Below are positions 1-64,000 of a DNA stretch of 64,000 nt, piece after piece. Made by a program: the position numbers and the translations under genes. This DNA is from Actinomycetota bacterium. Its GTDB lineage: Bacteria > Actinomycetota > Actinomycetes > Nanopelagicales > Nanopelagicaceae. The stretch lies in contig JAQBVO010000005.1 of assembly GCA_027728065.1 (NCBI GenBank), forward strand, positions 1-64,000, in the 5' to 3' direction. A model generated the notes under the pieces. It was not told the origin of the DNA, did not search any database, and worked only from the letters and a program-made list of their open reading frames with translations. The number at the start of each line of letters is the position of its first letter. The stretch's first letter is position 1.

Positions 1-2
1 CA

Positions 3-566
3 TTAAATGATGTAGGTCGATATCAGGTACAACATGCCGCTGAGATTTTGGCAGGCATGACCCCCACTGCGATTATTTCAAGTGACTTAGGTCGAGCGCG
101 TGAGACCGCACAAGCGCTAGCAAATCTCGTTGGTCTAAGCGTTACTACTTACCAAGCTCTGCGCGAAACAAATGGTGGCTTGTGGGAGGGCAAGACTGGG
201 GCTGAAAATCGTGTCGAAGATTTTCAAAACTTTATCCGCTGGATTGATGGTGATGATAATCCAGCAGGAACAACAGGTGAAAAGCGCAGCGAAGTTGCAG
301 CACGTGCAGTTGGTGTAATTAGCCAAGAGTTAGATGGAAAGAGTGATCAACTATTAGTGGTTGCAACTCATGGTGGCACTGCTCGTTGTGTACTGGGCCA
401 CCTCTTACAACTTCCACTGTCGCACTGGGGTGTTATCGGTGGACTTTCAAATGCATCGTGGTCGATTCTTGAACGCAATCCACGTCAATGGAATTTAATC
501 GAACATAACGCAGGTTCGATTCCAGAGCCTGTTTATGGCGAAGAAAGCGGAGCGCTTACCCCTTAA
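3..566 (+). CDS. Histidine phosphatase family protein (phosphoglycerate mutase-like), 5' truncated by window edge
   Basis: The frame is open from the first bases of the window, so the gene begins upstream. The visible part starts at LNDVGRYQVQ, which normally follows the catalytic RHG motif by a short distance, so that motif lies outside the window. Family signatures that remain are SSDLGRARETAQ, the conserved Glu in LRETNGGLWEG, and the second catalytic His in VVATHGGTARCVLG. These support a cytosolic phosphatase/mutase of the histidine phosphatase superfamily; the substrate cannot be told. It lies just ahead of tRNA-Ala and leuS. An internal ATG at 48 gives a shorter frame but would remove conserved residues, so it is not the true start. 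Confidence 0.85.
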   Translation, partial: LNDVGRYQVQHAAEILAGMTPTAIISSDLGRARETAQALANLVGLSVTTYQALRETNGGLWEGKTGAENRVEDFQNFIRWIDGDDNPAGTTGEKRSEVAARAVGVISQELDGKSDQLLVVATHGGTARCVLGHLLQLPLSHWGVIGGLSNASWSILERNPRQWNLIEHNAGSIPEPVYGEESGALTP

Positions 567-600
567 ATCATGCGGTAAGGTTTGCACTTCTCAACTTATT

Positions 601-673
601 GGGGCTGTGGCGCAGCTGGTAGCGCACCTGCATGGCATGCAGGGGGTCAGGGGTTCAAATCCCCTCAGCTCCA
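601..673 (+). tRNA. tRNA-Ala (GGC anticodon)
   Basis: The cloverleaf folds completely. The 7-bp acceptor stem pairs 601-607 with 666-672 (one G-U pair), the anticodon stem pairs 627-631 with 639-643, the anticodon GGC is at 634-636, and the T arm carries GGTTCAAAT. The discriminator base is A673. The 3' CCA is not encoded; the next bases are CGT. The leuS ATG begins at 677, only three bases after the mature 3' end. Confidence 0.97.
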
Positions 674-676
674 CGT

Positions 677-3163
677 ATGAATATAGATAGTGCAAACCAG
701 GCGCACGCGGCATATGACTTCGCCTACGTGCAGGAGAAGTGGCTGCCAGTTTGGGATAAGGCTCAACCATTTAAATCTGGTCGCCTCGATGATCAACGCC
801 CCAAGAAATATGTCTTGGATATGTTTCCTTATCCATCAGGGGACTTACACATGGGGCATGCCGAGGCCTATGCACTTGGCGATGTGATTGCGCGCTACTG
901 GATCCAAAAGGGTTTTAATGTAATGCACCCCATTGGTTGGGATGCATTTGGATTGCCAGCAGAAAATGCAGCCATCAAACGCAATGAAAATCCAAAGATT
1001 TGGACCTATGAAAATATCGCCGTGCAAAAGGCATCGATGCGCCGCTTTGCCTGCTCTTTTGACTGGGACCGTGTCTTTAATACATGTGACCCCGAGTATT
1101 ACAGATGGAATCAATGGTTATTCCTACAGTTATACGAGCGCGGTTTGGCTTATCGCAAAGACTCGGCAGTTAATTGGTGCCCAGATTGTCAGACGGTATT
1201 GGCCAACGAGCAAGTTGTTGCAGGTCTTTGCGAACGCTGCGATACACCGGTAACAAAGAAGAAGTTAAACCAGTGGTATTTCAAGATTACTAATTACGCC
1301 GATCGCTTATTAGATGACATGGAACAACTTGAAGGCAAGTGGCCTGAAAAAGTATTGATGATGCAGCGCAATTGGATTGGCCGATCAACTGGGGCTAATG
1401 TCTCATTCGTAATTCAAGGACGCGAACTGCCTGTTACTGTCTACACAACTCGCCCTGATACTTTATTTGGTGCAACTTTCATGGTCGTTGCAGCCGATAG
1501 CGAACTCGCCGCTGAACTTGCCGTTGGTTCTGGCGTTGAATCTGAATTCGGTGCATACCGTGAAAAGATTAAGGCCGATAGCGACATAGATCGACTTGCA
1601 ACTGATCGCCCAAAGAGCGGTATATTTTTAGATCGCTATGCGATTAATCCAGTCAATGGCGCAAAACTTCCGATCTGGGCGAGTGATTATGTATTAGCCG
1701 ATTATGGAACTGGCGCAATCATGGCCGTACCCGCACACGATCAACGCGACTTAGATTTTGCACGTGCAATGAAACTGCCAGTAATTGTGGTGGTTGATAC
1801 AGCAGAAGAGGATCCAAATATCAGCGGGGTGGCAACTGGTGGTGATGGCATCCTGATTAACTCTGGCCTACTTAATGGAATGAATAAGGCCGATGCAATT
1901 GCAGCCATTAGCGCCCAGCTTGAAAAAGATGGACTTGGACAATCAGCGCATAACTACCGGCTACGTGATTGGCTAGTTTCACGGCAGCGTTATTGGGGTA
2001 CACCGATCCCAATTATTCACTGCTCGTTCTGCGGTGAGGTTCCAGTTCCTAGCGATCAACTTCCATTGACCTTGCCAAATGCCCAAGGTTTAGATCTCAA
2101 ACCCAAAGGAACTTCTCCACTTGGGGCTGTCACAGATTGGGTCAATATTAAATGCCCACGATGTGCAGCTCCTGCAAAGCGCGATACCGACACCATGGAT
2201 ACTTTTGTCGACTCATCGTGGTATTACCTGCGCTATCCATCATCGACAAATCACAGCGAGCCATTTTCAAAGAAGGATCTCCAAACTTGGCTTCCAGTAG
2301 ATCAATATGTTGGCGGAGTAACCCACGCAATTTTGCACCTTTTATATAGTCGCTTCTTTACTAAAGTCTTAAACGATATGGGAATGGTTGATTTCAATGA
2401 ACCATTTACGCGCTTACTCAATCAGGGAATGGTTGTCATGGATGGCTCGGCAATGTCAAAGAGCCGCGGAAACTTAGTTCGCTTATCCGATGAACTCGAA
2501 AACCATGGTGTCGATGCAATTCGACTCTCGATGGTCTTTGCCGGCCCTCCCGAAGATGATGTCGATTGGTCGGGTGTTTCACCATCTGGCTCAGTAAAGT
2601 TTTTATCACGCGCTTGGCGCTTATCAGGTGATGTCACAAGTGCGCCAGGAGTTGATTGCACAAAGGGTGAAATCTCTCTGCGCAGGGCAACTCATAAGGC
2701 CTTACATGATGCTGGCATTGCTATCGAATCATTTCGTTTTAACGTAGCAATTGCCCGCGTGATGGAGCTCGTTAATGCAACGCGAAAAGCAATCGATTCT
2801 GGGTGTGGACCAGCAGATCCAGCAGTGCGCGAGGCCGTTGAAGCCATTGCGATTATGTTGTCCATAGTGGCCCCCTTTACCGCAGAAGAGATGTGGGAGC
2901 GCTTAGGCCATAAACCCTGTGTGGCACTTGCAGGCTGGCCGCTGGTCGATGAAAAACTTCTAGTTGCCGATGCCGTTGAGGCAGTCGTTCAGATCAACGG
3001 CAAGATTAAAGCTCGCCTCGATGTCGCCCCGACAATTAGCGATAGCGAGCTCGAAGCCAGCGCGCTAGCGCTAGCAACCATCGTTAAAGCCCTTAAGGGT
3101 GCAACGATTACCAAGATCATCACCCGCGCACCGAAGATCGTTAATATCGTTATCAACAGTTAG
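677..3163 (+). CDS. leuS: Leucyl-tRNA synthetase
   Basis: Class I aminoacyl-tRNA synthetase that charges tRNA-Leu in the cytosol. About 828 residues, usual for bacteria. The HIGH motif appears as HMGH at about residues 58-61, and the KMSKS loop as AMSKS at about 592-596. Zinc-type Cys pairs are present (CPDC/CERC near residue 170, CSFC/CPRC near 450-500), and the editing insert lies between the catalytic halves. A longer frame opens at 632 inside the tRNA anticodon loop, but ATG 677 matches the family N-terminus ([10 protein letters not shown]). No Shine-Dalgarno sequence fits between the tRNA and this ATG, so translation probably starts on an almost leaderless mRNA after tRNA 3' processing. 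Confidence 0.96.
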
Positions 3164-3211
3164 AGGGTAATCAGTACGAATAGGTGGATCTCTCACGCTT
3201 GAATCAGGCGT

Positions 3212-3820
3212 ATGAATCATCTTACTCAAGCCTTTGAAAGCATCAGCGCCTGGTGGTTTGAACTCCACTATTCACGCCTACAAAAGCGGGCATTACTCAT
3301 TCTTGCCGCACTCATCCTGGCCTTTTCATCGCTCATCGTTGTTCGCGGCAATACCCACGAAGTTATCGCCCCACCCATAACCGCGCTACAAATCGCAGCT
3401 CCCGAAATATTTATTGATGTCACTGGCGCGGTTAACAAACCTGGCGTCTATACACTGGCTGCGAATTCGCGAGTTATTGATGCGATTAAAGCCGCGGGTG
3501 ATAGCGCGCCAGGGGCTGACTTATCGACAATTAATCTGGCACGCGTCTTATCCGATGGTGAACAAATCTATGTCGATGCAACGGTTGTAAATAGCGCTGG
3601 CGTACGGGTCTCTAAGAAGGTGCGTAGTGGACCTATCAATATTAACCGCGCAACAGCTACGCAGTTTGACTCCCTTGATGGGATAGGCCCTGTCATCGCC
3701 AAGCGTATCGTTGAGTATCGACGAGTTAATGGCCCATTTCTAACCGTTGAAGATCTTAAAAAAGTCAGTGGAATCGGTGTAGCAAAATTCGCAACAATAA
3801 AAAGCAAAGTTCGCGTCTAA
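3212..3820 (+). CDS. comEA: ComEA-type DNA-binding competence protein
   Basis: Predicted membrane-anchored DNA receptor for transformation. Of 202 residues, a single transmembrane segment lies at about 26-45, a SLBB-like domain (EIFIDVTGAVNKPGVY) at about 67-115, and a C-terminal double helix-hairpin-helix at about 140-200 (INRATATQFDSLDGIGPVIA and VSGIGVAKF). This order is the standard ComEA layout. comEC follows directly, which supports a DNA-uptake role. No convincing Shine-Dalgarno sequence precedes the ATG; a weak TTGAAT seven bases upstream could be a leaderless -10 element, but I did not score it as one. Confidence 0.9.
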   Translation: MNHLTQAFESISAWWFELHYSRLQKRALLILAALILAFSSLIVVRGNTHEVIAPPITALQIAAPEIFIDVTGAVNKPGVYTLAANSRVIDAIKAAGDSAPGADLSTINLARVLSDGEQIYVDATVVNSAGVRVSKKVRSGPININRATATQFDSLDGIGPVIAKRIVEYRRVNGPFLTVEDLKKVSGIGVAKFATIKSKVRV

Positions 3821-3993
3821 GCGACTATCGGGCAGTTGCAGTTGGCGCAGCGATTTGGCTGGGAGCCTTACTTCAAAGCGCAATCGCCCCCTGGCGCATC
3901 ACTATTGCAGCGATTGCGCTCACACTCTTCGCCCTAGTAAGCCGGAAGTTTCGCTTCAGCGTAATTATTACCGCACTTCTACTTGGCTCTACG

Positions 3994-6060
3994 GTGATGT
4001 CATTACGCGAGGCATCTCTGCAAAACTCTCAGATTGCGCAGCAATATGGTCAATCCGTAGATCTGATAGCCCAAGTTGTTACAGATCCTAGCCAGAGTGC
4101 GAGCGGAAACTATAGTTTTATTGCGCGCGCAATTTATATGCACGCAGGTCAGAATAAGTTCGCGATGCGTGTACCAATCCGGGTAATAACTCCACGGCCG
4201 AGCGTGTTGGAGCTCTTGCCTGGTCAAAGCTTTAGAGCCACGGCGCGAATTGTTAAGAGCAAAGAGGGACGCGTTGGCGCACTGGTATTAATCGATGGTG
4301 AAGTCAGTGTCATTACGCAGCCTTCGCGCTGGGCCAAATCCCTGGCCTCAATTAGATATGGACTGCGCAACTTATCTGGTGATGGCGATGGCGGTGCCCT
4401 AATTCCCGGAATGGTTTTAGGCGATACTTCCAAGCAAAGCCAAGAATTTAAGTCTGCGATGAAGCGCTCAGGGTTAATGCATTTAGTTGCAGTTAGTGGG
4501 GCTAATTTTGCAATAGTTTCAAGTTTTGTCTTATGGTGCATGCAGTTCATCTTTACCCGTATGAAGTTACGGCTAGGTGCAACGGCTCTGGCCCTAATCT
4601 GCTTTATTGCATTAGTGCGTCCATCACCTTCGGTTCTGCGTGCAGCTGCAATGGCGGCCGTTATTTTAATCGCACAGGGAACACATCGCGGTCGAGATTC
4701 ATTACCGGCGCTAGGCTTTGCAATCGGCGCAGTTGTCGTTGGTGATCCATGGCAGTCACGTGATGCTGGATTTGCACTCTCGGTATTGGCAACGGCAGGT
4801 CTGCTTCTCTTTGCACCTTTAGTCGTAAAAAAATTTGCACTCTATATACCAGAAAAACTGGCACAGGGGTTAGCTCCACCAATTGCGGCAATTATCTTTT
4901 GCTCTCCAGTTTTAGTCTCACTCTCAGGTTATTTATCACCCATAAGCATCATTGCAAATTTATTGGCAGCACCAGCTGTTGCTCCGATTACGATTCTTGG
5001 CTTTCTAGCCGCGCTTATTGCCCCCTTTGCTCCCGTGATTAGCAGCGTTTTGATCTGGCTTATTAGATATCCGGCCGGCTTCATTGCCGCAGTTGCTAAC
5101 TGGGCAGCGGAGTTTCCAGTGTTAACTCTGCGTACAGGAAGTATTGGCTTCCTTACCGTTGCAGTTTTTATCCTATCGCTATGGCTCTTTAAGAAGCATA
5201 TCAAGAGGATTTCTATCATCGCACTTGTTTTAATTCTTATTCTTACATGGATACAACGTTGGCCCGCTGGGGATTGGCAGATAGCCAACTGTGATGTAGG
5301 ACAGGGAGATTCGATGGTTGTTAACTTAGGCAATCACCGTGCAATCGTTATAGACGTGGGCCCTGATTCGCAGTTGGAGGATCGTTGTTTGAAGGCTTTG
5401 GGTATTAATGAAATCTCACTTATGATTCTCTCCCACTTTCATGCAGATCATGTTGGCGGATTAAGTGGAGCGATAAAGAATCGAACTGTGCGCCAAGTAT
5501 GGGTTAGCACTAACGCAGAACCACTTTCAGAGAGTGCGCGCGTTAGATCCCTTTTGAAGAGTGTAGATTTTGTGATGCCACAGCGTGGCTATAGCGCTGG
5601 CATTGCACAGTTCACAATCGATGTCTTATGGCCGGCCACAGGCACACATGTTTTTGAATTGATGCCAGGGGAAGGCTCCTCCGTCAATAACTCCAGTATC
5701 GCTGTGCGGATCGCCTCTAATGATTTCTCTCTATTTGCAGCTGGAGATTTGGAGCCACCGGCGCAACACGAACTCTTAGGGACAATCACACCTGTGGATG
5801 TGTACAAGGTCTCTCACCATGGATCTAAATATCAGGACACCGCTCTGATGGCCGCCCTTAATCCGCAGGTGGCCATAATCAGCGTAGGGGCAAAGAATGC
5901 ATATAGACATCCAGCGCCTGAGAGCCTTCAGGCGCTGACTAGACTCGGGGCGCACGTTGTGCGAACCGATATCAGTGGGGCCATAAGTATTACTGCCAAG
6001 GCACATCGGATTAGAGTTGGCACTAGTAAGGGCAGATTTAATCTCTTTCGATGGGGGTAG
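3994..6060 (+). CDS. comEC: ComEC/Rec2-type DNA uptake channel
   Basis: Integral membrane channel that moves transforming DNA across the cytoplasmic membrane. The N-terminal half is a multi-helix competence domain. The C-terminal part is a metallo-beta-lactamase-like domain (DVGQGDS, then HFHADHVGG at about residues 481-489, later SHHGS). ATG 3994 is the first canonical start, but coding clearly continues upstream in frame to at least 3820: DYRAVAVGAAIWLGALL plus a second hydrophobic stretch reads like a normal ComEC N-terminus. There is no ATG, GTG or TTG between the in-frame stop at 3757 and GTG 3991. The given start is therefore conservative; ATT 3787 is a possible near-cognate start. Confidence 0.85.
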   Translation: MMSLREASLQNSQIAQQYGQSVDLIAQVVTDPSQSASGNYSFIARAIYMHAGQNKFAMRVPIRVITPRPSVLELLPGQSFRATARIVKSKEGRVGALVLIDGEVSVITQPSRWAKSLASIRYGLRNLSGDGDGGALIPGMVLGDTSKQSQEFKSAMKRSGLMHLVAVSGANFAIVSSFVLWCMQFIFTRMKLRLGATALALICFIALVRPSPSVLRAAAMAAVILIAQGTHRGRDSLPALGFAIGAVVVGDPWQSRDAGFALSVLATAGLLLFAPLVVKKFALYIPEKLAQGLAPPIAAIIFCSPVLVSLSGYLSPISIIANLLAAPAVAPITILGFLAALIAPFAPVISSVLIWLIRYPAGFIAAVANWAAEFPVLTLRTGSIGFLTVAVFILSLWLFKKHIKRISIIALVLILILTWIQRWPAGDWQIANCDVGQGDSMVVNLGNHRAIVIDVGPDSQLEDRCLKALGINEISLMILSHFHADHVGGLSGAIKNRTVRQVWVSTNAEPLSESARVRSLLKSVDFVMPQRGYSAGIAQFTIDVLWPATGTHVFELMPGEGSSVNNSSIAVRIASNDFSLFAAGDLEPPAQHELLGTITPVDVYKVSHHGSKYQDTALMAALNPQVAIISVGAKNAYRHPAPESLQALTRLGAHVVRTDISGAISITAKAHRIRVGTSKGRFNLFRWG

Positions 6061-6064
6061 CGAT

Positions 6065-7015
6065 ATGAACGCCTTCTACCTCATTCTTGGTTCAGAGGGC
6101 GCGCTTTCAGATCGTGCGATTAATAAATTAAATGCCCAGTTAAAACAGGAGAGATGCGAGATTACAAACCTCTTTGCCGGTGAAGTAATCGTTGGCGATA
6201 TTTCAGATGCTCTTGCACCATCTTTATTTTCCGAGCGTCGTGCGCTGATTTTACGGGATTTACAGGATCTGCCCGAAGATAGTCGCGAAGAGATCACACG
6301 CTACTTAGAGAGCCCCGATGAAACGATGACCGTCATCTTTGTGCACCAAGGTGGTGTAAAAGGCAAAGCCTTACTTGATGCGATTAAAAAGTTAAAGCCA
6401 GAGATTATCGTCTGCAATCCATTAAAAAAAGAGGCCGAGAAAGAGGGTTTTGTTAAAGAGCTCTTTTTAGATAGTGGTCGTAAAGCTTCACAAGGTGCGC
6501 TCTCTGCATTAGTTGGCGCACTTGGCAGTGATATGCGCGAACTTGAAGCTGCGGTATCACAGATAGCCGCCGATGCACCTGCCGGTGTAATCGATGAGGT
6601 GATGATTGATAAGTTTCATCAAGGCCGTATCGAAACAACTGGATTTGATGTCGCCGATGCAACCTTAGATGGCAACTTATCGGCGGCTTTAATTGCACTT
6701 CGTAGCGCACTTGAAACAGGTACTGATCCAGTAATGATTACAAGTGCGATTGCATCGGCGCTTCGCTCTCTAGCAAAGGTCTCTGGTGTAAATCGTGGTG
6801 TTAAATCCTTTGAGTTAGCTGGTCAACTCGGCATGGCGCCATGGCAGATTGATAAGGCACGGCGCCAATTACATCGTTGGTCACCCACGGCCCTGGCCGA
6901 TGCCGTTGGAGTCATAGCTCTGGCAGATGCCGCCGTTAAAGGCGCTGCTAGCGATCCGATCTATGCTCTAGAAAAGGCGATAACTCGCATCGCATCGGCC
7001 CAATCGGCCAGTTAA
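6065..7015 (+). CDS. holA: DNA polymerase III delta subunit
   Basis: Clamp-loader delta subunit, which opens the sliding beta clamp. 316 residues, a usual length. The N-terminus MNAFYLILGSEGALSDRAI corresponds to the degenerate AAA+ start of HolA, and the C-terminal region carries the helical collar domain (SALRSLAKVSGVNRG, then MAPWQIDKARRQ). ATG 6065 is chosen over the in-frame ATG at 6017 inside comEC because it matches the family N-terminus and a G-rich Shine-Dalgarno-like tract at the end of comEC precedes it. It starts four bases after comEC, as in other actinobacteria; rpsT, often next to it elsewhere, is absent here. Confidence 0.9.
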   Translation: MNAFYLILGSEGALSDRAINKLNAQLKQERCEITNLFAGEVIVGDISDALAPSLFSERRALILRDLQDLPEDSREEITRYLESPDETMTVIFVHQGGVKGKALLDAIKKLKPEIIVCNPLKKEAEKEGFVKELFLDSGRKASQGALSALVGALGSDMRELEAAVSQIAADAPAGVIDEVMIDKFHQGRIETTGFDVADATLDGNLSAALIALRSALETGTDPVMITSAIASALRSLAKVSGVNRGVKSFELAGQLGMAPWQIDKARRQLHRWSPTALADAVGVIALADAAVKGAASDPIYALEKAITRIASAQSAS

Positions 7016-7021
7016 GGCAAT

Positions 7022-7051
7022 TTGACCGTAAGGGGCGCCCATCCGTACTCT
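7022..7051 (+). promoter_or_regulatory. Sigma-70-type promoter of rplU-rpmA
   Basis: The -35 box TTGACC (7022-7027) and the -10 box TACTCT (7046-7051) are separated by 18 bases. Transcription would start near 7058, giving a leader of about 45 bases that includes the GGAG ahead of the rplU GTG. It is one of the clearest two-box promoters in the window. Confidence 0.7.
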
Positions 7052-7103
7052 TATCCTCTGCCTTCGAGCTATCGCAGTGGGCTTTATTGAACTGGAGTAA
7101 GAC

Positions 7104-7418
7104 GTGTACGCAATTGTTAAAGCTGGCGGCCGCCAGGAAAAGGTCGCAGTTGGTGACACAGTAGTCCTGGATCGTATCGACGCTGGGGTTGGCGCAACTG
7201 TCTCATTTCCTGCCCTGCTCCTAGTAGATGGCGCAACCGTGACTACCGATGCCGCCGCCCTTGCCACCATTAAAGTAACCGGCGAAGTTCTCGAAGAGAC
7301 AAAGGGCCCAAAGATCGACATTCTGCGCTACAAGAACAAGACAGGTCACCACCGGCGCCAGGGCTTTCGTGCAAAACTCACACGCGTAAAAATTACCGCT
7401 ATCAACGGCGTGAAGTAA
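7104..7418 (+). CDS. rplU: 50S ribosomal protein L21
   Basis: Component of the large ribosomal subunit. 104 residues, the normal L21 length. The opening [17 protein letters not shown] and the C-terminal [17 protein letters not shown] are diagnostic. Translation starts at GTG 7104 with GGAG seven bases upstream. rpmA follows after 13 bases, the usual pairing, and both are served by the TTGACC/TACTCT promoter upstream and the terminator after rpmA. Confidence 0.97.
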
Positions 7419-7431
7419 GGGAGAGCGATTT

Positions 7432-7686
7432 ATGGCAAGTAAAAAGGGTGTCTCATCGACACGTAACGGTCGCGATTCAAATCCACAGTACCTTGGAATC
7501 AAGCGCTTTGGTGGCCAGGAAGTAAATGCCGGCGAGATTTTAGTGCGCCAACGCGGAACACATTTTCACCCAGGCAAGAACGTTGGACGCGGTAAGGATG
7601 ACACTCTCTTTGCACTAGCTGCAGGGGCCGTTGAGTTTGGTCGCGCTCGCGGACGTCGTGTAGTGAATGTGGTTCCGGCAGCTTAA
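7432..7686 (+). CDS. rpmA: 50S ribosomal protein L27
   Basis: Large-subunit protein whose N-terminal tail reaches the peptidyl transferase centre. 84 residues. It begins [20 protein letters not shown] and contains [17 protein letters not shown], typical L27. The N-terminus has no Firmicutes-style cleavable extension. A GGGAGAG Shine-Dalgarno sequence precedes ATG 7432. It is the last gene of the rplU transcript, followed by a strong terminator. Confidence 0.97.
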
Positions 7687-7702
7687 TTTAGGTTTCTTAA
7701 AA

Positions 7703-7740
7703 AAAAGAGCGAGCCGCGAATCGTGGCTCGCTCTTTTATT
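7703..7740 (+). terminator. Intrinsic terminator after rpmA
   Basis: A 13-bp stem pairs 7703-7715 (AAAAGAGCGAGCC) with 7725-7737 (GGCTCGCTCTTTT) around a 9-base loop, ending in a T-rich tail. The A tract before and T tract after make it potentially bidirectional. It separates rplU-rpmA from obg. Confidence 0.9.
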
Positions 7741-7771
7741 GCAATGTTTATGAGTTAAGGGGGAGTGGAAG

Positions 7772-9274
7772 ATGACAACTTTTGTCGATCGTGTAACTCT
7801 CTATGCCACTGCTGGAAGAGGCGGCGATGGCTGCGTCTCTGTTAAGCGCGAAAAATTTAAGCCCCTCGGTGGACCAGATGGCGGAAATGGTGGGCGCGGT
7901 GGCGGTGTAGTCCTCATTGTCGACTCATCGATTACTACACTCCTTGACTTTCATCATTCACCACACCGTAAAGCAACATCAGGCCATCAAGGTTATGGTA
8001 ATCGCAAAGATGGATATCAAGGTGAAGATTTAATTCTTAGTGTTCCAAATGGCACCGTAATTTTTGATAGCAATGGTGAGCAAATCGCTGATTTAATCGG
8101 CAACGGAACAGTCTTTATTGCAGCACAGGGTGGACATGGTGGTCTTGGTAACTTAGCCCTTGCATCATCAAAGCGTCGTGCACCTGGTTTTGCACTTCTG
8201 GGTGAACCAGGAGAAGAGCGCACACTTTTACTTGAACTTAAATCAGTGGCAGATATCGCACTCGTTGGATATCCAAGTTCTGGTAAATCATCGCTCATCG
8301 CTGCGATTTCAGCGGCTCGTCCAAAGATTGCCGATTATCCATTTACGACCCTTGTTCCGAATTTAGGTGTTGTTCAAGCCGGCGAAACACGCTTTACTGT
8401 TGCCGATGTTCCAGGTTTAATTCCCGGTGCTAGCCAAGGAAAAGGTCTAGGTCTTGAGTTTTTACGTCACGTCGAGCGCTGTGTCGCACTCGTGCATGTG
8501 CTCGATTGCGCAACGCTGGAAACCGATCGCAACCCAGTTCGCGATTTTGAGACTATCGAAAATGAACTTGCAATCTATGGAGGACTTCAAGATCGCGTCC
8601 GCATTATCGCCTTAAATAAGATCGACTTACCCGATGGTCAGTCGATGGCCGATATGGTCGCTGATGAGCTTGGGCAGAAGGGTTATGAGGTATATCCAGT
8701 ATCGGCAGCATCGCGCGCAGGTCTTCAAGAGCTTAAATATGCGATGGCGAGATTGATTCAAAGAGATCGTGCGGCGGCGACAGTGCAAGAGCGCACACGG
8801 ATCGTTTTGCGTCCAGTTGCAGTTGATGATTCAGGGTTTTTAGTCAAGGCAAATGCCGATGGCTCATTTACTGTGCGCGGTAAAAAAGTCGAGCGCTGGG
8901 TCCGCCAAACTAATTTCAAGAACGCAGAGGCGATTGGATACTTGGCCGACCGCTTGGCTCAATTAGGTGTTGAAAGAGAGCTCTTTAAAAAAGGCGCAGT
9001 TGCAGGAAGTGAAGTGCGAATCGGTGATGGTGCCACTGAAGTTATCTTTGATTGGGAGCCAACTATTGAGGCCGGTGCCGAGCAGTTAGCCGGTCATTTA
9101 CACCGTCGTGGCGAGGATTCGCGCCTTGAATCCACGTGGGTTCAAGTAGAGCGAGTAGAAGATGTACTCAGTGATGAAGAAATCGCCAGGCAGTGGGAGT
9201 ACAACGTATCTGACCCGCACACACCTAAACTTTCACTACCAATTATCGATGATTCCGATGGAGATACCAAGTGA
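7772..9274 (+). CDS. obg: GTPase Obg (ribosome assembly / stress GTPase)
   Basis: Essential GTPase acting in 50S maturation. 500 residues, the longer actinobacterial form. The glycine-rich Obg fold comes first ([15 protein letters not shown], then [13 protein letters not shown]) at about 1-160. The G domain follows with the P-loop GYPSSGKSS at about 166-174, [10 protein letters not shown] (G3) and NKID (G4). The C-terminal OCT domain runs from about 345 to 430, and an acidic tail ends the protein. A GGGGGAGTGG Shine-Dalgarno sequence precedes ATG 7772. Its stop overlaps the proB GTG by four bases, so proB is probably translationally coupled. Confidence 0.96.
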
Positions 9275-10386
9275 GCCGAAACCAGATCGCCTCTGCAAAA
9301 CGCATCGTCATTAAAATCGGCTCATCCTCACTTACCGGTAAGGCTGGATCTCAGTTAGATCCAGAGGCAGTTGATCAACTTGTCGATGTTGTTGCTGCAT
9401 GTAGAAAACGTGGAGCCGAAGTTGTAGTGGTTTCATCCGGTGCAATCGCTGCAGGTCTTGCACCCCTTGGATTTACCTCGCGTCCTAAGGATTTAGCGAC
9501 ACAGCAAGCGGCGGCATCGGTTGGCCAAGGACTTTTAATTGCCCACTACACCCAAAGCTTTGCAAAACATTCAATTACTGCCTCACAAATATTAATTACA
9601 ACGCAGGATATTGTGCGACGTTCGCACTATCAAAACGCTCAGCGCACATTGTATCGATTACTGCAGTTGGGTGTGGTTCCAGTAATTAATGAAAACGACA
9701 CAGTTGGCACGCAAGAGATTCGCTTCGGTGATAATGATCGCTTAGCAGCGCTTGTCGCCTTACTCGTTGGCGCCGAATTACTAGTGCTCGTCTCAGATAT
9801 AGATGCCTTGTATGACGCACCACCAACACAGATAGGTGCACAAGCAATTCTTGAAGTTGCCAGTATCACCGATATCGAAGAGGTATTACTTGGTGGTGCA
9901 GGTTCTGCAGGCGTTGGTAGCGGGGGAATGGTTACTAAAGTTGAGGCTGCCCGTATCGCAACGGGTGCAGGAATTCCAATGGTATTAACATCATTGGCAG
10001 ATGTTGCAAAGACTTTAGCAGGTAGCCAATTGGGTACGTATTTTCACGCACAAGCTAGCAAGACAACTTCACGTCTTTTGTGGCTAGCCCATGCAACGAC
10101 AACGCAAGGTCGATTAGTTCTAGATGCTGGAGCGGTTACGGCGATTATTGAGCGCGGAGTTTCGCTTCTGCCGGCGGGTGTTACTGCAGTGCAGGGCGAT
10201 TTTAGTGCAGGCGATGCCGTTGAATTAGTTGGTCCCGATGCAAAGGTAATCGCACGTGGACTTGTTGCATTTGATAGTGATGAGATTCCCATGATGCTTG
10301 GCCGCTCGACAAAAGAGTTAGCCCAGGCCCTTGGCCCAGAGTACGAGCGCGAATTAGTTCATCGCGATGATTTAGTTTTGCTCTAA
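9271..10386 (+). CDS. proB: Glutamate 5-kinase
   Basis: First step of proline synthesis: ATP-dependent phosphorylation of L-glutamate to glutamyl 5-phosphate. 371 residues with an amino acid kinase domain ([14 protein letters not shown], then [29 protein letters not shown] and [10 protein letters not shown]) and a C-terminal PUA domain from about residue 280, which usually takes part in proline feedback. It starts at GTG 9271 overlapping the obg stop (GTGA). proA, the next enzyme, follows but has its own leaderless-type promoter. Confidence 0.96.
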
Positions 10387-10421
10387 ATTTAATTTAAGCA
10401 TTGCGCCGGCAAAACTCCAGA

Positions 10422-10427
10422 TAGGCT
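10422..10427 (+). promoter_or_regulatory. Leaderless-type -10 element of proA
   Basis: TAGGCT lies seven bases before ATG 10435, and there is no Shine-Dalgarno sequence. Transcription would start at or within a base or two of the A of the start codon. Confidence 0.65.
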
Positions 10428-10434
10428 TTACCAC

Positions 10435-11697
10435 ATGGATACCGTAGCCCTCGTTGCAAAGCTTGCCGATACTGCACGCACGGCCGCTCGTACTTTGAGT
10501 GTTACCACTGGGATAGTGCGAAAAGCGGCTTTAATCTCTATCGCCGATGCAATTGATGGGCACAGTGTGCAAATTCTGGCCGCTAATGAAAAAGATATGG
10601 TGCGGGCACGTATAGCTGGATTTAACCCATCCCTATTAGATCGTTTGTTATTAACCCCTGAACGTATCAAAGGTATTACCGATGGTACGCGCCAAGTCGC
10701 CACCTTGACAGACCCATTGGGTAAAACACTGCGCGAATCGGTGTTGCCTAATGGAATCGAACTTAAACAGATTAGCGTGCCATTTGGTGTTGTTGGAATG
10801 GTTTATGAGGCTCGTCCAAACGTTACCGTTGATGCCGCGGTTATTTTGCTCATGTCTGGAAATGCAATGTTGCTTCGTGGATCATCTAGTGCTGCCGATA
10901 GTAATCAAGCTCTAGTAACTATCATGCGTGATGCGCTAGCGGCGACTGAAATTTCACCCGATGTCATTCAATTAGTACCATCTGATAACCGAGAAACTGT
11001 AAAAGCGTTACTTAATGCTCGTGGCAAAGTAGATCTTGTTATTCCACGTGGCAGTGCCTCACTCATCCGAATGGTCGTAGATGAATCCACTGTTCCTACA
11101 ATCGAAACGGGAGCTGGTGTTTGCCATGTCTATGTCGATGAGTTTGCCGATTTCTCCAAGGCGCTTCCAATTGTCATTAACTCGAAAGTTCAACGGCCAA
11201 GTGTCTGTAATGCCGCCGAAACACTCTTAGTTCATCAAAGTATCGCCGAGAAGTTCTTGCCCGGTGCTTTCAAAGCCCTCCATGATGCTGGAGTTATCTT
11301 GCACTGCGATTCCCGATCTCTTGCTTTGGCTAACACAACTCCAGCAACTTTGGCGACGGAGGAAAACTGGTCGACCGAGTATGGGAGTTTAGAGATGAAC
11401 GTCGCAATCGTTGATTCAGTTGATTCGGCTATTTGGCACATCGCAAAATATGGCACTTCGCATACCGAGGCGATAGTGACGCAGAATAAGGAGAATGCAG
11501 CGCGTTTTATTGCCTTGAGTGATTGTGCGGCCGTTATGGTCAATACCTCAACCCGATTTACCGATGGCGAACAGATGGGCTTTGGCGCTGAAATTGGAAT
11601 TTCAAATCAAAAACTCCATGCCCGTGGGCCGATGGGATTAGAGGCGATGACAACGACTATGTGGATTGTTACTGGAAATGGTCAGGTTCGCAATTAA
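10435..11697 (+). CDS. proA: Glutamate-5-semialdehyde dehydrogenase (gamma-glutamyl phosphate reductase)
   Basis: Second proline-pathway enzyme: NADPH-dependent reduction of glutamyl 5-phosphate to glutamate semialdehyde. 420 residues of the aldehyde dehydrogenase fold. Signatures are PFGVVGMVYEARPNVTVDAA, LRGSSSA, and the catalytic Cys in SVCNAAETLLVH near residue 257. The C-terminal GAEIGISNQKLHARGPMG is typical. The start at ATG 10435 fits the family and the upstream TAGGCT. proC, which completes the pathway, is not in the window. Confidence 0.96.
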   Translation: MDTVALVAKLADTARTAARTLSVTTGIVRKAALISIADAIDGHSVQILAANEKDMVRARIAGFNPSLLDRLLLTPERIKGITDGTRQVATLTDPLGKTLRESVLPNGIELKQISVPFGVVGMVYEARPNVTVDAAVILLMSGNAMLLRGSSSAADSNQALVTIMRDALAATEISPDVIQLVPSDNRETVKALLNARGKVDLVIPRGSASLIRMVVDESTVPTIETGAGVCHVYVDEFADFSKALPIVINSKVQRPSVCNAAETLLVHQSIAEKFLPGAFKALHDAGVILHCDSRSLALANTTPATLATEENWSTEYGSLEMNVAIVDSVDSAIWHIAKYGTSHTEAIVTQNKENAARFIALSDCAAVMVNTSTRFTDGEQMGFGAEIGISNQKLHARGPMGLEAMTTTMWIVTGNGQVRN

Positions 11698-11710
11698 TCT
11701 GCGGATTAAT

Positions 11711-11716
11711 TAGACT
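11711..11716 (+). promoter_or_regulatory. Leaderless-type -10 element of gatCAB
   Basis: TAGACT lies eight bases before the gatC ATG at 11725, with no Shine-Dalgarno sequence between them. It would drive the three-gene gat transcript. Confidence 0.6.
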
Positions 11717-11724
11717 CCACTCTT

Positions 11725-12021
11725 ATGAGCAGCCTTTCACGCGATGATGTGGCAAATCTTGCACGCCTTGCACGCATCGAAATGAGTGAAGAAGAACTTA
11801 TAAGCCTATCGAATGAGTTTACTGTGATTCTCGATGCCGTTGCTCGAGTTCAAGAGGTTGCCGCTGCCGATGTTGAACCCACATCACATCCACTACCTCT
11901 TCGCAATGTTTTTCGCCCCGATGTAGTAGTTCCATCCCTAACAACCAAAGAGGCACTCTCGGGTGCGCCAGCACAGGAAGAATCACGTTTTCGCGTTCCT
12001 CAGATACTGGGTGAAGAATGA
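11725..12021 (+). CDS. gatC: Asp-tRNA(Asn)/Glu-tRNA(Gln) amidotransferase subunit C
   Basis: Small clamp subunit that holds GatA and GatB together in the transamidosome. 98 residues. It opens with [20 protein letters not shown], and the central [19 protein letters not shown] is the family hallmark. Its stop overlaps the gatA start (ATGA). First gene of gatC-gatA-gatB, preceded by a leaderless-type promoter. Confidence 0.95.
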
Positions 12022-13511
12022 TTCGCAGCAACGCATCAGAGATGGCGGCCAAACTTGTTGCCGGAGAGACAACATCTGTTGCATTAACCGCGGCACATTT
12101 AGATCGCATCCGTGCTGTCGATGTCGATGTTCATGCATTTCTACATGTGGACTCTGAGGGCGCCCTTGCCCAAGCTGCAGCGGTTGATGCAAAGCGTGCT
12201 AAAGGTGAAAAACTCTCACCACTTGCAGGTGTTCCACTTGCACTCAAAGATGTTTTAACTCAAAAAGGTATCCCAACTACTTGTGGCTCTAAGATTCTTG
12301 CCGGTTGGCGACCACCATATGACTCAAGCGTTGTTGCTAATTTAAAGCGCAACGACATAGTTATCTTAGGTAAGACCAATATGGATGAGTTTGCAATGGG
12401 CTCGTCAACTGAAAACTCAGCCTTCGGTCCAACGCATAATCCATGGGATTTAACGCGTATTCCAGGCGGCTCCGGCGGTGGATCATCGGCGGCCTTAGCC
12501 GCTTTCCAAGCTCCACTTGCAATCGGTACCGATACAGGAGGCTCGATTCGCCAACCCGCAGCCGTTACCGGAACGGTCGGTGTTAAACCAACCTATGGTG
12601 GTGTTTCACGCTTTGGTTTAGTTGCATTTTCATCATCACTTGATCAAGCCGGCCCATGTGCACGCACAGTGTTAGATGCTGCGCTATTGCACGAGGCGAT
12701 TGCTGGCTATGACCCCAAGGATTCAACAAGTATTAATGCACCAGTGCCAGCCGTAGTTGCCGCAGCAAAATCTGGCAATGTCAAAGGGATGAAGATCGGC
12801 GTAGTAAAAGAGCTCAATGGTGATGGCTATCAGAGCGGTGTGCGCACTCGCTTTGAAGAGTCGTTAGAACTACTAGCTGGCGCAGGAGCAGAGATTGTTC
12901 AAGTATCAGCCCCTAACTTTGAGTATGCACTTGCCGCTTACTATTTAATCGCACCATCTGAATGCTCATCTAATCTAGCCCGCTTTGATGCGATGCGATA
13001 TGGCCTGCGCGTTGGAGATATCGATGGAGCATCGGCTGAGTCAGTGATGAATTTAACGCGCGAAGCCGGCTTTGGTCGCGAAGTAAAGCGCAGAATAATC
13101 CTTGGTACATATGCTCTCTCCTCGGGTTATTACGATGCCTATTACGGTAGTGCCCAAAAAGTTCGTACATTAATTACCCAAGACTTTAATAAAGCCTTTG
13201 CACGTTGTGATGTAATGGTTTCACCAACATGCCCAACAACAGCCTTTAAGATCGGTGAAAAATCCAATGATCCCATCGCGATGTATTTAAATGACATCGC
13301 AACTATTCCAGTTAACATGGCTGGTATCGGTGGCATGTCACTACCTGCGGGCTTGGCTCCAGAAGATGGACTGCCCGTTGGTTTTCAGATTATGGCACCT
13401 GCGATGCAGGACCAACGCATGTATTTAGTTGGCGCAGCTCTTGAAGCAGCCCTGCTTTCTAAGTGGGGCGCACCGCTACTTTCACAGGCACCGGCATTGG
13501 CAGGCAGTTAA
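12018..13511 (+). CDS. gatA: Asp-tRNA(Asn)/Glu-tRNA(Gln) amidotransferase subunit A
   Basis: Amidase subunit that releases ammonia from glutamine for GatB. 497 residues. The amidase-signature triad is visible: Lys77 in LALKDVLT, the cis-Ser in [11 protein letters not shown], and nucleophile Ser176 in [12 protein letters not shown]. The start overlaps gatC by four bases. With GatB and GatC it converts mischarged Glu-tRNA(Gln), and/or Asp-tRNA(Asn), to the correct species, so the organism probably lacks one or both of the matching synthetases; that cannot be checked here. Confidence 0.97.
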
Positions 13512-15020
13512 ATGGCGATTTCATACGATGAGGTAGTCGCACAGTACGAACCAGTTTTAGGTCTTGAAGTTCACGTTGAACTCAATACAGATTCAAAGAT
13601 GTTTTGTGGCTGCAGTACGGTTTTTGGTGGCGATCCAAATACACAGACGTGTCCGGTGTGTTTGGCACTGCCAGGGGCTCTGCCTACGGTTAATGAAAAG
13701 GCGATTGAATCGACAATCAAGATTGGTCTTGCCCTTAACTGTTCTATCGCACCCTTTAGCCGCTTTGCACGCAAGAATTATTTCTACCCCGATATGCCCA
13801 AAAACTTTCAGATCTCGCAGTATGACGAGCCGATCTGTGTCAATGGATATGTAGATATCGAGATTGAAACCGATGAAGGGGCAAAGCTCTTTCGTATCGA
13901 AATCGAGCGCGTCCATATGGAGGAAGACACAGGTAAATCACTCCACGTTGGTGGTACAACCGGTCGCATCCACGGAGCTGAGTACTCCCTGCTCGATTAC
14001 AACCGCGCTGGGATTCCCTTAGTTGAAATCGTCACCAAGATTGTTTCTGGAACGGGTAAATATGCACCAGAGGTAGCAAAGGCATATGTCGCCGAGCTTC
14101 GCGATATTTTGCGATCACTAGGTGTAAGTGATGTGAAGATGGAACAGGGCTCATTGCGCTGTGATGCTAACGTCTCATTGCGCTTAATCGGTTCTGAAAA
14201 ACTTGGTACCCGAAGTGAGACAAAAAATGTTAACTCCCTTCGCTCCGTTGAGCGTGCGGTGCGTGGTGAGATGATTCGCCATGCAGAGCTATTAAATAAA
14301 GGTGAGCGGGTTGTTCAAGAGACGCGCCACTTCCAAGAGGACTCTGGCTTAACTCGCTCTGGTCGCTCTAAAGAGCAGGCCGAGGATTACCGTTATTTTC
14401 CTGAGCCTGATCTAGTACCAATAGCACCCGATGCTGCATGGATAGAAGATTTGCGTGCATCCTTACCCGAACGACCATCAATTCACCGCAAACGCCTGCA
14501 AGAGGCCTGGGCAGTCCCGGCTAATGAGATGGCTGCGATGATTAACGCAGATGTATTGGAGATCGTTGAAGCTACCGTCGCACTTGGCGCAGATCCTGCC
14601 AAGGCGCGCAGCTGGTGGCTAGGTGAGATCTCACGCATTGCAAATGATAAAGATGTAGCGATTGCAGCACTTGCAATTACTCCGACCGATGTTGCGCAGA
14701 TTGTGGCCTTGGTAACTGCTGGCGAACTCACTGATAAATTAGCAAGACAAGTAATAGAAGGTGTTATTGCCGGTGAAGGAGATCCAGCAACAGTAATAGC
14801 TGCCCGTGGAATTAAAGTGGTCAATGATGATGGCGCTCTCATGGCGGCAATTGAAAAGGCCTGCGCCGCAGCCCCGCAAATCGCGCAAAAGATTCGCGAT
14901 GGACATATACCTGCAGCCGGTGCCTTAATCGGTGCCGTTATGAAGGAGACTGCGGGCCAGGCAGATGCTGCGCGTGTGCGGACACTTTTACTCTCCCACC
15001 TAGGCCAGTCGGATAGTTAG
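13512..15020 (+). CDS. gatB: Asp-tRNA(Asn)/Glu-tRNA(Gln) amidotransferase subunit B
   Basis: tRNA-binding and kinase subunit of the amidotransferase. 502 residues. Signatures are [52 protein letters not shown], and [14 protein letters not shown]. The C-terminal half holds the helical and YqeY-like tRNA-binding domains. ATG 13512 follows the gatA stop with no spacer, so coupled translation is likely. Its TAG stop (15018-15020) is also the first half of the -10 element proposed for ilvD. Confidence 0.97.
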
Positions 15021-15023
15021 ACT
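15018..15023 (+). promoter_or_regulatory. Leaderless-type -10 element of ilvD
   Basis: TAGACT lies seven bases before ATG 15031, and its TAG is the gatB stop codon. No Shine-Dalgarno sequence is present. Confidence 0.65.
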
Positions 15024-15030
15024 ACAAGCT

Positions 15031-16704
15031 ATGTCTCAGATGAAACCGCGCTCTGGATTAGTGACCGATGGATTAGAGCGTGCCCCGGCGCGTGGAATGT
15101 TGCGTGCAGTTGGAATGGGCGATGACGATTGGGTGAAACCGCAAATTGGTATTGCATCATCGTGGAATGAAATCACACCCTGCAACTTATCTTTAGATCG
15201 TTTAGCTAAGGCATCGCGTCAGGGCATCATCGATGCCGGTGGTTTTCCCATGCAGTTTGGTACGATCTCAGTATCTGATGGAATCTCCATGGGCCATGAG
15301 GGAATGCACTTTTCCTTAGTATCGCGCGAAGTTATCGCCGACTCGGTAGAAACAGTGATGCAGGCCGAACGCCTAGATGGAATGGTTACTCTTGCAGGCT
15401 GTGATAAATCACTTCCTGGGATGATGATGGCAGCAGCCCGTATCGATGTGGCGAGTGTTTTTGTTTATGCCGGTTCAACTTTGCCAGGACAAGTCGATGG
15501 TAAAGATGTCACGATTATCGATGCCTTCGAAGCCGTTGGTGCATGTGCGCGTGGATTAATTACACAAGAGCGTGTCGATCAAATCGAACGCGCAATATGT
15601 CCGGGTGAGGGTGCATGCGGGGGAATGTATACCGCTAATACAATGGCCAGTATCGCCGAAGCAATTGGATTGTCACTTCCTGGATCGGCAGCTCCTCCAG
15701 CAGTTGATCGCAGACGCGATTCCTTCGCCGCTAAATCCGGAGCGGCCGTAGTCGAACTAATCCGTGCAGGAATCACAACGCGCGATATTCTCACTAAGCC
15801 TGCATTTGAAAATGCAATCACAATATTAATGGCCTTAGGTGGATCGACTAACGCTGTTTTGCACTTACTTGCTCTTGCATATGAGGCCGATGTTGATTTA
15901 ACGCTCAATGATTTTCACCGTATCGGCTCTAAAGTCCCATTACTTGGAGATTTGAAACCCTTTGGACGCTTTGTCATGAGCGATATGGATAAAATCGGTG
16001 GAGTACCAGTAATTCTTAAGGCATTACTCGATGCCAATATGCTCCATGGAGATGTTCTCACTGTTACTGGTAAGACGATGGCGCAGAACTTAGCCGAGAT
16101 CAATCCACCAGATCCAGATGGCGAGATTTTACGTGCGGCATCCAAACCGCTTTCTACCGATGTCGGAATCACGATCTTGGGTGGTTCACTTGCACCTGAT
16201 GGCGCAGTCTGTAAAACCGCTGGAATCGGGATCGATTCATTTGAAGGACCTGCACGAGTATTTGAACGTGAGCAAGCGGCGATGGATGCACTTGAGAACG
16301 GAACTATTCAAGCCGGAGATGTCGTTGTTATTCGCTATGAAGGTCCAAAGGGTGGACCTGGAATGCGCGAGATGTTAATGATTACAGCTGCAATCAAAGG
16401 CGTAGGCCTTGGTAAGAGCACCCTGCTTCTGACCGATGGACGTTTTTCAGGAGGATCAACGGGCCTCTGTGTTGGCCATGTTGCACCCGAGGCAGTCGAT
16501 GGCGGCCCCATCGCATTTGTAAAAGACGGCGACATTGTGCGCATCGACATTACTCACCGAACGATGGATTTACTTGTCGATGCCAATGAGCTCAAGGCAC
16601 GCGCAGTTGGCTGGAAGCCTCTCACCCATGGATACACGCGGGGAGTCCTGAATAAATACTCCAAACTGGTGGGCTCGGCATCTAAAGGCGCGGTCTGCGG
16701 TTAG
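15031..16704 (+). CDS. ilvD: Dihydroxy-acid dehydratase
   Basis: Iron-sulfur dehydratase that makes the 2-keto acids of valine and isoleucine from the dihydroxy acids produced by IlvC. 557 residues. Cluster-ligand regions appear as [26 protein letters not shown], and [16 protein letters not shown]. The C-terminal [20 protein letters not shown] is also diagnostic. It has its own leaderless-type promoter and is separated from ilvB by the attenuator region, so it can be expressed independently of the ilvBNC block. Confidence 0.97.
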
Positions 16705-16717
16705 ATCTGTTCAAATT

Positions 16718-16774
16718 ATGAGATGTGCATCTCATGCCTTGACTCATGGCCATGGGCTACTGGAGGATATCCTC
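16718..16774 (+). promoter_or_regulatory. Cluster of three palindromes upstream of the ilvB leader peptide
   Basis: Three perfect inverted repeats lie within 57 bases: ATGAGATG-TG-CATCTCAT (16718-16735), CATGGCCATG (16745-16754), and GAGGATATCCTC (16763-16774). A TTGACT (16739-16744) sits between the first two and could be a -35 box, but no good -10 lies at normal spacing. The third palindrome contains the Shine-Dalgarno sequence of the leader peptide. They may be protein-binding operators or RNA hairpins; sequence alone does not decide. Confidence 0.5.
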
Positions 16775-16807
16775 ATGTCTCAAATAGTAGTTGTGGTGGT
16801 GATTTAA
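16775..16807 (+). CDS. ilvB attenuator leader peptide (MSQIVVVVVI)
   Basis: A 10-codon open frame reads MSQIVVVVVI and ends at TAA 16805-16807. It holds five consecutive Val codons and two Ile codons and no Leu codon, matching the products of the downstream enzymes. GGAGG lies about seven bases before its ATG. It is followed three bases later by a stable hairpin and then an intrinsic terminator. This is the classical layout for ribosome-mediated attenuation, in which stalling at Val or Ile codons when those charged tRNAs are scarce lets transcription reach ilvB. Confidence 0.9.
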   Translation: MSQIVVVVVI

Positions 16808-16809
16808 AG

Positions 16810-16838
16810 GCGCGTGATCTAGCAATTCGATCGCGCGC
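16810..16838 (+). other. Leader hairpin of the ilvB attenuator
   Basis: GCGCGTGATC (16810-16819) pairs with GATCGCGCGC (16829-16838) over 10 bp with one G-U pair and a 9-base loop. It starts three bases after the leader stop codon, so a ribosome on the leader peptide would cover or disrupt it. It probably acts as the pause/protector hairpin; I could not identify the competing antiterminator pairing with confidence. Confidence 0.7.
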
Positions 16839-16840
16839 TG

Positions 16841-16866
16841 CCCTCAGTTAACCTGAGGGTTTTTTC
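16841..16866 (+). terminator. Attenuator terminator of ilvB
   Basis: CCCTCAG (16841-16847) pairs with CTGAGGG (16853-16859) around a 5-base loop, followed by six T residues (16860-16865). It lies between the leader peptide and ilvB, so it is read as the conditional terminator of the attenuator rather than the end of ilvD. Confidence 0.9.
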
Positions 16867-16904
16867 ATTTAATCACAGGATAAGAGTCAAGGAGGTATAT
16901 GCAC

Positions 16905-18641
16905 ATGTCGGGGATGAGTGGAGCCAGTGCACTAGTTGCATCGTTGGAGGCCGCTGGCGTTGATGTGATGTTTGGAATTCCAGGCGGTGCAATTCTTCCT
17001 GCTTATGATCCAATCTTTTCTAGCTCAATCCGCCATATTCTTGTGCGCCACGAACAGGGTGCTGGCCATGCCGCTACTGGTTATGCCCAGGTAACAGGGC
17101 GAGTTGGTGTCTGCATCGCAACCTCTGGGCCAGGTGCGACAAATCTTGTAACACCACTAGCCGATGCTGCAATGGACTCAGTGCCAGTTGTTGCAATTAC
17201 GGGACAGGTTCCAACTGCTGCAATCGGTACCGATGCCTTTCAAGAGGCCGACATCCGTGGTATCACGATGCCATTTGCTAAACACAATTATTTAGTTACC
17301 GACCCTGACGATATTCCGCGGGCAATTGCTGAGGCCTTTTACATTGCAAGTACTGGGCGCCCTGGTCCAGTGTTAGTCGATATCGCAAAAGATGCACTAC
17401 AAAAGATGACCAATTTTAAATATCCAACATCTGTTTCTCTTAAAGGTTATCAACCAAAGGATTTACCCGATGCCCAAGGAGTTCTCGATGCTGCTGATTT
17501 AATTGCACACTCCCACAAACCTGTCTTCTATGTCGGTGGCGGTGTAATTAAGGCAGAGGCATCACGCGAGCTATTAGAGCTTGCTCAATTACTTGGTGCA
17601 CCAGTTGTAACTACGCTTATGGCGCGCGGTGCTTTCCCAGATAGTCACCCCTTACATTTTGGAATGCCAGGGATGCATGGAACTGTCGCTGCAGTAACTG
17701 CGCTTCAAAAAGCTGATTTACTCATCACACTAGGTGCTCGCTTTGATGATCGTGTAACTGGAAAATTATCTACATTTGCCGTCAATGCCAAGGTTATTCA
17801 CGCCGATATTGATCCAGCCGAAATTGGCAAGAACCGTTTTGCCGATGTTGCAGTACTTGGGGATTTAAAACATACAATCGCAGCTCTTATTCCAGCCCTT
17901 GCACGTGCACTCTCTAAGAATCGTCCAGATTTAACTCCATGGCTGCAACAGATGAACGCACTCAAGGCCTCTTATCCACTGGGTTATGACCTACCTAAAG
18001 ATGGTGCACTACTGCCACAGTATGTAATCGAGAGGTTAGGAAAGATCTCTGGCCCACAAACTATCTTTGCAGCAGGCGTTGGCCAACATCAGATGTGGGC
18101 TTCACAGTTTCTCTCCTTTGAACATCCGCGCACATGGCTTAACTCTGGTGGTTTAGGAACGATGGGCTATGCAGTACCTGCTGCGATGGGTGCAAAAGTT
18201 GGCGCACCCGATACAACAGTATGGGCCATCGATGGCGATGGTTGCTTCCAAATGACTAATCAAGAGTTAGTTACATGTGCGCTCAATAACATTCCCATCA
18301 AAGTTGCAATTATTAACAATGATTCACTCGGCATGGTGCGTCAATGGCAGACCTTGTTCTATGAAGGCCGATACTCAAATACAGACCTTGAGTCAAAGCG
18401 GGTACCCAACTTTCCTATGTTGGCAGAGGCGATGGGCTGTGTAGGTTTGAGTTGTGATCGCCCAGAAGATGTCGATACAACTATTGAAAAAGCTATGAGC
18501 ATTAATAATCAACCTGTTGTTGTTGATTTTAGAGTGCACCGCGATGCGATGGTCTGGCCGATGGTCGCAGCTGGAACATCTAATGACGACATTATGATTG
18601 CGCGTGAAACCGCGCCCGACTGGGATTCACAGGAGCTTTAA
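16905..18641 (+). CDS. ilvB: Acetolactate synthase large (catalytic) subunit
   Basis: Thiamine diphosphate enzyme that condenses pyruvate with pyruvate or 2-oxobutyrate, the first common step to valine, leucine and isoleucine. About 578 residues. Signatures are [16 protein letters not shown], the catalytic Glu in [16 protein letters not shown], and the ThDP motif [14 protein letters not shown] ending in INN. A strong AAGGAGGT is at 16889-16896. ATG 16905 has better spacing from it than ATG 16899, which is also in frame. The gene is under the Val/Ile leader attenuator, and ilvN starts one base after its stop. Confidence 0.96.
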
Positions 18642-18642
18642 A

Positions 18643-18930
18643 ATGGCCCAACATACCCTTGAAGTAATTGTCGAAAACTCACCTGGCGTTTTAGCCCGAG
18701 TGGCCGGTCTATTTGCTCGCCGGGCATACAACATTGAGCGCTTATCTGTTGGTCCGACCAGCAACCCAGAGACCTCTAAAATGGATATCGTAGTTAACTT
18801 AGATGGCCATGCCCTTGAGCAGGTTATTGCTCAGCTAGATAAGTTGATCAATGTAATTGCAATTAAAGAGATTTTGCCCGACAGCCCACAACCAACCATT
18901 CACGACACTCAACCCGATTACCAGAACTAA
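18643..18930 (+). CDS. ilvN: Acetolactate synthase small (regulatory) subunit, short form
   Basis: Regulatory subunit that gives valine feedback to IlvB. It holds one ACT domain: HTLEVIVENSPGVLARVAGL, FARRAYNIERLSVGPT, then SKMDIVVNLDG. At 95 residues it is about the size of E. coli IlvN but far shorter than the roughly 160-170 residues usual in actinobacteria, so the C-terminal domain is missing. The tail ends TIHDTQPDYQN with a clean stop and an intact junction to ilvC, so this looks like a natural short form and not a frameshift. An in-frame ATG at 18598 lies inside ilvB and was not chosen. Confidence 0.93.
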   Translation: MAQHTLEVIVENSPGVLARVAGLFARRAYNIERLSVGPTSNPETSKMDIVVNLDGHALEQVIAQLDKLINVIAIKEILPDSPQPTIHDTQPDYQN

Positions 18931-21564
<2,634 letters not shown>

Positions 21565-21568
<4 letters not shown>

Positions 21569-22599
21569 AAACTATCAACTTAGCCCTTATACCAGGCGAT
21601 GGAATCGGACCTGATGTTGTTAATGAAGGTTTGAAGGTTCTAGATGCCGTTGCTAAGAAGTACGGCCTCACATTTGAAAAGAAAGCATATGATTTAGGGG
21701 CCGCACTATGGCATCGCACTGGAGAGGTTCTATCCGATGCAACGCTAGGACAAATTGCACAAGCAGACGTAATTTTGCTAGGCGCAGTAGGTGATCCAAC
21801 AGTTCCGAGTGGTGTTCTAGAGCGCGGACTTCTATTGAAACTTCGCTTTGCCTTTGATCAATATGTCAATCTGCGTCCAGCGCGTTTGTTGCCAGGGGTT
21901 ACTGGTCCACTTGCAACTAAGGCACCTATTGATTTTATAGTTGTGCGTGAGGGAACTGAAGGTCCATACGCTGATGCCGGTGGAGTGCTTGCCGAAGGCA
22001 CTGCCGATGAAATTGCAACAGAGGAGAGTTTGAATACCCGTCGCGGTGCAGAGCGCGTAATCCGTGATGCATTCGAGCGTGCATTAAAGCGCGAGCGAAA
22101 GAAATTGACGATGGTACATAAAAACAATGTTCTGACACGATCTGGCAATCTTTGGACGCGCACCTTTAATGAAGTAGCTAAGGAGTATCCAACGGTCACA
22201 ACCGATTATCTACATGCTGATGCAGCCTCTATGTTTCTTGTAACTAACCCAGAGCGCTTTGATGTAATAGTTACAGATAATCTATTTGGAGATATTTTGA
22301 CCGATATTGCTGCGGCAATATGCGGTGGTATTGGTTTGGCAGCCTCTGGCAATATCAACCCAACAAGAGAATTTCCATCTATGTTTGAACCCGTGCATGG
22401 CTCAGCACCTGATATTGCTGGCAAAAATATTGCCGATCCAACCGCAACCGTCATGTCGATTGCAATGATGCTTGAGCACTTGGGTTTTAATGAGGCTGCT
22501 CGTGATGTAGAGCGTGCCGTTGCAGCAGATTTAGCCTCACGCGGGGATAAAAAAAGAACTACTACTGAAGTGGGAGATGCGCTGGTCGCAGGGTTATAA
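21565..22599 (+). CDS. leuB: 3-isopropylmalate dehydrogenase
   Basis: NAD-dependent oxidative decarboxylase for leucine synthesis; the same enzyme can act on 3-methylmalate in the citramalate route to isoleucine, which fits cimA in the same operon. 344 residues. Signatures are [26 protein letters not shown], and [20 protein letters not shown] followed by [16 protein letters not shown] overlaps the serA stop (ATGA). The leuCD isomerase and leuA are not in the window. Confidence 0.95.
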
Positions 22600-22601
22600 C
22601 T

Positions 22602-23681
22602 ATGAAAATCACACTCAACCCACAGGCTAAAGATGATGCCACACGCAAAGCGCTAGTTGCTGAAGGTGGATTCGGTAAGCACTATACCGATCACATGGTG
22701 GTTTGTGAATGGAGCGAAAAAAATGGTTGGTCGGAGCCAGAGTTAAAGCCATATAGTCCAATTACATTAGATCCTGCAACTGCGGTATTTCATTATGGGC
22801 AAGAGATCTTTGAGGGCTTGAAGGCCTATCGCCAACCAGATGGCGGTATCGCCTTATTTCGCCCAGAGGCAAACGCTGTGCGTTTTGCAAAATCGGCGGC
22901 GCGTCTGGCGCTACCAGAGATGCCAATTGAGTTATTTATAGAGAGCGTTGAAAGATTAGTACAACACGATGCAGGTTGGGTGCCCGACAAAGTAGGCGAA
23001 TCTTTGTATCTTCGCCCATTTATGATTGCAACTGAAGTTGGTTTAGGTGTTCGACCATCTAATAAGGCGATGTATCTGTTGATTGCAACGCCATCGGGGG
23101 CATATTTCGATCCATCCAAGGCCGTCTCAGTTTGGATCTCAACTGAGTATGTGCGCGCAGCAATCGGTGGCACAGGTGAGGCAAAGTGTGGTGGCAACTA
23201 CGCAGCCTCTCTTGTTGCGCAAAGAGCTGCAGCCAATGAGGGCTGCGATCAAGTTGTCTGGATCGATGCCATAGAGCGCAAATGGGTTGAAGAGATGGGA
23301 GGCATGAACCTCTATTTCGTAAAGGGAAAGGGTCGCAGCGCAACTATCGTTACTCCAAAGCTAACCGGCACTCTGTTGGCTGGGATAACGCGCGACTCCA
23401 TTTTATCTGTAGCAAAAGATTTGGGTTATAAAACCGATGAAGTCATGCTCAGTATCGATGATTGGCGAGATGGTGTTGCATCGGGAGAGATTAGCGAGAT
23501 CTTTGCCTGCGGTACCGCAGCGGTAGTTTCGTCTATAGGTCAAGCAAAAAGTGTTATGGGTACATGGATAACTGGAGATGGTCAACCTGGGTTAATCACT
23601 TCACAGATTCGTAATCAGTTACTAGGCATCCAGCATGGCGCTATCGCCGATACTCATAACTGGGTTCATAAGGTCTGCTAA
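22602..23681 (+). CDS. ilvE: Branched-chain amino acid aminotransferase
   Basis: PLP enzyme (fold type IV) performing the last transamination to valine, leucine and isoleucine. 359 residues, the larger type seen in actinobacteria and eukaryotes. The PLP Lys is at about residue 195 in EAKCGGNYAASLVAQ. Other signatures are HYGQEIFEGLKAYR and EEMGGMNLYFV. It begins two bases after leuB, and its stop overlaps the cimA start (TAATG). Confidence 0.96.
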   Translation: MKITLNPQAKDDATRKALVAEGGFGKHYTDHMVVCEWSEKNGWSEPELKPYSPITLDPATAVFHYGQEIFEGLKAYRQPDGGIALFRPEANAVRFAKSAARLALPEMPIELFIESVERLVQHDAGWVPDKVGESLYLRPFMIATEVGLGVRPSNKAMYLLIATPSGAYFDPSKAVSVWISTEYVRAAIGGTGEAKCGGNYAASLVAQRAAANEGCDQVVWIDAIERKWVEEMGGMNLYFVKGKGRSATIVTPKLTGTLLAGITRDSILSVAKDLGYKTDEVMLSIDDWRDGVASGEISEIFACGTAAVVSSIGQAKSVMGTWITGDGQPGLITSQIRNQLLGIQHGAIADTHNWVHKVC

Positions 23682-25270
23682 TGACGGTTACGGATGGATT
23701 TCATATTTACGACACAACGCTGCGCGATGGTGCCCAGCAAGAGGGTCTAAATCTCTCCGTGCATGACAAATTAGTAATTGCACGGCACCTAGATGATTTG
23801 GGTGTTGGTTTTATTGAAGGTGGCTGGCCAGGGGCAAACCCAAAGGACACAGAGTTTTATGCTCGCGCTAAAAATGAGTTGGTGTTAAAGAATGCAACCT
23901 TTGTTGCATTCGGTGCAACACGCCGCCCTCATGTCAAAGCCGCCGATGACGGCCTACTGGGCGCATTGCGCGATTCTGGTGCCCCAGCAGTAACTTTGGT
24001 GGCAAAGGCTTTTGATCGCCACGTAGATCTCGCACTCAAAACATCCTTAGATGAAAACCTTGCAATGATTCGGGATTCAATCACACATTTAATTTCCGAG
24101 GGCCAGAGGGTCTTTTTAGATGCCGAACATTTCTTTGATGGCTACCGCAACAATCGCGCATATGCACTCGAGGTCGTACGTGTGGCTGCCGAAGCAGGTG
24201 CCGATGTCATTGCATTGTGCGATACGAATGGTGGAATGTTGCCCGATGAACTATCGCAAATTGTCCATGATGTTTTAGCCTCTAGTTCAGCCCGTCTTGG
24301 GATCCACTGTCACAACGACACAGGATGCGCAGTGGCTAACTCGATGGCAGCAATTGCCGCAGGTGTCACACATGTTCAGGGCACGCTCAATGGTTATGGC
24401 GAGCGCACAGGAAATGCCGACCTTGTAACTATTATCGCCAACTTAGAGTTGAAAAAACACCAGTTAGTTTTACCAGAAAACTCTCTGCGCGAAGCCTTTC
24501 GAATTTCACATGCGATTGCCGAGGTTACAAATGTCTCATCGAGTGCGCGCCAACCATATGTCGGCGTATCTGCCTTTGCGCACAAGGCCGGCCTCCATGC
24601 CAGTGCAATCAAGGTCGACCCATCGCTTTATCAGCATGAAGATCCGTTTTTAGTCGGAAATGACATGCGTATGTTGGTCTCGGATATGGCAGGGCGCGCA
24701 TCGATTGAATTAAAGTCGCAGGAACTCGGTGTTAATTTAGGTGGCGATAAAGAGCTTATTGGCCGCATCGTCGAGCGCGTTAAAGATATGGAATCACGTG
24801 GCTTCACCTTTGAAGCAGCCGATGCATCCTTTGAACTATTAGTCCATGAGCAGATAAAGGGCAGACGACCAAGCTTCTTCACTATCGAACACTGGCTAAC
24901 AACAGTTGAGCGCGCTGAAGATCAAAGTATTTTAACTAAGGCCGAAGTCACTGTAGTTGCACAAGATAAGAGAATTATCTGCAGCGGTAATGGTAACGGC
25001 CCCGTTAACGCATTCGATAATGCACTGCGCAGTGGTTTAGCCCAGCTCTACCCAGAGCTTGAAGTTTTAGAGCTGACCGATTACAAGGTCCGTATTCTTG
25101 AAGGCCGATTAGGAACTGGCGCTATTACACGTGTCTTGGTTGAAACAAGTGATGGTAAGGGCGAATGGAGCACGGTAGGTGTACATGAAAACGTTATCGC
25201 AGCCTCTGCCATGGCGTTAGAGGATGCATTGACCTTTGGCCTTCTTCGTCAGGGTCGCAAACCCGAGTAA
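23681..25270 (+). CDS. cimA: (R)-citramalate synthase
   Basis: Condenses pyruvate with acetyl-CoA to citramalate, opening a threonine-independent route to 2-oxobutyrate and isoleucine. 529 residues, the usual CimA length and different from LeuA. The catalytic HMGL-like domain has YDTTLRDGAQQEGLNLSVHD, FIEGGWPGANPKD, and the metal motif GIHCHNDTGCAVANS. The C-terminal allosteric domain of the LeuA type covers about 400-520. Its TAA stop forms the first half of the -10 element proposed for xerC. Homocitrate-family alternatives are less likely because of the EGGWPG signature. Confidence 0.93.
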   Translation: MTVTDGFHIYDTTLRDGAQQEGLNLSVHDKLVIARHLDDLGVGFIEGGWPGANPKDTEFYARAKNELVLKNATFVAFGATRRPHVKAADDGLLGALRDSGAPAVTLVAKAFDRHVDLALKTSLDENLAMIRDSITHLISEGQRVFLDAEHFFDGYRNNRAYALEVVRVAAEAGADVIALCDTNGGMLPDELSQIVHDVLASSSARLGIHCHNDTGCAVANSMAAIAAGVTHVQGTLNGYGERTGNADLVTIIANLELKKHQLVLPENSLREAFRISHAIAEVTNVSSSARQPYVGVSAFAHKAGLHASAIKVDPSLYQHEDPFLVGNDMRMLVSDMAGRASIELKSQELGVNLGGDKELIGRIVERVKDMESRGFTFEAADASFELLVHEQIKGRRPSFFTIEHWLTTVERAEDQSILTKAEVTVVAQDKRIICSGNGNGPVNAFDNALRSGLAQLYPELEVLELTDYKVRILEGRLGTGAITRVLVETSDGKGEWSTVGVHENVIAASAMALEDALTFGLLRQGRKPE

Positions 25271-25273
25271 ACT
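25268..25273 (+). promoter_or_regulatory. Leaderless-type -10 element of the xerC-like gene
   Basis: TAAACT lies seven bases before GTG 25281, with TAA being the cimA stop codon. No Shine-Dalgarno sequence. Confidence 0.55.
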
Positions 25274-25280
25274 TTTACCT

Positions 25281-26195
25281 GTGAGCGATAATTTTGCAAA
25301 GGTAGGAAATGCTTTTCAACGCTATTTAGAGGTTGAGCGTAATCTCTCACTTCACACAATCCGTGCATACATGGGCGATTTAAGATCGCTGCTTGAACAC
25401 CTTGAAAAACTCGGTCTGAAGGAGATTTCAACGTTGGAGCTCTCACATCTGCGATCCTGGCTGGCAAATCAAGGGGTCAAAGGGGGAGCTCGAGCCACGA
25501 TTTCTCGTCGCGCCATCTCGGTAAAACTGTTTACTAAGTGGGCAGTAAAAAATAAGTACTTGGCAAGTGACGTAGGTGCCACTCTTGCAACCCCTAAGGG
25601 ACATCGCACATTGCCCGATGTTATAGATGTCAATAAGGCACAGTTGGTCATGGATTCGATGGCAGTTCGGGCAGGTGAAGAGCAGAGCGCGATCTCGCTG
25701 CGCGATGTGGCGATGCTGGAGGTCTTGTATGCAACAGGTGCACGCGTGGGCGAACTCTGCGGCCTAGATATCGGTGATATCGATTACTCGCGCAACACGA
25801 TTCGAGTGCTAGGTAAGGGCAATAAAGAGCGTGTGATTCCGATGGGTAAACCCGCAGTTGCCGCGTTAGAGCTTTGGTTACAAGATGGCCACGCCTTACT
25901 TGTGAGCGCGCACTCTGCACAAGCGGTATTTCTTGGCGCGCGAGGAAAGCGCATCGATCAACGCACTGTGCGAACCGTTGTTTATGAAGCACTCTCTGCA
26001 ATAGAAGGTATTGAAAGAATGGGTCCCCATGCACTACGTCATTCGGCTGCAACACATTTATTAGAGGGGGGAGCCGACTTACGCACCGTGCAGGAGATTT
26101 TGGGCCATGCATCTCTTGCCACGACGCAGCTCTATACACATGTATCAACTGCGCGTCTGCACAAAGTATTTAAACAGGCGCACCCGCGCGCATGA
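25281..26195 (+). CDS. xerC: Tyrosine site-specific recombinase, XerC type
   Basis: Chromosome-dimer resolution recombinase. 304 residues from GTG 25281, which fits the SAM-like N-terminus ([20 protein letters not shown]) better than ATG 25236 inside cimA. The catalytic set is complete: Arg in [12 protein letters not shown], Lys in [22 protein letters not shown] (H-x-x-R), LGHAS, and the nucleophile Tyr in TTQLYTHV. It lies upstream of rpsB as xerC does in other actinobacteria, and no att-like repeats or phage genes adjoin it. The choice between XerC and XerD rests on this context only. Confidence 0.85.
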
Positions 26196-26884
26196 ATTCA
26201 GCGATAGTAGTAATACCTACCTATAACGAAGTAGAAAGCATCGGCACATTGCTGCATGCACTAAAGGATTTACCCGTAGACATTCTCGTTATCGATGATG
26301 GCTCCCCTGATGGCACAGCCGCTCTCTGCACCGCCCACGGCGTAGAGGTAATTTCGCGCAGCGGCAAGATGGGTTTGGGCAGCGCCTATCGAACTGGTTT
26401 TACTATCGCACTCGATCGTGGCTATGCCAGCATTATTGAGATGGATGCCGATGGATCACACCAGGCTAGCGATTTAGTAAAGATGATGGCGTGGGTGGGT
26501 ACAAGTGAGTTATTAATTGGATCTCGCTGGGTAGCCGATGGTGCAGTTCAGAACTGGAGTAAGTTTCGTGAGTACTTATCTAGATGCGCTAACGCATATG
26601 CCAATCTGCTCTTATCCCTTGATGTTAAGGACACCACATCGGGTTTTCGAATCTATAGCACCGCGCTTTTGGCCAGGATGGATATCTCAACTATCAAAAG
26701 TGAGGGCTACTGCTTTCAGATCGAGATGACCCGAAGGGCGGTTTCAAACGGGGGGTCGGTGCGGGAGATTCCGATTACCTTTATCGAGCGCGCGCATGGA
26801 GAGAGCAAGATGTCGATCTCTATAGCCTTAGAGGCCGTAGTTCGCATTACATGGTGGGGGCTTTTGCGCTTAATCGGGCGGTAA
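26192..26884 (+). CDS. Polyprenol monophosphomannose synthase (GT2 family)
   Basis: Transfers mannose from GDP-mannose to polyprenyl phosphate at the inner face of the membrane, supplying mannosyl donors for lipoglycans or protein mannosylation. 230 residues. The GT2 signatures are [32 protein letters not shown] and SRWVADG, as in Dpm1/Ppm1; no C-terminal membrane domain is attached. ATG overlaps the recombinase stop (ATGA). Actinobacterial cell-envelope chemistry fits this function; a dolichol-phosphate glucosyltransferase is the main alternative. Confidence 0.85.
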
Positions 26885-26904
26885 TTTCAGCAGGTGTGCT
26901 CAGG

Positions 26905-26910
26905 TAGGAT
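26905..26910 (+). promoter_or_regulatory. -10 element of the rpsB-tsf transcript
   Basis: TAGGAT, preceded by GTGTGCTCAGG, begins a 220-base non-coding stretch. No good TTGAC-like -35 sits at standard spacing, so this rests on the hexamer alone. Confidence 0.45.
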
Positions 26911-26934
26911 GTGGCCTGCACCATTGAAGTAATT

Positions 26935-27078
26935 CAGTGGTGACATCTCAGCACTGCCTTGGCTCTTGCGAGCCAGGTGAATCATCTCGGTCCGTTTATT
27001 CGGTCGATGAATCTCAGTGCGACGGGCCTGACAAATGTTTGGCCATAAACCGAGCGGGTTTTATTCTGCTACGCAGAA
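26935..27078 (+). promoter_or_regulatory. Structured 5' leader of rpsB
   Basis: The 220-base gap before rpsB contains consecutive hairpins. CAGTG-G-TGA pairs with TCA-G-CACTG (26935-26956). CTTGGCTC pairs with GAGCCAGG (26958-26977). TTCTGC pairs with GCAGAA (27064-27078), ending about 10 bases before the Shine-Dalgarno sequence GGAG. A weak AAACC/GGTTT stem with a T run lies just upstream of the last one. Leaders before rpsB are known to mediate S2 autoregulation in other bacteria; whether this one does is inference. No coding frame was seen. Confidence 0.6.
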
Positions 27079-27104
27079 AAAACTCATGAAGGAGTCAACC
27101 TGCC

Positions 27105-27932
27105 ATGGCAGTTGTAACAATGCGAGAGCTCCTCGACAGTGGAGTCCACTTCGGACACCAGACTCGTCGATGGAATCCAAAGATGAAGCGCTTTATTTTT
27201 ACTGAGCGCAACGGCATCTACATTATTGATATTCAGCAATCACTTGCTCTTATTGATAATGCATATGAGTTTGTAAAGGCGAGCGTGGCTAAAGGCGGCC
27301 ACATTCTCTTTGTTGGAACAAAGAAACAGGCACATGAACCAATCTTTCAACAGGCTGCACGCGTTGGCATGCCAACCGTCACCGAGCGCTGGTTAGGTGG
27401 AATGCTTACTAACTTCCCAACGGTCTACAAGCGTATTCAGCGTTTGAAAGAGCTTGAAGCACTTGAAAACACCAACGACCTTCTTCTTACTAAGAAGGAG
27501 CTTCTGATGCTACGTCGCGAACGCGAAAAGCTATTTAAGAACCTTGACGGTATCCGTCACATGACAAAGTTGCCATCGGCGATTTGGGTTATAGATACCA
27601 AGAAAGAGCACTTAGCGGTACAAGAGGCTAAGAAACTCGGAATTCCAGTTATTGCAATCTTAGATACAAACTGCGATCCAGATGAGGTCGACTACAAGAT
27701 TCCAGGTAACGATGATGCAATCCGTTCAATCGCTCTGCTCACACGTGTTATCACCGATGCAATTGTTGCCGGCCTTGCTGCACGCGCTGCAACTGTAAAG
27801 GAAGAGAGCAAATCCGATGCCCCAACAGGAATTGCCGCCGATGAGCCAATGGCCGACTGGGAGAGTGAGATTGCAGGTGATCTTGCCTCCAAACCAGTTG
27901 TGCCAACTCCTGTGCCAGTAGAAGGAGAGTAA
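27105..27932 (+). CDS. rpsB: 30S ribosomal protein S2
   Basis: Small-subunit protein. 275 residues. It begins [20 protein letters not shown], followed by [10 protein letters not shown], and contains [12 protein letters not shown] and [19 protein letters not shown]. The acidic, proline-rich C-terminal tail (from about 240) is typical of actinobacterial S2. AAGGAG precedes ATG 27105. tsf follows after five bases, the universal rpsB-tsf pairing. Confidence 0.97.
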
Positions 27933-27937
27933 TTACT

Positions 27938-28768
27938 GTGGCTACATATACAGCTGCCGATGTAAAGAGAGTTCGCGAAGCAACTGCTGCGGGAATGCTC
28001 GATTGTAAGAAAGCGCTCGATGAGGCACAGGGCGATTACGATAAAGCGATCGACCTCATCCGGATTAAAGGACTCAAAGGGGTCATTAAGCGTGAGGGTC
28101 GTCTGACCTCTAACGGTGCTGTTGTTGCCAAGGTTGAGGGAAATCTCGGTGTAATGCTCGAACTTAACTGCGAGACAGATTTCGTGGCAAAGGGAGATCG
28201 CTTCATAGCACTTGCCGATCAACTTCTAGAGCACTTACAAAACGTACAATCAGATTCAGTTGAGGTATTTCTTGCATCGAGGATGACCAGTGGAGGCACG
28301 GTTCAATCAGTTGTTGATGAAGCAAATGCAATGCTGGGTGAAAAGATTGAGGTTCGGCGCATTGCAGTTCTGAAAGATTCACCTGTTGTTATTTATCTGC
28401 ACTGTACAAGTCCCGATCTACCTCCACAGGTCGGCGTACTTGTTCAGCTAGCTAAAGATGCCGGCGAAGTTGGAAAAGATATCGCTCTGCATATCGCCGC
28501 CTTTGCACCACAGTTCGTCAATCGCGAAGATGTGCCTGCAGATTTAATCGAAAATGAACGACGCATCGCCCATGAAACTGCCATTGAAGAGGGTAAGCCC
28601 GAAGCCTCCCTTCTAAAAATCGTAGAGGGTCGCATCACTGGCTTTATTAAGGAAGTCTCACTTATCGAGCAGTCATTTGCTAAGGATGCCAAGAAGAGCG
28701 TTAAGCAGATTCTCGATGAGGCGGGAACGGCCGTTAAGGCCTTCCATCGCTTCCGCGTGGGTCAGTAG
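27938..28768 (+). CDS. tsf: Elongation factor Ts
   Basis: Nucleotide exchange factor for EF-Tu. 276 residues. The N-terminal UBA-like module has DVKRVREATAAGMLDCKKAL, and the core has LELNCETDFVAKGDRF. The C-terminal part carries SLIEQSFAKDAKKSVKQIL. Translation starts at GTG 27938 with GGAGAG upstream, inside the last codons of rpsB. pyrH follows after 60 bases. Confidence 0.97.
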   Translation: MATYTAADVKRVREATAAGMLDCKKALDEAQGDYDKAIDLIRIKGLKGVIKREGRLTSNGAVVAKVEGNLGVMLELNCETDFVAKGDRFIALADQLLEHLQNVQSDSVEVFLASRMTSGGTVQSVVDEANAMLGEKIEVRRIAVLKDSPVVIYLHCTSPDLPPQVGVLVQLAKDAGEVGKDIALHIAAFAPQFVNREDVPADLIENERRIAHETAIEEGKPEASLLKIVEGRITGFIKEVSLIEQSFAKDAKKSVKQILDEAGTAVKAFHRFRVGQ

Positions 28769-28828
28769 GCTTTGAGGATCTAACACTTAAGATTTAGCCA
28801 GCACACTACTAGTTTAAAAGGAGCACTC

Positions 28829-29551
28829 ATGCCCGGTACACGAAGAACGTATCGGCGAGTACTCCTTAAACTATCTGGCGAAGTATTCGGTGGGGCTAAA
28901 GGAATTGGCGTTGATCCCGATGTCGTGCAAGATATAGCAAAACAGATCGCCGAAGTTGCCCGCTCTGGCGTACAGGTAGCAATCGTTGTCGGCGGTGGAA
29001 ATTATTTTCGCGGCGCCGAGCTGCAACAGCGCGGAATGGATCGCTCTCGCGCAGATTACATGGGAATGCTCGGAACAGTTATGAACTGTTTAGCGTTGCA
29101 GGATTTTCTTGAGAAAGAGGGAATCCAAACGCGTGTGCAAACTGCAATTTCTATGGGCCAAGTCGCCGAACCATATGTTCCGCTACGGGCCATTCGCCAC
29201 TTAGAAAAGGGGCGCGTTGTCATCTTTGGAGCGGGCGCGGGAATGCCGTACTTTACAACCGACACAGTCTCGGCCCAGCGCTCATTAGAAATCGGTGCCC
29301 AAGTGCTCCTTCTTGCAAAAAGCGGCATCGATGGTGTCTATAGCGCAGACCCAAAGAAAAATCCTAAAGCTACTAAATATCAGAGCATTTCTTACGACGA
29401 AGTTCTATCTAGATCACTAGCCGTGGCCGATGCAGCCGCCTTTGCCTTGTGCCGTGAGAACAAACTGCCGATAGTTGTATTTGACTTGATGCACAATGGA
29501 AATATCGGCCGAGCAGTACGTGGCGAATCGATCGGAACCTTAGTCAACTGA
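28829..29551 (+). CDS. pyrH: Uridylate kinase (UMP kinase)
   Basis: Phosphorylates UMP to UDP in pyrimidine nucleotide synthesis. 240 residues of the amino acid kinase fold. Signatures are [37 protein letters not shown], and [25 protein letters not shown] precedes ATG 28829. It stands in the conserved rpsB-tsf-pyrH-frr order. Confidence 0.97.
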
Positions 29552-29597
29552 AGGCTCGATATTTACCGTTTAATTTCAACAAAACCCTTGAATAATG

Positions 29598-29646
29598 GCG
29601 ATTCTGAGCCTCGTAATCTAACTCACCCTTCTTAATATAGAATCGC
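29598..29646 (+). promoter_or_regulatory. Inverted repeat in the frr leader
   Basis: GCGATTCT (29598-29605) is the exact reverse complement of AGAATCGC (29639-29646), with 33 bases between. It lies in the 132-base gap between pyrH and frr. TAATCT (near 29614) inside the loop could be a -10 box. The stem would end about 18 bases before the AAAGGGAG of frr. Confidence 0.4.
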
Positions 29647-29683
29647 ACTGTTATCTAGGAATCGGTTGATAAAGGGAGCGGCA

Positions 29684-30247
29684 ATGTCAGATGTAGCAGG
29701 CATCCTCAAGGATGCCGATACCAAGATGAGCAAAGCGGTAGATGTTGCCAAGGATGATTTTGCATCCATACGAACGGGCCGTGCCCATCCATCACTCTTT
29801 AACAAGATTATGGTCGATTACTACGGTACCTATACCGCGCTCTCACAACTTGCATCGATTCAAGTTCCAGAGGCCCGCATGGCCACAATCGCTCCATTTG
29901 ATAAAGGTGCAATGGCCAATATTGAAAAAGCAATTCGTGATTCAGATCTAGGAGTCAATCCATCCAGTGATGGCTCTCTCATCCGCATTAATTTTCCGCA
30001 GCTCACAGAGGAGCGACGCAAGGAGTACATCAAGCTCACCAAGAGCAAGGCCGAGGATTCAAAGATTTCAATGCGCAATATTCGCCGTGCGACAAAAGAG
30101 GCGATTGAAAAGATGGAGAAAGATGGCCACGTTGGTAAGGATGATGTAGCCCGAGGTGAAAAAGAGTTGGAAAAGATCACATCTGATCATGTTGCCAAGG
30201 TAGATGAGATGCTCAAACACAAAGAGGCCGAACTCCTAGAGATTTAA
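29684..30247 (+). CDS. frr: Ribosome recycling factor
   Basis: Splits post-termination ribosomes with EF-G. 187 residues, normal. Signatures are ASIRTGRAHPSLFNKIMVDY, SDLGVNPSSDGSLIRINFPQ and LTEERRKEYIKLTKSKAED. ATG 29684 has AAAGGGAG upstream and matches the family start; the in-frame ATG at 29666 would add a few residues and lacks a ribosome binding site. cdsA starts 14 bases downstream. Confidence 0.96.
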   Translation: MSDVAGILKDADTKMSKAVDVAKDDFASIRTGRAHPSLFNKIMVDYYGTYTALSQLASIQVPEARMATIAPFDKGAMANIEKAIRDSDLGVNPSSDGSLIRINFPQLTEERRKEYIKLTKSKAEDSKISMRNIRRATKEAIEKMEKDGHVGKDDVARGEKELEKITSDHVAKVDEMLKHKEAELLEI

Positions 30248-30261
30248 GGGGCACCAACTTT

Positions 30262-31101
30262 ATGTCTGATATGCATTCGATTAACGAGGCAATTAATAAG
30301 CGTGCTGGGCGAAAACTTTTACCCTCTATCGCTGTATCTCTTTTTTTAGTTGCGCTTATCTGGTTTGCCTTAGCCTATCGCGCTGAAATCTTCACCATAG
30401 TAGTTGCAGTGGCGTTAGCTTTTGGCATCCGAGAAATTGTGCGTGCATTTAATCTGCGCGGAACATATCTATCTCTCTATGGCCTACTTATCGCAACCTT
30501 TGTAATCTCCTATGCAACATGGCGCGGTGGTATTGCCGGCTTAGCCGTTGCAACCGCCGTTGCGCTGTCGCTATTACTCGTAGAGCTTTTGACGAAAGGC
30601 CCCGAGGGCTTTGTTGCAAGTGCTACCGCTACGGTTTTTTCACTTCTATATCTACCCTTTCTAGGTGGATTTTTGATTCTCTTAGGCCGGCAGAGTTCGG
30701 GTCTAGAGCAGGTAATGAGCTTTGTAGTTCTCGTTGGCTGCAACGATACCTTTGGCTACTTCGTCGGAGTATTAATCGGCAAGCATCCATTAGTACCAAA
30801 AATCAGCCCAAAAAAGAGCTGGGAGGGCTTATTTGGCTCCTTGATTTTTACCGTTATCGGTGGAGTTCTCGCCTGTACATATATTTTATCGATGCAGTGG
30901 TGGATCGGTGTAGTTATTGGCTTAATTATTGTCTTTAGCGCAACGTGTGGAGATTTAATCGAGAGCGCCATGAAGCGAGGTTTAGCGCTCAAAGATATGG
31001 GTTCTCTGCTACCTGGACATGGTGGAATGCTCGATCGACTCGACTCGGTTTTAATCTGTGCTCCTGTATTTTGGTTAGCACTTGAGTTAGTACAAGCCTA
31101 G
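30262..31101 (+). CDS. cdsA: Phosphatidate cytidylyltransferase (CDP-diacylglycerol synthase)
   Basis: Integral membrane enzyme making CDP-diacylglycerol from phosphatidate and CTP for phospholipid synthesis. 279 residues with about eight hydrophobic segments. The family signature near the C-terminus is visible as [20 protein letters not shown] followed by GMLDRLDS. An upstream element, [11 protein letters not shown], is also typical. It occupies the usual place between frr and rlmN; rlmN begins two bases after its stop. Confidence 0.95.
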
Positions 31102-31103
31102 CT

Positions 31104-32225
31104 ATGAGCAGCGATGAGATCACATTAGTTTTTCAAGAGCCGGTTGCGAAAGAGAAACCCCCCAAACATTTAGCAGATTACTCGGCCCAAGAGCGGCGTG
31201 AGGTTGCAGCCTCATTAGGTCTTCCCGCCTTTAGAGCCACACAAGTTGCAACACATTATTTCTCACACCTATCTGATGACCCGCAGAGCTGGAGCGATAT
31301 CCCAGCACAGCTGCGTGCGAGTATTGCCGATCAGTTGACGCCAAAACTTATCGAACTTGTTAGATCTGTGACTTGTGATGGCGGCATGACACGTAAAGAC
31401 TTATGGAAATTGCACGATGGTGTCTTAGTAGAGAGCGTCCTGATGCGCTATACCGATCGTGTTACGGTCTGCATCTCATCACAGGCCGGATGTGGAATGA
31501 ACTGTCCATTTTGTGCAACGGGACAGGCAGGATTGACTCGAAACTTAAGCGCAGGTGAAATTACAGAACAGGTCGTTGCAGCCGCACGTGCATGTGTCAA
31601 TGGTGAACTCCCAGGTGGGGCGACAAGGTTATCTAATATCGTCTTTATGGGAATGGGCGAGCCACTTGCTAACTACAACGCAGTTATGCGTTCGGTACGA
31701 AATATCACCGATCCACATCCAGATGGCTTAGGAATTAGTGCGCGTTCGGTCACCATTTCCACAGTTGGTCTCGTCAATGGAATTGAAAAACTTATCGAAG
31801 AGGAGATTGCGCTCACTTTGGCCGTTTCACTTCATACCCCCGATGATCAACTTCGCGATACCTTGGTTCCAATTAACTCACGGTGGAAGATCAAAGAGGT
31901 ATTAGCGGCCGCTGATGCCTATGAAAAACGCACTGGTCGCCGATACTCCATCGAATACGCCCTTATCCGCGATATAAATGATCAATCCTGGCGCGCGGAT
32001 TTACTAGGTCGGCTACTGAAAAACCGCAACACCCACGTCAATTTAATCCCCCTCAATCCAACCCCTGGCTCTAAGTGGACGGCATCTCGGCGTGAAGATG
32101 AGGCGGAATTTGTTCGTATTCTTGAAAGTTATGGGGTCCCGGTAACGGTGCGAGATACCAGGGGTCGCGAAATCGACGGAGCGTGTGGCCAGTTAGCGGC
32201 CTCTGAAAAAATCAGAACGGACTAG
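31104..32225 (+). CDS. rlmN: 23S rRNA (adenine2503-C2)/tRNA (adenine37-C2) methyltransferase RlmN
   Basis: Radical SAM methyltransferase that modifies A2503 of 23S rRNA and A37 of some tRNAs. 373 residues. The cluster motif Cys130-x3-Cys134-x2-Cys137 lies in [26 protein letters not shown] is present, and the C-terminal methyl-carrier Cys361 is in [10 protein letters not shown]. In other actinobacteria the next genes are dxr and its neighbours; here an 8-kb polyamine island intervenes. Confidence 0.96.
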
Positions 32226-32245
32226 TTAGCCCTTATCTGAATTGG

Positions 32246-32251
32246 TAGGCT
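32246..32251 (+). promoter_or_regulatory. Leaderless-type -10 element of the aldehyde dehydrogenase gene
   Basis: TAGGCT lies seven bases before ATG 32259, with no Shine-Dalgarno sequence. It would start the polyamine island transcript. Confidence 0.65.
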
Positions 32252-32258
32252 CGCTGCC

Positions 32259-33683
32259 ATGGAAAAATTAACGAACTTCATTAATTCTAAAGCCGTAGAG
32301 AGCACATCGGGTGAGACATCTTCACTGATTAATCCAGCCACAGGTGTGGCCTATGCAACAGCGCCAAAATCTAATGCAGCCGACGTCGATGCTGCATTTA
32401 CTGCGGCAAGTAATGCCTTTGGCCTTTGGCGCGATTGCACTCCAGCCCAGCGCCAGCGCGCACTATTAAAAATCGCCGATGCAATTGAGGACCGCCAATC
32501 AGAGATAATCGAGATTGAATGTCGCAATACCGGTAAACCTATTTCATTAACAACATCTGAAGAGATTCCACCGATGCTCGATCAGATTCGCTTCTTTGCA
32601 GGGGCTGCCAGAAATTTAGAAGGCAAGTCGGCAGGTGAGTACATGTCGGGCATGACATCAATGATTCGTCGCGAACCCATTGGTGTTATCGGACAAATAA
32701 CTCCTTGGAACTATCCCATGATGATGGCGGTTTGGAAATGGGCACCGGCAATTGCTGCGGGCAACACAGTTGTACTTAAACCAAGTGATACGACACCTGC
32801 ATCCACCCTTTGGATGGCACAGGTGATGGCAGAGTTTTTACCGGCAGGTGTCTTTAACGTCATATGCGGTGAGCGCGAAACAGGTCGAGCAGTTGTTGAG
32901 CATAAACGTCCCGATATGGTTTCAATTACCGGCTCAATCGCTGCTGGAATTCAAGTGGCACAATCTGCAGCCACCCAACTCAAGCGCGTGCATCTAGAGC
33001 TCGGTGGGAAAGCTCCAGTTGTTGTCTTTGCCGATGCCAATCTTGTCGAAGCCGCCGCTGCGATTGCAACGGCCGGGTATTTCAACGCCGGCCAAGACTG
33101 CACTGCAGCTACTCGTGTCATTGTTCACAAGAGCGTCTATGCCGATTTCGTAGCGTTACTGACCGAGCAGGCTAAGGCCGTTGCTATCGGTGCCCCCGAT
33201 GAGGATGTATTTTTAGGCCCGGTCAATAACGCCAATCAACTGGCACGCGTCTGCGGATTTCTAGATCGCACACCGGCCCATGCCACCGTCATGGTTGGCG
33301 GAGGCGCTCTGGATCGGCCAGGCTTCTTCTTCCCAGCAACGGTTGTTGCAGGCCTTCGCCAAGGTGACGAGATGATTCAAAATGAGATCTTTGGTCCTGT
33401 CATTACCGTGCAGAGTTTTAGCGATGAGGCCGATGCCATAGCAAAGGCCAACGGCGTTGACTTCGGCCTAGCCTCTAGTGTGTGGACCAAAGATCACGGC
33501 CGGGCGATGAGAATGGCTAAGGCCTTTGACTTTGGCTGTGTCTGGATCAATACACATATCCCTGTCGTTGCCGAAATGCCGCACGGGGGCTTCAAACGTT
33601 CGGGTTATGGCAAGGATCTATCGGCCTATGGCTTTGAAGATTACACGCGGATAAAGCATGTTATGACCAATCTTGGGGCGTAG
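32259..33683 (+). CDS. Aldehyde dehydrogenase, probable gamma-aminobutyraldehyde dehydrogenase
   Basis: NAD(P)-dependent aldehyde oxidation. 474 residues. Signatures are the cofactor region GQITPWNYPMM, the base Glu247 in HLELGGKAP, and the nucleophile Cys281 in FNAGQDCTAATR; the GQDCTA form is characteristic of aminobutyraldehyde dehydrogenases (PatD/YdcW type). With the polyamine transporter, FAD oxidase and ureohydrolase next to it, oxidation of 4-aminobutyraldehyde from putrescine to GABA is the likeliest role. A betaine- or guanidino-aldehyde substrate is possible. Confidence 0.85.
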   Translation: MEKLTNFINSKAVESTSGETSSLINPATGVAYATAPKSNAADVDAAFTAASNAFGLWRDCTPAQRQRALLKIADAIEDRQSEIIEIECRNTGKPISLTTSEEIPPMLDQIRFFAGAARNLEGKSAGEYMSGMTSMIRREPIGVIGQITPWNYPMMMAVWKWAPAIAAGNTVVLKPSDTTPASTLWMAQVMAEFLPAGVFNVICGERETGRAVVEHKRPDMVSITGSIAAGIQVAQSAATQLKRVHLELGGKAPVVVFADANLVEAAAAIATAGYFNAGQDCTAATRVIVHKSVYADFVALLTEQAKAVAIGAPDEDVFLGPVNNANQLARVCGFLDRTPAHATVMVGGGALDRPGFFFPATVVAGLRQGDEMIQNEIFGPVITVQSFSDEADAIAKANGVDFGLASSVWTKDHGRAMRMAKAFDFGCVWINTHIPVVAEMPHGGFKRSGYGKDLSAYGFEDYTRIKHVMTNLGA

Positions 33684-33723
33684 TATTTGGCAACGACCTA
33701 ACTACTAAAGGAGTTCAACCGAT

Positions 33724-34899
33724 ATGGCACTTAAGCGATCACTCTCACTAGAGGCACGTTCAATTCTTGGCGCTGGCATATCTCGCCGCGCAGTTCTTGC
33801 AGGGGCAGGTGGATTAGGTGCTGCCGGTTTACTAGCTGCATGCGGTGGGGGTGGCGATGATCAGAGCGCTGAAAACTCAGTGCGCTGGGGCAACTGGCCA
33901 TTGTATTTAGATTTTGATGAGGAGAGCAAGACATATCCAACACTGGTCAAATTCTCTGAAGCGACCGGTATCGATGCGCAGTACTTTGAAGATTACAACG
34001 ATAACGATGAGTTCTTTGGAAAAGTTCAGGCACAGTTAAAGCTTGGTGAAGATATCGGATATGACCTTGTCACTCCAACTGACTGGATGTGCGCACGTTG
34101 GATACGCCTTGGCTACACTCAGAAATATGATTTAGCAAATATTCCAAATCACGCAAATATCTTGGACTCTCTTAAATCTCCATCCTATGACCCTATGCGC
34201 GAATCAACGCTGACTTGGCAGGGCATTATGTCTGGCTTTGGTTGGAACACAGAGAAGAACCCAAAGGGAATCCACACTCTCGATGAGCTCTTTGCACCGC
34301 AGAACAAGGGGAAAATCGTTGTTTTATCCGAGATGCGCGACACTATCGGCATAATTTTGCTGGCTCAAGGTGTAGATATTACAAAGGTGACCGAGGATCA
34401 GTTCATGAACGCCGTTGATTTCATGACTAAAAAGATCGCCGATGGTTGGATTCGCGGCGTCAAGGGCAATGAATATGCCGAGGATTTAACATCGGGAGAT
34501 GCAACTGCAGTCATCGGATGGTCGGGGGATATGTTTATTCTAGCTAGCGAAAACGAAGGCAAGTTTGACTTTGCGATTCCAGAGTCTGGCGGAACGATTT
34601 CAGGGGATAACTTGGTTATTCCATCGACCACTTCACCTGCTGGAAAGGTGAATGCGGAGAAGTTAATTAACTACTACTACGACCCAGTAGTTGCCGCCGA
34701 AGTCGCGGCATATGTTAACTATGTCTGTCCAGTTAAGGGAGCACAGGCAGAGATGGAGAAGATTGCCCCAGAGCTTGCAACAAGTGAGTATATCTTCCCA
34801 ACGGAAAAGACCTCATCCCGTCTGCATGTATTCCGATCACTGACACCAGATGAGGAGAGCGTATGGGCAGAGGCATTCCAACAGGCACAAGGTAACTAA
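33724..34899 (+). CDS. Polyamine ABC transporter substrate-binding lipoprotein (PotD/PotF type)
   Basis: Extracytoplasmic receptor for spermidine or putrescine. 391 residues. The N-terminus has a twin-arginine motif ISRRAVL (about 19-25) and a lipobox LAAC with Cys40, so it is probably exported by Tat and lipid-anchored. The mature part has VRWGNWPLYLDFDEES, the YFEDYNDNDEFFGK segment and YDLVTPTDWM, as in PotD-like binding proteins. AAAGGAG precedes ATG 33724. It opens the potD-A-B-C set, with each following start overlapping the previous stop. The exact ligand is inferred. Confidence 0.88.
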   Translation: MALKRSLSLEARSILGAGISRRAVLAGAGGLGAAGLLAACGGGGDDQSAENSVRWGNWPLYLDFDEESKTYPTLVKFSEATGIDAQYFEDYNDNDEFFGKVQAQLKLGEDIGYDLVTPTDWMCARWIRLGYTQKYDLANIPNHANILDSLKSPSYDPMRESTLTWQGIMSGFGWNTEKNPKGIHTLDELFAPQNKGKIVVLSEMRDTIGIILLAQGVDITKVTEDQFMNAVDFMTKKIADGWIRGVKGNEYAEDLTSGDATAVIGWSGDMFILASENEGKFDFAIPESGGTISGDNLVIPSTTSPAGKVNAEKLINYYYDPVVAAEVAAYVNYVCPVKGAQAEMEKIAPELATSEYIFPTEKTSSRLHVFRSLTPDEESVWAEAFQQAQGN

Positions 34900-36044
34900 T
34901 GCCGGGTGATGCAATTGGCGCACGCGGAGATTTACGCCTTACACGCATCACTAAAAGTTACGGTGATTTCACAGCTGTCGATGATCTGACCCTGACGATT
35001 CCTAAAGGATCTTTCTTTGCCCTGCTTGGACCTTCGGGCTGCGGTAAGACAACCACGCTTCGCATGGTTGCAGGGTTAGAGGAGCCAACAGTTGGCAGTA
35101 TTCACTTAGGTGATACTGATATTACGACAACTCGTCCCTATCAACGTCCGATCAATACTGTTTTTCAAAACTACGCGCTCTTTCCGCATCTGACTATCTT
35201 TGAAAATATCGCATTTGGTCTGCGTCGGCGTGGAATTAAAGATGTAAAAGAGCAGGTAGATAAAGTTCTCACACTCGTTGAACTTCCACATTTAGCAGAG
35301 CGCAAACCAACCCAGCTATCGGGTGGGCAGCAACAGCGCATCGCACTTGCACGTGCAATCGTTAATCGCCCCGCCCTTCTCTTACTCGATGAGCCTCTAG
35401 GCGCACTTGATTTAAAGCTGCGCCGACAGATGCAGATCGAGTTAAAGTGGATTCAGCGCGAAGTGGGTCTGACATTTGTTCACGTAACCCATGATCAAGA
35501 AGAGGCTATGACCATGGCCGACACGATCGCTGTTATGAATGAGGGCAAGATAGAACAGATGGGCACACCAGCGCATTTATACGATAACCCACAAACAGCC
35601 TTTGTCGCCAACTTCCTGGGTCAATCAAATCTTATTAAGGGCAAAATAAGTGGTAATGACGGTGATAACTTAGTAATCGACCTCTTTGGTCAAAAGATTT
35701 CGATGCCTAAGGCTCGCTCCCATGCCATTGATAACTCACTCTATGCAGGTATTCGTCCAGAAAAGTTCCGCATCACTCGTACCGGTTCGGCTGCTCGCGG
35801 CAACACATTAACTGGCGGGCGTATCGAAGATGTTTCTTACATCGGTGTGAGTACCCAGTACGTCGTTGCCATGCCATGGGGACAAGAGTTAATGGTCTTT
35901 GAGCAAAACGATGATGGAGTCCCACCATTTAATAAGGGCGAAGAGGTCGTTATCTCATGGGAGCCAGACTTCACCTTCGGTCTTCGTGGAGATGAGGATA
36001 TAGAGGCCGGCACTGAAGTAAGTCCAGAGGAGATCCAAGAGTAA
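34899..36044 (+). CDS. potA: Polyamine ABC transporter ATP-binding protein (PotA type)
   Basis: ATPase of the polyamine importer. 381 residues. Walker A GPSGCGKTT (about 44-52), Q-loop QNYALFPHLT, signature LSGGQQQRIALARA, Walker B LLLLDEPLGALD and H-loop HVTHDQEEAM are all intact. A C-terminal TOBE domain (about 290-360) is present, as in PotA. The start shares one base with the preceding stop (TAATG). The potA family name is by similarity and neighbours. Confidence 0.92.
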   Translation: MPGDAIGARGDLRLTRITKSYGDFTAVDDLTLTIPKGSFFALLGPSGCGKTTTLRMVAGLEEPTVGSIHLGDTDITTTRPYQRPINTVFQNYALFPHLTIFENIAFGLRRRGIKDVKEQVDKVLTLVELPHLAERKPTQLSGGQQQRIALARAIVNRPALLLLDEPLGALDLKLRRQMQIELKWIQREVGLTFVHVTHDQEEAMTMADTIAVMNEGKIEQMGTPAHLYDNPQTAFVANFLGQSNLIKGKISGNDGDNLVIDLFGQKISMPKARSHAIDNSLYAGIRPEKFRITRTGSAARGNTLTGGRIEDVSYIGVSTQYVVAMPWGQELMVFEQNDDGVPPFNKGEEVVISWEPDFTFGLRGDEDIEAGTEVSPEEIQE

Positions 36045-36904
36045 TGAGCATTACCGTGCCAAAGGTTCGTGTTCCATACCTGTTGTTGTTTCCAGGTTTT
36101 GCATTTCTCTTTACCTTCTTCATCCTTCCAATTTTTAACTTAGCGCAGACTTCAACGCAATCTCCAATTGTCGGTGGAGATACAGCTCAGTACGAGCAGA
36201 CATTTGCATTTAGTAACTACATCAACGCTTTTGTTGAAAATCGCGAACAGTTCGGCCGCTCTTTTGTATATGCCACCCTGGCTACAATCTTTGCCCTAGC
36301 CATTTCCTATCCATTGGCATATGCAATTGCATTCAAATCTGGAAAGTTTAAAAACATTCTTCTTGTCCTGGTTGTCGCACCGTTTTTTACCTCTTTCTTA
36401 CTGCGCACAATCGCTTGGAAGCAGATTTTGGGAGAAGAGGGATTTCTCGTTCCAACCCTTCGCAACCTGCATTTATTGGGGCAGCAGACTACGATTACAT
36501 CTACCTCGGTGGCAGTGGTGGCAGGTATGACTTATAACTTTCTGCCCTTTATGACGCTACCGCTATACGCATCTCTTGAGCGCATAGATCCACGCACAAT
36601 CGAGGCATCGGGTGATCTCTATGCCAATGCAATTACAACTTTTCGCCGCGTGACCCTGCCCTTGTCCCTGCCTGGCGTAGTTGCTGGCACCTTGCTCACA
36701 TTCATTCCAGCTGCAGGTGACTACGTCAACGCTGCGATTTTAGGAAGTCCTAATACGAAGATGATCGGTAACGTGATTGAGTCGCGATATTTTAAAATTG
36801 TTGACTATCCAACTGCAGCCGCTCTCTCATTTACATTAATGGTGGCGATCTTAATTCTGGTAACCCTTTATATACGCAAAGCTGGAACGGAGGAGTTGGT
36901 ATGA
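36044..36904 (+). CDS. potB: Polyamine ABC transporter permease (PotB type)
   Basis: Inner-membrane subunit with about six transmembrane helices in 286 residues. The EAA loop that contacts the ATPase is visible as IEASGDLYANAITTFRRVTL. The N-terminal hydrophobic segment (PYLLLFPGFAFLFTFFILPI) is typical. It starts on the potA stop (TAATG), and its own stop overlaps potC by four bases. Confidence 0.92.
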   Translation: MSITVPKVRVPYLLLFPGFAFLFTFFILPIFNLAQTSTQSPIVGGDTAQYEQTFAFSNYINAFVENREQFGRSFVYATLATIFALAISYPLAYAIAFKSGKFKNILLVLVVAPFFTSFLLRTIAWKQILGEEGFLVPTLRNLHLLGQQTTITSTSVAVVAGMTYNFLPFMTLPLYASLERIDPRTIEASGDLYANAITTFRRVTLPLSLPGVVAGTLLTFIPAAGDYVNAAILGSPNTKMIGNVIESRYFKIVDYPTAAALSFTLMVAILILVTLYIRKAGTEELV

Positions 36905-37737
36905 ACACAAAGATTAAAGATGCAACAATCCCAACGATTGCATTTCAAGCCCGCCTATCACGCTGGTTTGGCCGCAATCTATTGCGTATCTATATGATCT
37001 TTGGTTTTACATACCTGTTCATCCCAGTTGCCTACACATTTGCATTCTCCTTTAACGATTCGGGAAAGAGCAACTTAATCTGGAAGGGCTTCACTTTAGA
37101 TAATTGGCAGAATCCATGTGGTGCACCACAGATATGTGATGCGCTAGGTAACTCCATCAAGATCGGTGCCCTTGCCACGATTTTCTCAACGATTCTCGGC
37201 ACGCTTATCGCATTTGCAATCGGACGTTATCAATTTAGAGGGCGCTCAAGCTCTAACTTGCTGATCTTTTTACCAATGGCTACCCCTGAAATTGTCTTAG
37301 GGGCATCACTACTCTCACTCTTTTTAGTCTTTAAAATCAATCCAGGTTTCTGGCCGACTGTCATCGCACACGTAGTGTTCTGTATATCTTTTGTTGTTGT
37401 TACTGTTAAGGCTCGCATCGCATCTCTTGATCCACGCCTTGAACAAGTGGCGATGGATCTCTATGCCAACGAACTCGAAACCTTTCGCAGAGTTACCCTG
37501 CCATTAGTTGCACCCGGAATTGTAGGGGCAGCTCTGCTGGCATTCTCGCTATCTTTCGATGATTTTATTATTACCAACTTTAATTCAGGGACATTGATTA
37601 CCTTCCCGAAGTTTGTCTATGTAGCAGCCGCCCGCGGCATCCCAGCCCAGGCCAATGTCATCGGTTCAGCGATGTTTTTCTTAGCCTTAGCACTTGTTAT
37701 AGCTGGTCAAATAGTCAATCGTAAAAAAACACGGTAG
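36901..37737 (+). CDS. potC: Polyamine ABC transporter permease (PotC type)
   Basis: Second membrane subunit, 278 residues with about six helices. The EAA loop is EQVAMDLYANELETFRRVTL, and SFDDFIITNFNSG in the last third is typical of PotC/PotI. It overlaps potB (ATGA). It ends the transporter set; a 132-base structured gap separates it from the FAD oxidoreductase, so the downstream genes may be controlled separately. Confidence 0.92.
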   Translation: MNTKIKDATIPTIAFQARLSRWFGRNLLRIYMIFGFTYLFIPVAYTFAFSFNDSGKSNLIWKGFTLDNWQNPCGAPQICDALGNSIKIGALATIFSTILGTLIAFAIGRYQFRGRSSSNLLIFLPMATPEIVLGASLLSLFLVFKINPGFWPTVIAHVVFCISFVVVTVKARIASLDPRLEQVAMDLYANELETFRRVTLPLVAPGIVGAALLAFSLSFDDFIITNFNSGTLITFPKFVYVAAARGIPAQANVIGSAMFFLALALVIAGQIVNRKKTR

Positions 37738-37869
37738 TCTGACCTACCTATCCATAACGAAACACAGGTTGTTATAGAAAGCTTGCGTTGTGGGGTTAGG
37801 TTCCGGAGGACCCGGGCCAACTACGAGTTGTGATTGAAGGGGTGATTCCGGTTCAGGCCGGATAGCGCG
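37738..37869 (+). promoter_or_regulatory. Structured leader/intergenic region before the FAD oxidoreductase, possible cis-regulatory RNA
   Basis: This 132-base gap has no coding frame and three consecutive potential hairpins. GGTTC pairs with GGACC around CGGA (37799-37812). CAAC pairs with GTTG around TACGA (37818-37830). TCCGG pairs exactly with CCGGA around TTCAGG (37847-37862). The last ends seven bases before the ATG and would hide the only GGA near the start codon. An earlier ATAAC/GTTAT pair (near 37756-37776) is also possible. I could not match it to a riboswitch class I know. Confidence 0.45.
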
Positions 37870-39282
37870 ATGGAGACCATCGACCCTTCCATACTCAGAC
37901 ATCTCTCACATATGCAGCCGGCTTTGTACTGGCTCGATGAAGATCCCCTTGAGCCACTGCCGCATCCGACATTAATCGGAGATGTCAGCACTGATCTCTG
38001 TATCGTCGGAGCCGGCTACACCGGTTTGTGGACCGCCCTGCTTGCTAAAGAGCAAAATCCGGGGCGCGAAGTAATTGTGGTTGAACAGTGGGAGACCGGT
38101 GCGGGGGCATCTGGTCGAAACGGTGGTTTCTGTAGCTACTCACTCACCCATGGATTTATGAATGGATACAGCCGCTTTAAGGACGAGATGGCAATTATCG
38201 AGGCCATGGGGCGCGAAAATCTCGATGGGATTGAGTCAACCATAAAGAGGTATGGAATCGAATGTGACTTTGAATGGAATGGAGAGCTTCGAATCGCAGT
38301 TGCCGATTGGCAGATGGAGTCGATAGTTCACGAGGCAAATCTTCGGAACTCTTTTGGTGACCATGTTGAGGTATTAACCGCGGCCCAAGTGCAGGCACGA
38401 GTGAAATCACCGATTTATAAAGGTGCGTTATGGGATCCAGATGGCACCGCCTTAGTTGATCCCGTGCGTTTAGTTTGGGGACTTGAGAAGGCTTGTATAA
38501 AACTAGGTGTAAAGATCTATGAGAATACGCAAGTTCAGTGGCTAGAGTCAACTAACGCAGGAATGATTGTTCATACCTCATATGGAAATGTGTATGCCCA
38601 GAAAACCGCGCTCGCAACTAATATATTTAAATCATTGATACGAAGTGCGCATAAATATGTCATTCCAGTTTATGATTTTCAACTTGTTACTGAGCCACTA
38701 ACACCCCAGCAGCTCGAATCTATAGGTTGGAAAGATCGCGAAGGCCTATCCGATGCCGGCAATCAGTTCCACTACTATCGAATGACAAAAGACAATGAGA
38801 TTTTATGGGGAGGATATGATGCAATCTATAATTTTCGCGGCAAGGTACGGCAAGAGTACGAAACCGATGCCAAAACATACGCCCATTTAGCCAAAGCTTT
38901 CTTAGAAACCTTTCCACAATTGAAGGGAATAAAGTTCACACATGGTTGGGGCGGGGCCATCGATACTTGCTCGCGTTTTTCACCGTTTTGGGGAACAGCT
39001 TATGGTGGTCGAGTTGCATACGTTATGGGCTATACAGGTTTGGGTGTGGGCCCAACACGCTTTGGCGCACAGGTAATGCTCGATCTTCTAGAGGGTCTGG
39101 ATAATCAGAGAACGCGCCTTACGATGGTTCGCAAAAAGCCTTGGCCATTTCCTCCTGAGCCATTTCGTTTTTTCTTTATTCGTCTGACGCAATGGTCTAT
39201 TAATAGGGCCGATGAAAAGCAGGGCAAGCGCAATTTATGGCTGCGCCTACTCGATTCATTAGGTCTGGGTTTCGATTCCTAA
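37870..39282 (+). CDS. FAD-dependent oxidoreductase, DAO/PuuB-like amine oxidase
   Basis: 470 residues of the D-amino-acid-oxidase superfamily. The FAD motif is CIVGAGYTGLWTALLAKE (about 44-61) with the acidic end VVVEQ, and GAGASGRNGGFCSYSLTHG is typical of the PuuB/OrdL group. The C-terminal HGWGGAIDTCSRFSPFWG and MGYTGLGVGPTRF segments also belong to it. PuuB oxidises gamma-glutamylputrescine, but no PuuA-like ligase is present here, so the substrate may be free putrescine, another polyamine or an amino acid derivative. No Shine-Dalgarno sequence is free before ATG 37870; a hairpin covers the nearest GGA. Confidence 0.82.
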   Translation: METIDPSILRHLSHMQPALYWLDEDPLEPLPHPTLIGDVSTDLCIVGAGYTGLWTALLAKEQNPGREVIVVEQWETGAGASGRNGGFCSYSLTHGFMNGYSRFKDEMAIIEAMGRENLDGIESTIKRYGIECDFEWNGELRIAVADWQMESIVHEANLRNSFGDHVEVLTAAQVQARVKSPIYKGALWDPDGTALVDPVRLVWGLEKACIKLGVKIYENTQVQWLESTNAGMIVHTSYGNVYAQKTALATNIFKSLIRSAHKYVIPVYDFQLVTEPLTPQQLESIGWKDREGLSDAGNQFHYYRMTKDNEILWGGYDAIYNFRGKVRQEYETDAKTYAHLAKAFLETFPQLKGIKFTHGWGGAIDTCSRFSPFWGTAYGGRVAYVMGYTGLGVGPTRFGAQVMLDLLEGLDNQRTRLTMVRKKPWPFPPEPFRFFFIRLTQWSINRADEKQGKRNLWLRLLDSLGLGFDS

Positions 39283-39293
39283 AGCTTTACGCC

Positions 39294-39299
39294 TATTCT
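39294..39299 (+). promoter_or_regulatory. Leaderless-type -10 element of the ureohydrolase gene
   Basis: TATTCT lies six bases before ATG 39306, without a Shine-Dalgarno sequence. It would also serve dxr, which follows directly. Confidence 0.55.
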
Positions 39300-39305
39300 T
39301 GCCTC

Positions 39306-40304
39306 ATGGTCAACCGCGGCAATATGTACGGGCCTGATTTTACATTTCTGGGCATTCCACGGTGCGATTTAGATATCCCATCTACATTTGCCGATGCCGA
39401 TGTTGTCATTGTTGGTGCACCCATTGATAGTGGTACATCCCACCGTTCAGGTGCAAAGTTTGGTCCCCAGGCAATTCGTGGGGGAGATTATCTGCCCCAT
39501 GATGGCCAGCGCCCACATTTAGCGCTGCGCATCGATTCGTTAAATGCCATGAAGGTCGTTGATGCCGGAGATTTAATAATGCCAGGTTCAGATCTGATCG
39601 CATCTCTTGAAGTATTGGCTCAAGCAACTGAAAAGATCTCACGAGCAGGTGCCATTCCAGTAATTCTTGGGGGAGATCATTCAATTGCATCGGCCGATGT
39701 TGCAGGAATTGCACGCCATCGCGGTTTAGGCACAATCTCAATGATTCACTTCGATGCCCACGCCGATACGGGCGAAGATCAATTTGGTGCATTGATTGGT
39801 CACGGCACACCTATGCGACGCTTAATCGAAACCGGCGTTGTGCGTGGTGATCGCTTCTTACAGCTTGGCCTTCGTGGTTATTGGCCAGATTCAAAGACCC
39901 TTGATTGGATGCGCGATAAAGGTATGCGCTCGTATGAGATGACTGAGATCGCTGCGCGAGGATTGCATAGGGTTTTAGATGAGTCATTTGCGACCTTAAC
40001 CGATGGCTGTGATGGTGTTTTCTTGTCGGTCGATATCGATGTCGTCGATCCCGGTATGGCTCCAGGTACAGGTACACCAGAGCCTGGCGGAATGACCAGC
40101 CGTGAACTACTTGAATCAGTTCGGCGAATATGTCTTGAGCTACCAATAGTTGGTATCGATGTTGTGGAAGTTGCACCGGCATTTGACAACGCAGATATCA
40201 CAGCGATTTTGGCTAATAGAGTTGTATTAGAGGCGTTAAGTGCAGTTGCAAAGCGCCGCTCAGGTGAGAAGTATTCACCAACACAAAACCTACTGGATCG
40301 CTAA
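39306..40304 (+). CDS. Agmatinase-like ureohydrolase
   Basis: Binuclear manganese hydrolase that releases urea from a guanidino compound. 332 residues from ATG 39306 (preferred to an in-frame ATG at 39237 inside the oxidase). The metal ligands are all present: His125 in GGDHSIA, Asp150-x-His152-x-Asp154 in HFDAHADTG, and Asp243-x-Asp245 in SVDIDVVDPG. Agmatine to putrescine fits the neighbouring polyamine genes; 4-guanidinobutyrate or guanidine are real alternatives within this family. dxr starts immediately after the stop. Confidence 0.85.
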   Translation: MVNRGNMYGPDFTFLGIPRCDLDIPSTFADADVVIVGAPIDSGTSHRSGAKFGPQAIRGGDYLPHDGQRPHLALRIDSLNAMKVVDAGDLIMPGSDLIASLEVLAQATEKISRAGAIPVILGGDHSIASADVAGIARHRGLGTISMIHFDAHADTGEDQFGALIGHGTPMRRLIETGVVRGDRFLQLGLRGYWPDSKTLDWMRDKGMRSYEMTEIAARGLHRVLDESFATLTDGCDGVFLSVDIDVVDPGMAPGTGTPEPGGMTSRELLESVRRICLELPIVGIDVVEVAPAFDNADITAILANRVVLEALSAVAKRRSGEKYSPTQNLLDR

Positions 40305-41450
40305 ATGCGTGAAGTAGTAATCCTTGGCTCTACTGGCTCAATCGGCACACAGGCCCTGGAAATTATTGGCGCACACCCAGATAAGTTTCGTGTCATTGCA
40401 CTTTCATCGGCGGGAACAAATCCCGCACTCGTTATTGAACAGGCGAAGGCATTTAAAGCCGGCTTTGTGGGTGTAGTACATAATGCCGATGTAGTTTGTC
40501 AGGGGCTACCTGGTGTAAAAGTAATTGATGGAGCCTTCGCATCTTCGCAGATAGCAACTCTTGAATGCGATATTGTTCTCAACGCAATTACGGGTTCGAT
40601 TGGACTTGGACCAACGCTTGCAGCCCTTGATGCCGGCAATACTTTAGCCCTTGCCAATAAAGAGTCGCTTGTTGCAGGTGGCGATCTAGTTATGTCTAAG
40701 GCTAAGGCGCATCAGATTATTCCCGTCGACTCAGAGCATTCAGCGATCTGGCAGTGCGCACTTGCTGGCAAAAAAGATCAGATTACTAAGTTGATTTTAA
40801 CTGCAAGTGGAGGGCCCTTTTTAAATCGGCGCAATCTAGAGGATGTAAGCATAGCCGATGCTCTCAAACATCCGACGTGGAGTATGGGCGCTGTTGTAAC
40901 TATTAATTCGGCGACCTTAGTTAATAAAGGTTTAGAGATCATTGAAGCCCATCACTTATTTGCAATGCCATACAGTGCAATTACTGCGGTAATTCATCCT
41001 CAGTCAGTTGTGCACTCCATGGTTGAGTTTGCTGATGGTTCAACTATCGCCCAAGCTAGCCCGCCTAATATGAAGGGGGCTATCGCCTATGCACTCAATG
41101 CCGGTGATCGAATAATCGATGTAACTACGGCCCTTGATTGGAGCAGCCGGCATGACTGGAGCTTTGAACCTATCGATCAAGCTCAGTTTCCATCTATCGC
41201 ACTTGCTCGCCATTGTGGCCAAAGCGGCGGTGCCATGCCCACGATCTTTAATGCAGCCAATGAGATAGCGGTGGCGGCATTTATCGCCGGAAGAATCGGC
41301 TTTAGATCGATCTTGCCGGTCGTTGAGAGCGTAACTAAGAGTTATGAAAAATCTCTACCATCGCCGATCCGTGATTTAGCCGATGTCAGTGCCATAGAAG
41401 ATGATGCACGGGCCTTAACCCACGAGCATCTATTACGATTGGTCCCATAA
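40305..41450 (+). CDS. dxr: 1-deoxy-D-xylulose 5-phosphate reductoisomerase
   Basis: Second enzyme of the MEP isoprenoid pathway, converting DXP to MEP with NADPH. 381 residues. The N-terminus REVVILGSTGSIGTQALEI is the cofactor site; NKESLVAGG, PVDSEHSAIWQ and TASGGPF carry substrate and metal ligands; the C-terminal NAANEIAVAAF is diagnostic. It abuts the ureohydrolase with no spacer and no clear ribosome binding site, and overlaps rseP by one base. ispG of the same pathway is two genes away. Confidence 0.96.
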   Translation: MREVVILGSTGSIGTQALEIIGAHPDKFRVIALSSAGTNPALVIEQAKAFKAGFVGVVHNADVVCQGLPGVKVIDGAFASSQIATLECDIVLNAITGSIGLGPTLAALDAGNTLALANKESLVAGGDLVMSKAKAHQIIPVDSEHSAIWQCALAGKKDQITKLILTASGGPFLNRRNLEDVSIADALKHPTWSMGAVVTINSATLVNKGLEIIEAHHLFAMPYSAITAVIHPQSVVHSMVEFADGSTIAQASPPNMKGAIAYALNAGDRIIDVTTALDWSSRHDWSFEPIDQAQFPSIALARHCGQSGGAMPTIFNAANEIAVAAFIAGRIGFRSILPVVESVTKSYEKSLPSPIRDLADVSAIEDDARALTHEHLLRLVP

Positions 41451-42595
41451 TGCAGATCCTTGGAATCCTCGCCTTTATCGCCGCACTCCTTCTCTCTGTG
41501 ATGATTCACGAGCTTGGCCATTACCTGACTGCTAAGCGATTTGGCATGAAGGTCTCGGAGTTTTTCTTAGGTTTTGGAACCCGAATCTGGTCACGACAAC
41601 GTGGTGAGACCGAGTTTGGCCTTAAGGCGATTCCAGCCGGGGGTTACTGCAAAATCGAAGGTATGAGCCCAGGTGATCCCATGCCAGAGGGTGAGCAGGA
41701 GCGCGCATTTTATAAAGCCTCATCAGGACGAAAGTTAATAGTTTTGAGTGCAGGCTCATTTCTCCACTTTGTTATCGGTTATGTACTGCTCTTCACACTA
41801 TTTGCAGGCATCGGAACAACGCAGGCACTTCCTATTATCGCCGAAGTTGTAAAAGACTCTGCTGCACAATCGGCGGGAATTATGGTCGGTGATGAGATTA
41901 CATCGATTAATGGTAAAGAAGTCAGTGATTGGTATAACGATGTGCTCGTAATACGTAACTCATCTGGCAGAGAGTTGACTCTTGGTATTGTGCGAAATGC
42001 TCAAGATCTCATCATTAAGGCAACTCCAAGAGTTATGAGCATCGATGGCGAAAAGCGCTACCTATTAGGAATTATTAATGAGAGTGGACTTCGTCGTACT
42101 GGAGTATTCGCATCTTTGAAAAACGCGGCGATTGTAACTAAAGAGTTCTTAGTCCAGAGCGTTAAAGCTTTGGTAAATCTGCCATCAAAGATTCCGCAGC
42201 TTTGGGGCCAAACCGTTGCAGGTCAAGAGCGAGATAGCAATGGCTTAGTTGGTATTGTAGGAGTTGCTCGAGTATCTGGACAGGCCGTTAGTAGTCAGAA
42301 CCTAACTGTCATGGAGAGAGTTGCAACATTTCTCTTAATAATCGCTAGTTTAAATATCTTTGTTGGACTCTTTAACCTCTTGCCCATTCTGCCGCTAGAT
42401 GGTGGACATATGGCCGTAGCAATCGCCGATGAGATTCGAGCATTTATCGCTCGCCTGCGTGGCCGAGCACGGCCAGCGGCAATTGATGTGAGGGTATTAG
42501 CCCCCATAACGATGGTGGTCTTTGTGATTTTAGTGGCACTGACGCTCTTGCTGCTTGTAGCAGATATCGTCAATCCAATAGTTCTCAATCTTTAG
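41450..42595 (+). CDS. rseP: Site-2 metalloprotease of the RseP/Rip1 type (M50)
   Basis: Intramembrane zinc protease that cleaves anti-sigma factors or other membrane proteins. 381 residues. The zinc site His20-Glu21-x-x-His24 is in [15 protein letters not shown] within the first helix. One PDZ domain covers about 125-200 ([20 protein letters not shown]). The third zinc ligand motif [12 protein letters not shown] is near residue 307. It stands between dxr and ispG as in mycobacteria, where the homologue is Rip1. The start shares a base with the dxr stop. Confidence 0.93.
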
Positions 42596-42627
42596 CAGAT
42601 TGTAGGCTCTTACGGCACAATAGCCCC

Positions 42628-43779
42628 ATGGTTGATTTGGGATTTCCAACTTCTGTGCCACCGACACTCTCTCCACGTCGGAGGACTAAGCAGTTGATGG
42701 TTGGCAAAGTCGGTGTAGGAAGCCAATCACCGGTGAGCGTTCAATCGATGTGCACCACATTGACCGCTGATGTGGATGCAACACTTCAACAGATCGCAGA
42801 ACTTACCGCTACAGGATGTCAGATTGTTCGTGTTGCAGTTCCTAGTCAAGATGATGCCGATGCCCTCGCCCAGATCGCCAAGAAATCTCAGATCCCTGTA
42901 ATTGCAGATATCCACTTTCAACCTAAATATATATTTGCCGCAATCGATGCTGGATGCGCAGCTGTTCGCGTTAATCCCGGCAATATCAGGCAGTTTGATG
43001 ACAAGGTTAAAGAGGTTGCAAAGGCGGCCGGGGATGCCGGGATCTCAATTCGTATCGGAGTCAACGCGGGATCACTTGACCCGCGCATTCTTGCTAAGTA
43101 CGGCAAGGCGACGCCGCAAGCCCTAGCTGAGTCGGCTTTGTGGGAGGCATCTTTATTTGAAGAGCATGGCTTCTCTGATATTAAAATCTCAGTTAAACAT
43201 CACGACCCAGTAACAATGGTCAACGCCTATCGAATCCTGGCCGCTCAGTGTGACTACCCATTACACCTTGGTGTAACCGAGGCTGGACCGTTATTTCAAG
43301 GCACAATTAAATCTGCAACTGCATTTGCAATCTTATTAGCCGAAGGTATAGGTGACACCATCCGTGTCTCACTATCTGCACCTCCCGTTGAGGAAGTAAA
43401 AGTTGGAATCTCCATCTTAGAATCACTCAATCTTCGCCAACGCAAGCTTGAAATAGTTTCATGTCCATCATGTGGGCGCGCACAGGTCGATGTCTATACA
43501 TTGGCTGAAAAAGTGCAGGCTGGTTTAGATGGAATGACAGTGCCACTTCGCGTTGCTGTAATGGGCTGTGTTGTAAATGGTCCAGGTGAAGCCCGTGAGG
43601 CCGATTTAGGAGTTGCATCGGGCAATGGCAAAGGCCAGATTTTTGTCAAGGGTGAGGTTATTAAGACCGTGCCTGAAGCGATGATTGTTGAAACTTTAAT
43701 TGAAGAGGCGATGCGCTTAGCCGAAGAAATGGAGGCCGCGGGCGTTGTATCAGGCATGCCCACCGTTGATGTTAGGTAG
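42628..43779 (+). CDS. ispG: 4-hydroxy-3-methylbut-2-en-1-yl diphosphate synthase (flavodoxin)
   Basis: Iron-sulfur enzyme of the MEP pathway that makes HMBPP. 383 residues, the short bacterial form. Signatures are [35 protein letters not shown] and the cluster ligands in [16 protein letters not shown] and [14 protein letters not shown]. Its TAG stop (43777-43779) is also the first half of the -10 element of proS. There is no clear Shine-Dalgarno sequence at ATG 42628; CACAAT six bases upstream is a weak leaderless candidate. Confidence 0.96.
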
Positions 43780-43782
43780 GCT
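43777..43782 (+). promoter_or_regulatory. Leaderless-type -10 element of proS
   Basis: TAGGCT lies six bases before ATG 43789, with TAG being the ispG stop codon. No Shine-Dalgarno sequence. Confidence 0.65.
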
Positions 43783-43788
43783 CACCTC

Positions 43789-45513
43789 ATGCTGAAAATG
43801 TCTACGCTCTTTTTGCGTACGCTGCGAGATGATCCAGCCGATGCTGAGATAGCTAGTCATCGTCTGCTCATACGGGCCGGATACATTCGCAAAATCGCTG
43901 CAGGCATTTACTCATGGCTACCACTTGGTGTCATCACACTTCGCAACATTGAAAACATTGTTCGCCAAGAGATGGATAAGGCAGGTTTTCAGGAGGTGCA
44001 TTTCCCAGCGCTTTTACCGAGTGAGGCATATGAGAGCACTAATCGCTGGAGTGAGTATGGACCTTCGCTCTTTCGTCTGAAAGATCGCAAAGGTGGCGAT
44101 TATTTACTCGGGCCAACCCATGAAGAGATGTTCACGCTGATGGTTAAGGGCGAGTATTCATCGTATAAAGACTTACCACTATCTATTTATCAGATACAGA
44201 CAAAGTATCGCGATGAAGCCCGACCACGTAGCGGAATTATCCGTGGTCGCGAGTTTATAATGAAGGATTCATACTCATTTGATATCGATGATGCCGGCCT
44301 AGAACTCTCGTATCAAAGACACCGTGATGCATATGTGCGCTGTTTTGACCGTTTAGGACTTAAGTACAACATCGTTGAAGCTGTATCTGGCGCGATGGGG
44401 GGATCTAGGTCAGAGGAGTTCTTGGCACCATGTAGCACCGGTGAAGATACCTATGTTCTATGTCCACAATGTGCCTACGCAGCAAATGTCGAAGCGATGG
44501 TCACGAGGGTAGCTCCAGGGGATCCATCGAGTGTTCCTGCGTTAGAGGAGTTAGATACACCTAATACCCCAACGATCGATTCATTAGTTGCCGTTATGAA
44601 CCAGAGATTCGGTGGCGGATACACGACGGCAGATACTTTAAAAAATATTATGTTAGTTGCCGATGGCACAGCAATTGCCGTCTTAGTTCCGGGTGATCGT
44701 GAAGTAGATCTAAAGCGCCTGCAGGAGAGCTTAGGTGAAGTCCACGAGCTACGTGTATTTGAAGAAGAGGATTTTGCTAAATATCCACATTTAGTAAAGG
44801 GATATATCGGTCCACAGGATGTAGCGAAATCTGGGATTAAGCTCTATGCCGATCCACGTGTTGCACCTGGAACTTCGTGGATTAGTGGCGCTAATAAGAA
44901 AGATCGCCATGCGCGTTTTGTTGTTAATGGTCGCGATTTCACTCCAGATGCCTATGTCGAAGCCGCGAACGTACGTGCTGGAGATTTATGCCCGCAGTGC
45001 GCTACTGAGATCGTGATCGATCGGGCGATTGAAATCGGCCACATCTTTGCCTTAGGTCGAAAGTATGCCCAGGCTCTGGATTTAACCGTGCTAGATCACA
45101 ACGGTAAATCCCAAGTACCCACCATGGGCTCATATGGCATCGGTGTATCGCGCGCCGTTGCTGCAATCGCCGAACAGAGAAGTGATGAGTTTGGCCTTAA
45201 TTGGCCACTGGAGGTTGCACCGGCCAAGGTGCATATCGTTGCAACAGGTAAAGAGGATCTACCCTTCCAGAGCGCCCTTAAATTGGCTACAGAGTTAGAG
45301 GCGGTCGGCATCTCGGTAATGCTCGATGATCGCCGTGATGCAAGTGCAGGTGTGAAATTCAAAGATGCCGAGTTAATTGGCAATCCCGTTATCGTTGTAG
45401 TGGGTAAGGCCCTTGCCGATGGCAAGGTTGAAGTCCGCGTACGTGCAAGCGGTGAGAAAAACAATGTAGTCCTAAGCGATGCTCTAGCCTCTATTTCGGC
45501 ACTACTGAAGTAG
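43789..45513 (+). CDS. proS: Prolyl-tRNA synthetase
   Basis: Class II synthetase that charges tRNA-Pro. 574 residues, the bacterial-type enzyme with an editing insert (about 225-390). Motif 1 region has [17 protein letters not shown], motif 2 has [20 protein letters not shown], and motif 3 has [15 protein letters not shown]. The anticodon-binding domain is C-terminal. ATG 43789 is preferred to ATG 43798 because it sits at the proper distance from the TAGGCT promoter hexamer. Confidence 0.96.
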
Positions 45514-45522
45514 GGCAGCCTT

Positions 45523-46302
45523 ATGGGTGAATTGACCATTGCTACTGGTCTATTTCTACTGAGTGCAGCTTTTTTTGCAGGTTTTGTCGATTCAATCGCA
45601 GGCGGCGGTGGATTAATCCAACTTCCAGCTCTTTTAATTGCTCTGCCTAAGACTGAGACTGTCACTGTTCTTGGTACAAATAAATTGGGATCGGTCTTTG
45701 GCACAACGGTGGCTGCATCCCTTTATCGCCGTGAAATAAGACCCGAATCAAGAGTTTTGCTTGCAATGGCGCTACCGGCCTTCATCGGATCTGCCGGTGG
45801 TGCCTCTTTAGCCTCGCGTATACCGACATCTAGCATGCGTCCTATTGTTTTAATTCTCTTGATCGTTGTTGCGATCTATACCTGGCTCAAACCCGATCTA
45901 GGAGAAATTGAAGCTCTGCGCCATCACAGTAATCGTAGAGTTGTAATTGCAGCACTGTCAGGTGCAATTATTGGTTTTTATGATGGAATCTTTGGACCAG
46001 GTACCGGCTCATTCTTAATGTTGGTCTTAGTTGCATCTCTGGGCTATGCATTTATTACCGCGTCTGCAATTGCAAAGATTGTTAATGTTGCAACTAATCT
46101 CGGAGCAATCCTTATCTTCGGTATACATGGCGCTATTATCTGGCAGATCGGTCTGGCCCTCGGGGCGGCAAATGTCACTGGCGCTATCATCGGAACCCGC
46201 CTGGCCATCCGTGGCGGTTCGACTTTGGTACGAAAGGTCTTCCTGATTGTGACCGTGGCGCTGATAATAAAAGTTGGAATTGATACTTTTCAATCTTTCT
46301 AG
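45523..46302 (+). CDS. TSUP family transporter (TauE/SafE type, sulfite or organic anion exporter)
   Basis: Membrane protein of 259 residues with about seven to eight hydrophobic helices. The family signature FAGFVDSIAGGGGLIQLPAL appears near the N-terminus and GFYDGIFGPGTGSFLML is the matching repeat in the second half; the internal duplication is normal for TauE/SafE proteins. The substrate cannot be read from the sequence. It starts ten bases after proS. The rimP promoter lies in its last codons. Confidence 0.85.
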   Translation: MGELTIATGLFLLSAAFFAGFVDSIAGGGGLIQLPALLIALPKTETVTVLGTNKLGSVFGTTVAASLYRREIRPESRVLLAMALPAFIGSAGGASLASRIPTSSMRPIVLILLIVVAIYTWLKPDLGEIEALRHHSNRRVVIAALSGAIIGFYDGIFGPGTGSFLMLVLVASLGYAFITASAIAKIVNVATNLGAILIFGIHGAIIWQIGLALGAANVTGAIIGTRLAIRGGSTLVRKVFLIVTVALIIKVGIDTFQSF

Positions 46303-46309
46303 TTACAAT
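46280..46309 (+). promoter_or_regulatory. Sigma-70-type promoter of rimP-nusA
   Basis: The -35 box TTGATA (46280-46285) and the -10 box TACAAT (46304-46309) are separated by 18 bases and overlap the end of the TSUP gene. Transcription would start near 46316, leaving a 5' leader of about 27 bases. Confidence 0.65.
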
Positions 46310-46342
46310 CGCACTTACAACTTAATAAGAAAGTAGCTTCAT

Positions 46343-46813
46343 ATGTCCCTTACGCAATCCTTGACCGAGCTACTTAAGCCTGCTGTAGAAAATGCAGGCT
46401 TCTTTCTCGAAGAGGTTCTTGTCACAAACCCAGGAAATCACTGCATTCTCACCTGCGTTGTTGATGCTCTAAAGCCCCTTAACCTTGATGAGGTTACCGT
46501 GGTATCTCATTTAATCTCAGAGTTCTTAGATCAGAGCACTCTCATTGATGGTGCATTTACCCTTGAAGTGACATCTCCTGGTGTTGATCGAGCCCTGAGC
46601 GAGCATCGCCACTTTGAAAAGAATCTTACGAGGATTATCGCAATGGTGATGAAGGATGGCAGCACACTGACAGCGCGTTTAACCGAACTGCGCGAAGATG
46701 ATGCAACTTTTATTGAAAATATCAAGGGACGTTTCAAGACACACAACGTCCTTTTGGCAGATATTAAGCGGGCTCAGACGCAAGTTGAATTCACTCGTAA
46801 AGGTGAAAGTTAA
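46343..46813 (+). CDS. rimP: Ribosome maturation factor RimP
   Basis: Assists 30S subunit maturation. 156 residues with the two-domain RimP layout: an N-terminal alpha/beta domain (VENAGFFLEEVLVTN, then FTLEVTSPGVDRAL) and a C-terminal small barrel (TRIIAMVMKDGSTLTARL). It has its own promoter and starts the rimP-nusA-infB block. Its stop shares a base with the nusA start (TAATG). Confidence 0.92.
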   Translation: MSLTQSLTELLKPAVENAGFFLEEVLVTNPGNHCILTCVVDALKPLNLDEVTVVSHLISEFLDQSTLIDGAFTLEVTSPGVDRALSEHRHFEKNLTRIIAMVMKDGSTLTARLTELREDDATFIENIKGRFKTHNVLLADIKRAQTQVEFTRKGES

Positions 46814-47784
46814 TGCATGTCGCGATGAGTGCTTTAATTGAGCTGACAAATGAAAAAGTGATTCCACTTGAGCAGTTAATTCAGGCTATTGAAATCGGCG
46901 TGCTAACGGCTTATAACCAGACCGATGCGGCCAAGCGCCATGCTCGCGCCCATTTAGATCGTCAGAGCGGTGAGATTTCAATCTTAATTCCCCAGTTTAA
47001 TGAGATCGGTGAAAAAATCGGCGACGAGCCCGATATACCAGCTGGCTTCTCACGTGTGGCCACATCTACAGCCCGCCAGATAATTAAGTTAAAGATGCGC
47101 GAGACAAATGATGCATCGATTGTTGGCGAGTTCACGGCAAATGTTGGCGATGTAATCTCAGGGGTTGTTCAACAGGGACGCGATCCCAAGATGATTAACG
47201 TCAACTTAGGCCGTACCGAAGGTCGAATACCTGCCCAAGAACAGGTTCCTGGTGAGATTTACAAACATGGCGATCGAATAAAATGCTTTGTAGTAGAGGT
47301 CAAACAGGGTCTGAAGGGGCCGGAGATTATGCTTTCGCGCAGTCATCCAGCACTCGTAAAAGCGCTATTTGCATTTGAAGTTCCAGAGATAAATGATCGC
47401 ATCGTTGAAATCATGGCCGTTGCGCGTGAGGCGGGTCATCGCACAAAGATCGCTGTGAAATCCCACCGCGCAGGTGTAAGTCCGAAGGGCTCACTCATCG
47501 GAGCAATGGGCTCTCGTGCTCGCGCAGTAATGGATGAGCTCCACGGTGAGAAGATCGATATCCTCGATTGGTCGGCCGATCCAGCCGTCTTTGTAGCCCA
47601 TGCACTTGCCCCAGCCAAGGTCGTCTCCGTTGAGATAACTGATCTAGCCGGGCGCTGCGCCAAGGTAGTAGTCCCGGACTACCAACTCTCCCTAGCTATT
47701 GGAAAAGATGGACAAAACGCACGCTTAGCTGCGCGCTTAACGGGCTGGCGTATCGATATTCATTCCGATAACCCCATTATGTGA
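46813..47784 (+). CDS. nusA: Transcription elongation/antitermination factor NusA
   Basis: RNA polymerase-associated factor acting in pausing, termination and antitermination. 323 residues, the short form without C-terminal acidic repeats, usual for actinobacteria. The N-terminal polymerase-binding domain is at about 1-115, the S1 domain (GDVISGVVQQGRDPKMINVN) at about 115-180, and two KH domains follow (SPKGSLIGAMGSRARAVMDE and LAIGKDGQNARLAARLTGW). ATG 46825 (MSALIELTNEKV) is a possible alternative start. Confidence 0.95.
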   Translation: MHVAMSALIELTNEKVIPLEQLIQAIEIGVLTAYNQTDAAKRHARAHLDRQSGEISILIPQFNEIGEKIGDEPDIPAGFSRVATSTARQIIKLKMRETNDASIVGEFTANVGDVISGVVQQGRDPKMINVNLGRTEGRIPAQEQVPGEIYKHGDRIKCFVVEVKQGLKGPEIMLSRSHPALVKALFAFEVPEINDRIVEIMAVAREAGHRTKIAVKSHRAGVSPKGSLIGAMGSRARAVMDELHGEKIDILDWSADPAVFVAHALAPAKVVSVEITDLAGRCAKVVVPDYQLSLAIGKDGQNARLAARLTGWRIDIHSDNPIM

Positions 47785-47848
47785 AGCCGCTCCTGATTGG
47801 ATACGATGTCCCCCTGCACTTTTAACGAAATGGAAATGAAAGATATGA

Positions 47849-47906
47849 AACTCAGATGAGCTCGCTAGAACTATGAGGTCGTACAACTAGGGCTTGCATC
47901 TGAGTT
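47849..47906 (+). promoter_or_regulatory. Long-range inverted repeat in the infB leader
   Basis: AACTCAGATG (47849-47858) is the exact reverse complement of CATCTGAGTT (47897-47906), with 38 bases between. The 148-base gap from nusA to infB holds no coding frame; ylxR, usual here, is missing. The stem ends about 17 bases before the AGGGGA of infB and could control its translation or mark a processing site. Confidence 0.45.
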
Positions 47907-47932
47907 ATATGCGGGCCAAGACAGGGGAAAAT

Positions 47933-50614
47933 GTGTCAAAGGTTCGCGTACACGAGTTAGCAAAACAACTCGGTATGGAGAGCAAGGTGGTCCTTGCAAA
48001 GCTCCAAGAGATGGGCGAGTTCGTCCGTTCAGCATCATCGACAATAGAGGCGCCAGTAGTGCGCAAACTTATGGAGATGTATCCCGATGCAAAGCCTGCA
48101 GAGGAGAAAAAGCCGGTTAAAAAGCCGGCAGCTAAGAAGGCTAGCGCACAATCAAAAGAGGCTGTATCGGCCGAGCAGGCGGCGACCTTGGCGGCAGAGC
48201 TCGGTGTTAATTTAGAGGTGCTTAAAGCTGAACAGCTTCGCGCCGAAACACAAAGAGGTGAACTGCAAGCAAAGGCCGAGGTCGAAGGCGCTAGTGGCGA
48301 TGGAGAAAAGAGTGCGCCAGTAACACCTGCGCCACGGGCTGGAAATAATCCATTCTCATCGGGGAAAGTTGCAGTGCCTCGTCCACCGCGACCAGGCAAT
48401 AATCCATTCTCAACTGGTGGCACAACCCCTCGCCCACCGCAACGTCCAATTCGTCCAACTGGTGCACCACGTCCAGGGATGGCAGGTGCTCGTCCAGGCT
48501 CAGTTCGTCCAGGTTTTGCTGCGCGTCCACCAACTGCACGTCCACCAGCAAGTGGGGGTTTTCCTCCACGCACAAGTGGTGGAGCAAGCACCGGATCTCC
48601 ATATAAAAGTAAAACTCCAACTGGTGCACCGACACCAGGTGCAGTATCTCGTCCAGGTGGCTCTCGTCCGCCGCAACGAGGAGGTGCGGGAGGAGCATTT
48701 GGAAAAAATGCGAGTAAGAAATCTGGCCGTAAAACTAAATCACGTAAAGCACTTCGTGATGAGTTCGACAATATGCAAGCGCCACAACTCGGCGGCGCAG
48801 TTATCCCGCACGGTGATGGGAAAACCCCTATCCGCATGCGCCGCGGTGCATCTCTTGCCGATTTTGCCGACAAAATCGGTGCAGATCCAGCAGCACTTGT
48901 AGCAGCGCTATTTCATTTAGGTGAAATGGTTACAGCAACACAGTCGGTAGATGCCGATACTTTTGAAATCCTTGGCGTGCAACTTGGATATGTCATTCAA
49001 ATCGTTAGCCTTGAGGATGAAGATCGCGAACTCTTGCAGAGTTTCGATATCGATTTAGTTGACGAACTTGCCGAGATTGATTCTGAATTGCTCATTGCGC
49101 GTCCGCCAGTTGTTACCGTTATGGGCCACGTTGATCACGGTAAAACATCACTTCTTGATGCAATTCGCAAGAGCGAGGTAATGAAATCTGAGGCAGGGGG
49201 AATTACCCAGCACATCGGTGCATACCAAATTCACCATAATCTCAATGGTCTCGACCGTGCCATTACCTTTATCGATACACCGGGCCACGAAGCATTTACA
49301 GCTATGCGTGCTCGAGGTGCCAAGGTAACTGACATCGCAGTACTTGTTGTCGCCGCCGATGATGGCATTATGCCTCAGACGATTGAGGCGCTCAATCACG
49401 CTCAAGCCGCCGATGTTCCAATCGTTGTCGCCGTTAATAAAATGGATAAAGAGGGCGCTAACGCCGATAAGGTCCGTCAGCAGTTAACTGAGTACAACTT
49501 AATCGCCGAAGAGTACGGTGGAGAAACAATCTTCGTAAATATCTCTGCAAAAACAGGTCAGGGTGTCGATGAATTAATCGATTCAATCTTGCTCACTGCC
49601 GATGCTGCAATCGATCTTCGCGCAATCGCCCAAGACAGCGCGCACGGTGTTGCAATTGAAGCCCACCTCGATCGCGGTCGTGGTCCAGTTACGACAGTTC
49701 TCGTTCAACGCGGAACCCTAAGAGTCGGCGATGCAATCGTTGCTGGTGGTTCATTTGGTCGTGTGCGCGCAATGCTGGATGAAGACGGCGATAACGTTGA
49801 AATAGCCGGGCCATCGCGTCCAGTGCAGGTTCTTGGATTCACGTCGGTACCAAGTGCAGGAGATACTTTCTTAGTCGCCGATGAAGATCGCACCGCACGC
49901 CAGATTGCTGAGAAGCGTCAGGCCGCAGAGCGAAACGCGCAACTAGCAAAAGCGCGCAAGAAGGTCTCTCTTGAAGACTTCATGGAGCAGTCCAAAGTTT
50001 CAACACTTAACTTAATTCTCAAGGGTGATGTGAGTGGATCTGTTGAAGCACTCGAAGAGGCGCTCATGGCGTTAGATGTGGGCGCAGAAGTCGATCTTCG
50101 CGTTATCCACCGTGGCGTTGGAGCAATTACTAAGAGCGATGTCACCTTGGCATCGGCATCTACTGCAGTTGTTATCGGCTTTAACGTCAAGCCTGAACCA
50201 CAGACTGCTATTTATGCCGAACAAGAGGGAGTTGAAGTGCGCTTCTACTCTGTTATTTATCAAGCTATCGATGATATTGAGCTCTCGCTCAAAGGTCTGC
50301 TCAAGCCCATCTTTGAAGAGTTTGTTTTGGGTAATGCCCAAGTTCAAGAGATTTTCAAATCCTCTAAGGTTGGCAATATCGCTGGATCGATCGTTAAAGA
50401 TGGAACCATTCGACGCAACGCAAAGGCGCGCATCATGCGTGGGAATCAAATCCTTGTCGATGACCTGACTATCGACTCTCTCAAGCGTTTCAAAGACGAT
50501 GTAAATGAGGTTAAAGAAGGCTTCGAGTGCGGAATTGGCCTTAGCAACATGAAGGAGATTGCTATAGGCGACATTATTCAAGTATTTGAGTTGCGTGAGA
50601 AAAAGCGAGTGTAA
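47933..50614 (+). CDS. infB: Translation initiation factor IF-2
   Basis: GTPase that brings initiator tRNA to the 30S subunit. About 893 residues. The IF2-N module [20 protein letters not shown] is followed by a Lys/Ala linker and a Pro/Gly/Arg-rich tract (about 130-275) with repeats such as GNNPFS and RPTGAPRPG. The G domain has [14 protein letters not shown] near 397, [18 protein letters not shown] and NKMDKEGA. Domains II-IV follow. GTG 47933 has AGGGGA six bases upstream and matches the family start; a TTG at 47894 in the same frame would add 13 unlikely residues. Confidence 0.95.
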
Positions 50615-50617
50615 ATA

Positions 50618-51052
50618 ATGAGCTCATCACATCGTTCATTAAAGGTTGCAGACCGCATTAAAGTGGTAGTGGCACAGATATTAGAGACGAAGATTAAAGA
50701 TCCGCGTCTTGGCTTTATTACTGTTACCGATACGCGCGTTAGTGGCGATCTACAGATTGCCTCTGTTTTCTACACAGTTCTTGGCGATTTTGATGCACGC
50801 GCATCAACGGCGGCGGCGCTAGAGAGCGCTAAAGGTGCGATTCGTTCTGCGCTCGGGCGCGAACTTGGTCTGCGCATTACTCCATCAATTGAGTTCTTTG
50901 AAGATGGCCTACCTGAGAGTGCCAAGGCCCTTGACTCATTACTTGCCAAAGTACACGAGCAAGATGCCCATGTTGCAGCGCTGCGCAAAAATGCAACCTA
51001 TGCCGGGGGAGAAGATCCATACAAATCTCCACGCATAATCGAGTCGGAGTAG
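50618..51052 (+). CDS. rbfA: Ribosome-binding factor A
   Basis: Cold-adaptation and 30S maturation factor binding near helix 1 of 16S rRNA. 144 residues of a KH-like fold: LKVADRIKVVVAQILETKIK, GFITVTDTRVSGDLQIASVF, and TPSIEFFEDGLPESAKALD. It starts three bases after infB. The end of the gene contains GGAG (51046-51049), which appears to serve as the ribosome binding site of truB. Confidence 0.95.
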   Translation: MSSSHRSLKVADRIKVVVAQILETKIKDPRLGFITVTDTRVSGDLQIASVFYTVLGDFDARASTAAALESAKGAIRSALGRELGLRITPSIEFFEDGLPESAKALDSLLAKVHEQDAHVAALRKNATYAGGEDPYKSPRIIESE

Positions 51053-51054
51053 TC

Positions 51055-51930
51055 ATCGAACACGGATTTCTGGTTATAGATAAAGAGCCAGGAATGACAA
51101 GTCACGACGTAGTTGCAATTGCACGTCGTGCACTAGGAACACGCAAAGTTGGCCATGCCGGCACATTAGATCCGATGGCAACGGGGGTTTTAGTCTTAGG
51201 TTTTAATAACGCAACGCGCCTACTGCACTACATCACCAAGGGCGATAAGCGCTATCAAGCAACGTTTGTCTTAGGTATTGCAACGGTCAGCGATGATGCC
51301 GAAGGTAAAGTAATTTCACGCTCTGGCGTTAGTGCTATCTCCGATGTACAGATTGAAAGTGAGTTAGCAAGAATGCGCGGGAAAATCATGCAACGCCCAA
51401 GCTCTGTTTCAGCCATTAAGGTCGATGGAGAACGTGCATATGATCGTGTCCGTGCCGGAGAGAGCGTGGAGCTTGCAGCACGGGAGGTTGAGATTTCACA
51501 GCTGAATATCTTGGCTATTCGTCACCTAGATTCAACAATCGAAGTCGATATCGATGTCACATGTTCTGCTGGAACATTTATTCGTGCCATTTCACGTGAT
51601 TGCGGAAGCGCCCTTGGTGTCGGCGGACATTTATTATCACTGCGACGTAGCCGAGTTGCCGGCTTTGGGTTAGAGCAAGCCATGACATTGATCCAGTTAA
51701 AAAACGCCGAGCTCACCCCGCTGACATTGGCCGATGTTGCGCGCATAACTTTTGCCACTCGCCAACTGGCCCTAGATGAGCGGGGAGAACTATCTTTCGG
51801 TCGCGCAATTTCTAGTAACCCCACCGATGAAATATATGCAGGCATAAGCGGGGATGATGAGTTAGTCGCACTTCTAGCCAATAAAGATGGCTTCGCTAAG
51901 CCAATCGCTGTGTTCGCTGTGGCAAATTAA
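51055..51930 (+). CDS. truB: tRNA pseudouridine55 synthase, apparent ATC start
   Basis: Makes pseudouridine 55 in the T loop of tRNA. About 291 residues from ATC 51055. The family N-terminal motif GFLVIDKEPGMTSHDVV is encoded from 51064 onward, upstream of the first ATG (51094), so ATG 51094 cannot be the true start. No ATG, GTG or TTG occurs in frame for many codons before it, but ATC 51055 has GGAG five bases upstream. The catalytic Asp39 is in VGHAGTLDPMATGVL. A C-terminal PUA-like region follows. Alternatives are GTC 51052, a sequence error, or frameshifting from rbfA. Confidence 0.9.
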   Translation: MEHGFLVIDKEPGMTSHDVVAIARRALGTRKVGHAGTLDPMATGVLVLGFNNATRLLHYITKGDKRYQATFVLGIATVSDDAEGKVISRSGVSAISDVQIESELARMRGKIMQRPSSVSAIKVDGERAYDRVRAGESVELAAREVEISQLNILAIRHLDSTIEVDIDVTCSAGTFIRAISRDCGSALGVGGHLLSLRRSRVAGFGLEQAMTLIQLKNAELTPLTLADVARITFATRQLALDERGELSFGRAISSNPTDEIYAGISGDDELVALLANKDGFAKPIAVFAVAN

Positions 51931-51948
51931 TTAGGCAATAATAAAGCC

Positions 51949-52821
51949 ATGAGCGTTGTAGTAATCGGAGTATTTGATGGAGTCCACAAGGGACATCAGG
52001 CTGTACTCAATAGTGCTAAGGCAATCGCAGGAGATGCAAAGATAATTGCACTGACCTTTGATCCACATCCAGCAACTGTATTTACACCAGATCGCGCGCC
52101 AACCTTATTGACAACTCTTACCGACCGTATTGAACTACTCAAGATTCACAACGCCGATCAAGTAGCAGTGATTGGCTTTACCCCAGAGTTTGCTCAAATG
52201 AGCCCAGAGGATTTTGTTGTTAAGATTCTGATTGAGCAATTAGGTGCGACACGAGTTGTTGTAGGTAATAACTTTACATATGGCCACCAAGCCGCTGGTA
52301 CAGCTGAAACACTTAAGGCCCATACTGAGTTTGAAACCATTGTTTTGGATTTAACTCCAACTGATGGTGAAGTTATCTCATCGACTAGCATCAGAAAACT
52401 CATTGCCGCAGGTAATGTAGAGAAAGCGCGTGAATTATTAACTCGGCCCCATCGTTTGGATGGAATAGTCATTCACGGAGAAAAACGTGGCCTCGAAATC
52501 GGTTATCCAACTGCAAATCTCGGCAATCTCGAGCACCAAAGCATTCCAGCAGATGGTGTCTATGCAGGTTGGTTAAGCGTGGGAATCGATCGTTGGCCCG
52601 CTGCGATTTCAATCGGAACTAATCCGACCTTTGCCGGAAAGCGCGGACGCCAGGTCGAGGCATATGCCCTGGATCAAGTTGGATTAGATCTCTATACAAA
52701 GGCTGCAACGATTGAGTTTGGTTGGCGCCTGCGCGATACATTGGCATTTGATGGCCTCGAGCCCTTGCTTGTTCAGATGGCCAAAGACTGCGCTAAAGCC
52801 CGCGAGTTAACTGAGCTTTAA
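51949..52821 (+). CDS. ribF: Bifunctional riboflavin kinase / FAD synthetase
   Basis: Makes FMN from riboflavin and then FAD. 290 residues. The N-terminal adenylyltransferase domain has IGVFDGVHKGHQAVL and LTFDPHPATVFTP, with VVVGNNFTYGHQ and ISSTSIRKLI. The C-terminal kinase domain has GYPTANLGNLE. It is usual for ribF to follow truB. There is no Shine-Dalgarno sequence; AATAAT six bases before ATG 51949 is a weak leaderless -10 candidate. Confidence 0.95.
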   Translation: MSVVVIGVFDGVHKGHQAVLNSAKAIAGDAKIIALTFDPHPATVFTPDRAPTLLTTLTDRIELLKIHNADQVAVIGFTPEFAQMSPEDFVVKILIEQLGATRVVVGNNFTYGHQAAGTAETLKAHTEFETIVLDLTPTDGEVISSTSIRKLIAAGNVEKARELLTRPHRLDGIVIHGEKRGLEIGYPTANLGNLEHQSIPADGVYAGWLSVGIDRWPAAISIGTNPTFAGKRGRQVEAYALDQVGLDLYTKAATIEFGWRLRDTLAFDGLEPLLVQMAKDCAKARELTEL

Positions 52822-52850
52822 CCTTGGATTTCGCCTATCGATACCCTGGC

Positions 52851-52903
52851 TGGTAATCTAGGCATCCAACGAGAAAGCGAATTTCCGTGAGGTACACCGG
52901 AAA
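52851..52903 (+). promoter_or_regulatory. Extended -10 promoter and leader hairpin of rpsO
   Basis: TGGTAATCT (52851-52859) is an extended -10 element with no clear -35. Downstream, TTTCCG (52882-52887) pairs with CGGAAA (52898-52903), leaving about 40 bases to the rpsO ATG. S15 regulates its own leader in several bacteria; that this hairpin takes part is inference. Confidence 0.45.
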
Positions 52904-52943
52904 CCCCCGTGATCATCATCAGAAAAATAGGAGCGTTACATAC

Positions 52944-53213
52944 ATGGCACTAAAACCAGAGGCAACATCGGCAATCGTCGCGCAGTACGGCTCGACTCCT
53001 ACTGATACGGGAAGTCCTGAGACCCAGGTCGCTTTGCTATCCAAGCGCATTGAAGAGATCACTACACACTTGCAGACCAATCCACATGACCACCATAACC
53101 GTCGTGGGCTTTTGTTATTAGTCGGCCGTCGTCGTCGAATTCTTCAGTATCTCGCAAAGACAGATATCAATCGTTACCGTGCGATTATCGAAAAGCTCGC
53201 TATTCGCCGCTAA
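52944..53213 (+). CDS. rpsO: 30S ribosomal protein S15
   Basis: Primary 16S rRNA-binding protein of the small subunit. 89 residues, the standard length. Signatures are [39 protein letters not shown] and [23 protein letters not shown] 52944 with AGGAG upstream is chosen over an in-frame ATG at 52887. It forms the conserved pair with pnp. Confidence 0.97.
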
Positions 53214-53220
53214 ATAATAC

Positions 53221-53256
53221 CTACCCACCGACAGGATCAATGGTCCTCGGTAGTGG
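53221..53256 (+). other. Hairpin after rpsO
   Basis: ACCG (53227-53230) plus AGGA (53233-53236) pair with TCCT (53244-53247) plus CGGT (53248-53251), with a two-base bulge. Outer pairs such as CCAC with GTGG are possible. It lies just after the rpsO stop and is followed only by three T, so it is more likely a processing or stabilising element than a full terminator. Confidence 0.4.
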
Positions 53257-53337
53257 TTTCCGCAAGGGCCTTTTAAAGGTGTGCGTGAACTTCGATCGGA
53301 GATTCATTGTTAGTTCTCGGTGTGGTAGCCCGAAATC

Positions 53338-53361
53338 GAGATAGTTGTTCTCAACTATCTC
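53338..53361 (+). promoter_or_regulatory. Perfect 10-bp hairpin in the pnp leader
   Basis: GAGATAGTTG (53338-53347) pairs perfectly with CAACTATCTC (53352-53361) around the loop TTCT. It has no T tail and ends 12 bases before the AGAGGAGGA of pnp. In E. coli an RNase III-cleaved hairpin at the same place lets PNPase repress its own synthesis; the same role is plausible here. Confidence 0.75.
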
Positions 53362-53383
53362 CACACTAACTAGAGGAGGACCC

Positions 53384-55585
53384 ATGCAGGGTCAAGAGGT
53401 TCAATCAGCCGTTGCAGTAATTGATAACGGAAAGTTCGGAAAACGAGAGATTCGTTTTGAAACAGGGCGCTTAGCGCGCCAAGCAGCAGGAGCTGCAGCG
53501 GTATTTCTAGATGATCAGACAATGATCTTCTCAGCAACTACTGCATCAAAATCACCAAAGGATCAATTTGATTTCTTTCCTTTAACAGTTGATGTTGAGG
53601 AAAAGATGTATGCAGTTGGTCGAATTCCAGGATCATTCTTTCGTCGAGAAGGTCGCCCATCAGAGGATGCGATTCTTACCTGTCGCTTGATCGACCGTCC
53701 ATTGCGTCCATCATTTGTTAAGGGGCTCCGCAATGAAGTACAGATCGTTGTCACAGTGATGGCACTTGATCCAGATCATATGTATGACGTAATCGCAATC
53801 AATGCTGCATCAATGTCTACACAACTTGCAGGTCTACCATTTTCTGGCCCAATCGGTGGCGTTCGTGTTGCTTTAATCGATGGTCAGTGGATTGCTTTTC
53901 CTAACTACTCACAGGTTGCTAGCGCAGTCTTTGACATGGTTGTTGCAGGACGCGTTACAGGCGATGACGTTGCGATCATGATGGTTGAAGCAGAGGCAAC
54001 TGAGCGCACAATTGAATTAATCAAGGGTGGCGCGCCAACTCCTACCGAGGAGGTTGTTGCCCAAGGTTTAGATGCGGCCAAGCCGTTCATCAAGATTCTC
54101 TGCGATGCGCAATCAAAGCTTGCAAAGGTGGCAGCAAAGCCAACGGCCGAGTTCCCAGTCTTTTTTGATTACCAAGATGATGTCTTTGCAGCTGTTGAAA
54201 AGGCGGCAGGCAAAGATCTGGCTAAAGCGCTAACTATCTCAGGTAAGCAAGAGCGCGAAACAAAGATCGATGAGATTAGCGCATCTATCAAAAAGGGCGT
54301 AGGAGCTGATTTTGAGGGACGCGAAAAGGAAGTTCCAGCGGCCTTCCGATCATTGACTAAGAAGCTTGTACGCCAACGTGTACTGCGCGAGAAGATTCGT
54401 ATCGATGGTCGCGGACTTCGCGACATTCGAGCGCTTTCTGCCGAGGTCGAAGTTATTCCTCGCGTTCACGGTTCGGCGATCTTCGAGCGTGGCGAGACAC
54501 AGATTCTAGGAATCACAACGCTTAACATGCTCAAGATGGAGCAACAGCTCGATACTTTGAACCCTGAAAATCACAAGCGCTACATGCACAACTACAACTT
54601 CCCACCATACTCAACGGGTGAAACCGGTCGTGTTGGTACACCTAAGCGTCGCGAAATTGGTCACGGCGCTCTCGCTGAGCGTGCTCTGATTCCAGTTCTT
54701 CCAACACGCGAAGAGTTTCCTTACGCAATCCGTCAGGTCTCTGAAGCTCTTGGTTCAAATGGCTCAACATCTATGGGCTCTGTCTGTGCATCCACACTTG
54801 CGCTATACAACGCAGGTGTTCCATTGCGCGCACCAGTTGCAGGTATTGCCATGGGTCTTATCTCTGATGATGTCGATGGCAAGGTCGAATACGTTGCCCT
54901 GACAGATATTCTCGGAGCAGAAGATGCCTTCGGTGATATGGACTTTAAAGTCGCTGGAACAAAGGATTTTATTACTGCATTACAGCTAGATACCAAACTC
55001 GATGGAATTCCTGCATCTGTACTTGCCGGTGCTCTTCATCAGGCACGAGAGGCTCGACTTGCAATCCTTGATGTTATGAATGAAGCGATTGATGGCCCAG
55101 ATGAGATGAGCCCGTTTGCTCCACGAATTATCTCAGTCAAGATTCCAGTAGATCAGATTGGTGCAGTAATCGGGCCAAAGGGCAAAATTATAAACCAGAT
55201 ACAAGATGAGACTGGCGCAGAGATCTCCATTGAAGATGATGGAACGATCTATATCGGAGCAACCGATGGCCCATCTGCCGAGGCTGCGCGCGCACAGATT
55301 AACGCCATCGCAAACCCACAGATGCCAGAAGTTGGCGAACGTTACTTAGGCACGGTTGTAAAACTTGCAGCCTTTGGTGCATTTATCTCATTGATGCCCG
55401 GTAAAGATGGTCTGCTGCATGTATCCCAGATTCGTAAGATGCATGGTGGCAAGCGCATCGAAAACCTAGAAGATGTCATGAAGGTTGGCGATAAGATTCA
55501 AGTTGAAATCGGTGAGATTGATCCAAAGGGTAAGCTCTCTCTGGTTCCCGTTCTCGAGGCTGGATCGGCTGGTTCAGCCGAATAA
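53384..55585 (+). CDS. pnp: Polyribonucleotide nucleotidyltransferase (PNPase)
   Basis: Phosphorolytic 3'-5' exoribonuclease. 733 residues. The first RNase PH domain contains [19 protein letters not shown] and [16 protein letters not shown], then a helical linker, a second RNase PH domain ([16 protein letters not shown], then [13 protein letters not shown]), a KH domain ([17 protein letters not shown]) and an S1 domain ([15 protein letters not shown]). ATG 53384 has a strong AGAGGAGGA; an in-frame ATG at 53345 lies inside the leader hairpin and is rejected. Confidence 0.97.
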
Positions 55586-56860
55586 ATGAGCGTTCGTCGC
55601 ACAGTTTTACCTAGCGGTCTGCGTATCGTTACTGAAGAAGTTGCTTCGGTACGTAGTGCCGCTTTTGGTATTTGGGCTAACGTTGGCTCTAGGGATGAAA
55701 CTGGGGCAGTTGCCGGGGCTTCTCACTTCCTTGAACACTTACTTTTTAAAGGTACAAAACGCCGCACGGCTTTAGAGATTTCATCCTCCATCGAATCTGT
55801 AGGTGGGGAGATGAACGCCTTTACATCAAAGGAGTACACCTGTTTTTATGCACGTGTAATTGATACTGATTTACCACTTGCGATCGATGTAATCTCCGAT
55901 TTAATTACATCATCTACTATCACAGCCCTCGATGTCGATGCCGAGCGTAAAGTTGTACTCGAAGAGATCGCTATGCGCGATGATGATCCAAGTGATTTAG
56001 TGCATGATTTATATGCCGAGACATACTTTGGTGATACGCAGTTAGGTCGTCCAATACTTGGTTCTATCGAGTCAATTAATAATATGTCGCGTGCCAGTGT
56101 TTATAACTACTACAAGAAACGCTACCTGCCACAGGATTTGGTCGTCGCAGTGGCTGGAAACATCAAACATAAAAAAGTAGTCGAGATGGTTGAACAGGCA
56201 CTATCCATTGATGGTTTTTTAGATGTTATGGGCGCACCTGTTATCCGTCCTAATACAAGCCTTAGAAAGAGCGCGCAGAAATCCGTTGGATTAATCTCTC
56301 GCCCAAGCGAGCAGGCACATATGTTCTACGGTATGGAGGGCGTCGCCCGTCACGATGATCGCCGGTTTGCAATGGGCATTTTGACCTCGGCTCTGGGTGG
56401 TGGAATGTCATCGCGTTTGTTCCAAGAGATCCGCGAAAAACGGGGGTTGGCTTACTCGGTTTATGCCTATGCTCAACAGTTTGCAGGTATTGGTCAGATC
56501 GGTTTTTATGCCGGATGCAAACCGGCCAAAGCAGTTGAAGTTCTAGAGATTATCCGCGAAGTTTTAGCCGATGTAGCCGAGAATGGACTTAGCCACGAAG
56601 AAATTGAGCGAGCAAAGGGGGCAGTGCGCGGCTCATTAGTTTTGAGCCAGGAGGATTCAGGTTCACGCATGAGCCGAATTGGTAAGAATGAGATTGTTTA
56701 TGGCCATGTTATGGGCTTTGATGATATTTTAAAGGCGGTCTCAAAGGTTAATGAAGTAGACATTCGCGAAATTGCTAGCGCCTACCTGACTAAAACGCCT
56801 ACACTTGCTCTTGTCGGACCATTTAGAGCTATCACTAAGTTTGAGAAGGTATTGAGATGA
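55586..56860 (+). CDS. M16 family zinc peptidase (PepR/processing protease type)
   Basis: Zinc metallopeptidase of the pitrilysin family. 424 residues, one M16 module pair as in mitochondrial-processing-peptidase-like bacterial proteins. The inverted zinc motif His47-x-x-Glu50-His51 is in ASHFLEHLLFKGT, and the third ligand Glu is near 127 in ERKVVLEEIAMRDDD. The second half has LGGGMSSRLFQEIREKRGLA. It follows pnp with no spacer, the position this family holds in many actinobacteria. Substrate unknown. Confidence 0.92.
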   Translation: MSVRRTVLPSGLRIVTEEVASVRSAAFGIWANVGSRDETGAVAGASHFLEHLLFKGTKRRTALEISSSIESVGGEMNAFTSKEYTCFYARVIDTDLPLAIDVISDLITSSTITALDVDAERKVVLEEIAMRDDDPSDLVHDLYAETYFGDTQLGRPILGSIESINNMSRASVYNYYKKRYLPQDLVVAVAGNIKHKKVVEMVEQALSIDGFLDVMGAPVIRPNTSLRKSAQKSVGLISRPSEQAHMFYGMEGVARHDDRRFAMGILTSALGGGMSSRLFQEIREKRGLAYSVYAYAQQFAGIGQIGFYAGCKPAKAVEVLEIIREVLADVAENGLSHEEIERAKGAVRGSLVLSQEDSGSRMSRIGKNEIVYGHVMGFDDILKAVSKVNEVDIREIASAYLTKTPTLALVGPFRAITKFEKVLR

Positions 56861-57603
56861 TTAACGTTGCAGTCTTAGGTGCAAAGGGGCGCATGGGCGC
56901 TGAAGTTGTCAAGGCCGTTGAGGCGCAAGATGGAATGACATTGATTGCAGCCCTTGACCTCGGTGATTCACTTGAACAACTAATCGGATCAGGCACTCAT
57001 GTCGTTGTCGATTTCACAACCCCTGATGCCGTTATAGATAATTTAAAATTTGTAATCAACAACGGCATGAACGTGGTCGTTGGCACCACTGGATTTGATG
57101 AAAAGAAAATAGCGATTGTCGATGGAATCTGCAAGCAGAACCCAGAAGTTGGGGTTTTGATCGCTCCAAACTTTGCAATTGGTGCCGTTTTAATGATGGA
57201 GTTTGCGGCAAAAGCCGCGCATTATTTCGAGTCGGCAGAGATCATCGAACTACATCACCCTGACAAGGTAGATGCTCCAAGTGGAACCGCGGCTCGAACA
57301 GCGCAGTTAATGAGCGATGCCCGCAAAGCCGCTGGTTTATCTGCGATGCCCGATGCCACAAAAACCTCTCTTGATGGTGCACGTGGTTCACGAGTTGGCG
57401 ATATTGCAGTGCATTCAGTTCGTATCCTTGGATTAGTGGCACATCAAGAGGTTATTTTGGGTGGAGTAGGTCAAACTCTAACGATTCGTCACGACTCGCT
57501 AGATCGTGCAGGATTTATGCCAGGAGTTTTACTAGGAATCCGAAAAGTGCTTACACATCCTGGACTAACACATGGCCTCGATAAGTTCATGGAAAGGGAT
57601 TGA
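56857..57603 (+). CDS. dapB: 4-hydroxy-tetrahydrodipicolinate reductase
   Basis: NAD(P)H-dependent step of diaminopimelate and lysine synthesis. 248 residues. The N-terminal motif VAVLGAKGRMGAEVVKAV binds the cofactor; the catalytic segment is ELHHPDKVDAPSGTAARTA. ATG overlaps the protease stop (ATGA). dapA lies about 2 kb downstream beyond azlDC and thyX. Confidence 0.96.
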   Translation: MINVAVLGAKGRMGAEVVKAVEAQDGMTLIAALDLGDSLEQLIGSGTHVVVDFTTPDAVIDNLKFVINNGMNVVVGTTGFDEKKIAIVDGICKQNPEVGVLIAPNFAIGAVLMMEFAAKAAHYFESAEIIELHHPDKVDAPSGTAARTAQLMSDARKAAGLSAMPDATKTSLDGARGSRVGDIAVHSVRILGLVAHQEVILGGVGQTLTIRHDSLDRAGFMPGVLLGIRKVLTHPGLTHGLDKFMERD

Positions 57604-57606
57604 AAT

Positions 57607-57864
57607 ATGTCAAGTAGAGAGATAATAATGTATAGCGCCGATTGGTGTGGCGATTGCATCCGATCAAAGCGTCTAATGGATGAGCTAAATGTCGCCTATA
57701 CAATCATCAATGTCGATGCTGATACTGCAGCTTCAGAAAAAGTTATTAAAATAAATGGTGGCTTGAGATCTATTCCAGTAATCGTATTTGCAGATGGTTC
57801 ACATCTAACAGAGCCTTCAGATATTGATTTGAAGGCAAAATTGACATCCCTTGGGATTATTTAA
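57607..57864 (+). CDS. Small glutaredoxin/mycoredoxin-like thiol reductase
   Basis: Thioredoxin-fold protein of 85 residues. It begins with IIMYSADWCGDCIRSKRLMD, so the redox pair is Cys14-Gly-Asp-Cys17; IPVIVFADGSHL supplies the cis-Pro and glutathione/mycothiol-side loop. Size and form resemble mycoredoxin and NrdH, but the CGDC centre differs from the usual CGYC or CVQC. It begins three bases after dapB. Its stop overlaps the stop of azlD on the other strand by three bases. Confidence 0.85.
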   Translation: MSSREIIMYSADWCGDCIRSKRLMDELNVAYTIINVDADTAASEKVIKINGGLRSIPVIVFADGSHLTEPSDIDLKAKLTSLGII

Positions 57865-58169
57865 AACCAGTTATAAATCCCGCTCGAAGTAATAGCAGCC
57901 GATAGAACAACTACTGGAAAAGGTGCCTTCAGTAGTAGTGCAATAACTGCCACGCCAACACCAGCTGCGCGGTGGTCAATCATTAGCTCGGTTTTATTTG
58001 TAAAACTCTGCACGGCTACCAAAGCGCTCAGTAGTGCAATTGGAAGGAGTGCATTGATACGTTGGATTCTTGGTTTTTCTAGCCAACTCTGAGGAATTGA
58101 GTGTCCGCCATATTTAAGTATAAAAGCGATCAAACTCGTGCCAATTGTTGCAATCCAGTATGAGTTCAT
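57861..58169 (-). CDS. azlD: AzlD family branched-chain amino acid export subunit
   Basis: Small membrane partner of AzlC. 102 residues with about four hydrophobic segments (WIATIGTSLIAFILKY, ALLPIALLSALVAVQSF, GVGVAVIALLLKAPFPVVVL). The AzlD family features are the short length and the overlap with azlC (ATGA). Known AzlCD pairs export branched-chain amino acids. It converges tail-to-tail with the glutaredoxin gene. Confidence 0.88.
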   Translation of the reverse strand: MNSYWIATIGTSLIAFILKYGGHSIPQSWLEKPRIQRINALLPIALLSALVAVQSFTNKTELMIDHRAAGVGVAVIALLLKAPFPVVVLSAAITSSGIYNWF

Positions 58170-58834
58170 TGGCGTAGCCCATAGACGATTGCAATAAATG
58201 CCGTTGCAATAATCGGCAGACCAGCGGGCAAGAACGGCGTCATTGCTAATGCAAAAATAACTGAGACCATGGCCAGCCCACGATATCTATTGTTTTCAAG
58301 GCGTGGCCAGACTAGACCTAGGAAAGCTGCAGGTACGGCCGCATCTAAACCCCAAGCACGTGTATCACCCATAGCCTGTGCCCCAAGTGCACCAGCTAGA
58401 GTGAATAAGTTCCAAAAAAAGAAAACACCAAAACCTGTTAGCCAAAAGCCATGTCGCATGGCATCTTCATTGCGCTTTTGCGCCATAAGTGCAACGGCCG
58501 TTGATTCATCAATAGTTATCTGGGCCGCAACAATGCGTTTGAAGCCCTTGACCTTTAATCGTGGCGCCATGATTGCCCCATATAAACCGTTACGCGTACC
58601 GAGTAGAGAGGCAGTGGCGATTGCACTCAGAGCGCTACCACCGGCTCCTAGCACCCCGATGGCTGCAAACTGGGATGCGCCTGAAAATGTTAGAAGAGAT
58701 AAAAGGCAGCTCTGCAGAACTGAAAAACCACTTGCTACCGATGCCGCGCCAAAGGCAACGCCATAGGCACCGACGGTAATGGAGATGCTTAAGGAGTCTC
58801 GTACTGTGATGGCTTCAACTCTGGACACGCGCAT
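58166..58834 (-). CDS. azlC: AzlC family branched-chain amino acid exporter
   Basis: Membrane protein of 222 residues with about seven hydrophobic helices. The family segment FSGASQFAAIGVLGAGG is present, followed by GTRNGLYGAIMAPRLK and ITIDESTAVALM. It is the first gene of the azlC-azlD pair, divergent from thyX with 53 bases between. Export of valine, leucine or isoleucine is known for the family; here it sits in a genome with a full ilv operon, so it may relieve overflow. No clear promoter was seen on this strand. Confidence 0.88.
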   Translation of the reverse strand: MRVSRVEAITVRDSLSISITVGAYGVAFGAASVASGFSVLQSCLLSLLTFSGASQFAAIGVLGAGGSALSAIATASLLGTRNGLYGAIMAPRLKVKGFKRIVAAQITIDESTAVALMAQKRNEDAMRHGFWLTGFGVFFFWNLFTLAGALGAQAMGDTRAWGLDAAVPAAFLGLVWPRLENNRYRGLAMVSVIFALAMTPFLPAGLPIIATAFIAIVYGLRQ

Positions 58835-58875
58835 AGTCTGCCGTAGAAATCCAAAGCCACCAAGGCGGGCAAAGA

Positions 58876-58881
58876 TAGGCT
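58876..58881 (+). promoter_or_regulatory. Leaderless-type -10 element of thyX
   Basis: TAGGCT lies six bases before ATG 58888, with no Shine-Dalgarno sequence. It is in the divergent gap with azlC. Confidence 0.65.
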
Positions 58882-58887
58882 CGCCAG

Positions 58888-59607
58888 ATGGGCGAAGAGA
58901 TTATTTACCGCGATGATGTAACCGTAGAACTAGTCAAATCAAGTGCCAGCGATGCCGATGTTATCTGGGCGGCACGGGTTTCAACGGTTGGAGAACAGTC
59001 GATGGATGAGATTGGTCAGGATCCATCTCGTTCGGCCGGTTTAATTAACTATTTAGCTCGCGAGCGTCATGGTACGCCCTTCGAACACACATCTATGACA
59101 TTTTTTGTATCTGCACCGATATTTGTTTTTCGCGAATTCATGCGCCACCGCATCGCCTCTTATAACGAAGAGAGTGGTCGCTACCGCGAATTGAAACCAG
59201 TCTTTTATATTCCATCGAATTCGCGAAAATTACTACAAGTCGGAAAGGTTGGCTCCTACACATTTGAAGATGGCTCGCAAGAGCAGTTTGAACTTTCAAT
59301 CAAAGCGATGAAGGATGCATACATCGTTGCCTACGATAGTTATAAAAAAATGCTTGATGCTGGCATCGCCCGTGAGGTCGCGCGAGTGGTATTGCCAGTT
59401 GCAACATATTCATCGATGTACGTAACTATGAACGCACGTGCGTTGATGAATTTTTTGTCACTTCGCATATCGCACGCAGGCTCACACTTTCCTAGCTATC
59501 CGCAGCGGGAGATTGAGATGGTGGCCGAGAAAATGGAGGCTGAATTTGCGAAATTAATGCCGCTGACCCACGGAGCCTTTGAAAAATCTGGACGAATCGC
59601 ACCTTAA
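58888..59607 (+). CDS. thyX: Flavin-dependent thymidylate synthase
   Basis: FAD-dependent methylation of dUMP to dTMP using methylene-tetrahydrofolate. 239 residues. The ThyX motif RHRIASYNEESGRY (RHRxxSxNxxSxR) is intact, and FEHTSMTFFVSAPIFVFREF precedes it. The C-terminal ALMNFLSLRISHAGSHFPSY binds substrate. It sits between dapB and dapA, as commonly in actinobacteria; no thyA is in the window. Confidence 0.96.
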   Translation: MGEEIIYRDDVTVELVKSSASDADVIWAARVSTVGEQSMDEIGQDPSRSAGLINYLARERHGTPFEHTSMTFFVSAPIFVFREFMRHRIASYNEESGRYRELKPVFYIPSNSRKLLQVGKVGSYTFEDGSQEQFELSIKAMKDAYIVAYDSYKKMLDAGIAREVARVVLPVATYSSMYVTMNARALMNFLSLRISHAGSHFPSYPQREIEMVAEKMEAEFAKLMPLTHGAFEKSGRIAP

Positions 59608-59613
59608 AGCAGG

Positions 59614-59619
59614 TAGAGT
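59614..59619 (+). promoter_or_regulatory. Leaderless-type -10 element of dapA
   Basis: TAGAGT lies seven bases before ATG 59627, with no Shine-Dalgarno sequence. Confidence 0.55.
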
Positions 59620-59626
59620 TGGGCGC

Positions 59627-60514
59627 ATGAGTACGCCAGCGCCTTTTGGTCGCATGTTGACCGCGATGGTCACGCCCTTTAGAAAAGATGGCAGTATCGA
59701 CTGGAACGGCGTTGAAACAATCGCCGATCATTTAATTAAGAGTGGCCACGATGGCATTGTCGTTAATGGCACAACAGGTGAGGCACCAACGACTAAATCC
59801 TCTGAAAAAGAGGAGATTATCAAAGTTGTTAAAAGAGTTGCTGGAGCCAATTTTAAAGTCCTCTCTGGAGCCGGCGATAATGAGACAGATTATTCAGTTA
59901 ATCAAGCCAAGCGCAGTGAGGCCGCAGGTGCCGACGGCATCTTGGTTGTAACTCCGTATTACAACAAACCTCCACAGGCCGGGATCAAAGCGCACTTCTT
60001 AGCGATGGCCAACGCCACTGGTCTGCCAATGATGTTGTATGACATTCCAGGTCGCACAGGTGTTGAGATTGAATCCGACACCATTGTTGAACTCTTTGAA
60101 CATCCATCGATTGTGGCTCTTAAAGATGCTAAAGGAAATGTTGCCGCTACTTCGTGGGTAATTAAGCGCTGCGGCATCCCCGTCTACTCAGGCGATGATA
60201 TTTTGAACTTGCCTCTTTTGTCAGTCGGCGCAGTTGGATTTGTCTCGGTCTGCGGGCATAGCGTTGGTAGTGATTTGAAAGCGATGCTCAACGCCTGGTT
60301 TGATGGCAACCCAGCACGCGCATTAGAGATTCACCAAAAACTTCTACCAGTCTTTACCGGAACCTTCCGCACCCAGGGTGCAATCATGACTAAAGCGGCG
60401 TTAACGCTTATGGGTCTGCCTGGTGGTCACACACGTCTTCCATTAGTTGATGCAACCGATGCGCAGATTGCGCAGTTGCGTGAAGATCTTCGCGCCGGTG
60501 GCCTCGCAGTTTAA
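59627..60514 (+). CDS. dapA: 4-hydroxy-tetrahydrodipicolinate synthase
   Basis: Class I aldolase that condenses pyruvate with aspartate semialdehyde in the diaminopimelate pathway. 295 residues. It begins GRMLTAMVTPFRKDGSID; NGTTGEAPTT, VVTPYYNKP (Tyr111/112) and the Schiff-base Lys166 in IVALKDAKGN are present. ATG 59627 is chosen because of the upstream TAGAGT; an in-frame ATG at 59579 lies inside thyX. rnj starts three bases downstream. Confidence 0.95.
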   Translation: MSTPAPFGRMLTAMVTPFRKDGSIDWNGVETIADHLIKSGHDGIVVNGTTGEAPTTKSSEKEEIIKVVKRVAGANFKVLSGAGDNETDYSVNQAKRSEAAGADGILVVTPYYNKPPQAGIKAHFLAMANATGLPMMLYDIPGRTGVEIESDTIVELFEHPSIVALKDAKGNVAATSWVIKRCGIPVYSGDDILNLPLLSVGAVGFVSVCGHSVGSDLKAMLNAWFDGNPARALEIHQKLLPVFTGTFRTQGAIMTKAALTLMGLPGGHTRLPLVDATDAQIAQLREDLRAGGLAV

Positions 60515-60517
60515 ATA

Positions 60518-62200
60518 ATGAATCATCCTCATCCAGATTTAGGCCTGCCTCCCGCATTAGTTGATGGGGGATTGCGTATCGTGGCTCTGGGCGGCCTTGC
60601 TGAAATCGGTCGCAATATGACCATCTTTGAGAGTAAAGGCAAACTATTAATCCTTGATTGTGGTGTTTTATTTCCTGAGGATTCCCAGCCAGGTATTGAT
60701 TTAATTCTGCCGGATTTTTCCTATATCCGCGATCGTTTAGCCGATGTTGTTGGTTTAGTACTTACACATGGACATGAAGACCATGTCGGTGCGGTGCCGT
60801 ATTTGCTGCGTGAGCGGGGCGATATCGCTATTTATGGATCGGCCCTTACTTTGGCGCTGGTTAGCGCTAAGTTAAAAGAGCATCGTATAACACCTCTTAC
60901 GCATGAAGTGCGCGAGGGTGGACATGAAGATATCGGGCCATTTGAACTTGAATTTGTTGCAGTCAATCACTCGATTCCAGATTCACTTGCAGTTGTAATT
61001 AATACCGATGCTGGTCGGATTTTGCACACCGGTGATTTTAAAATGGATCAACTTCCATTAGATGCTCGTGTTACAGATTTGGGCACCTTTGCACGCCTTG
61101 GCCAAGAGGGTGTTGATTTATTTATGGTTGACTCCACAAATGCGGATGTACCTGGTTTTACTCCATCAGAGCGCGAAATTATGCCGGCCCTGAACCGCGT
61201 TATTGCATCGACAAAGCGTCGAGTCATAGTCGCCTCCTTTTCATCCCACGTACACCGTGTTCAACAAGTGATCGATATAGCCGCTGAGCATGGTCGCAAA
61301 GCCGCCTTCATTGGGCGATCAATGGTTCGCAATATGAAGATCGCTGAAGAGATGGGCTACCTAAAAATCCCGGACAATGTATTGATGGACGCCAAAGATC
61401 TTGACTCCTTTGATGACAATGTTGTTTTAATCTGCACGGGCTCACAGGGGGAGCCCATGGCCGCCCTTGCCCGCATGGCAAATGGTGACCACCAGATTCG
61501 AGTAGGAGAAGGTGACACGGTTATCTTGGCATCATCATTGATTCCAGGAAATGAAAACTCAGTCTTTAGAATAATTAATGAACTCACTCGATTTGGTGCA
61601 AAGGTAGTTCATAAAGCAAATGCATTGGTACACGTATCGGGCCATGCGGCGGCAGGTGAGCTTTTGTACTGCTACAACATTGTTAAACCTGAATATGTAA
61701 TCCCTGTTCATGGTGAATGGCGCCACATGAAGGCAAATGCTGAGTTAGCGATCCAATCGGGTGTTGGGCGCTCTCATGCACTCATTATCGAAAATGGGAT
61801 TGTTGTTGATTTAGTAGATCATGAGCTCTCGGTTGTTGGTGCCGTGCCCTGCGGCTTTGTATATGTAGATGGTCAGAGCATTGGTGATATTACTGAAGCA
61901 TCACTTAAAGATCGGCGCATCTTGGGTGAAGAGGGATTTATCTCCGTCGTTGTCGTAATCGATTCGCAAAGCGGAAAAATCGTTGCTGGTCCAGATATTC
62001 ATGCGCGCGGATTTAATGAAGATATGGCCCTTTTTGATGATGTAAAGTTAAAAATTGAAAAAGTGTTAGCAGTTGCAGTTGCTGATGGAATAAATGGAAC
62101 ACATCAGCTATCGCAGATTGTGCGCAAAACAGTTGGTGGTTGGGTGGGCGGTGAGCATCGTAGAAAGCCGATGATCATCCCAGTTGTTATTGAGGTCTAA
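60518..62200 (+). CDS. rnj: Ribonuclease J
   Basis: Metallo-beta-lactamase/beta-CASP ribonuclease with endo- and 5'-exonuclease activity in mRNA decay. 560 residues. Metal-binding motif THGHEDHVGAVPYLL, then HTGDFKMDQLP, the beta-CASP segment VIVASFSSHVHRVQQ and HVSGHAAAGELL are all present. The start is three bases after dapA. Together with PNPase in the same region it forms part of the RNA decay machinery. Confidence 0.95.
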   Translation: MNHPHPDLGLPPALVDGGLRIVALGGLAEIGRNMTIFESKGKLLILDCGVLFPEDSQPGIDLILPDFSYIRDRLADVVGLVLTHGHEDHVGAVPYLLRERGDIAIYGSALTLALVSAKLKEHRITPLTHEVREGGHEDIGPFELEFVAVNHSIPDSLAVVINTDAGRILHTGDFKMDQLPLDARVTDLGTFARLGQEGVDLFMVDSTNADVPGFTPSEREIMPALNRVIASTKRRVIVASFSSHVHRVQQVIDIAAEHGRKAAFIGRSMVRNMKIAEEMGYLKIPDNVLMDAKDLDSFDDNVVLICTGSQGEPMAALARMANGDHQIRVGEGDTVILASSLIPGNENSVFRIINELTRFGAKVVHKANALVHVSGHAAAGELLYCYNIVKPEYVIPVHGEWRHMKANAELAIQSGVGRSHALIIENGIVVDLVDHELSVVGAVPCGFVYVDGQSIGDITEASLKDRRILGEEGFISVVVVIDSQSGKIVAGPDIHARGFNEDMALFDDVKLKIEKVLAVAVADGINGTHQLSQIVRKTVGGWVGGEHRRKPMIIPVVIEV

Positions 62201-62238
62201 GGGCGGCGAGCCTAGTCAAATCAAAATTACTCATCCTT

Positions 62239-62244
62239 TAAGAT
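62239..62244 (+). promoter_or_regulatory. Leaderless-type -10 element of ftsK
   Basis: TAAGAT lies seven bases before GTG 62252, with no Shine-Dalgarno sequence. Confidence 0.55.
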
Positions 62245-62251
62245 TGCCCGT

Positions 62252-64000
62252 GTGGCAAAGCGTAAGAAATCACACTCCAAGACAGGGGCAGTTGGTGGCG
62301 CACTCGGCCGAGGGTTAGCTGGGCTCTGGCGTTTTATAGCAAAATCCCTTGGCAGCAGCGTCCGCTTTCTTGCCCGCGGTGCCCGTGATTTAGATCCGGC
62401 ACATCAGCGCGATGGCATCGCATTTCTAATCTTGATTCTGGCACTGATCGCCACTGCAGGAACTTGGTTTCATGCCGACAATATAGTTAGTCGCGCAGTG
62501 TATTCATTTATATATGGAGGTTTTGGTCGTATAGGTTATGTTGCACCAGTTGCCTTAATCTACTTTGCCTTTAAATTATTTAGAACTCCTGAAGATAGAA
62601 AAGCAATTGGTCGAATCATCGTTGGCACAGTTGCGCTAGTGATTTCATCTACTGGTATCGCTCACTTACTCAATGGTTCAACAGGTACAGGGGCAACTGC
62701 CATGCGAAATGGCGGTGGTTGGATTGGCTACGGCGTTACGACTCCGCTAGTTGCTGCTATGACATCGGTACTTACATATCCAGTGCTTGCACTTGTCTTT
62801 ATCTTTGGCTTATTGGTCGTTACGGCAATACCGGTGAGTGATCTCTTCTCCCGCATAGGTAATATATCTACATGGCTCTGGTCCAAGCGCCCAGAGCGCC
62901 GTATTAAAGAGGAGAAATTCGAAGTAAGCGATACGCCGCCATTTGAATCTCCCATCGTGGCCGCCTGGAGTAATCCTCAAAGCGATGAGGAAGAAGAGCT
63001 AGATGAAGAGTTCACGGTTCCTACTCCAATCGTTGTAGCGACAAATAAGCGTCCTGAACAACTCTTACTCACCGCCGATTCAACATATGAACTGCCTCCA
63101 GCTGATTTATTGCGAACGGGACCTGCGGCTAAGGCTAAAAGCAAAGCCAACGAGGCCGTTGTCGCAGCCCTTACCGAGGTTTTTCTACAGTTTGAAATCG
63201 ATGCCCAAGTCACCGGTTTTATGCGCGGTCCTACAGTTACACGTTATGAAGTGGAAATAGGAAGCGCCGTTAAGGTCGAACGTATTACCGCTCTGGCTAA
63301 AAACATCTCCTACGCCGTTGCAAGCGGGGATGTGCGCATACTTTCGCCCATTCCAGGAAAATCGGCAGTAGGTATTGAGATTCCCAACGCTGATAGAGAA
63401 ATCGTTGCCCTAGGTGATGTTTTGCGCTCGTCAGTTGCCGGTCAAGATCATCACCCAATGCTGGTCGCACTTGGAAAAGATGTAGAAGGTAGTTACATCT
63501 GTGCCAACTTAGCCAAAATGCCGCACTTACTAGTGGCAGGTGCAACCGGTGCTGGTAAGTCTTCAATGATTAACGCGATGATTATCTCCATTCTGGCCCG
63601 CTCTACTCCCGATGATGTACGTCTAGTTTTAATCGATCCTAAGCGCGTAGAGCTCACGGCCTATGAGGGTATTCCGCATTTAATTACGCCGATTATTACT
63701 AATCCCAAGAAGGCTGCCGATGCCCTGACTTGGGTAGTTCGCGAAATGGATCTACGTTATGAGGATTTATCTACCTTTGGATTTAGACATATCGATGATT
63801 TCAATAAAGCCGTACGCGCAGGAAAAGTAGTTGCACCCCAGGGCAGTGATCGCACTGTGGAGCCATACCCATATCTTCTTGTCATTATCGACGAGCTTGC
63901 CGATTTGATGGTGGTGGCAGCTAGAGAGGTTGAAGAGTCAATCGTGCGCATTACCCAGTTAGCGCGCTCTGCTGGAATCCACTTAGTTCTTGCAACACAG
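62252..64000 (+). CDS. ftsK: DNA translocase FtsK/SpoIIIE, 3' end beyond window
   Basis: Septal DNA pump that clears chromosomes at division and works with Xer recombinases. 583 codons are visible from GTG 62252 (AKRKKSHSKTGAVGGALGRG) to the window edge with no stop. Several transmembrane helices occupy about 55-200, an acidic linker is at about 215-255, and the motor domain follows with Walker A GATGAGKSSMINAM near 430 and Walker B YLLVIIDELADLM near 545. The end of the motor and the DNA-orienting gamma domain lie outside. The start fits the TAAGAT leaderless promoter. Confidence 0.94.
   Translation, partial: MAKRKKSHSKTGAVGGALGRGLAGLWRFIAKSLGSSVRFLARGARDLDPAHQRDGIAFLILILALIATAGTWFHADNIVSRAVYSFIYGGFGRIGYVAPVALIYFAFKLFRTPEDRKAIGRIIVGTVALVISSTGIAHLLNGSTGTGATAMRNGGGWIGYGVTTPLVAAMTSVLTYPVLALVFIFGLLVVTAIPVSDLFSRIGNISTWLWSKRPERRIKEEKFEVSDTPPFESPIVAAWSNPQSDEEEELDEEFTVPTPIVVATNKRPEQLLLTADSTYELPPADLLRTGPAAKAKSKANEAVVAALTEVFLQFEIDAQVTGFMRGPTVTRYEVEIGSAVKVERITALAKNISYAVASGDVRILSPIPGKSAVGIEIPNADREIVALGDVLRSSVAGQDHHPMLVALGKDVEGSYICANLAKMPHLLVAGATGAGKSSMINAMIISILARSTPDDVRLVLIDPKRVELTAYEGIPHLITPIITNPKKAADALTWVVREMDLRYEDLSTFGFRHIDDFNKAVRAGKVVAPQGSDRTVEPYPYLLVIIDELADLMVVAAREVEESIVRITQLARSAGIHLVLATQ

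Follow-up and report, generated by a model that had tools for sequence, protein, structure and literature searches.

A conserved structured leader RNA, candidate translational riboswitch, upstream of an FAD oxidase gene in acI freshwater Actinobacteria

The 132-nt gap between a potC-like gene and the gene for an FAD oxidase almost certainly holds a real, family-specific structured cis-regulatory leader RNA that is absent from Rfam 15, as judged by comparison of homologous loci. Together with folding predictions, this comparison leads us to read the RNA as a new orphan leader that would mask the ribosome site and is probably a translational riboswitch, a reading to which we assign a probability of about 0.55. 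In the window (the whole stretch of 64,000 nucleotides that was analyzed), the stop codon of the potC-like gene ends at 37737 and the oxidase ATG is at 37870, so the gap at 37738-37869 is exactly 132 nt, as the first-pass annotation had stated. The same annotation had called the gap unusually long, and indeed it ranks sixth largest of 54 in the window, where the median gap is 7 nt. The five longer gaps (7322-7771, 26885-27104, 16705-16898, 3821-3993, and 57604-57860) have no Rfam match. Elsewhere in the window, an Actino-pnp RNA (RF01688) scores above the gathering threshold at 53239-53308 and explains most of the 131-nt gap at 53214-53344. Single-sequence folding of the 132-nt gap is modestly better than that of shuffled sequences (z of -2.06; 3 of 200 shuffles were equally good); because folding of one sequence would not settle the question, decisive weight is placed on comparative data. 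The features of the RNA and its gene are as follows.

37735..37740, forward strand: TAGTCT, a weak -10-like hexamer that overlaps the potC stop; may be the promoter of the leader transcript (hexamer count before P1)
37752..37793, forward strand: P1/P2 hairpin (compensatory changes; top mutual-information pairs)
37752-37759 with 37786-37793, forward strand: P1, 8 bp (compensatory changes in 6 of 8 pairs)
37760-37764, forward strand: 5-nt bulge on the 5' side, between P1 and P2 (partly conserved)
37765-37770 with 37780-37785, forward strand: P2, 6 bp, followed by a variable loop (compensatory changes in 6 of 6 pairs)
37795..37821, forward strand: P3 hairpin, made of lower stem P3a, a small bulge, and P3b (P3a covaries, P3b is invariant)
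37795-37800 with 37817-37821, forward strand: P3a, a five-position stem (covariation)
37802-37816, forward strand: P3b, UCCGG-AGGAC-CCGGG (essentially invariant)
37836..37844, forward strand: Shine-Dalgarno (SD)-like GAAGGGGTG, with SD GAAGGGG, after a variable linker (sequence; predicted P6 pairing)
37847..37862, forward strand: P4 hairpin TCCGG/CCGGA, between the SD and the start codon (conserved in 87 of 87 distinct leaders)
37868..37882, forward strand: P5 start-codon hairpin CGATGG-AGA-CCATCG, containing the ATG (pairs kept; codon bias)
37883..37889, forward strand: ACCCTTC, from Asp5-Pro6, predicted SD partner in P6 (codon bias; recoding test)
37870..39282, forward strand: the regulated gene, a DAO-family FAD oxidase (Pfam DAO; polyamine neighbors)

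The consecutive hairpins that had been noted in the gap correspond to P1/P2, P3, and P4, and a further one, P5, reaches into the gene. The TCCGG/CCGGA stem was correctly described as ending seven bases before the ATG; it was wrongly described as covering the only SD-like bases, since GAAGGGGTG lies upstream of P4. The P3a stem varies among leaders (GTAGG/CCAAC, GTTG/CAAC, GTGG/CCAC, GTGGG/CCCAC, and GGCGTA/ATGCC), and the core UCCGGAGGACCCGRG, a candidate binding core, is fixed in every distinct leader, across at least 10 genera. Across the 87 distinct leaders, P4 shows one double change plus a covarying loop-closing pair, and leaders that lack P1-P3 still keep P4, with other stem bases. All six pairs of P5, formed by CGAUGG with codons 3-5, are present in 75 of 90 leaders, and in the predicted P6 the ACCC of codons 5-6 can pair with the GGGU of the SD. 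Of 73 distinct regions upstream of the RNA, 55 have a -10-like hexamer (TAnnnT) no more than 25 nt before P1, against a shuffled expectation of 16; these hexamers are mostly 8-10 nt before P1, and some overlap stop codons, so the excess is partly trivial. Their positions suggest that a transcript may start with the RNA just before P1, even inside the operon.

Among close relatives found by DNA search, orthologous leaders are near-identical over the 3' 75 nt and variable in the 5' hairpin. In a structure-free MAFFT alignment, from which a covariance model was built, five pairs had compensatory changes, with a covariation score that no shuffle reached. With divergent members included, 14 pairs show double changes, and the double-change cells number 205; shuffles give 57.9, and sliding the pairing gives no more than 48. 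The helices with compensatory changes are P1, P2, P3a, and, in part, P4. When mutual information was scanned over all columns of an alignment re-segmented by hand, P1, P2, P3a, and one P4 pair likewise came near the top, and no further convincing covarying helix or pseudoknot emerged. Because model-fitted alignments lean toward structure and the leader sequences are related (their effective number is about 26), we give most weight to the MAFFT result, the mutual-information scan, and the slid controls. In P1/P2, G·U cells greatly outnumber A·C cells (148 versus 25), which identifies the mRNA strand as the functional strand. P3b is almost invariant and is therefore beyond the reach of covariation. 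Scans against Rfam 15 returned nothing credible for the 132-nt stretch at gathering or relaxed thresholds, and seven divergent homologous loci had no match at gathering thresholds. The first-pass annotation had read the gap as a structured RNA leader matching no riboswitch class it knew, had suggested that it might serve polyamine, agmatine, or flavin supply, and had named a lack of covariation among homologs, an Rfam match, or a degraded gene remnant as findings that would speak against it. Compensatory pairs were found, and neither an Rfam match nor a gene remnant was; its reading as a cis-acting leader stands, and the part in which the last stem covers the SD does not.

About 100 genomes, which belong to at least 10 genera of a single family (the acI freshwater Actinobacteria), carry the RNA. 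At the genus level the covariance model matched 65 of 135 genomes; at the order level it matched 113 of 251, spread over 10 genera, and these include about a dozen weakest matches that are leaders keeping only the SD and P4. Scanning GTDB species contigs for the core plus the SD gave 92 stretches; 69 of the 70 stretches tested (80 of the 92 were listed) carry the RNA, in actinobacterial records that are mostly from fresh water, and the complete genomes IMCC19121 and IMCC26077 are among the carriers. A pattern match in Streptomyces (L129) was not matched by the covariance model, and viral contigs had no match to the RNA. Covariance searches at the class and phylum levels found nothing beyond the family except one 31.6-bit match, which precedes a cold-shock gene in a large genome, does not have the core, and was judged a chance hit. 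Nine candidates were scored per large genome, so absence from large genomes rests mainly on the contig pattern scan. Some oxidase genes of the same family are entirely without the RNA, so it can be dispensed with, as a regulatory element would be expected to be. Both the oxidase and the RNA are missing from several complete genomes of the window's genus, and this patchy presence could mark ecotypes. Many metagenome contigs start or stop inside the RNA (L100, L104, L139, L143, and L164), and in some genomes it is split over two contigs (G007:C50/C73 and G028:C44/C103), probably because a near-identical stretch in coexisting species breaks the assembly.

Wherever the locus is long enough to show it, the gene directly downstream of the RNA is the same oxidase gene. 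In several genera this gene lies outside the pot operon, behind unrelated genes, and the RNA is still attached to it, which identifies the RNA as an oxidase leader rather than a potC element. The permease and an aminobutyraldehyde dehydrogenase were found in 16 of 16 genomes sampled, most of them with a displaced oxidase. In the window, the neighbors of the oxidase are pot genes, an aminobutyraldehyde dehydrogenase gene, and an agmatinase-like gene, and in other orders potC or the dehydrogenase gene immediately precedes oxidase orthologs of about 55% identity. From these neighbors, here and in other orders, the oxidase is predicted to be probably polyamine catabolic, and the RNA would be tied to polyamine metabolism indirectly, through the neighbors of its gene. 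Oxidase orthologs examined outside the family do not carry the leader. Within the family, oxidases share an N-terminal stretch, M-x-x-I-D-P-x-x-L (37870-37905 in the window, and orthologs), where outside orthologs do not align; this stretch overlaps the RNA structure, yet it is also present in copies that have no RNA. The oxidase frame seems broken at two loci (L062 and L149, two tblastn pieces each) and a third (L153) has a different N terminus, due to assembly error or decay.

Several observations point to translation initiation as the step that is controlled. At codon 4, Ile is encoded by ATC in 80 of 84 genes, compared with 564 of 1,913 Ile codons in the remainder of these genes; at codon 5, Asp is encoded by GAC in 72 of 81, compared with 407 of 2,027 in the remainder. 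The genes in these counts are not independent samples, and a few RNA-less oxidase genes of the same family also read ATC GAC at these codons. The stretch from the SD to codon 10 is more stable than synonymous recodings drawn from the gene's own codon usage, with a median z of -2.52 and 90% of values below -1. Among 90 intact leaders, the mean predicted unpaired probability is 0.22 for the SD and 0.03 for the AUG. The predicted masking comes from codons 5-6 and the start-codon hairpin, not from P4. It is well supported that selection on codons 4-6 holds the SD and AUG in structure, which argues for a masked resting state, and action at translation initiation is likely. Leaders without P1-P3 have a higher predicted unpaired probability at the SD (0.42-0.62), and most of these leaders carry AGAGGUG where intact leaders have AGGGGUG; a masked SD in intact leaders and a more open one after loss of P1-P3 would fit an upstream module that helps to open the site, with its loss compensated. 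Two alternative pairings were rejected. The most obvious switch helix, between CCGGAGGACCC and GGGGUGAuuCCGG, is conserved in sequence, but the native fold is more favorable for 34 of 35 sequences, with a mean difference of about 8 kcal/mol. The P1 3' strand could also pair in the window with AUAGCGC near the start, an option that, judged by eye, is lost in other genera. No well-supported alternative fold emerged, which counts against the riboswitch reading.

We therefore envisage a new structured RNA that acts in cis, has two putative modules, and spans about 37751-37889, covering the 5' leader of the oxidase mRNA and its first codons. The 5' module, P1/P2 plus P3 with its fixed core, resembles a sensor; the second, comprising the SD, P4, the start-codon hairpin P5, and the pairing of the SD with codons 5-6, would control translation. 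In the proposed resting state the SD and AUG are masked, and a small metabolite, perhaps of the polyamine-catabolic route, would bind and shift the fold so that the ribosome can start. Such ligand-driven opening would switch on production of a catabolic enzyme. Because substrates usually induce the genes for their own breakdown, a metabolite of the pathway is the trigger we would expect. An RNA found with a single gene class in a single family offers few clues to its ligand, and a polyamine-pathway metabolite is a tentative best guess. The fully specified version is slightly more doubtful still: a new riboswitch class, specific to acI freshwater Actinobacteria, that would turn translation on when it binds a polyamine-catabolic metabolite (e.g., putrescine, spermidine, or an aminoaldehyde) and whose expression platform includes the first six codons.

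Other explanations were weighed against the riboswitch reading. The oxidase or some other protein might bind the invariant P3 core and control translation autoregulatorily, with no metabolite being sensed; a single gene is served, and the compact invariant loop AGGAC would suit a protein site. On the other hand, the gene encodes a metabolic enzyme rather than a nucleic-acid-binding protein, and a separate P1/P2 stem with a partly conserved bulge exceeds what a simple protein site needs, so we regard such a leader as unlikely, though the strongest of the alternatives. A static structure that sets a low basal rate or protects the 5' end, or an RNA thermometer, would likewise act without a ligand. 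Masking of the SD and AUG in the predicted fold agrees with this idea, as does the dispensability of the leader in some lineages. Tuning, stability, or melting needs no invariant sequence core, however, and RNA thermometers usually conserve structure rather than sequence; no thermometer family in Rfam matched, and we consider this explanation less probable than a protein-binding leader.

Two further possibilities fared much worse in the comparative data. One is that a short upstream frame, MGLGSGGPGPTTSSD, acts as a leader peptide or attenuator; in its favor, 15 codons are open in many leaders from the genus of the window. The frame is not conserved, however: in other lineages, 38 leaders have a stop after two codons and further leaders have the frame shifted, with the nucleotide core fixed, and these frame data contradict an attenuator and make it very improbable. 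Finally, chance hairpins or a degraded gene remnant would agree with the only modestly unusual folding of the single sequence, but covariation, the G·U bias of the mRNA strand, and a core fixed across genera already refute them, and their probability is close to nil.

To our knowledge, little is known about how streamlined acI genomes regulate the use of polyamines and other nitrogen-rich compounds. The acI Actinobacteria dominate most lakes and have been described as users of such compounds (PMC5301498, PMC5574706); an RNA devoted to what is probably the oxidative step would offer a direct handle on their polyamine regulation. The acI genome paper searched only for TPP, FMN, and cobalamin-type riboswitch models (PMC5301498). 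A keyword search of the main texts of systematic motif papers, a set that leaves aside the 2017 collection of 224 motifs, gave no mention of the oxidase or the carrier genera.

The closest parallels are orphan riboswitch candidates from intergenic searches (PMC2864571, PMC8632094, PMC11109978): they too are conserved structured cis leaders of metabolic genes for which SD sequestration was proposed, whereas the oxidase RNA is confined to acI Actinobacteria and reaches into codons 3-6. The potC RNA motif (RF01751), listed as marine only (PMC2864571), is similar in name and in its association with polyamine transport genes; the RNA described here belongs to the oxidase, not to potC, and the 132-nt stretch had no match to that motif even at E values up to 10. 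Guanidine riboswitches (ykkC families) are brought to mind by the idea of a nitrogen-rich ligand and by the agmatinase-family gene nearby, but their architecture differs, and the guanidine-I, -II, -III, and -IV models had no match in the Rfam scans. The spermidine riboswitch, a SAM-I variant that acts by transcription termination on polyamine biosynthesis genes, shares a polyamine-related gene context (PMC10853860). In contrast, the oxidase RNA has no SAM-family match in the Rfam scans and thus no sign of a SAM-I fold, no terminator was seen, and its gene is catabolic; if it binds a polyamine, its aptamer would be unrelated to that of the spermidine riboswitch (PMC10853860). Like leaders that mask the start codon and SD in general, the oxidase RNA is predicted to hold both in structure. 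Unlike them, it would use codons 3-6 of its own gene for the masking, visible as synonymous codon bias, and with this bias at codons 4-6 it illustrates clearly how a regulatory RNA can continue into the coding sequence.
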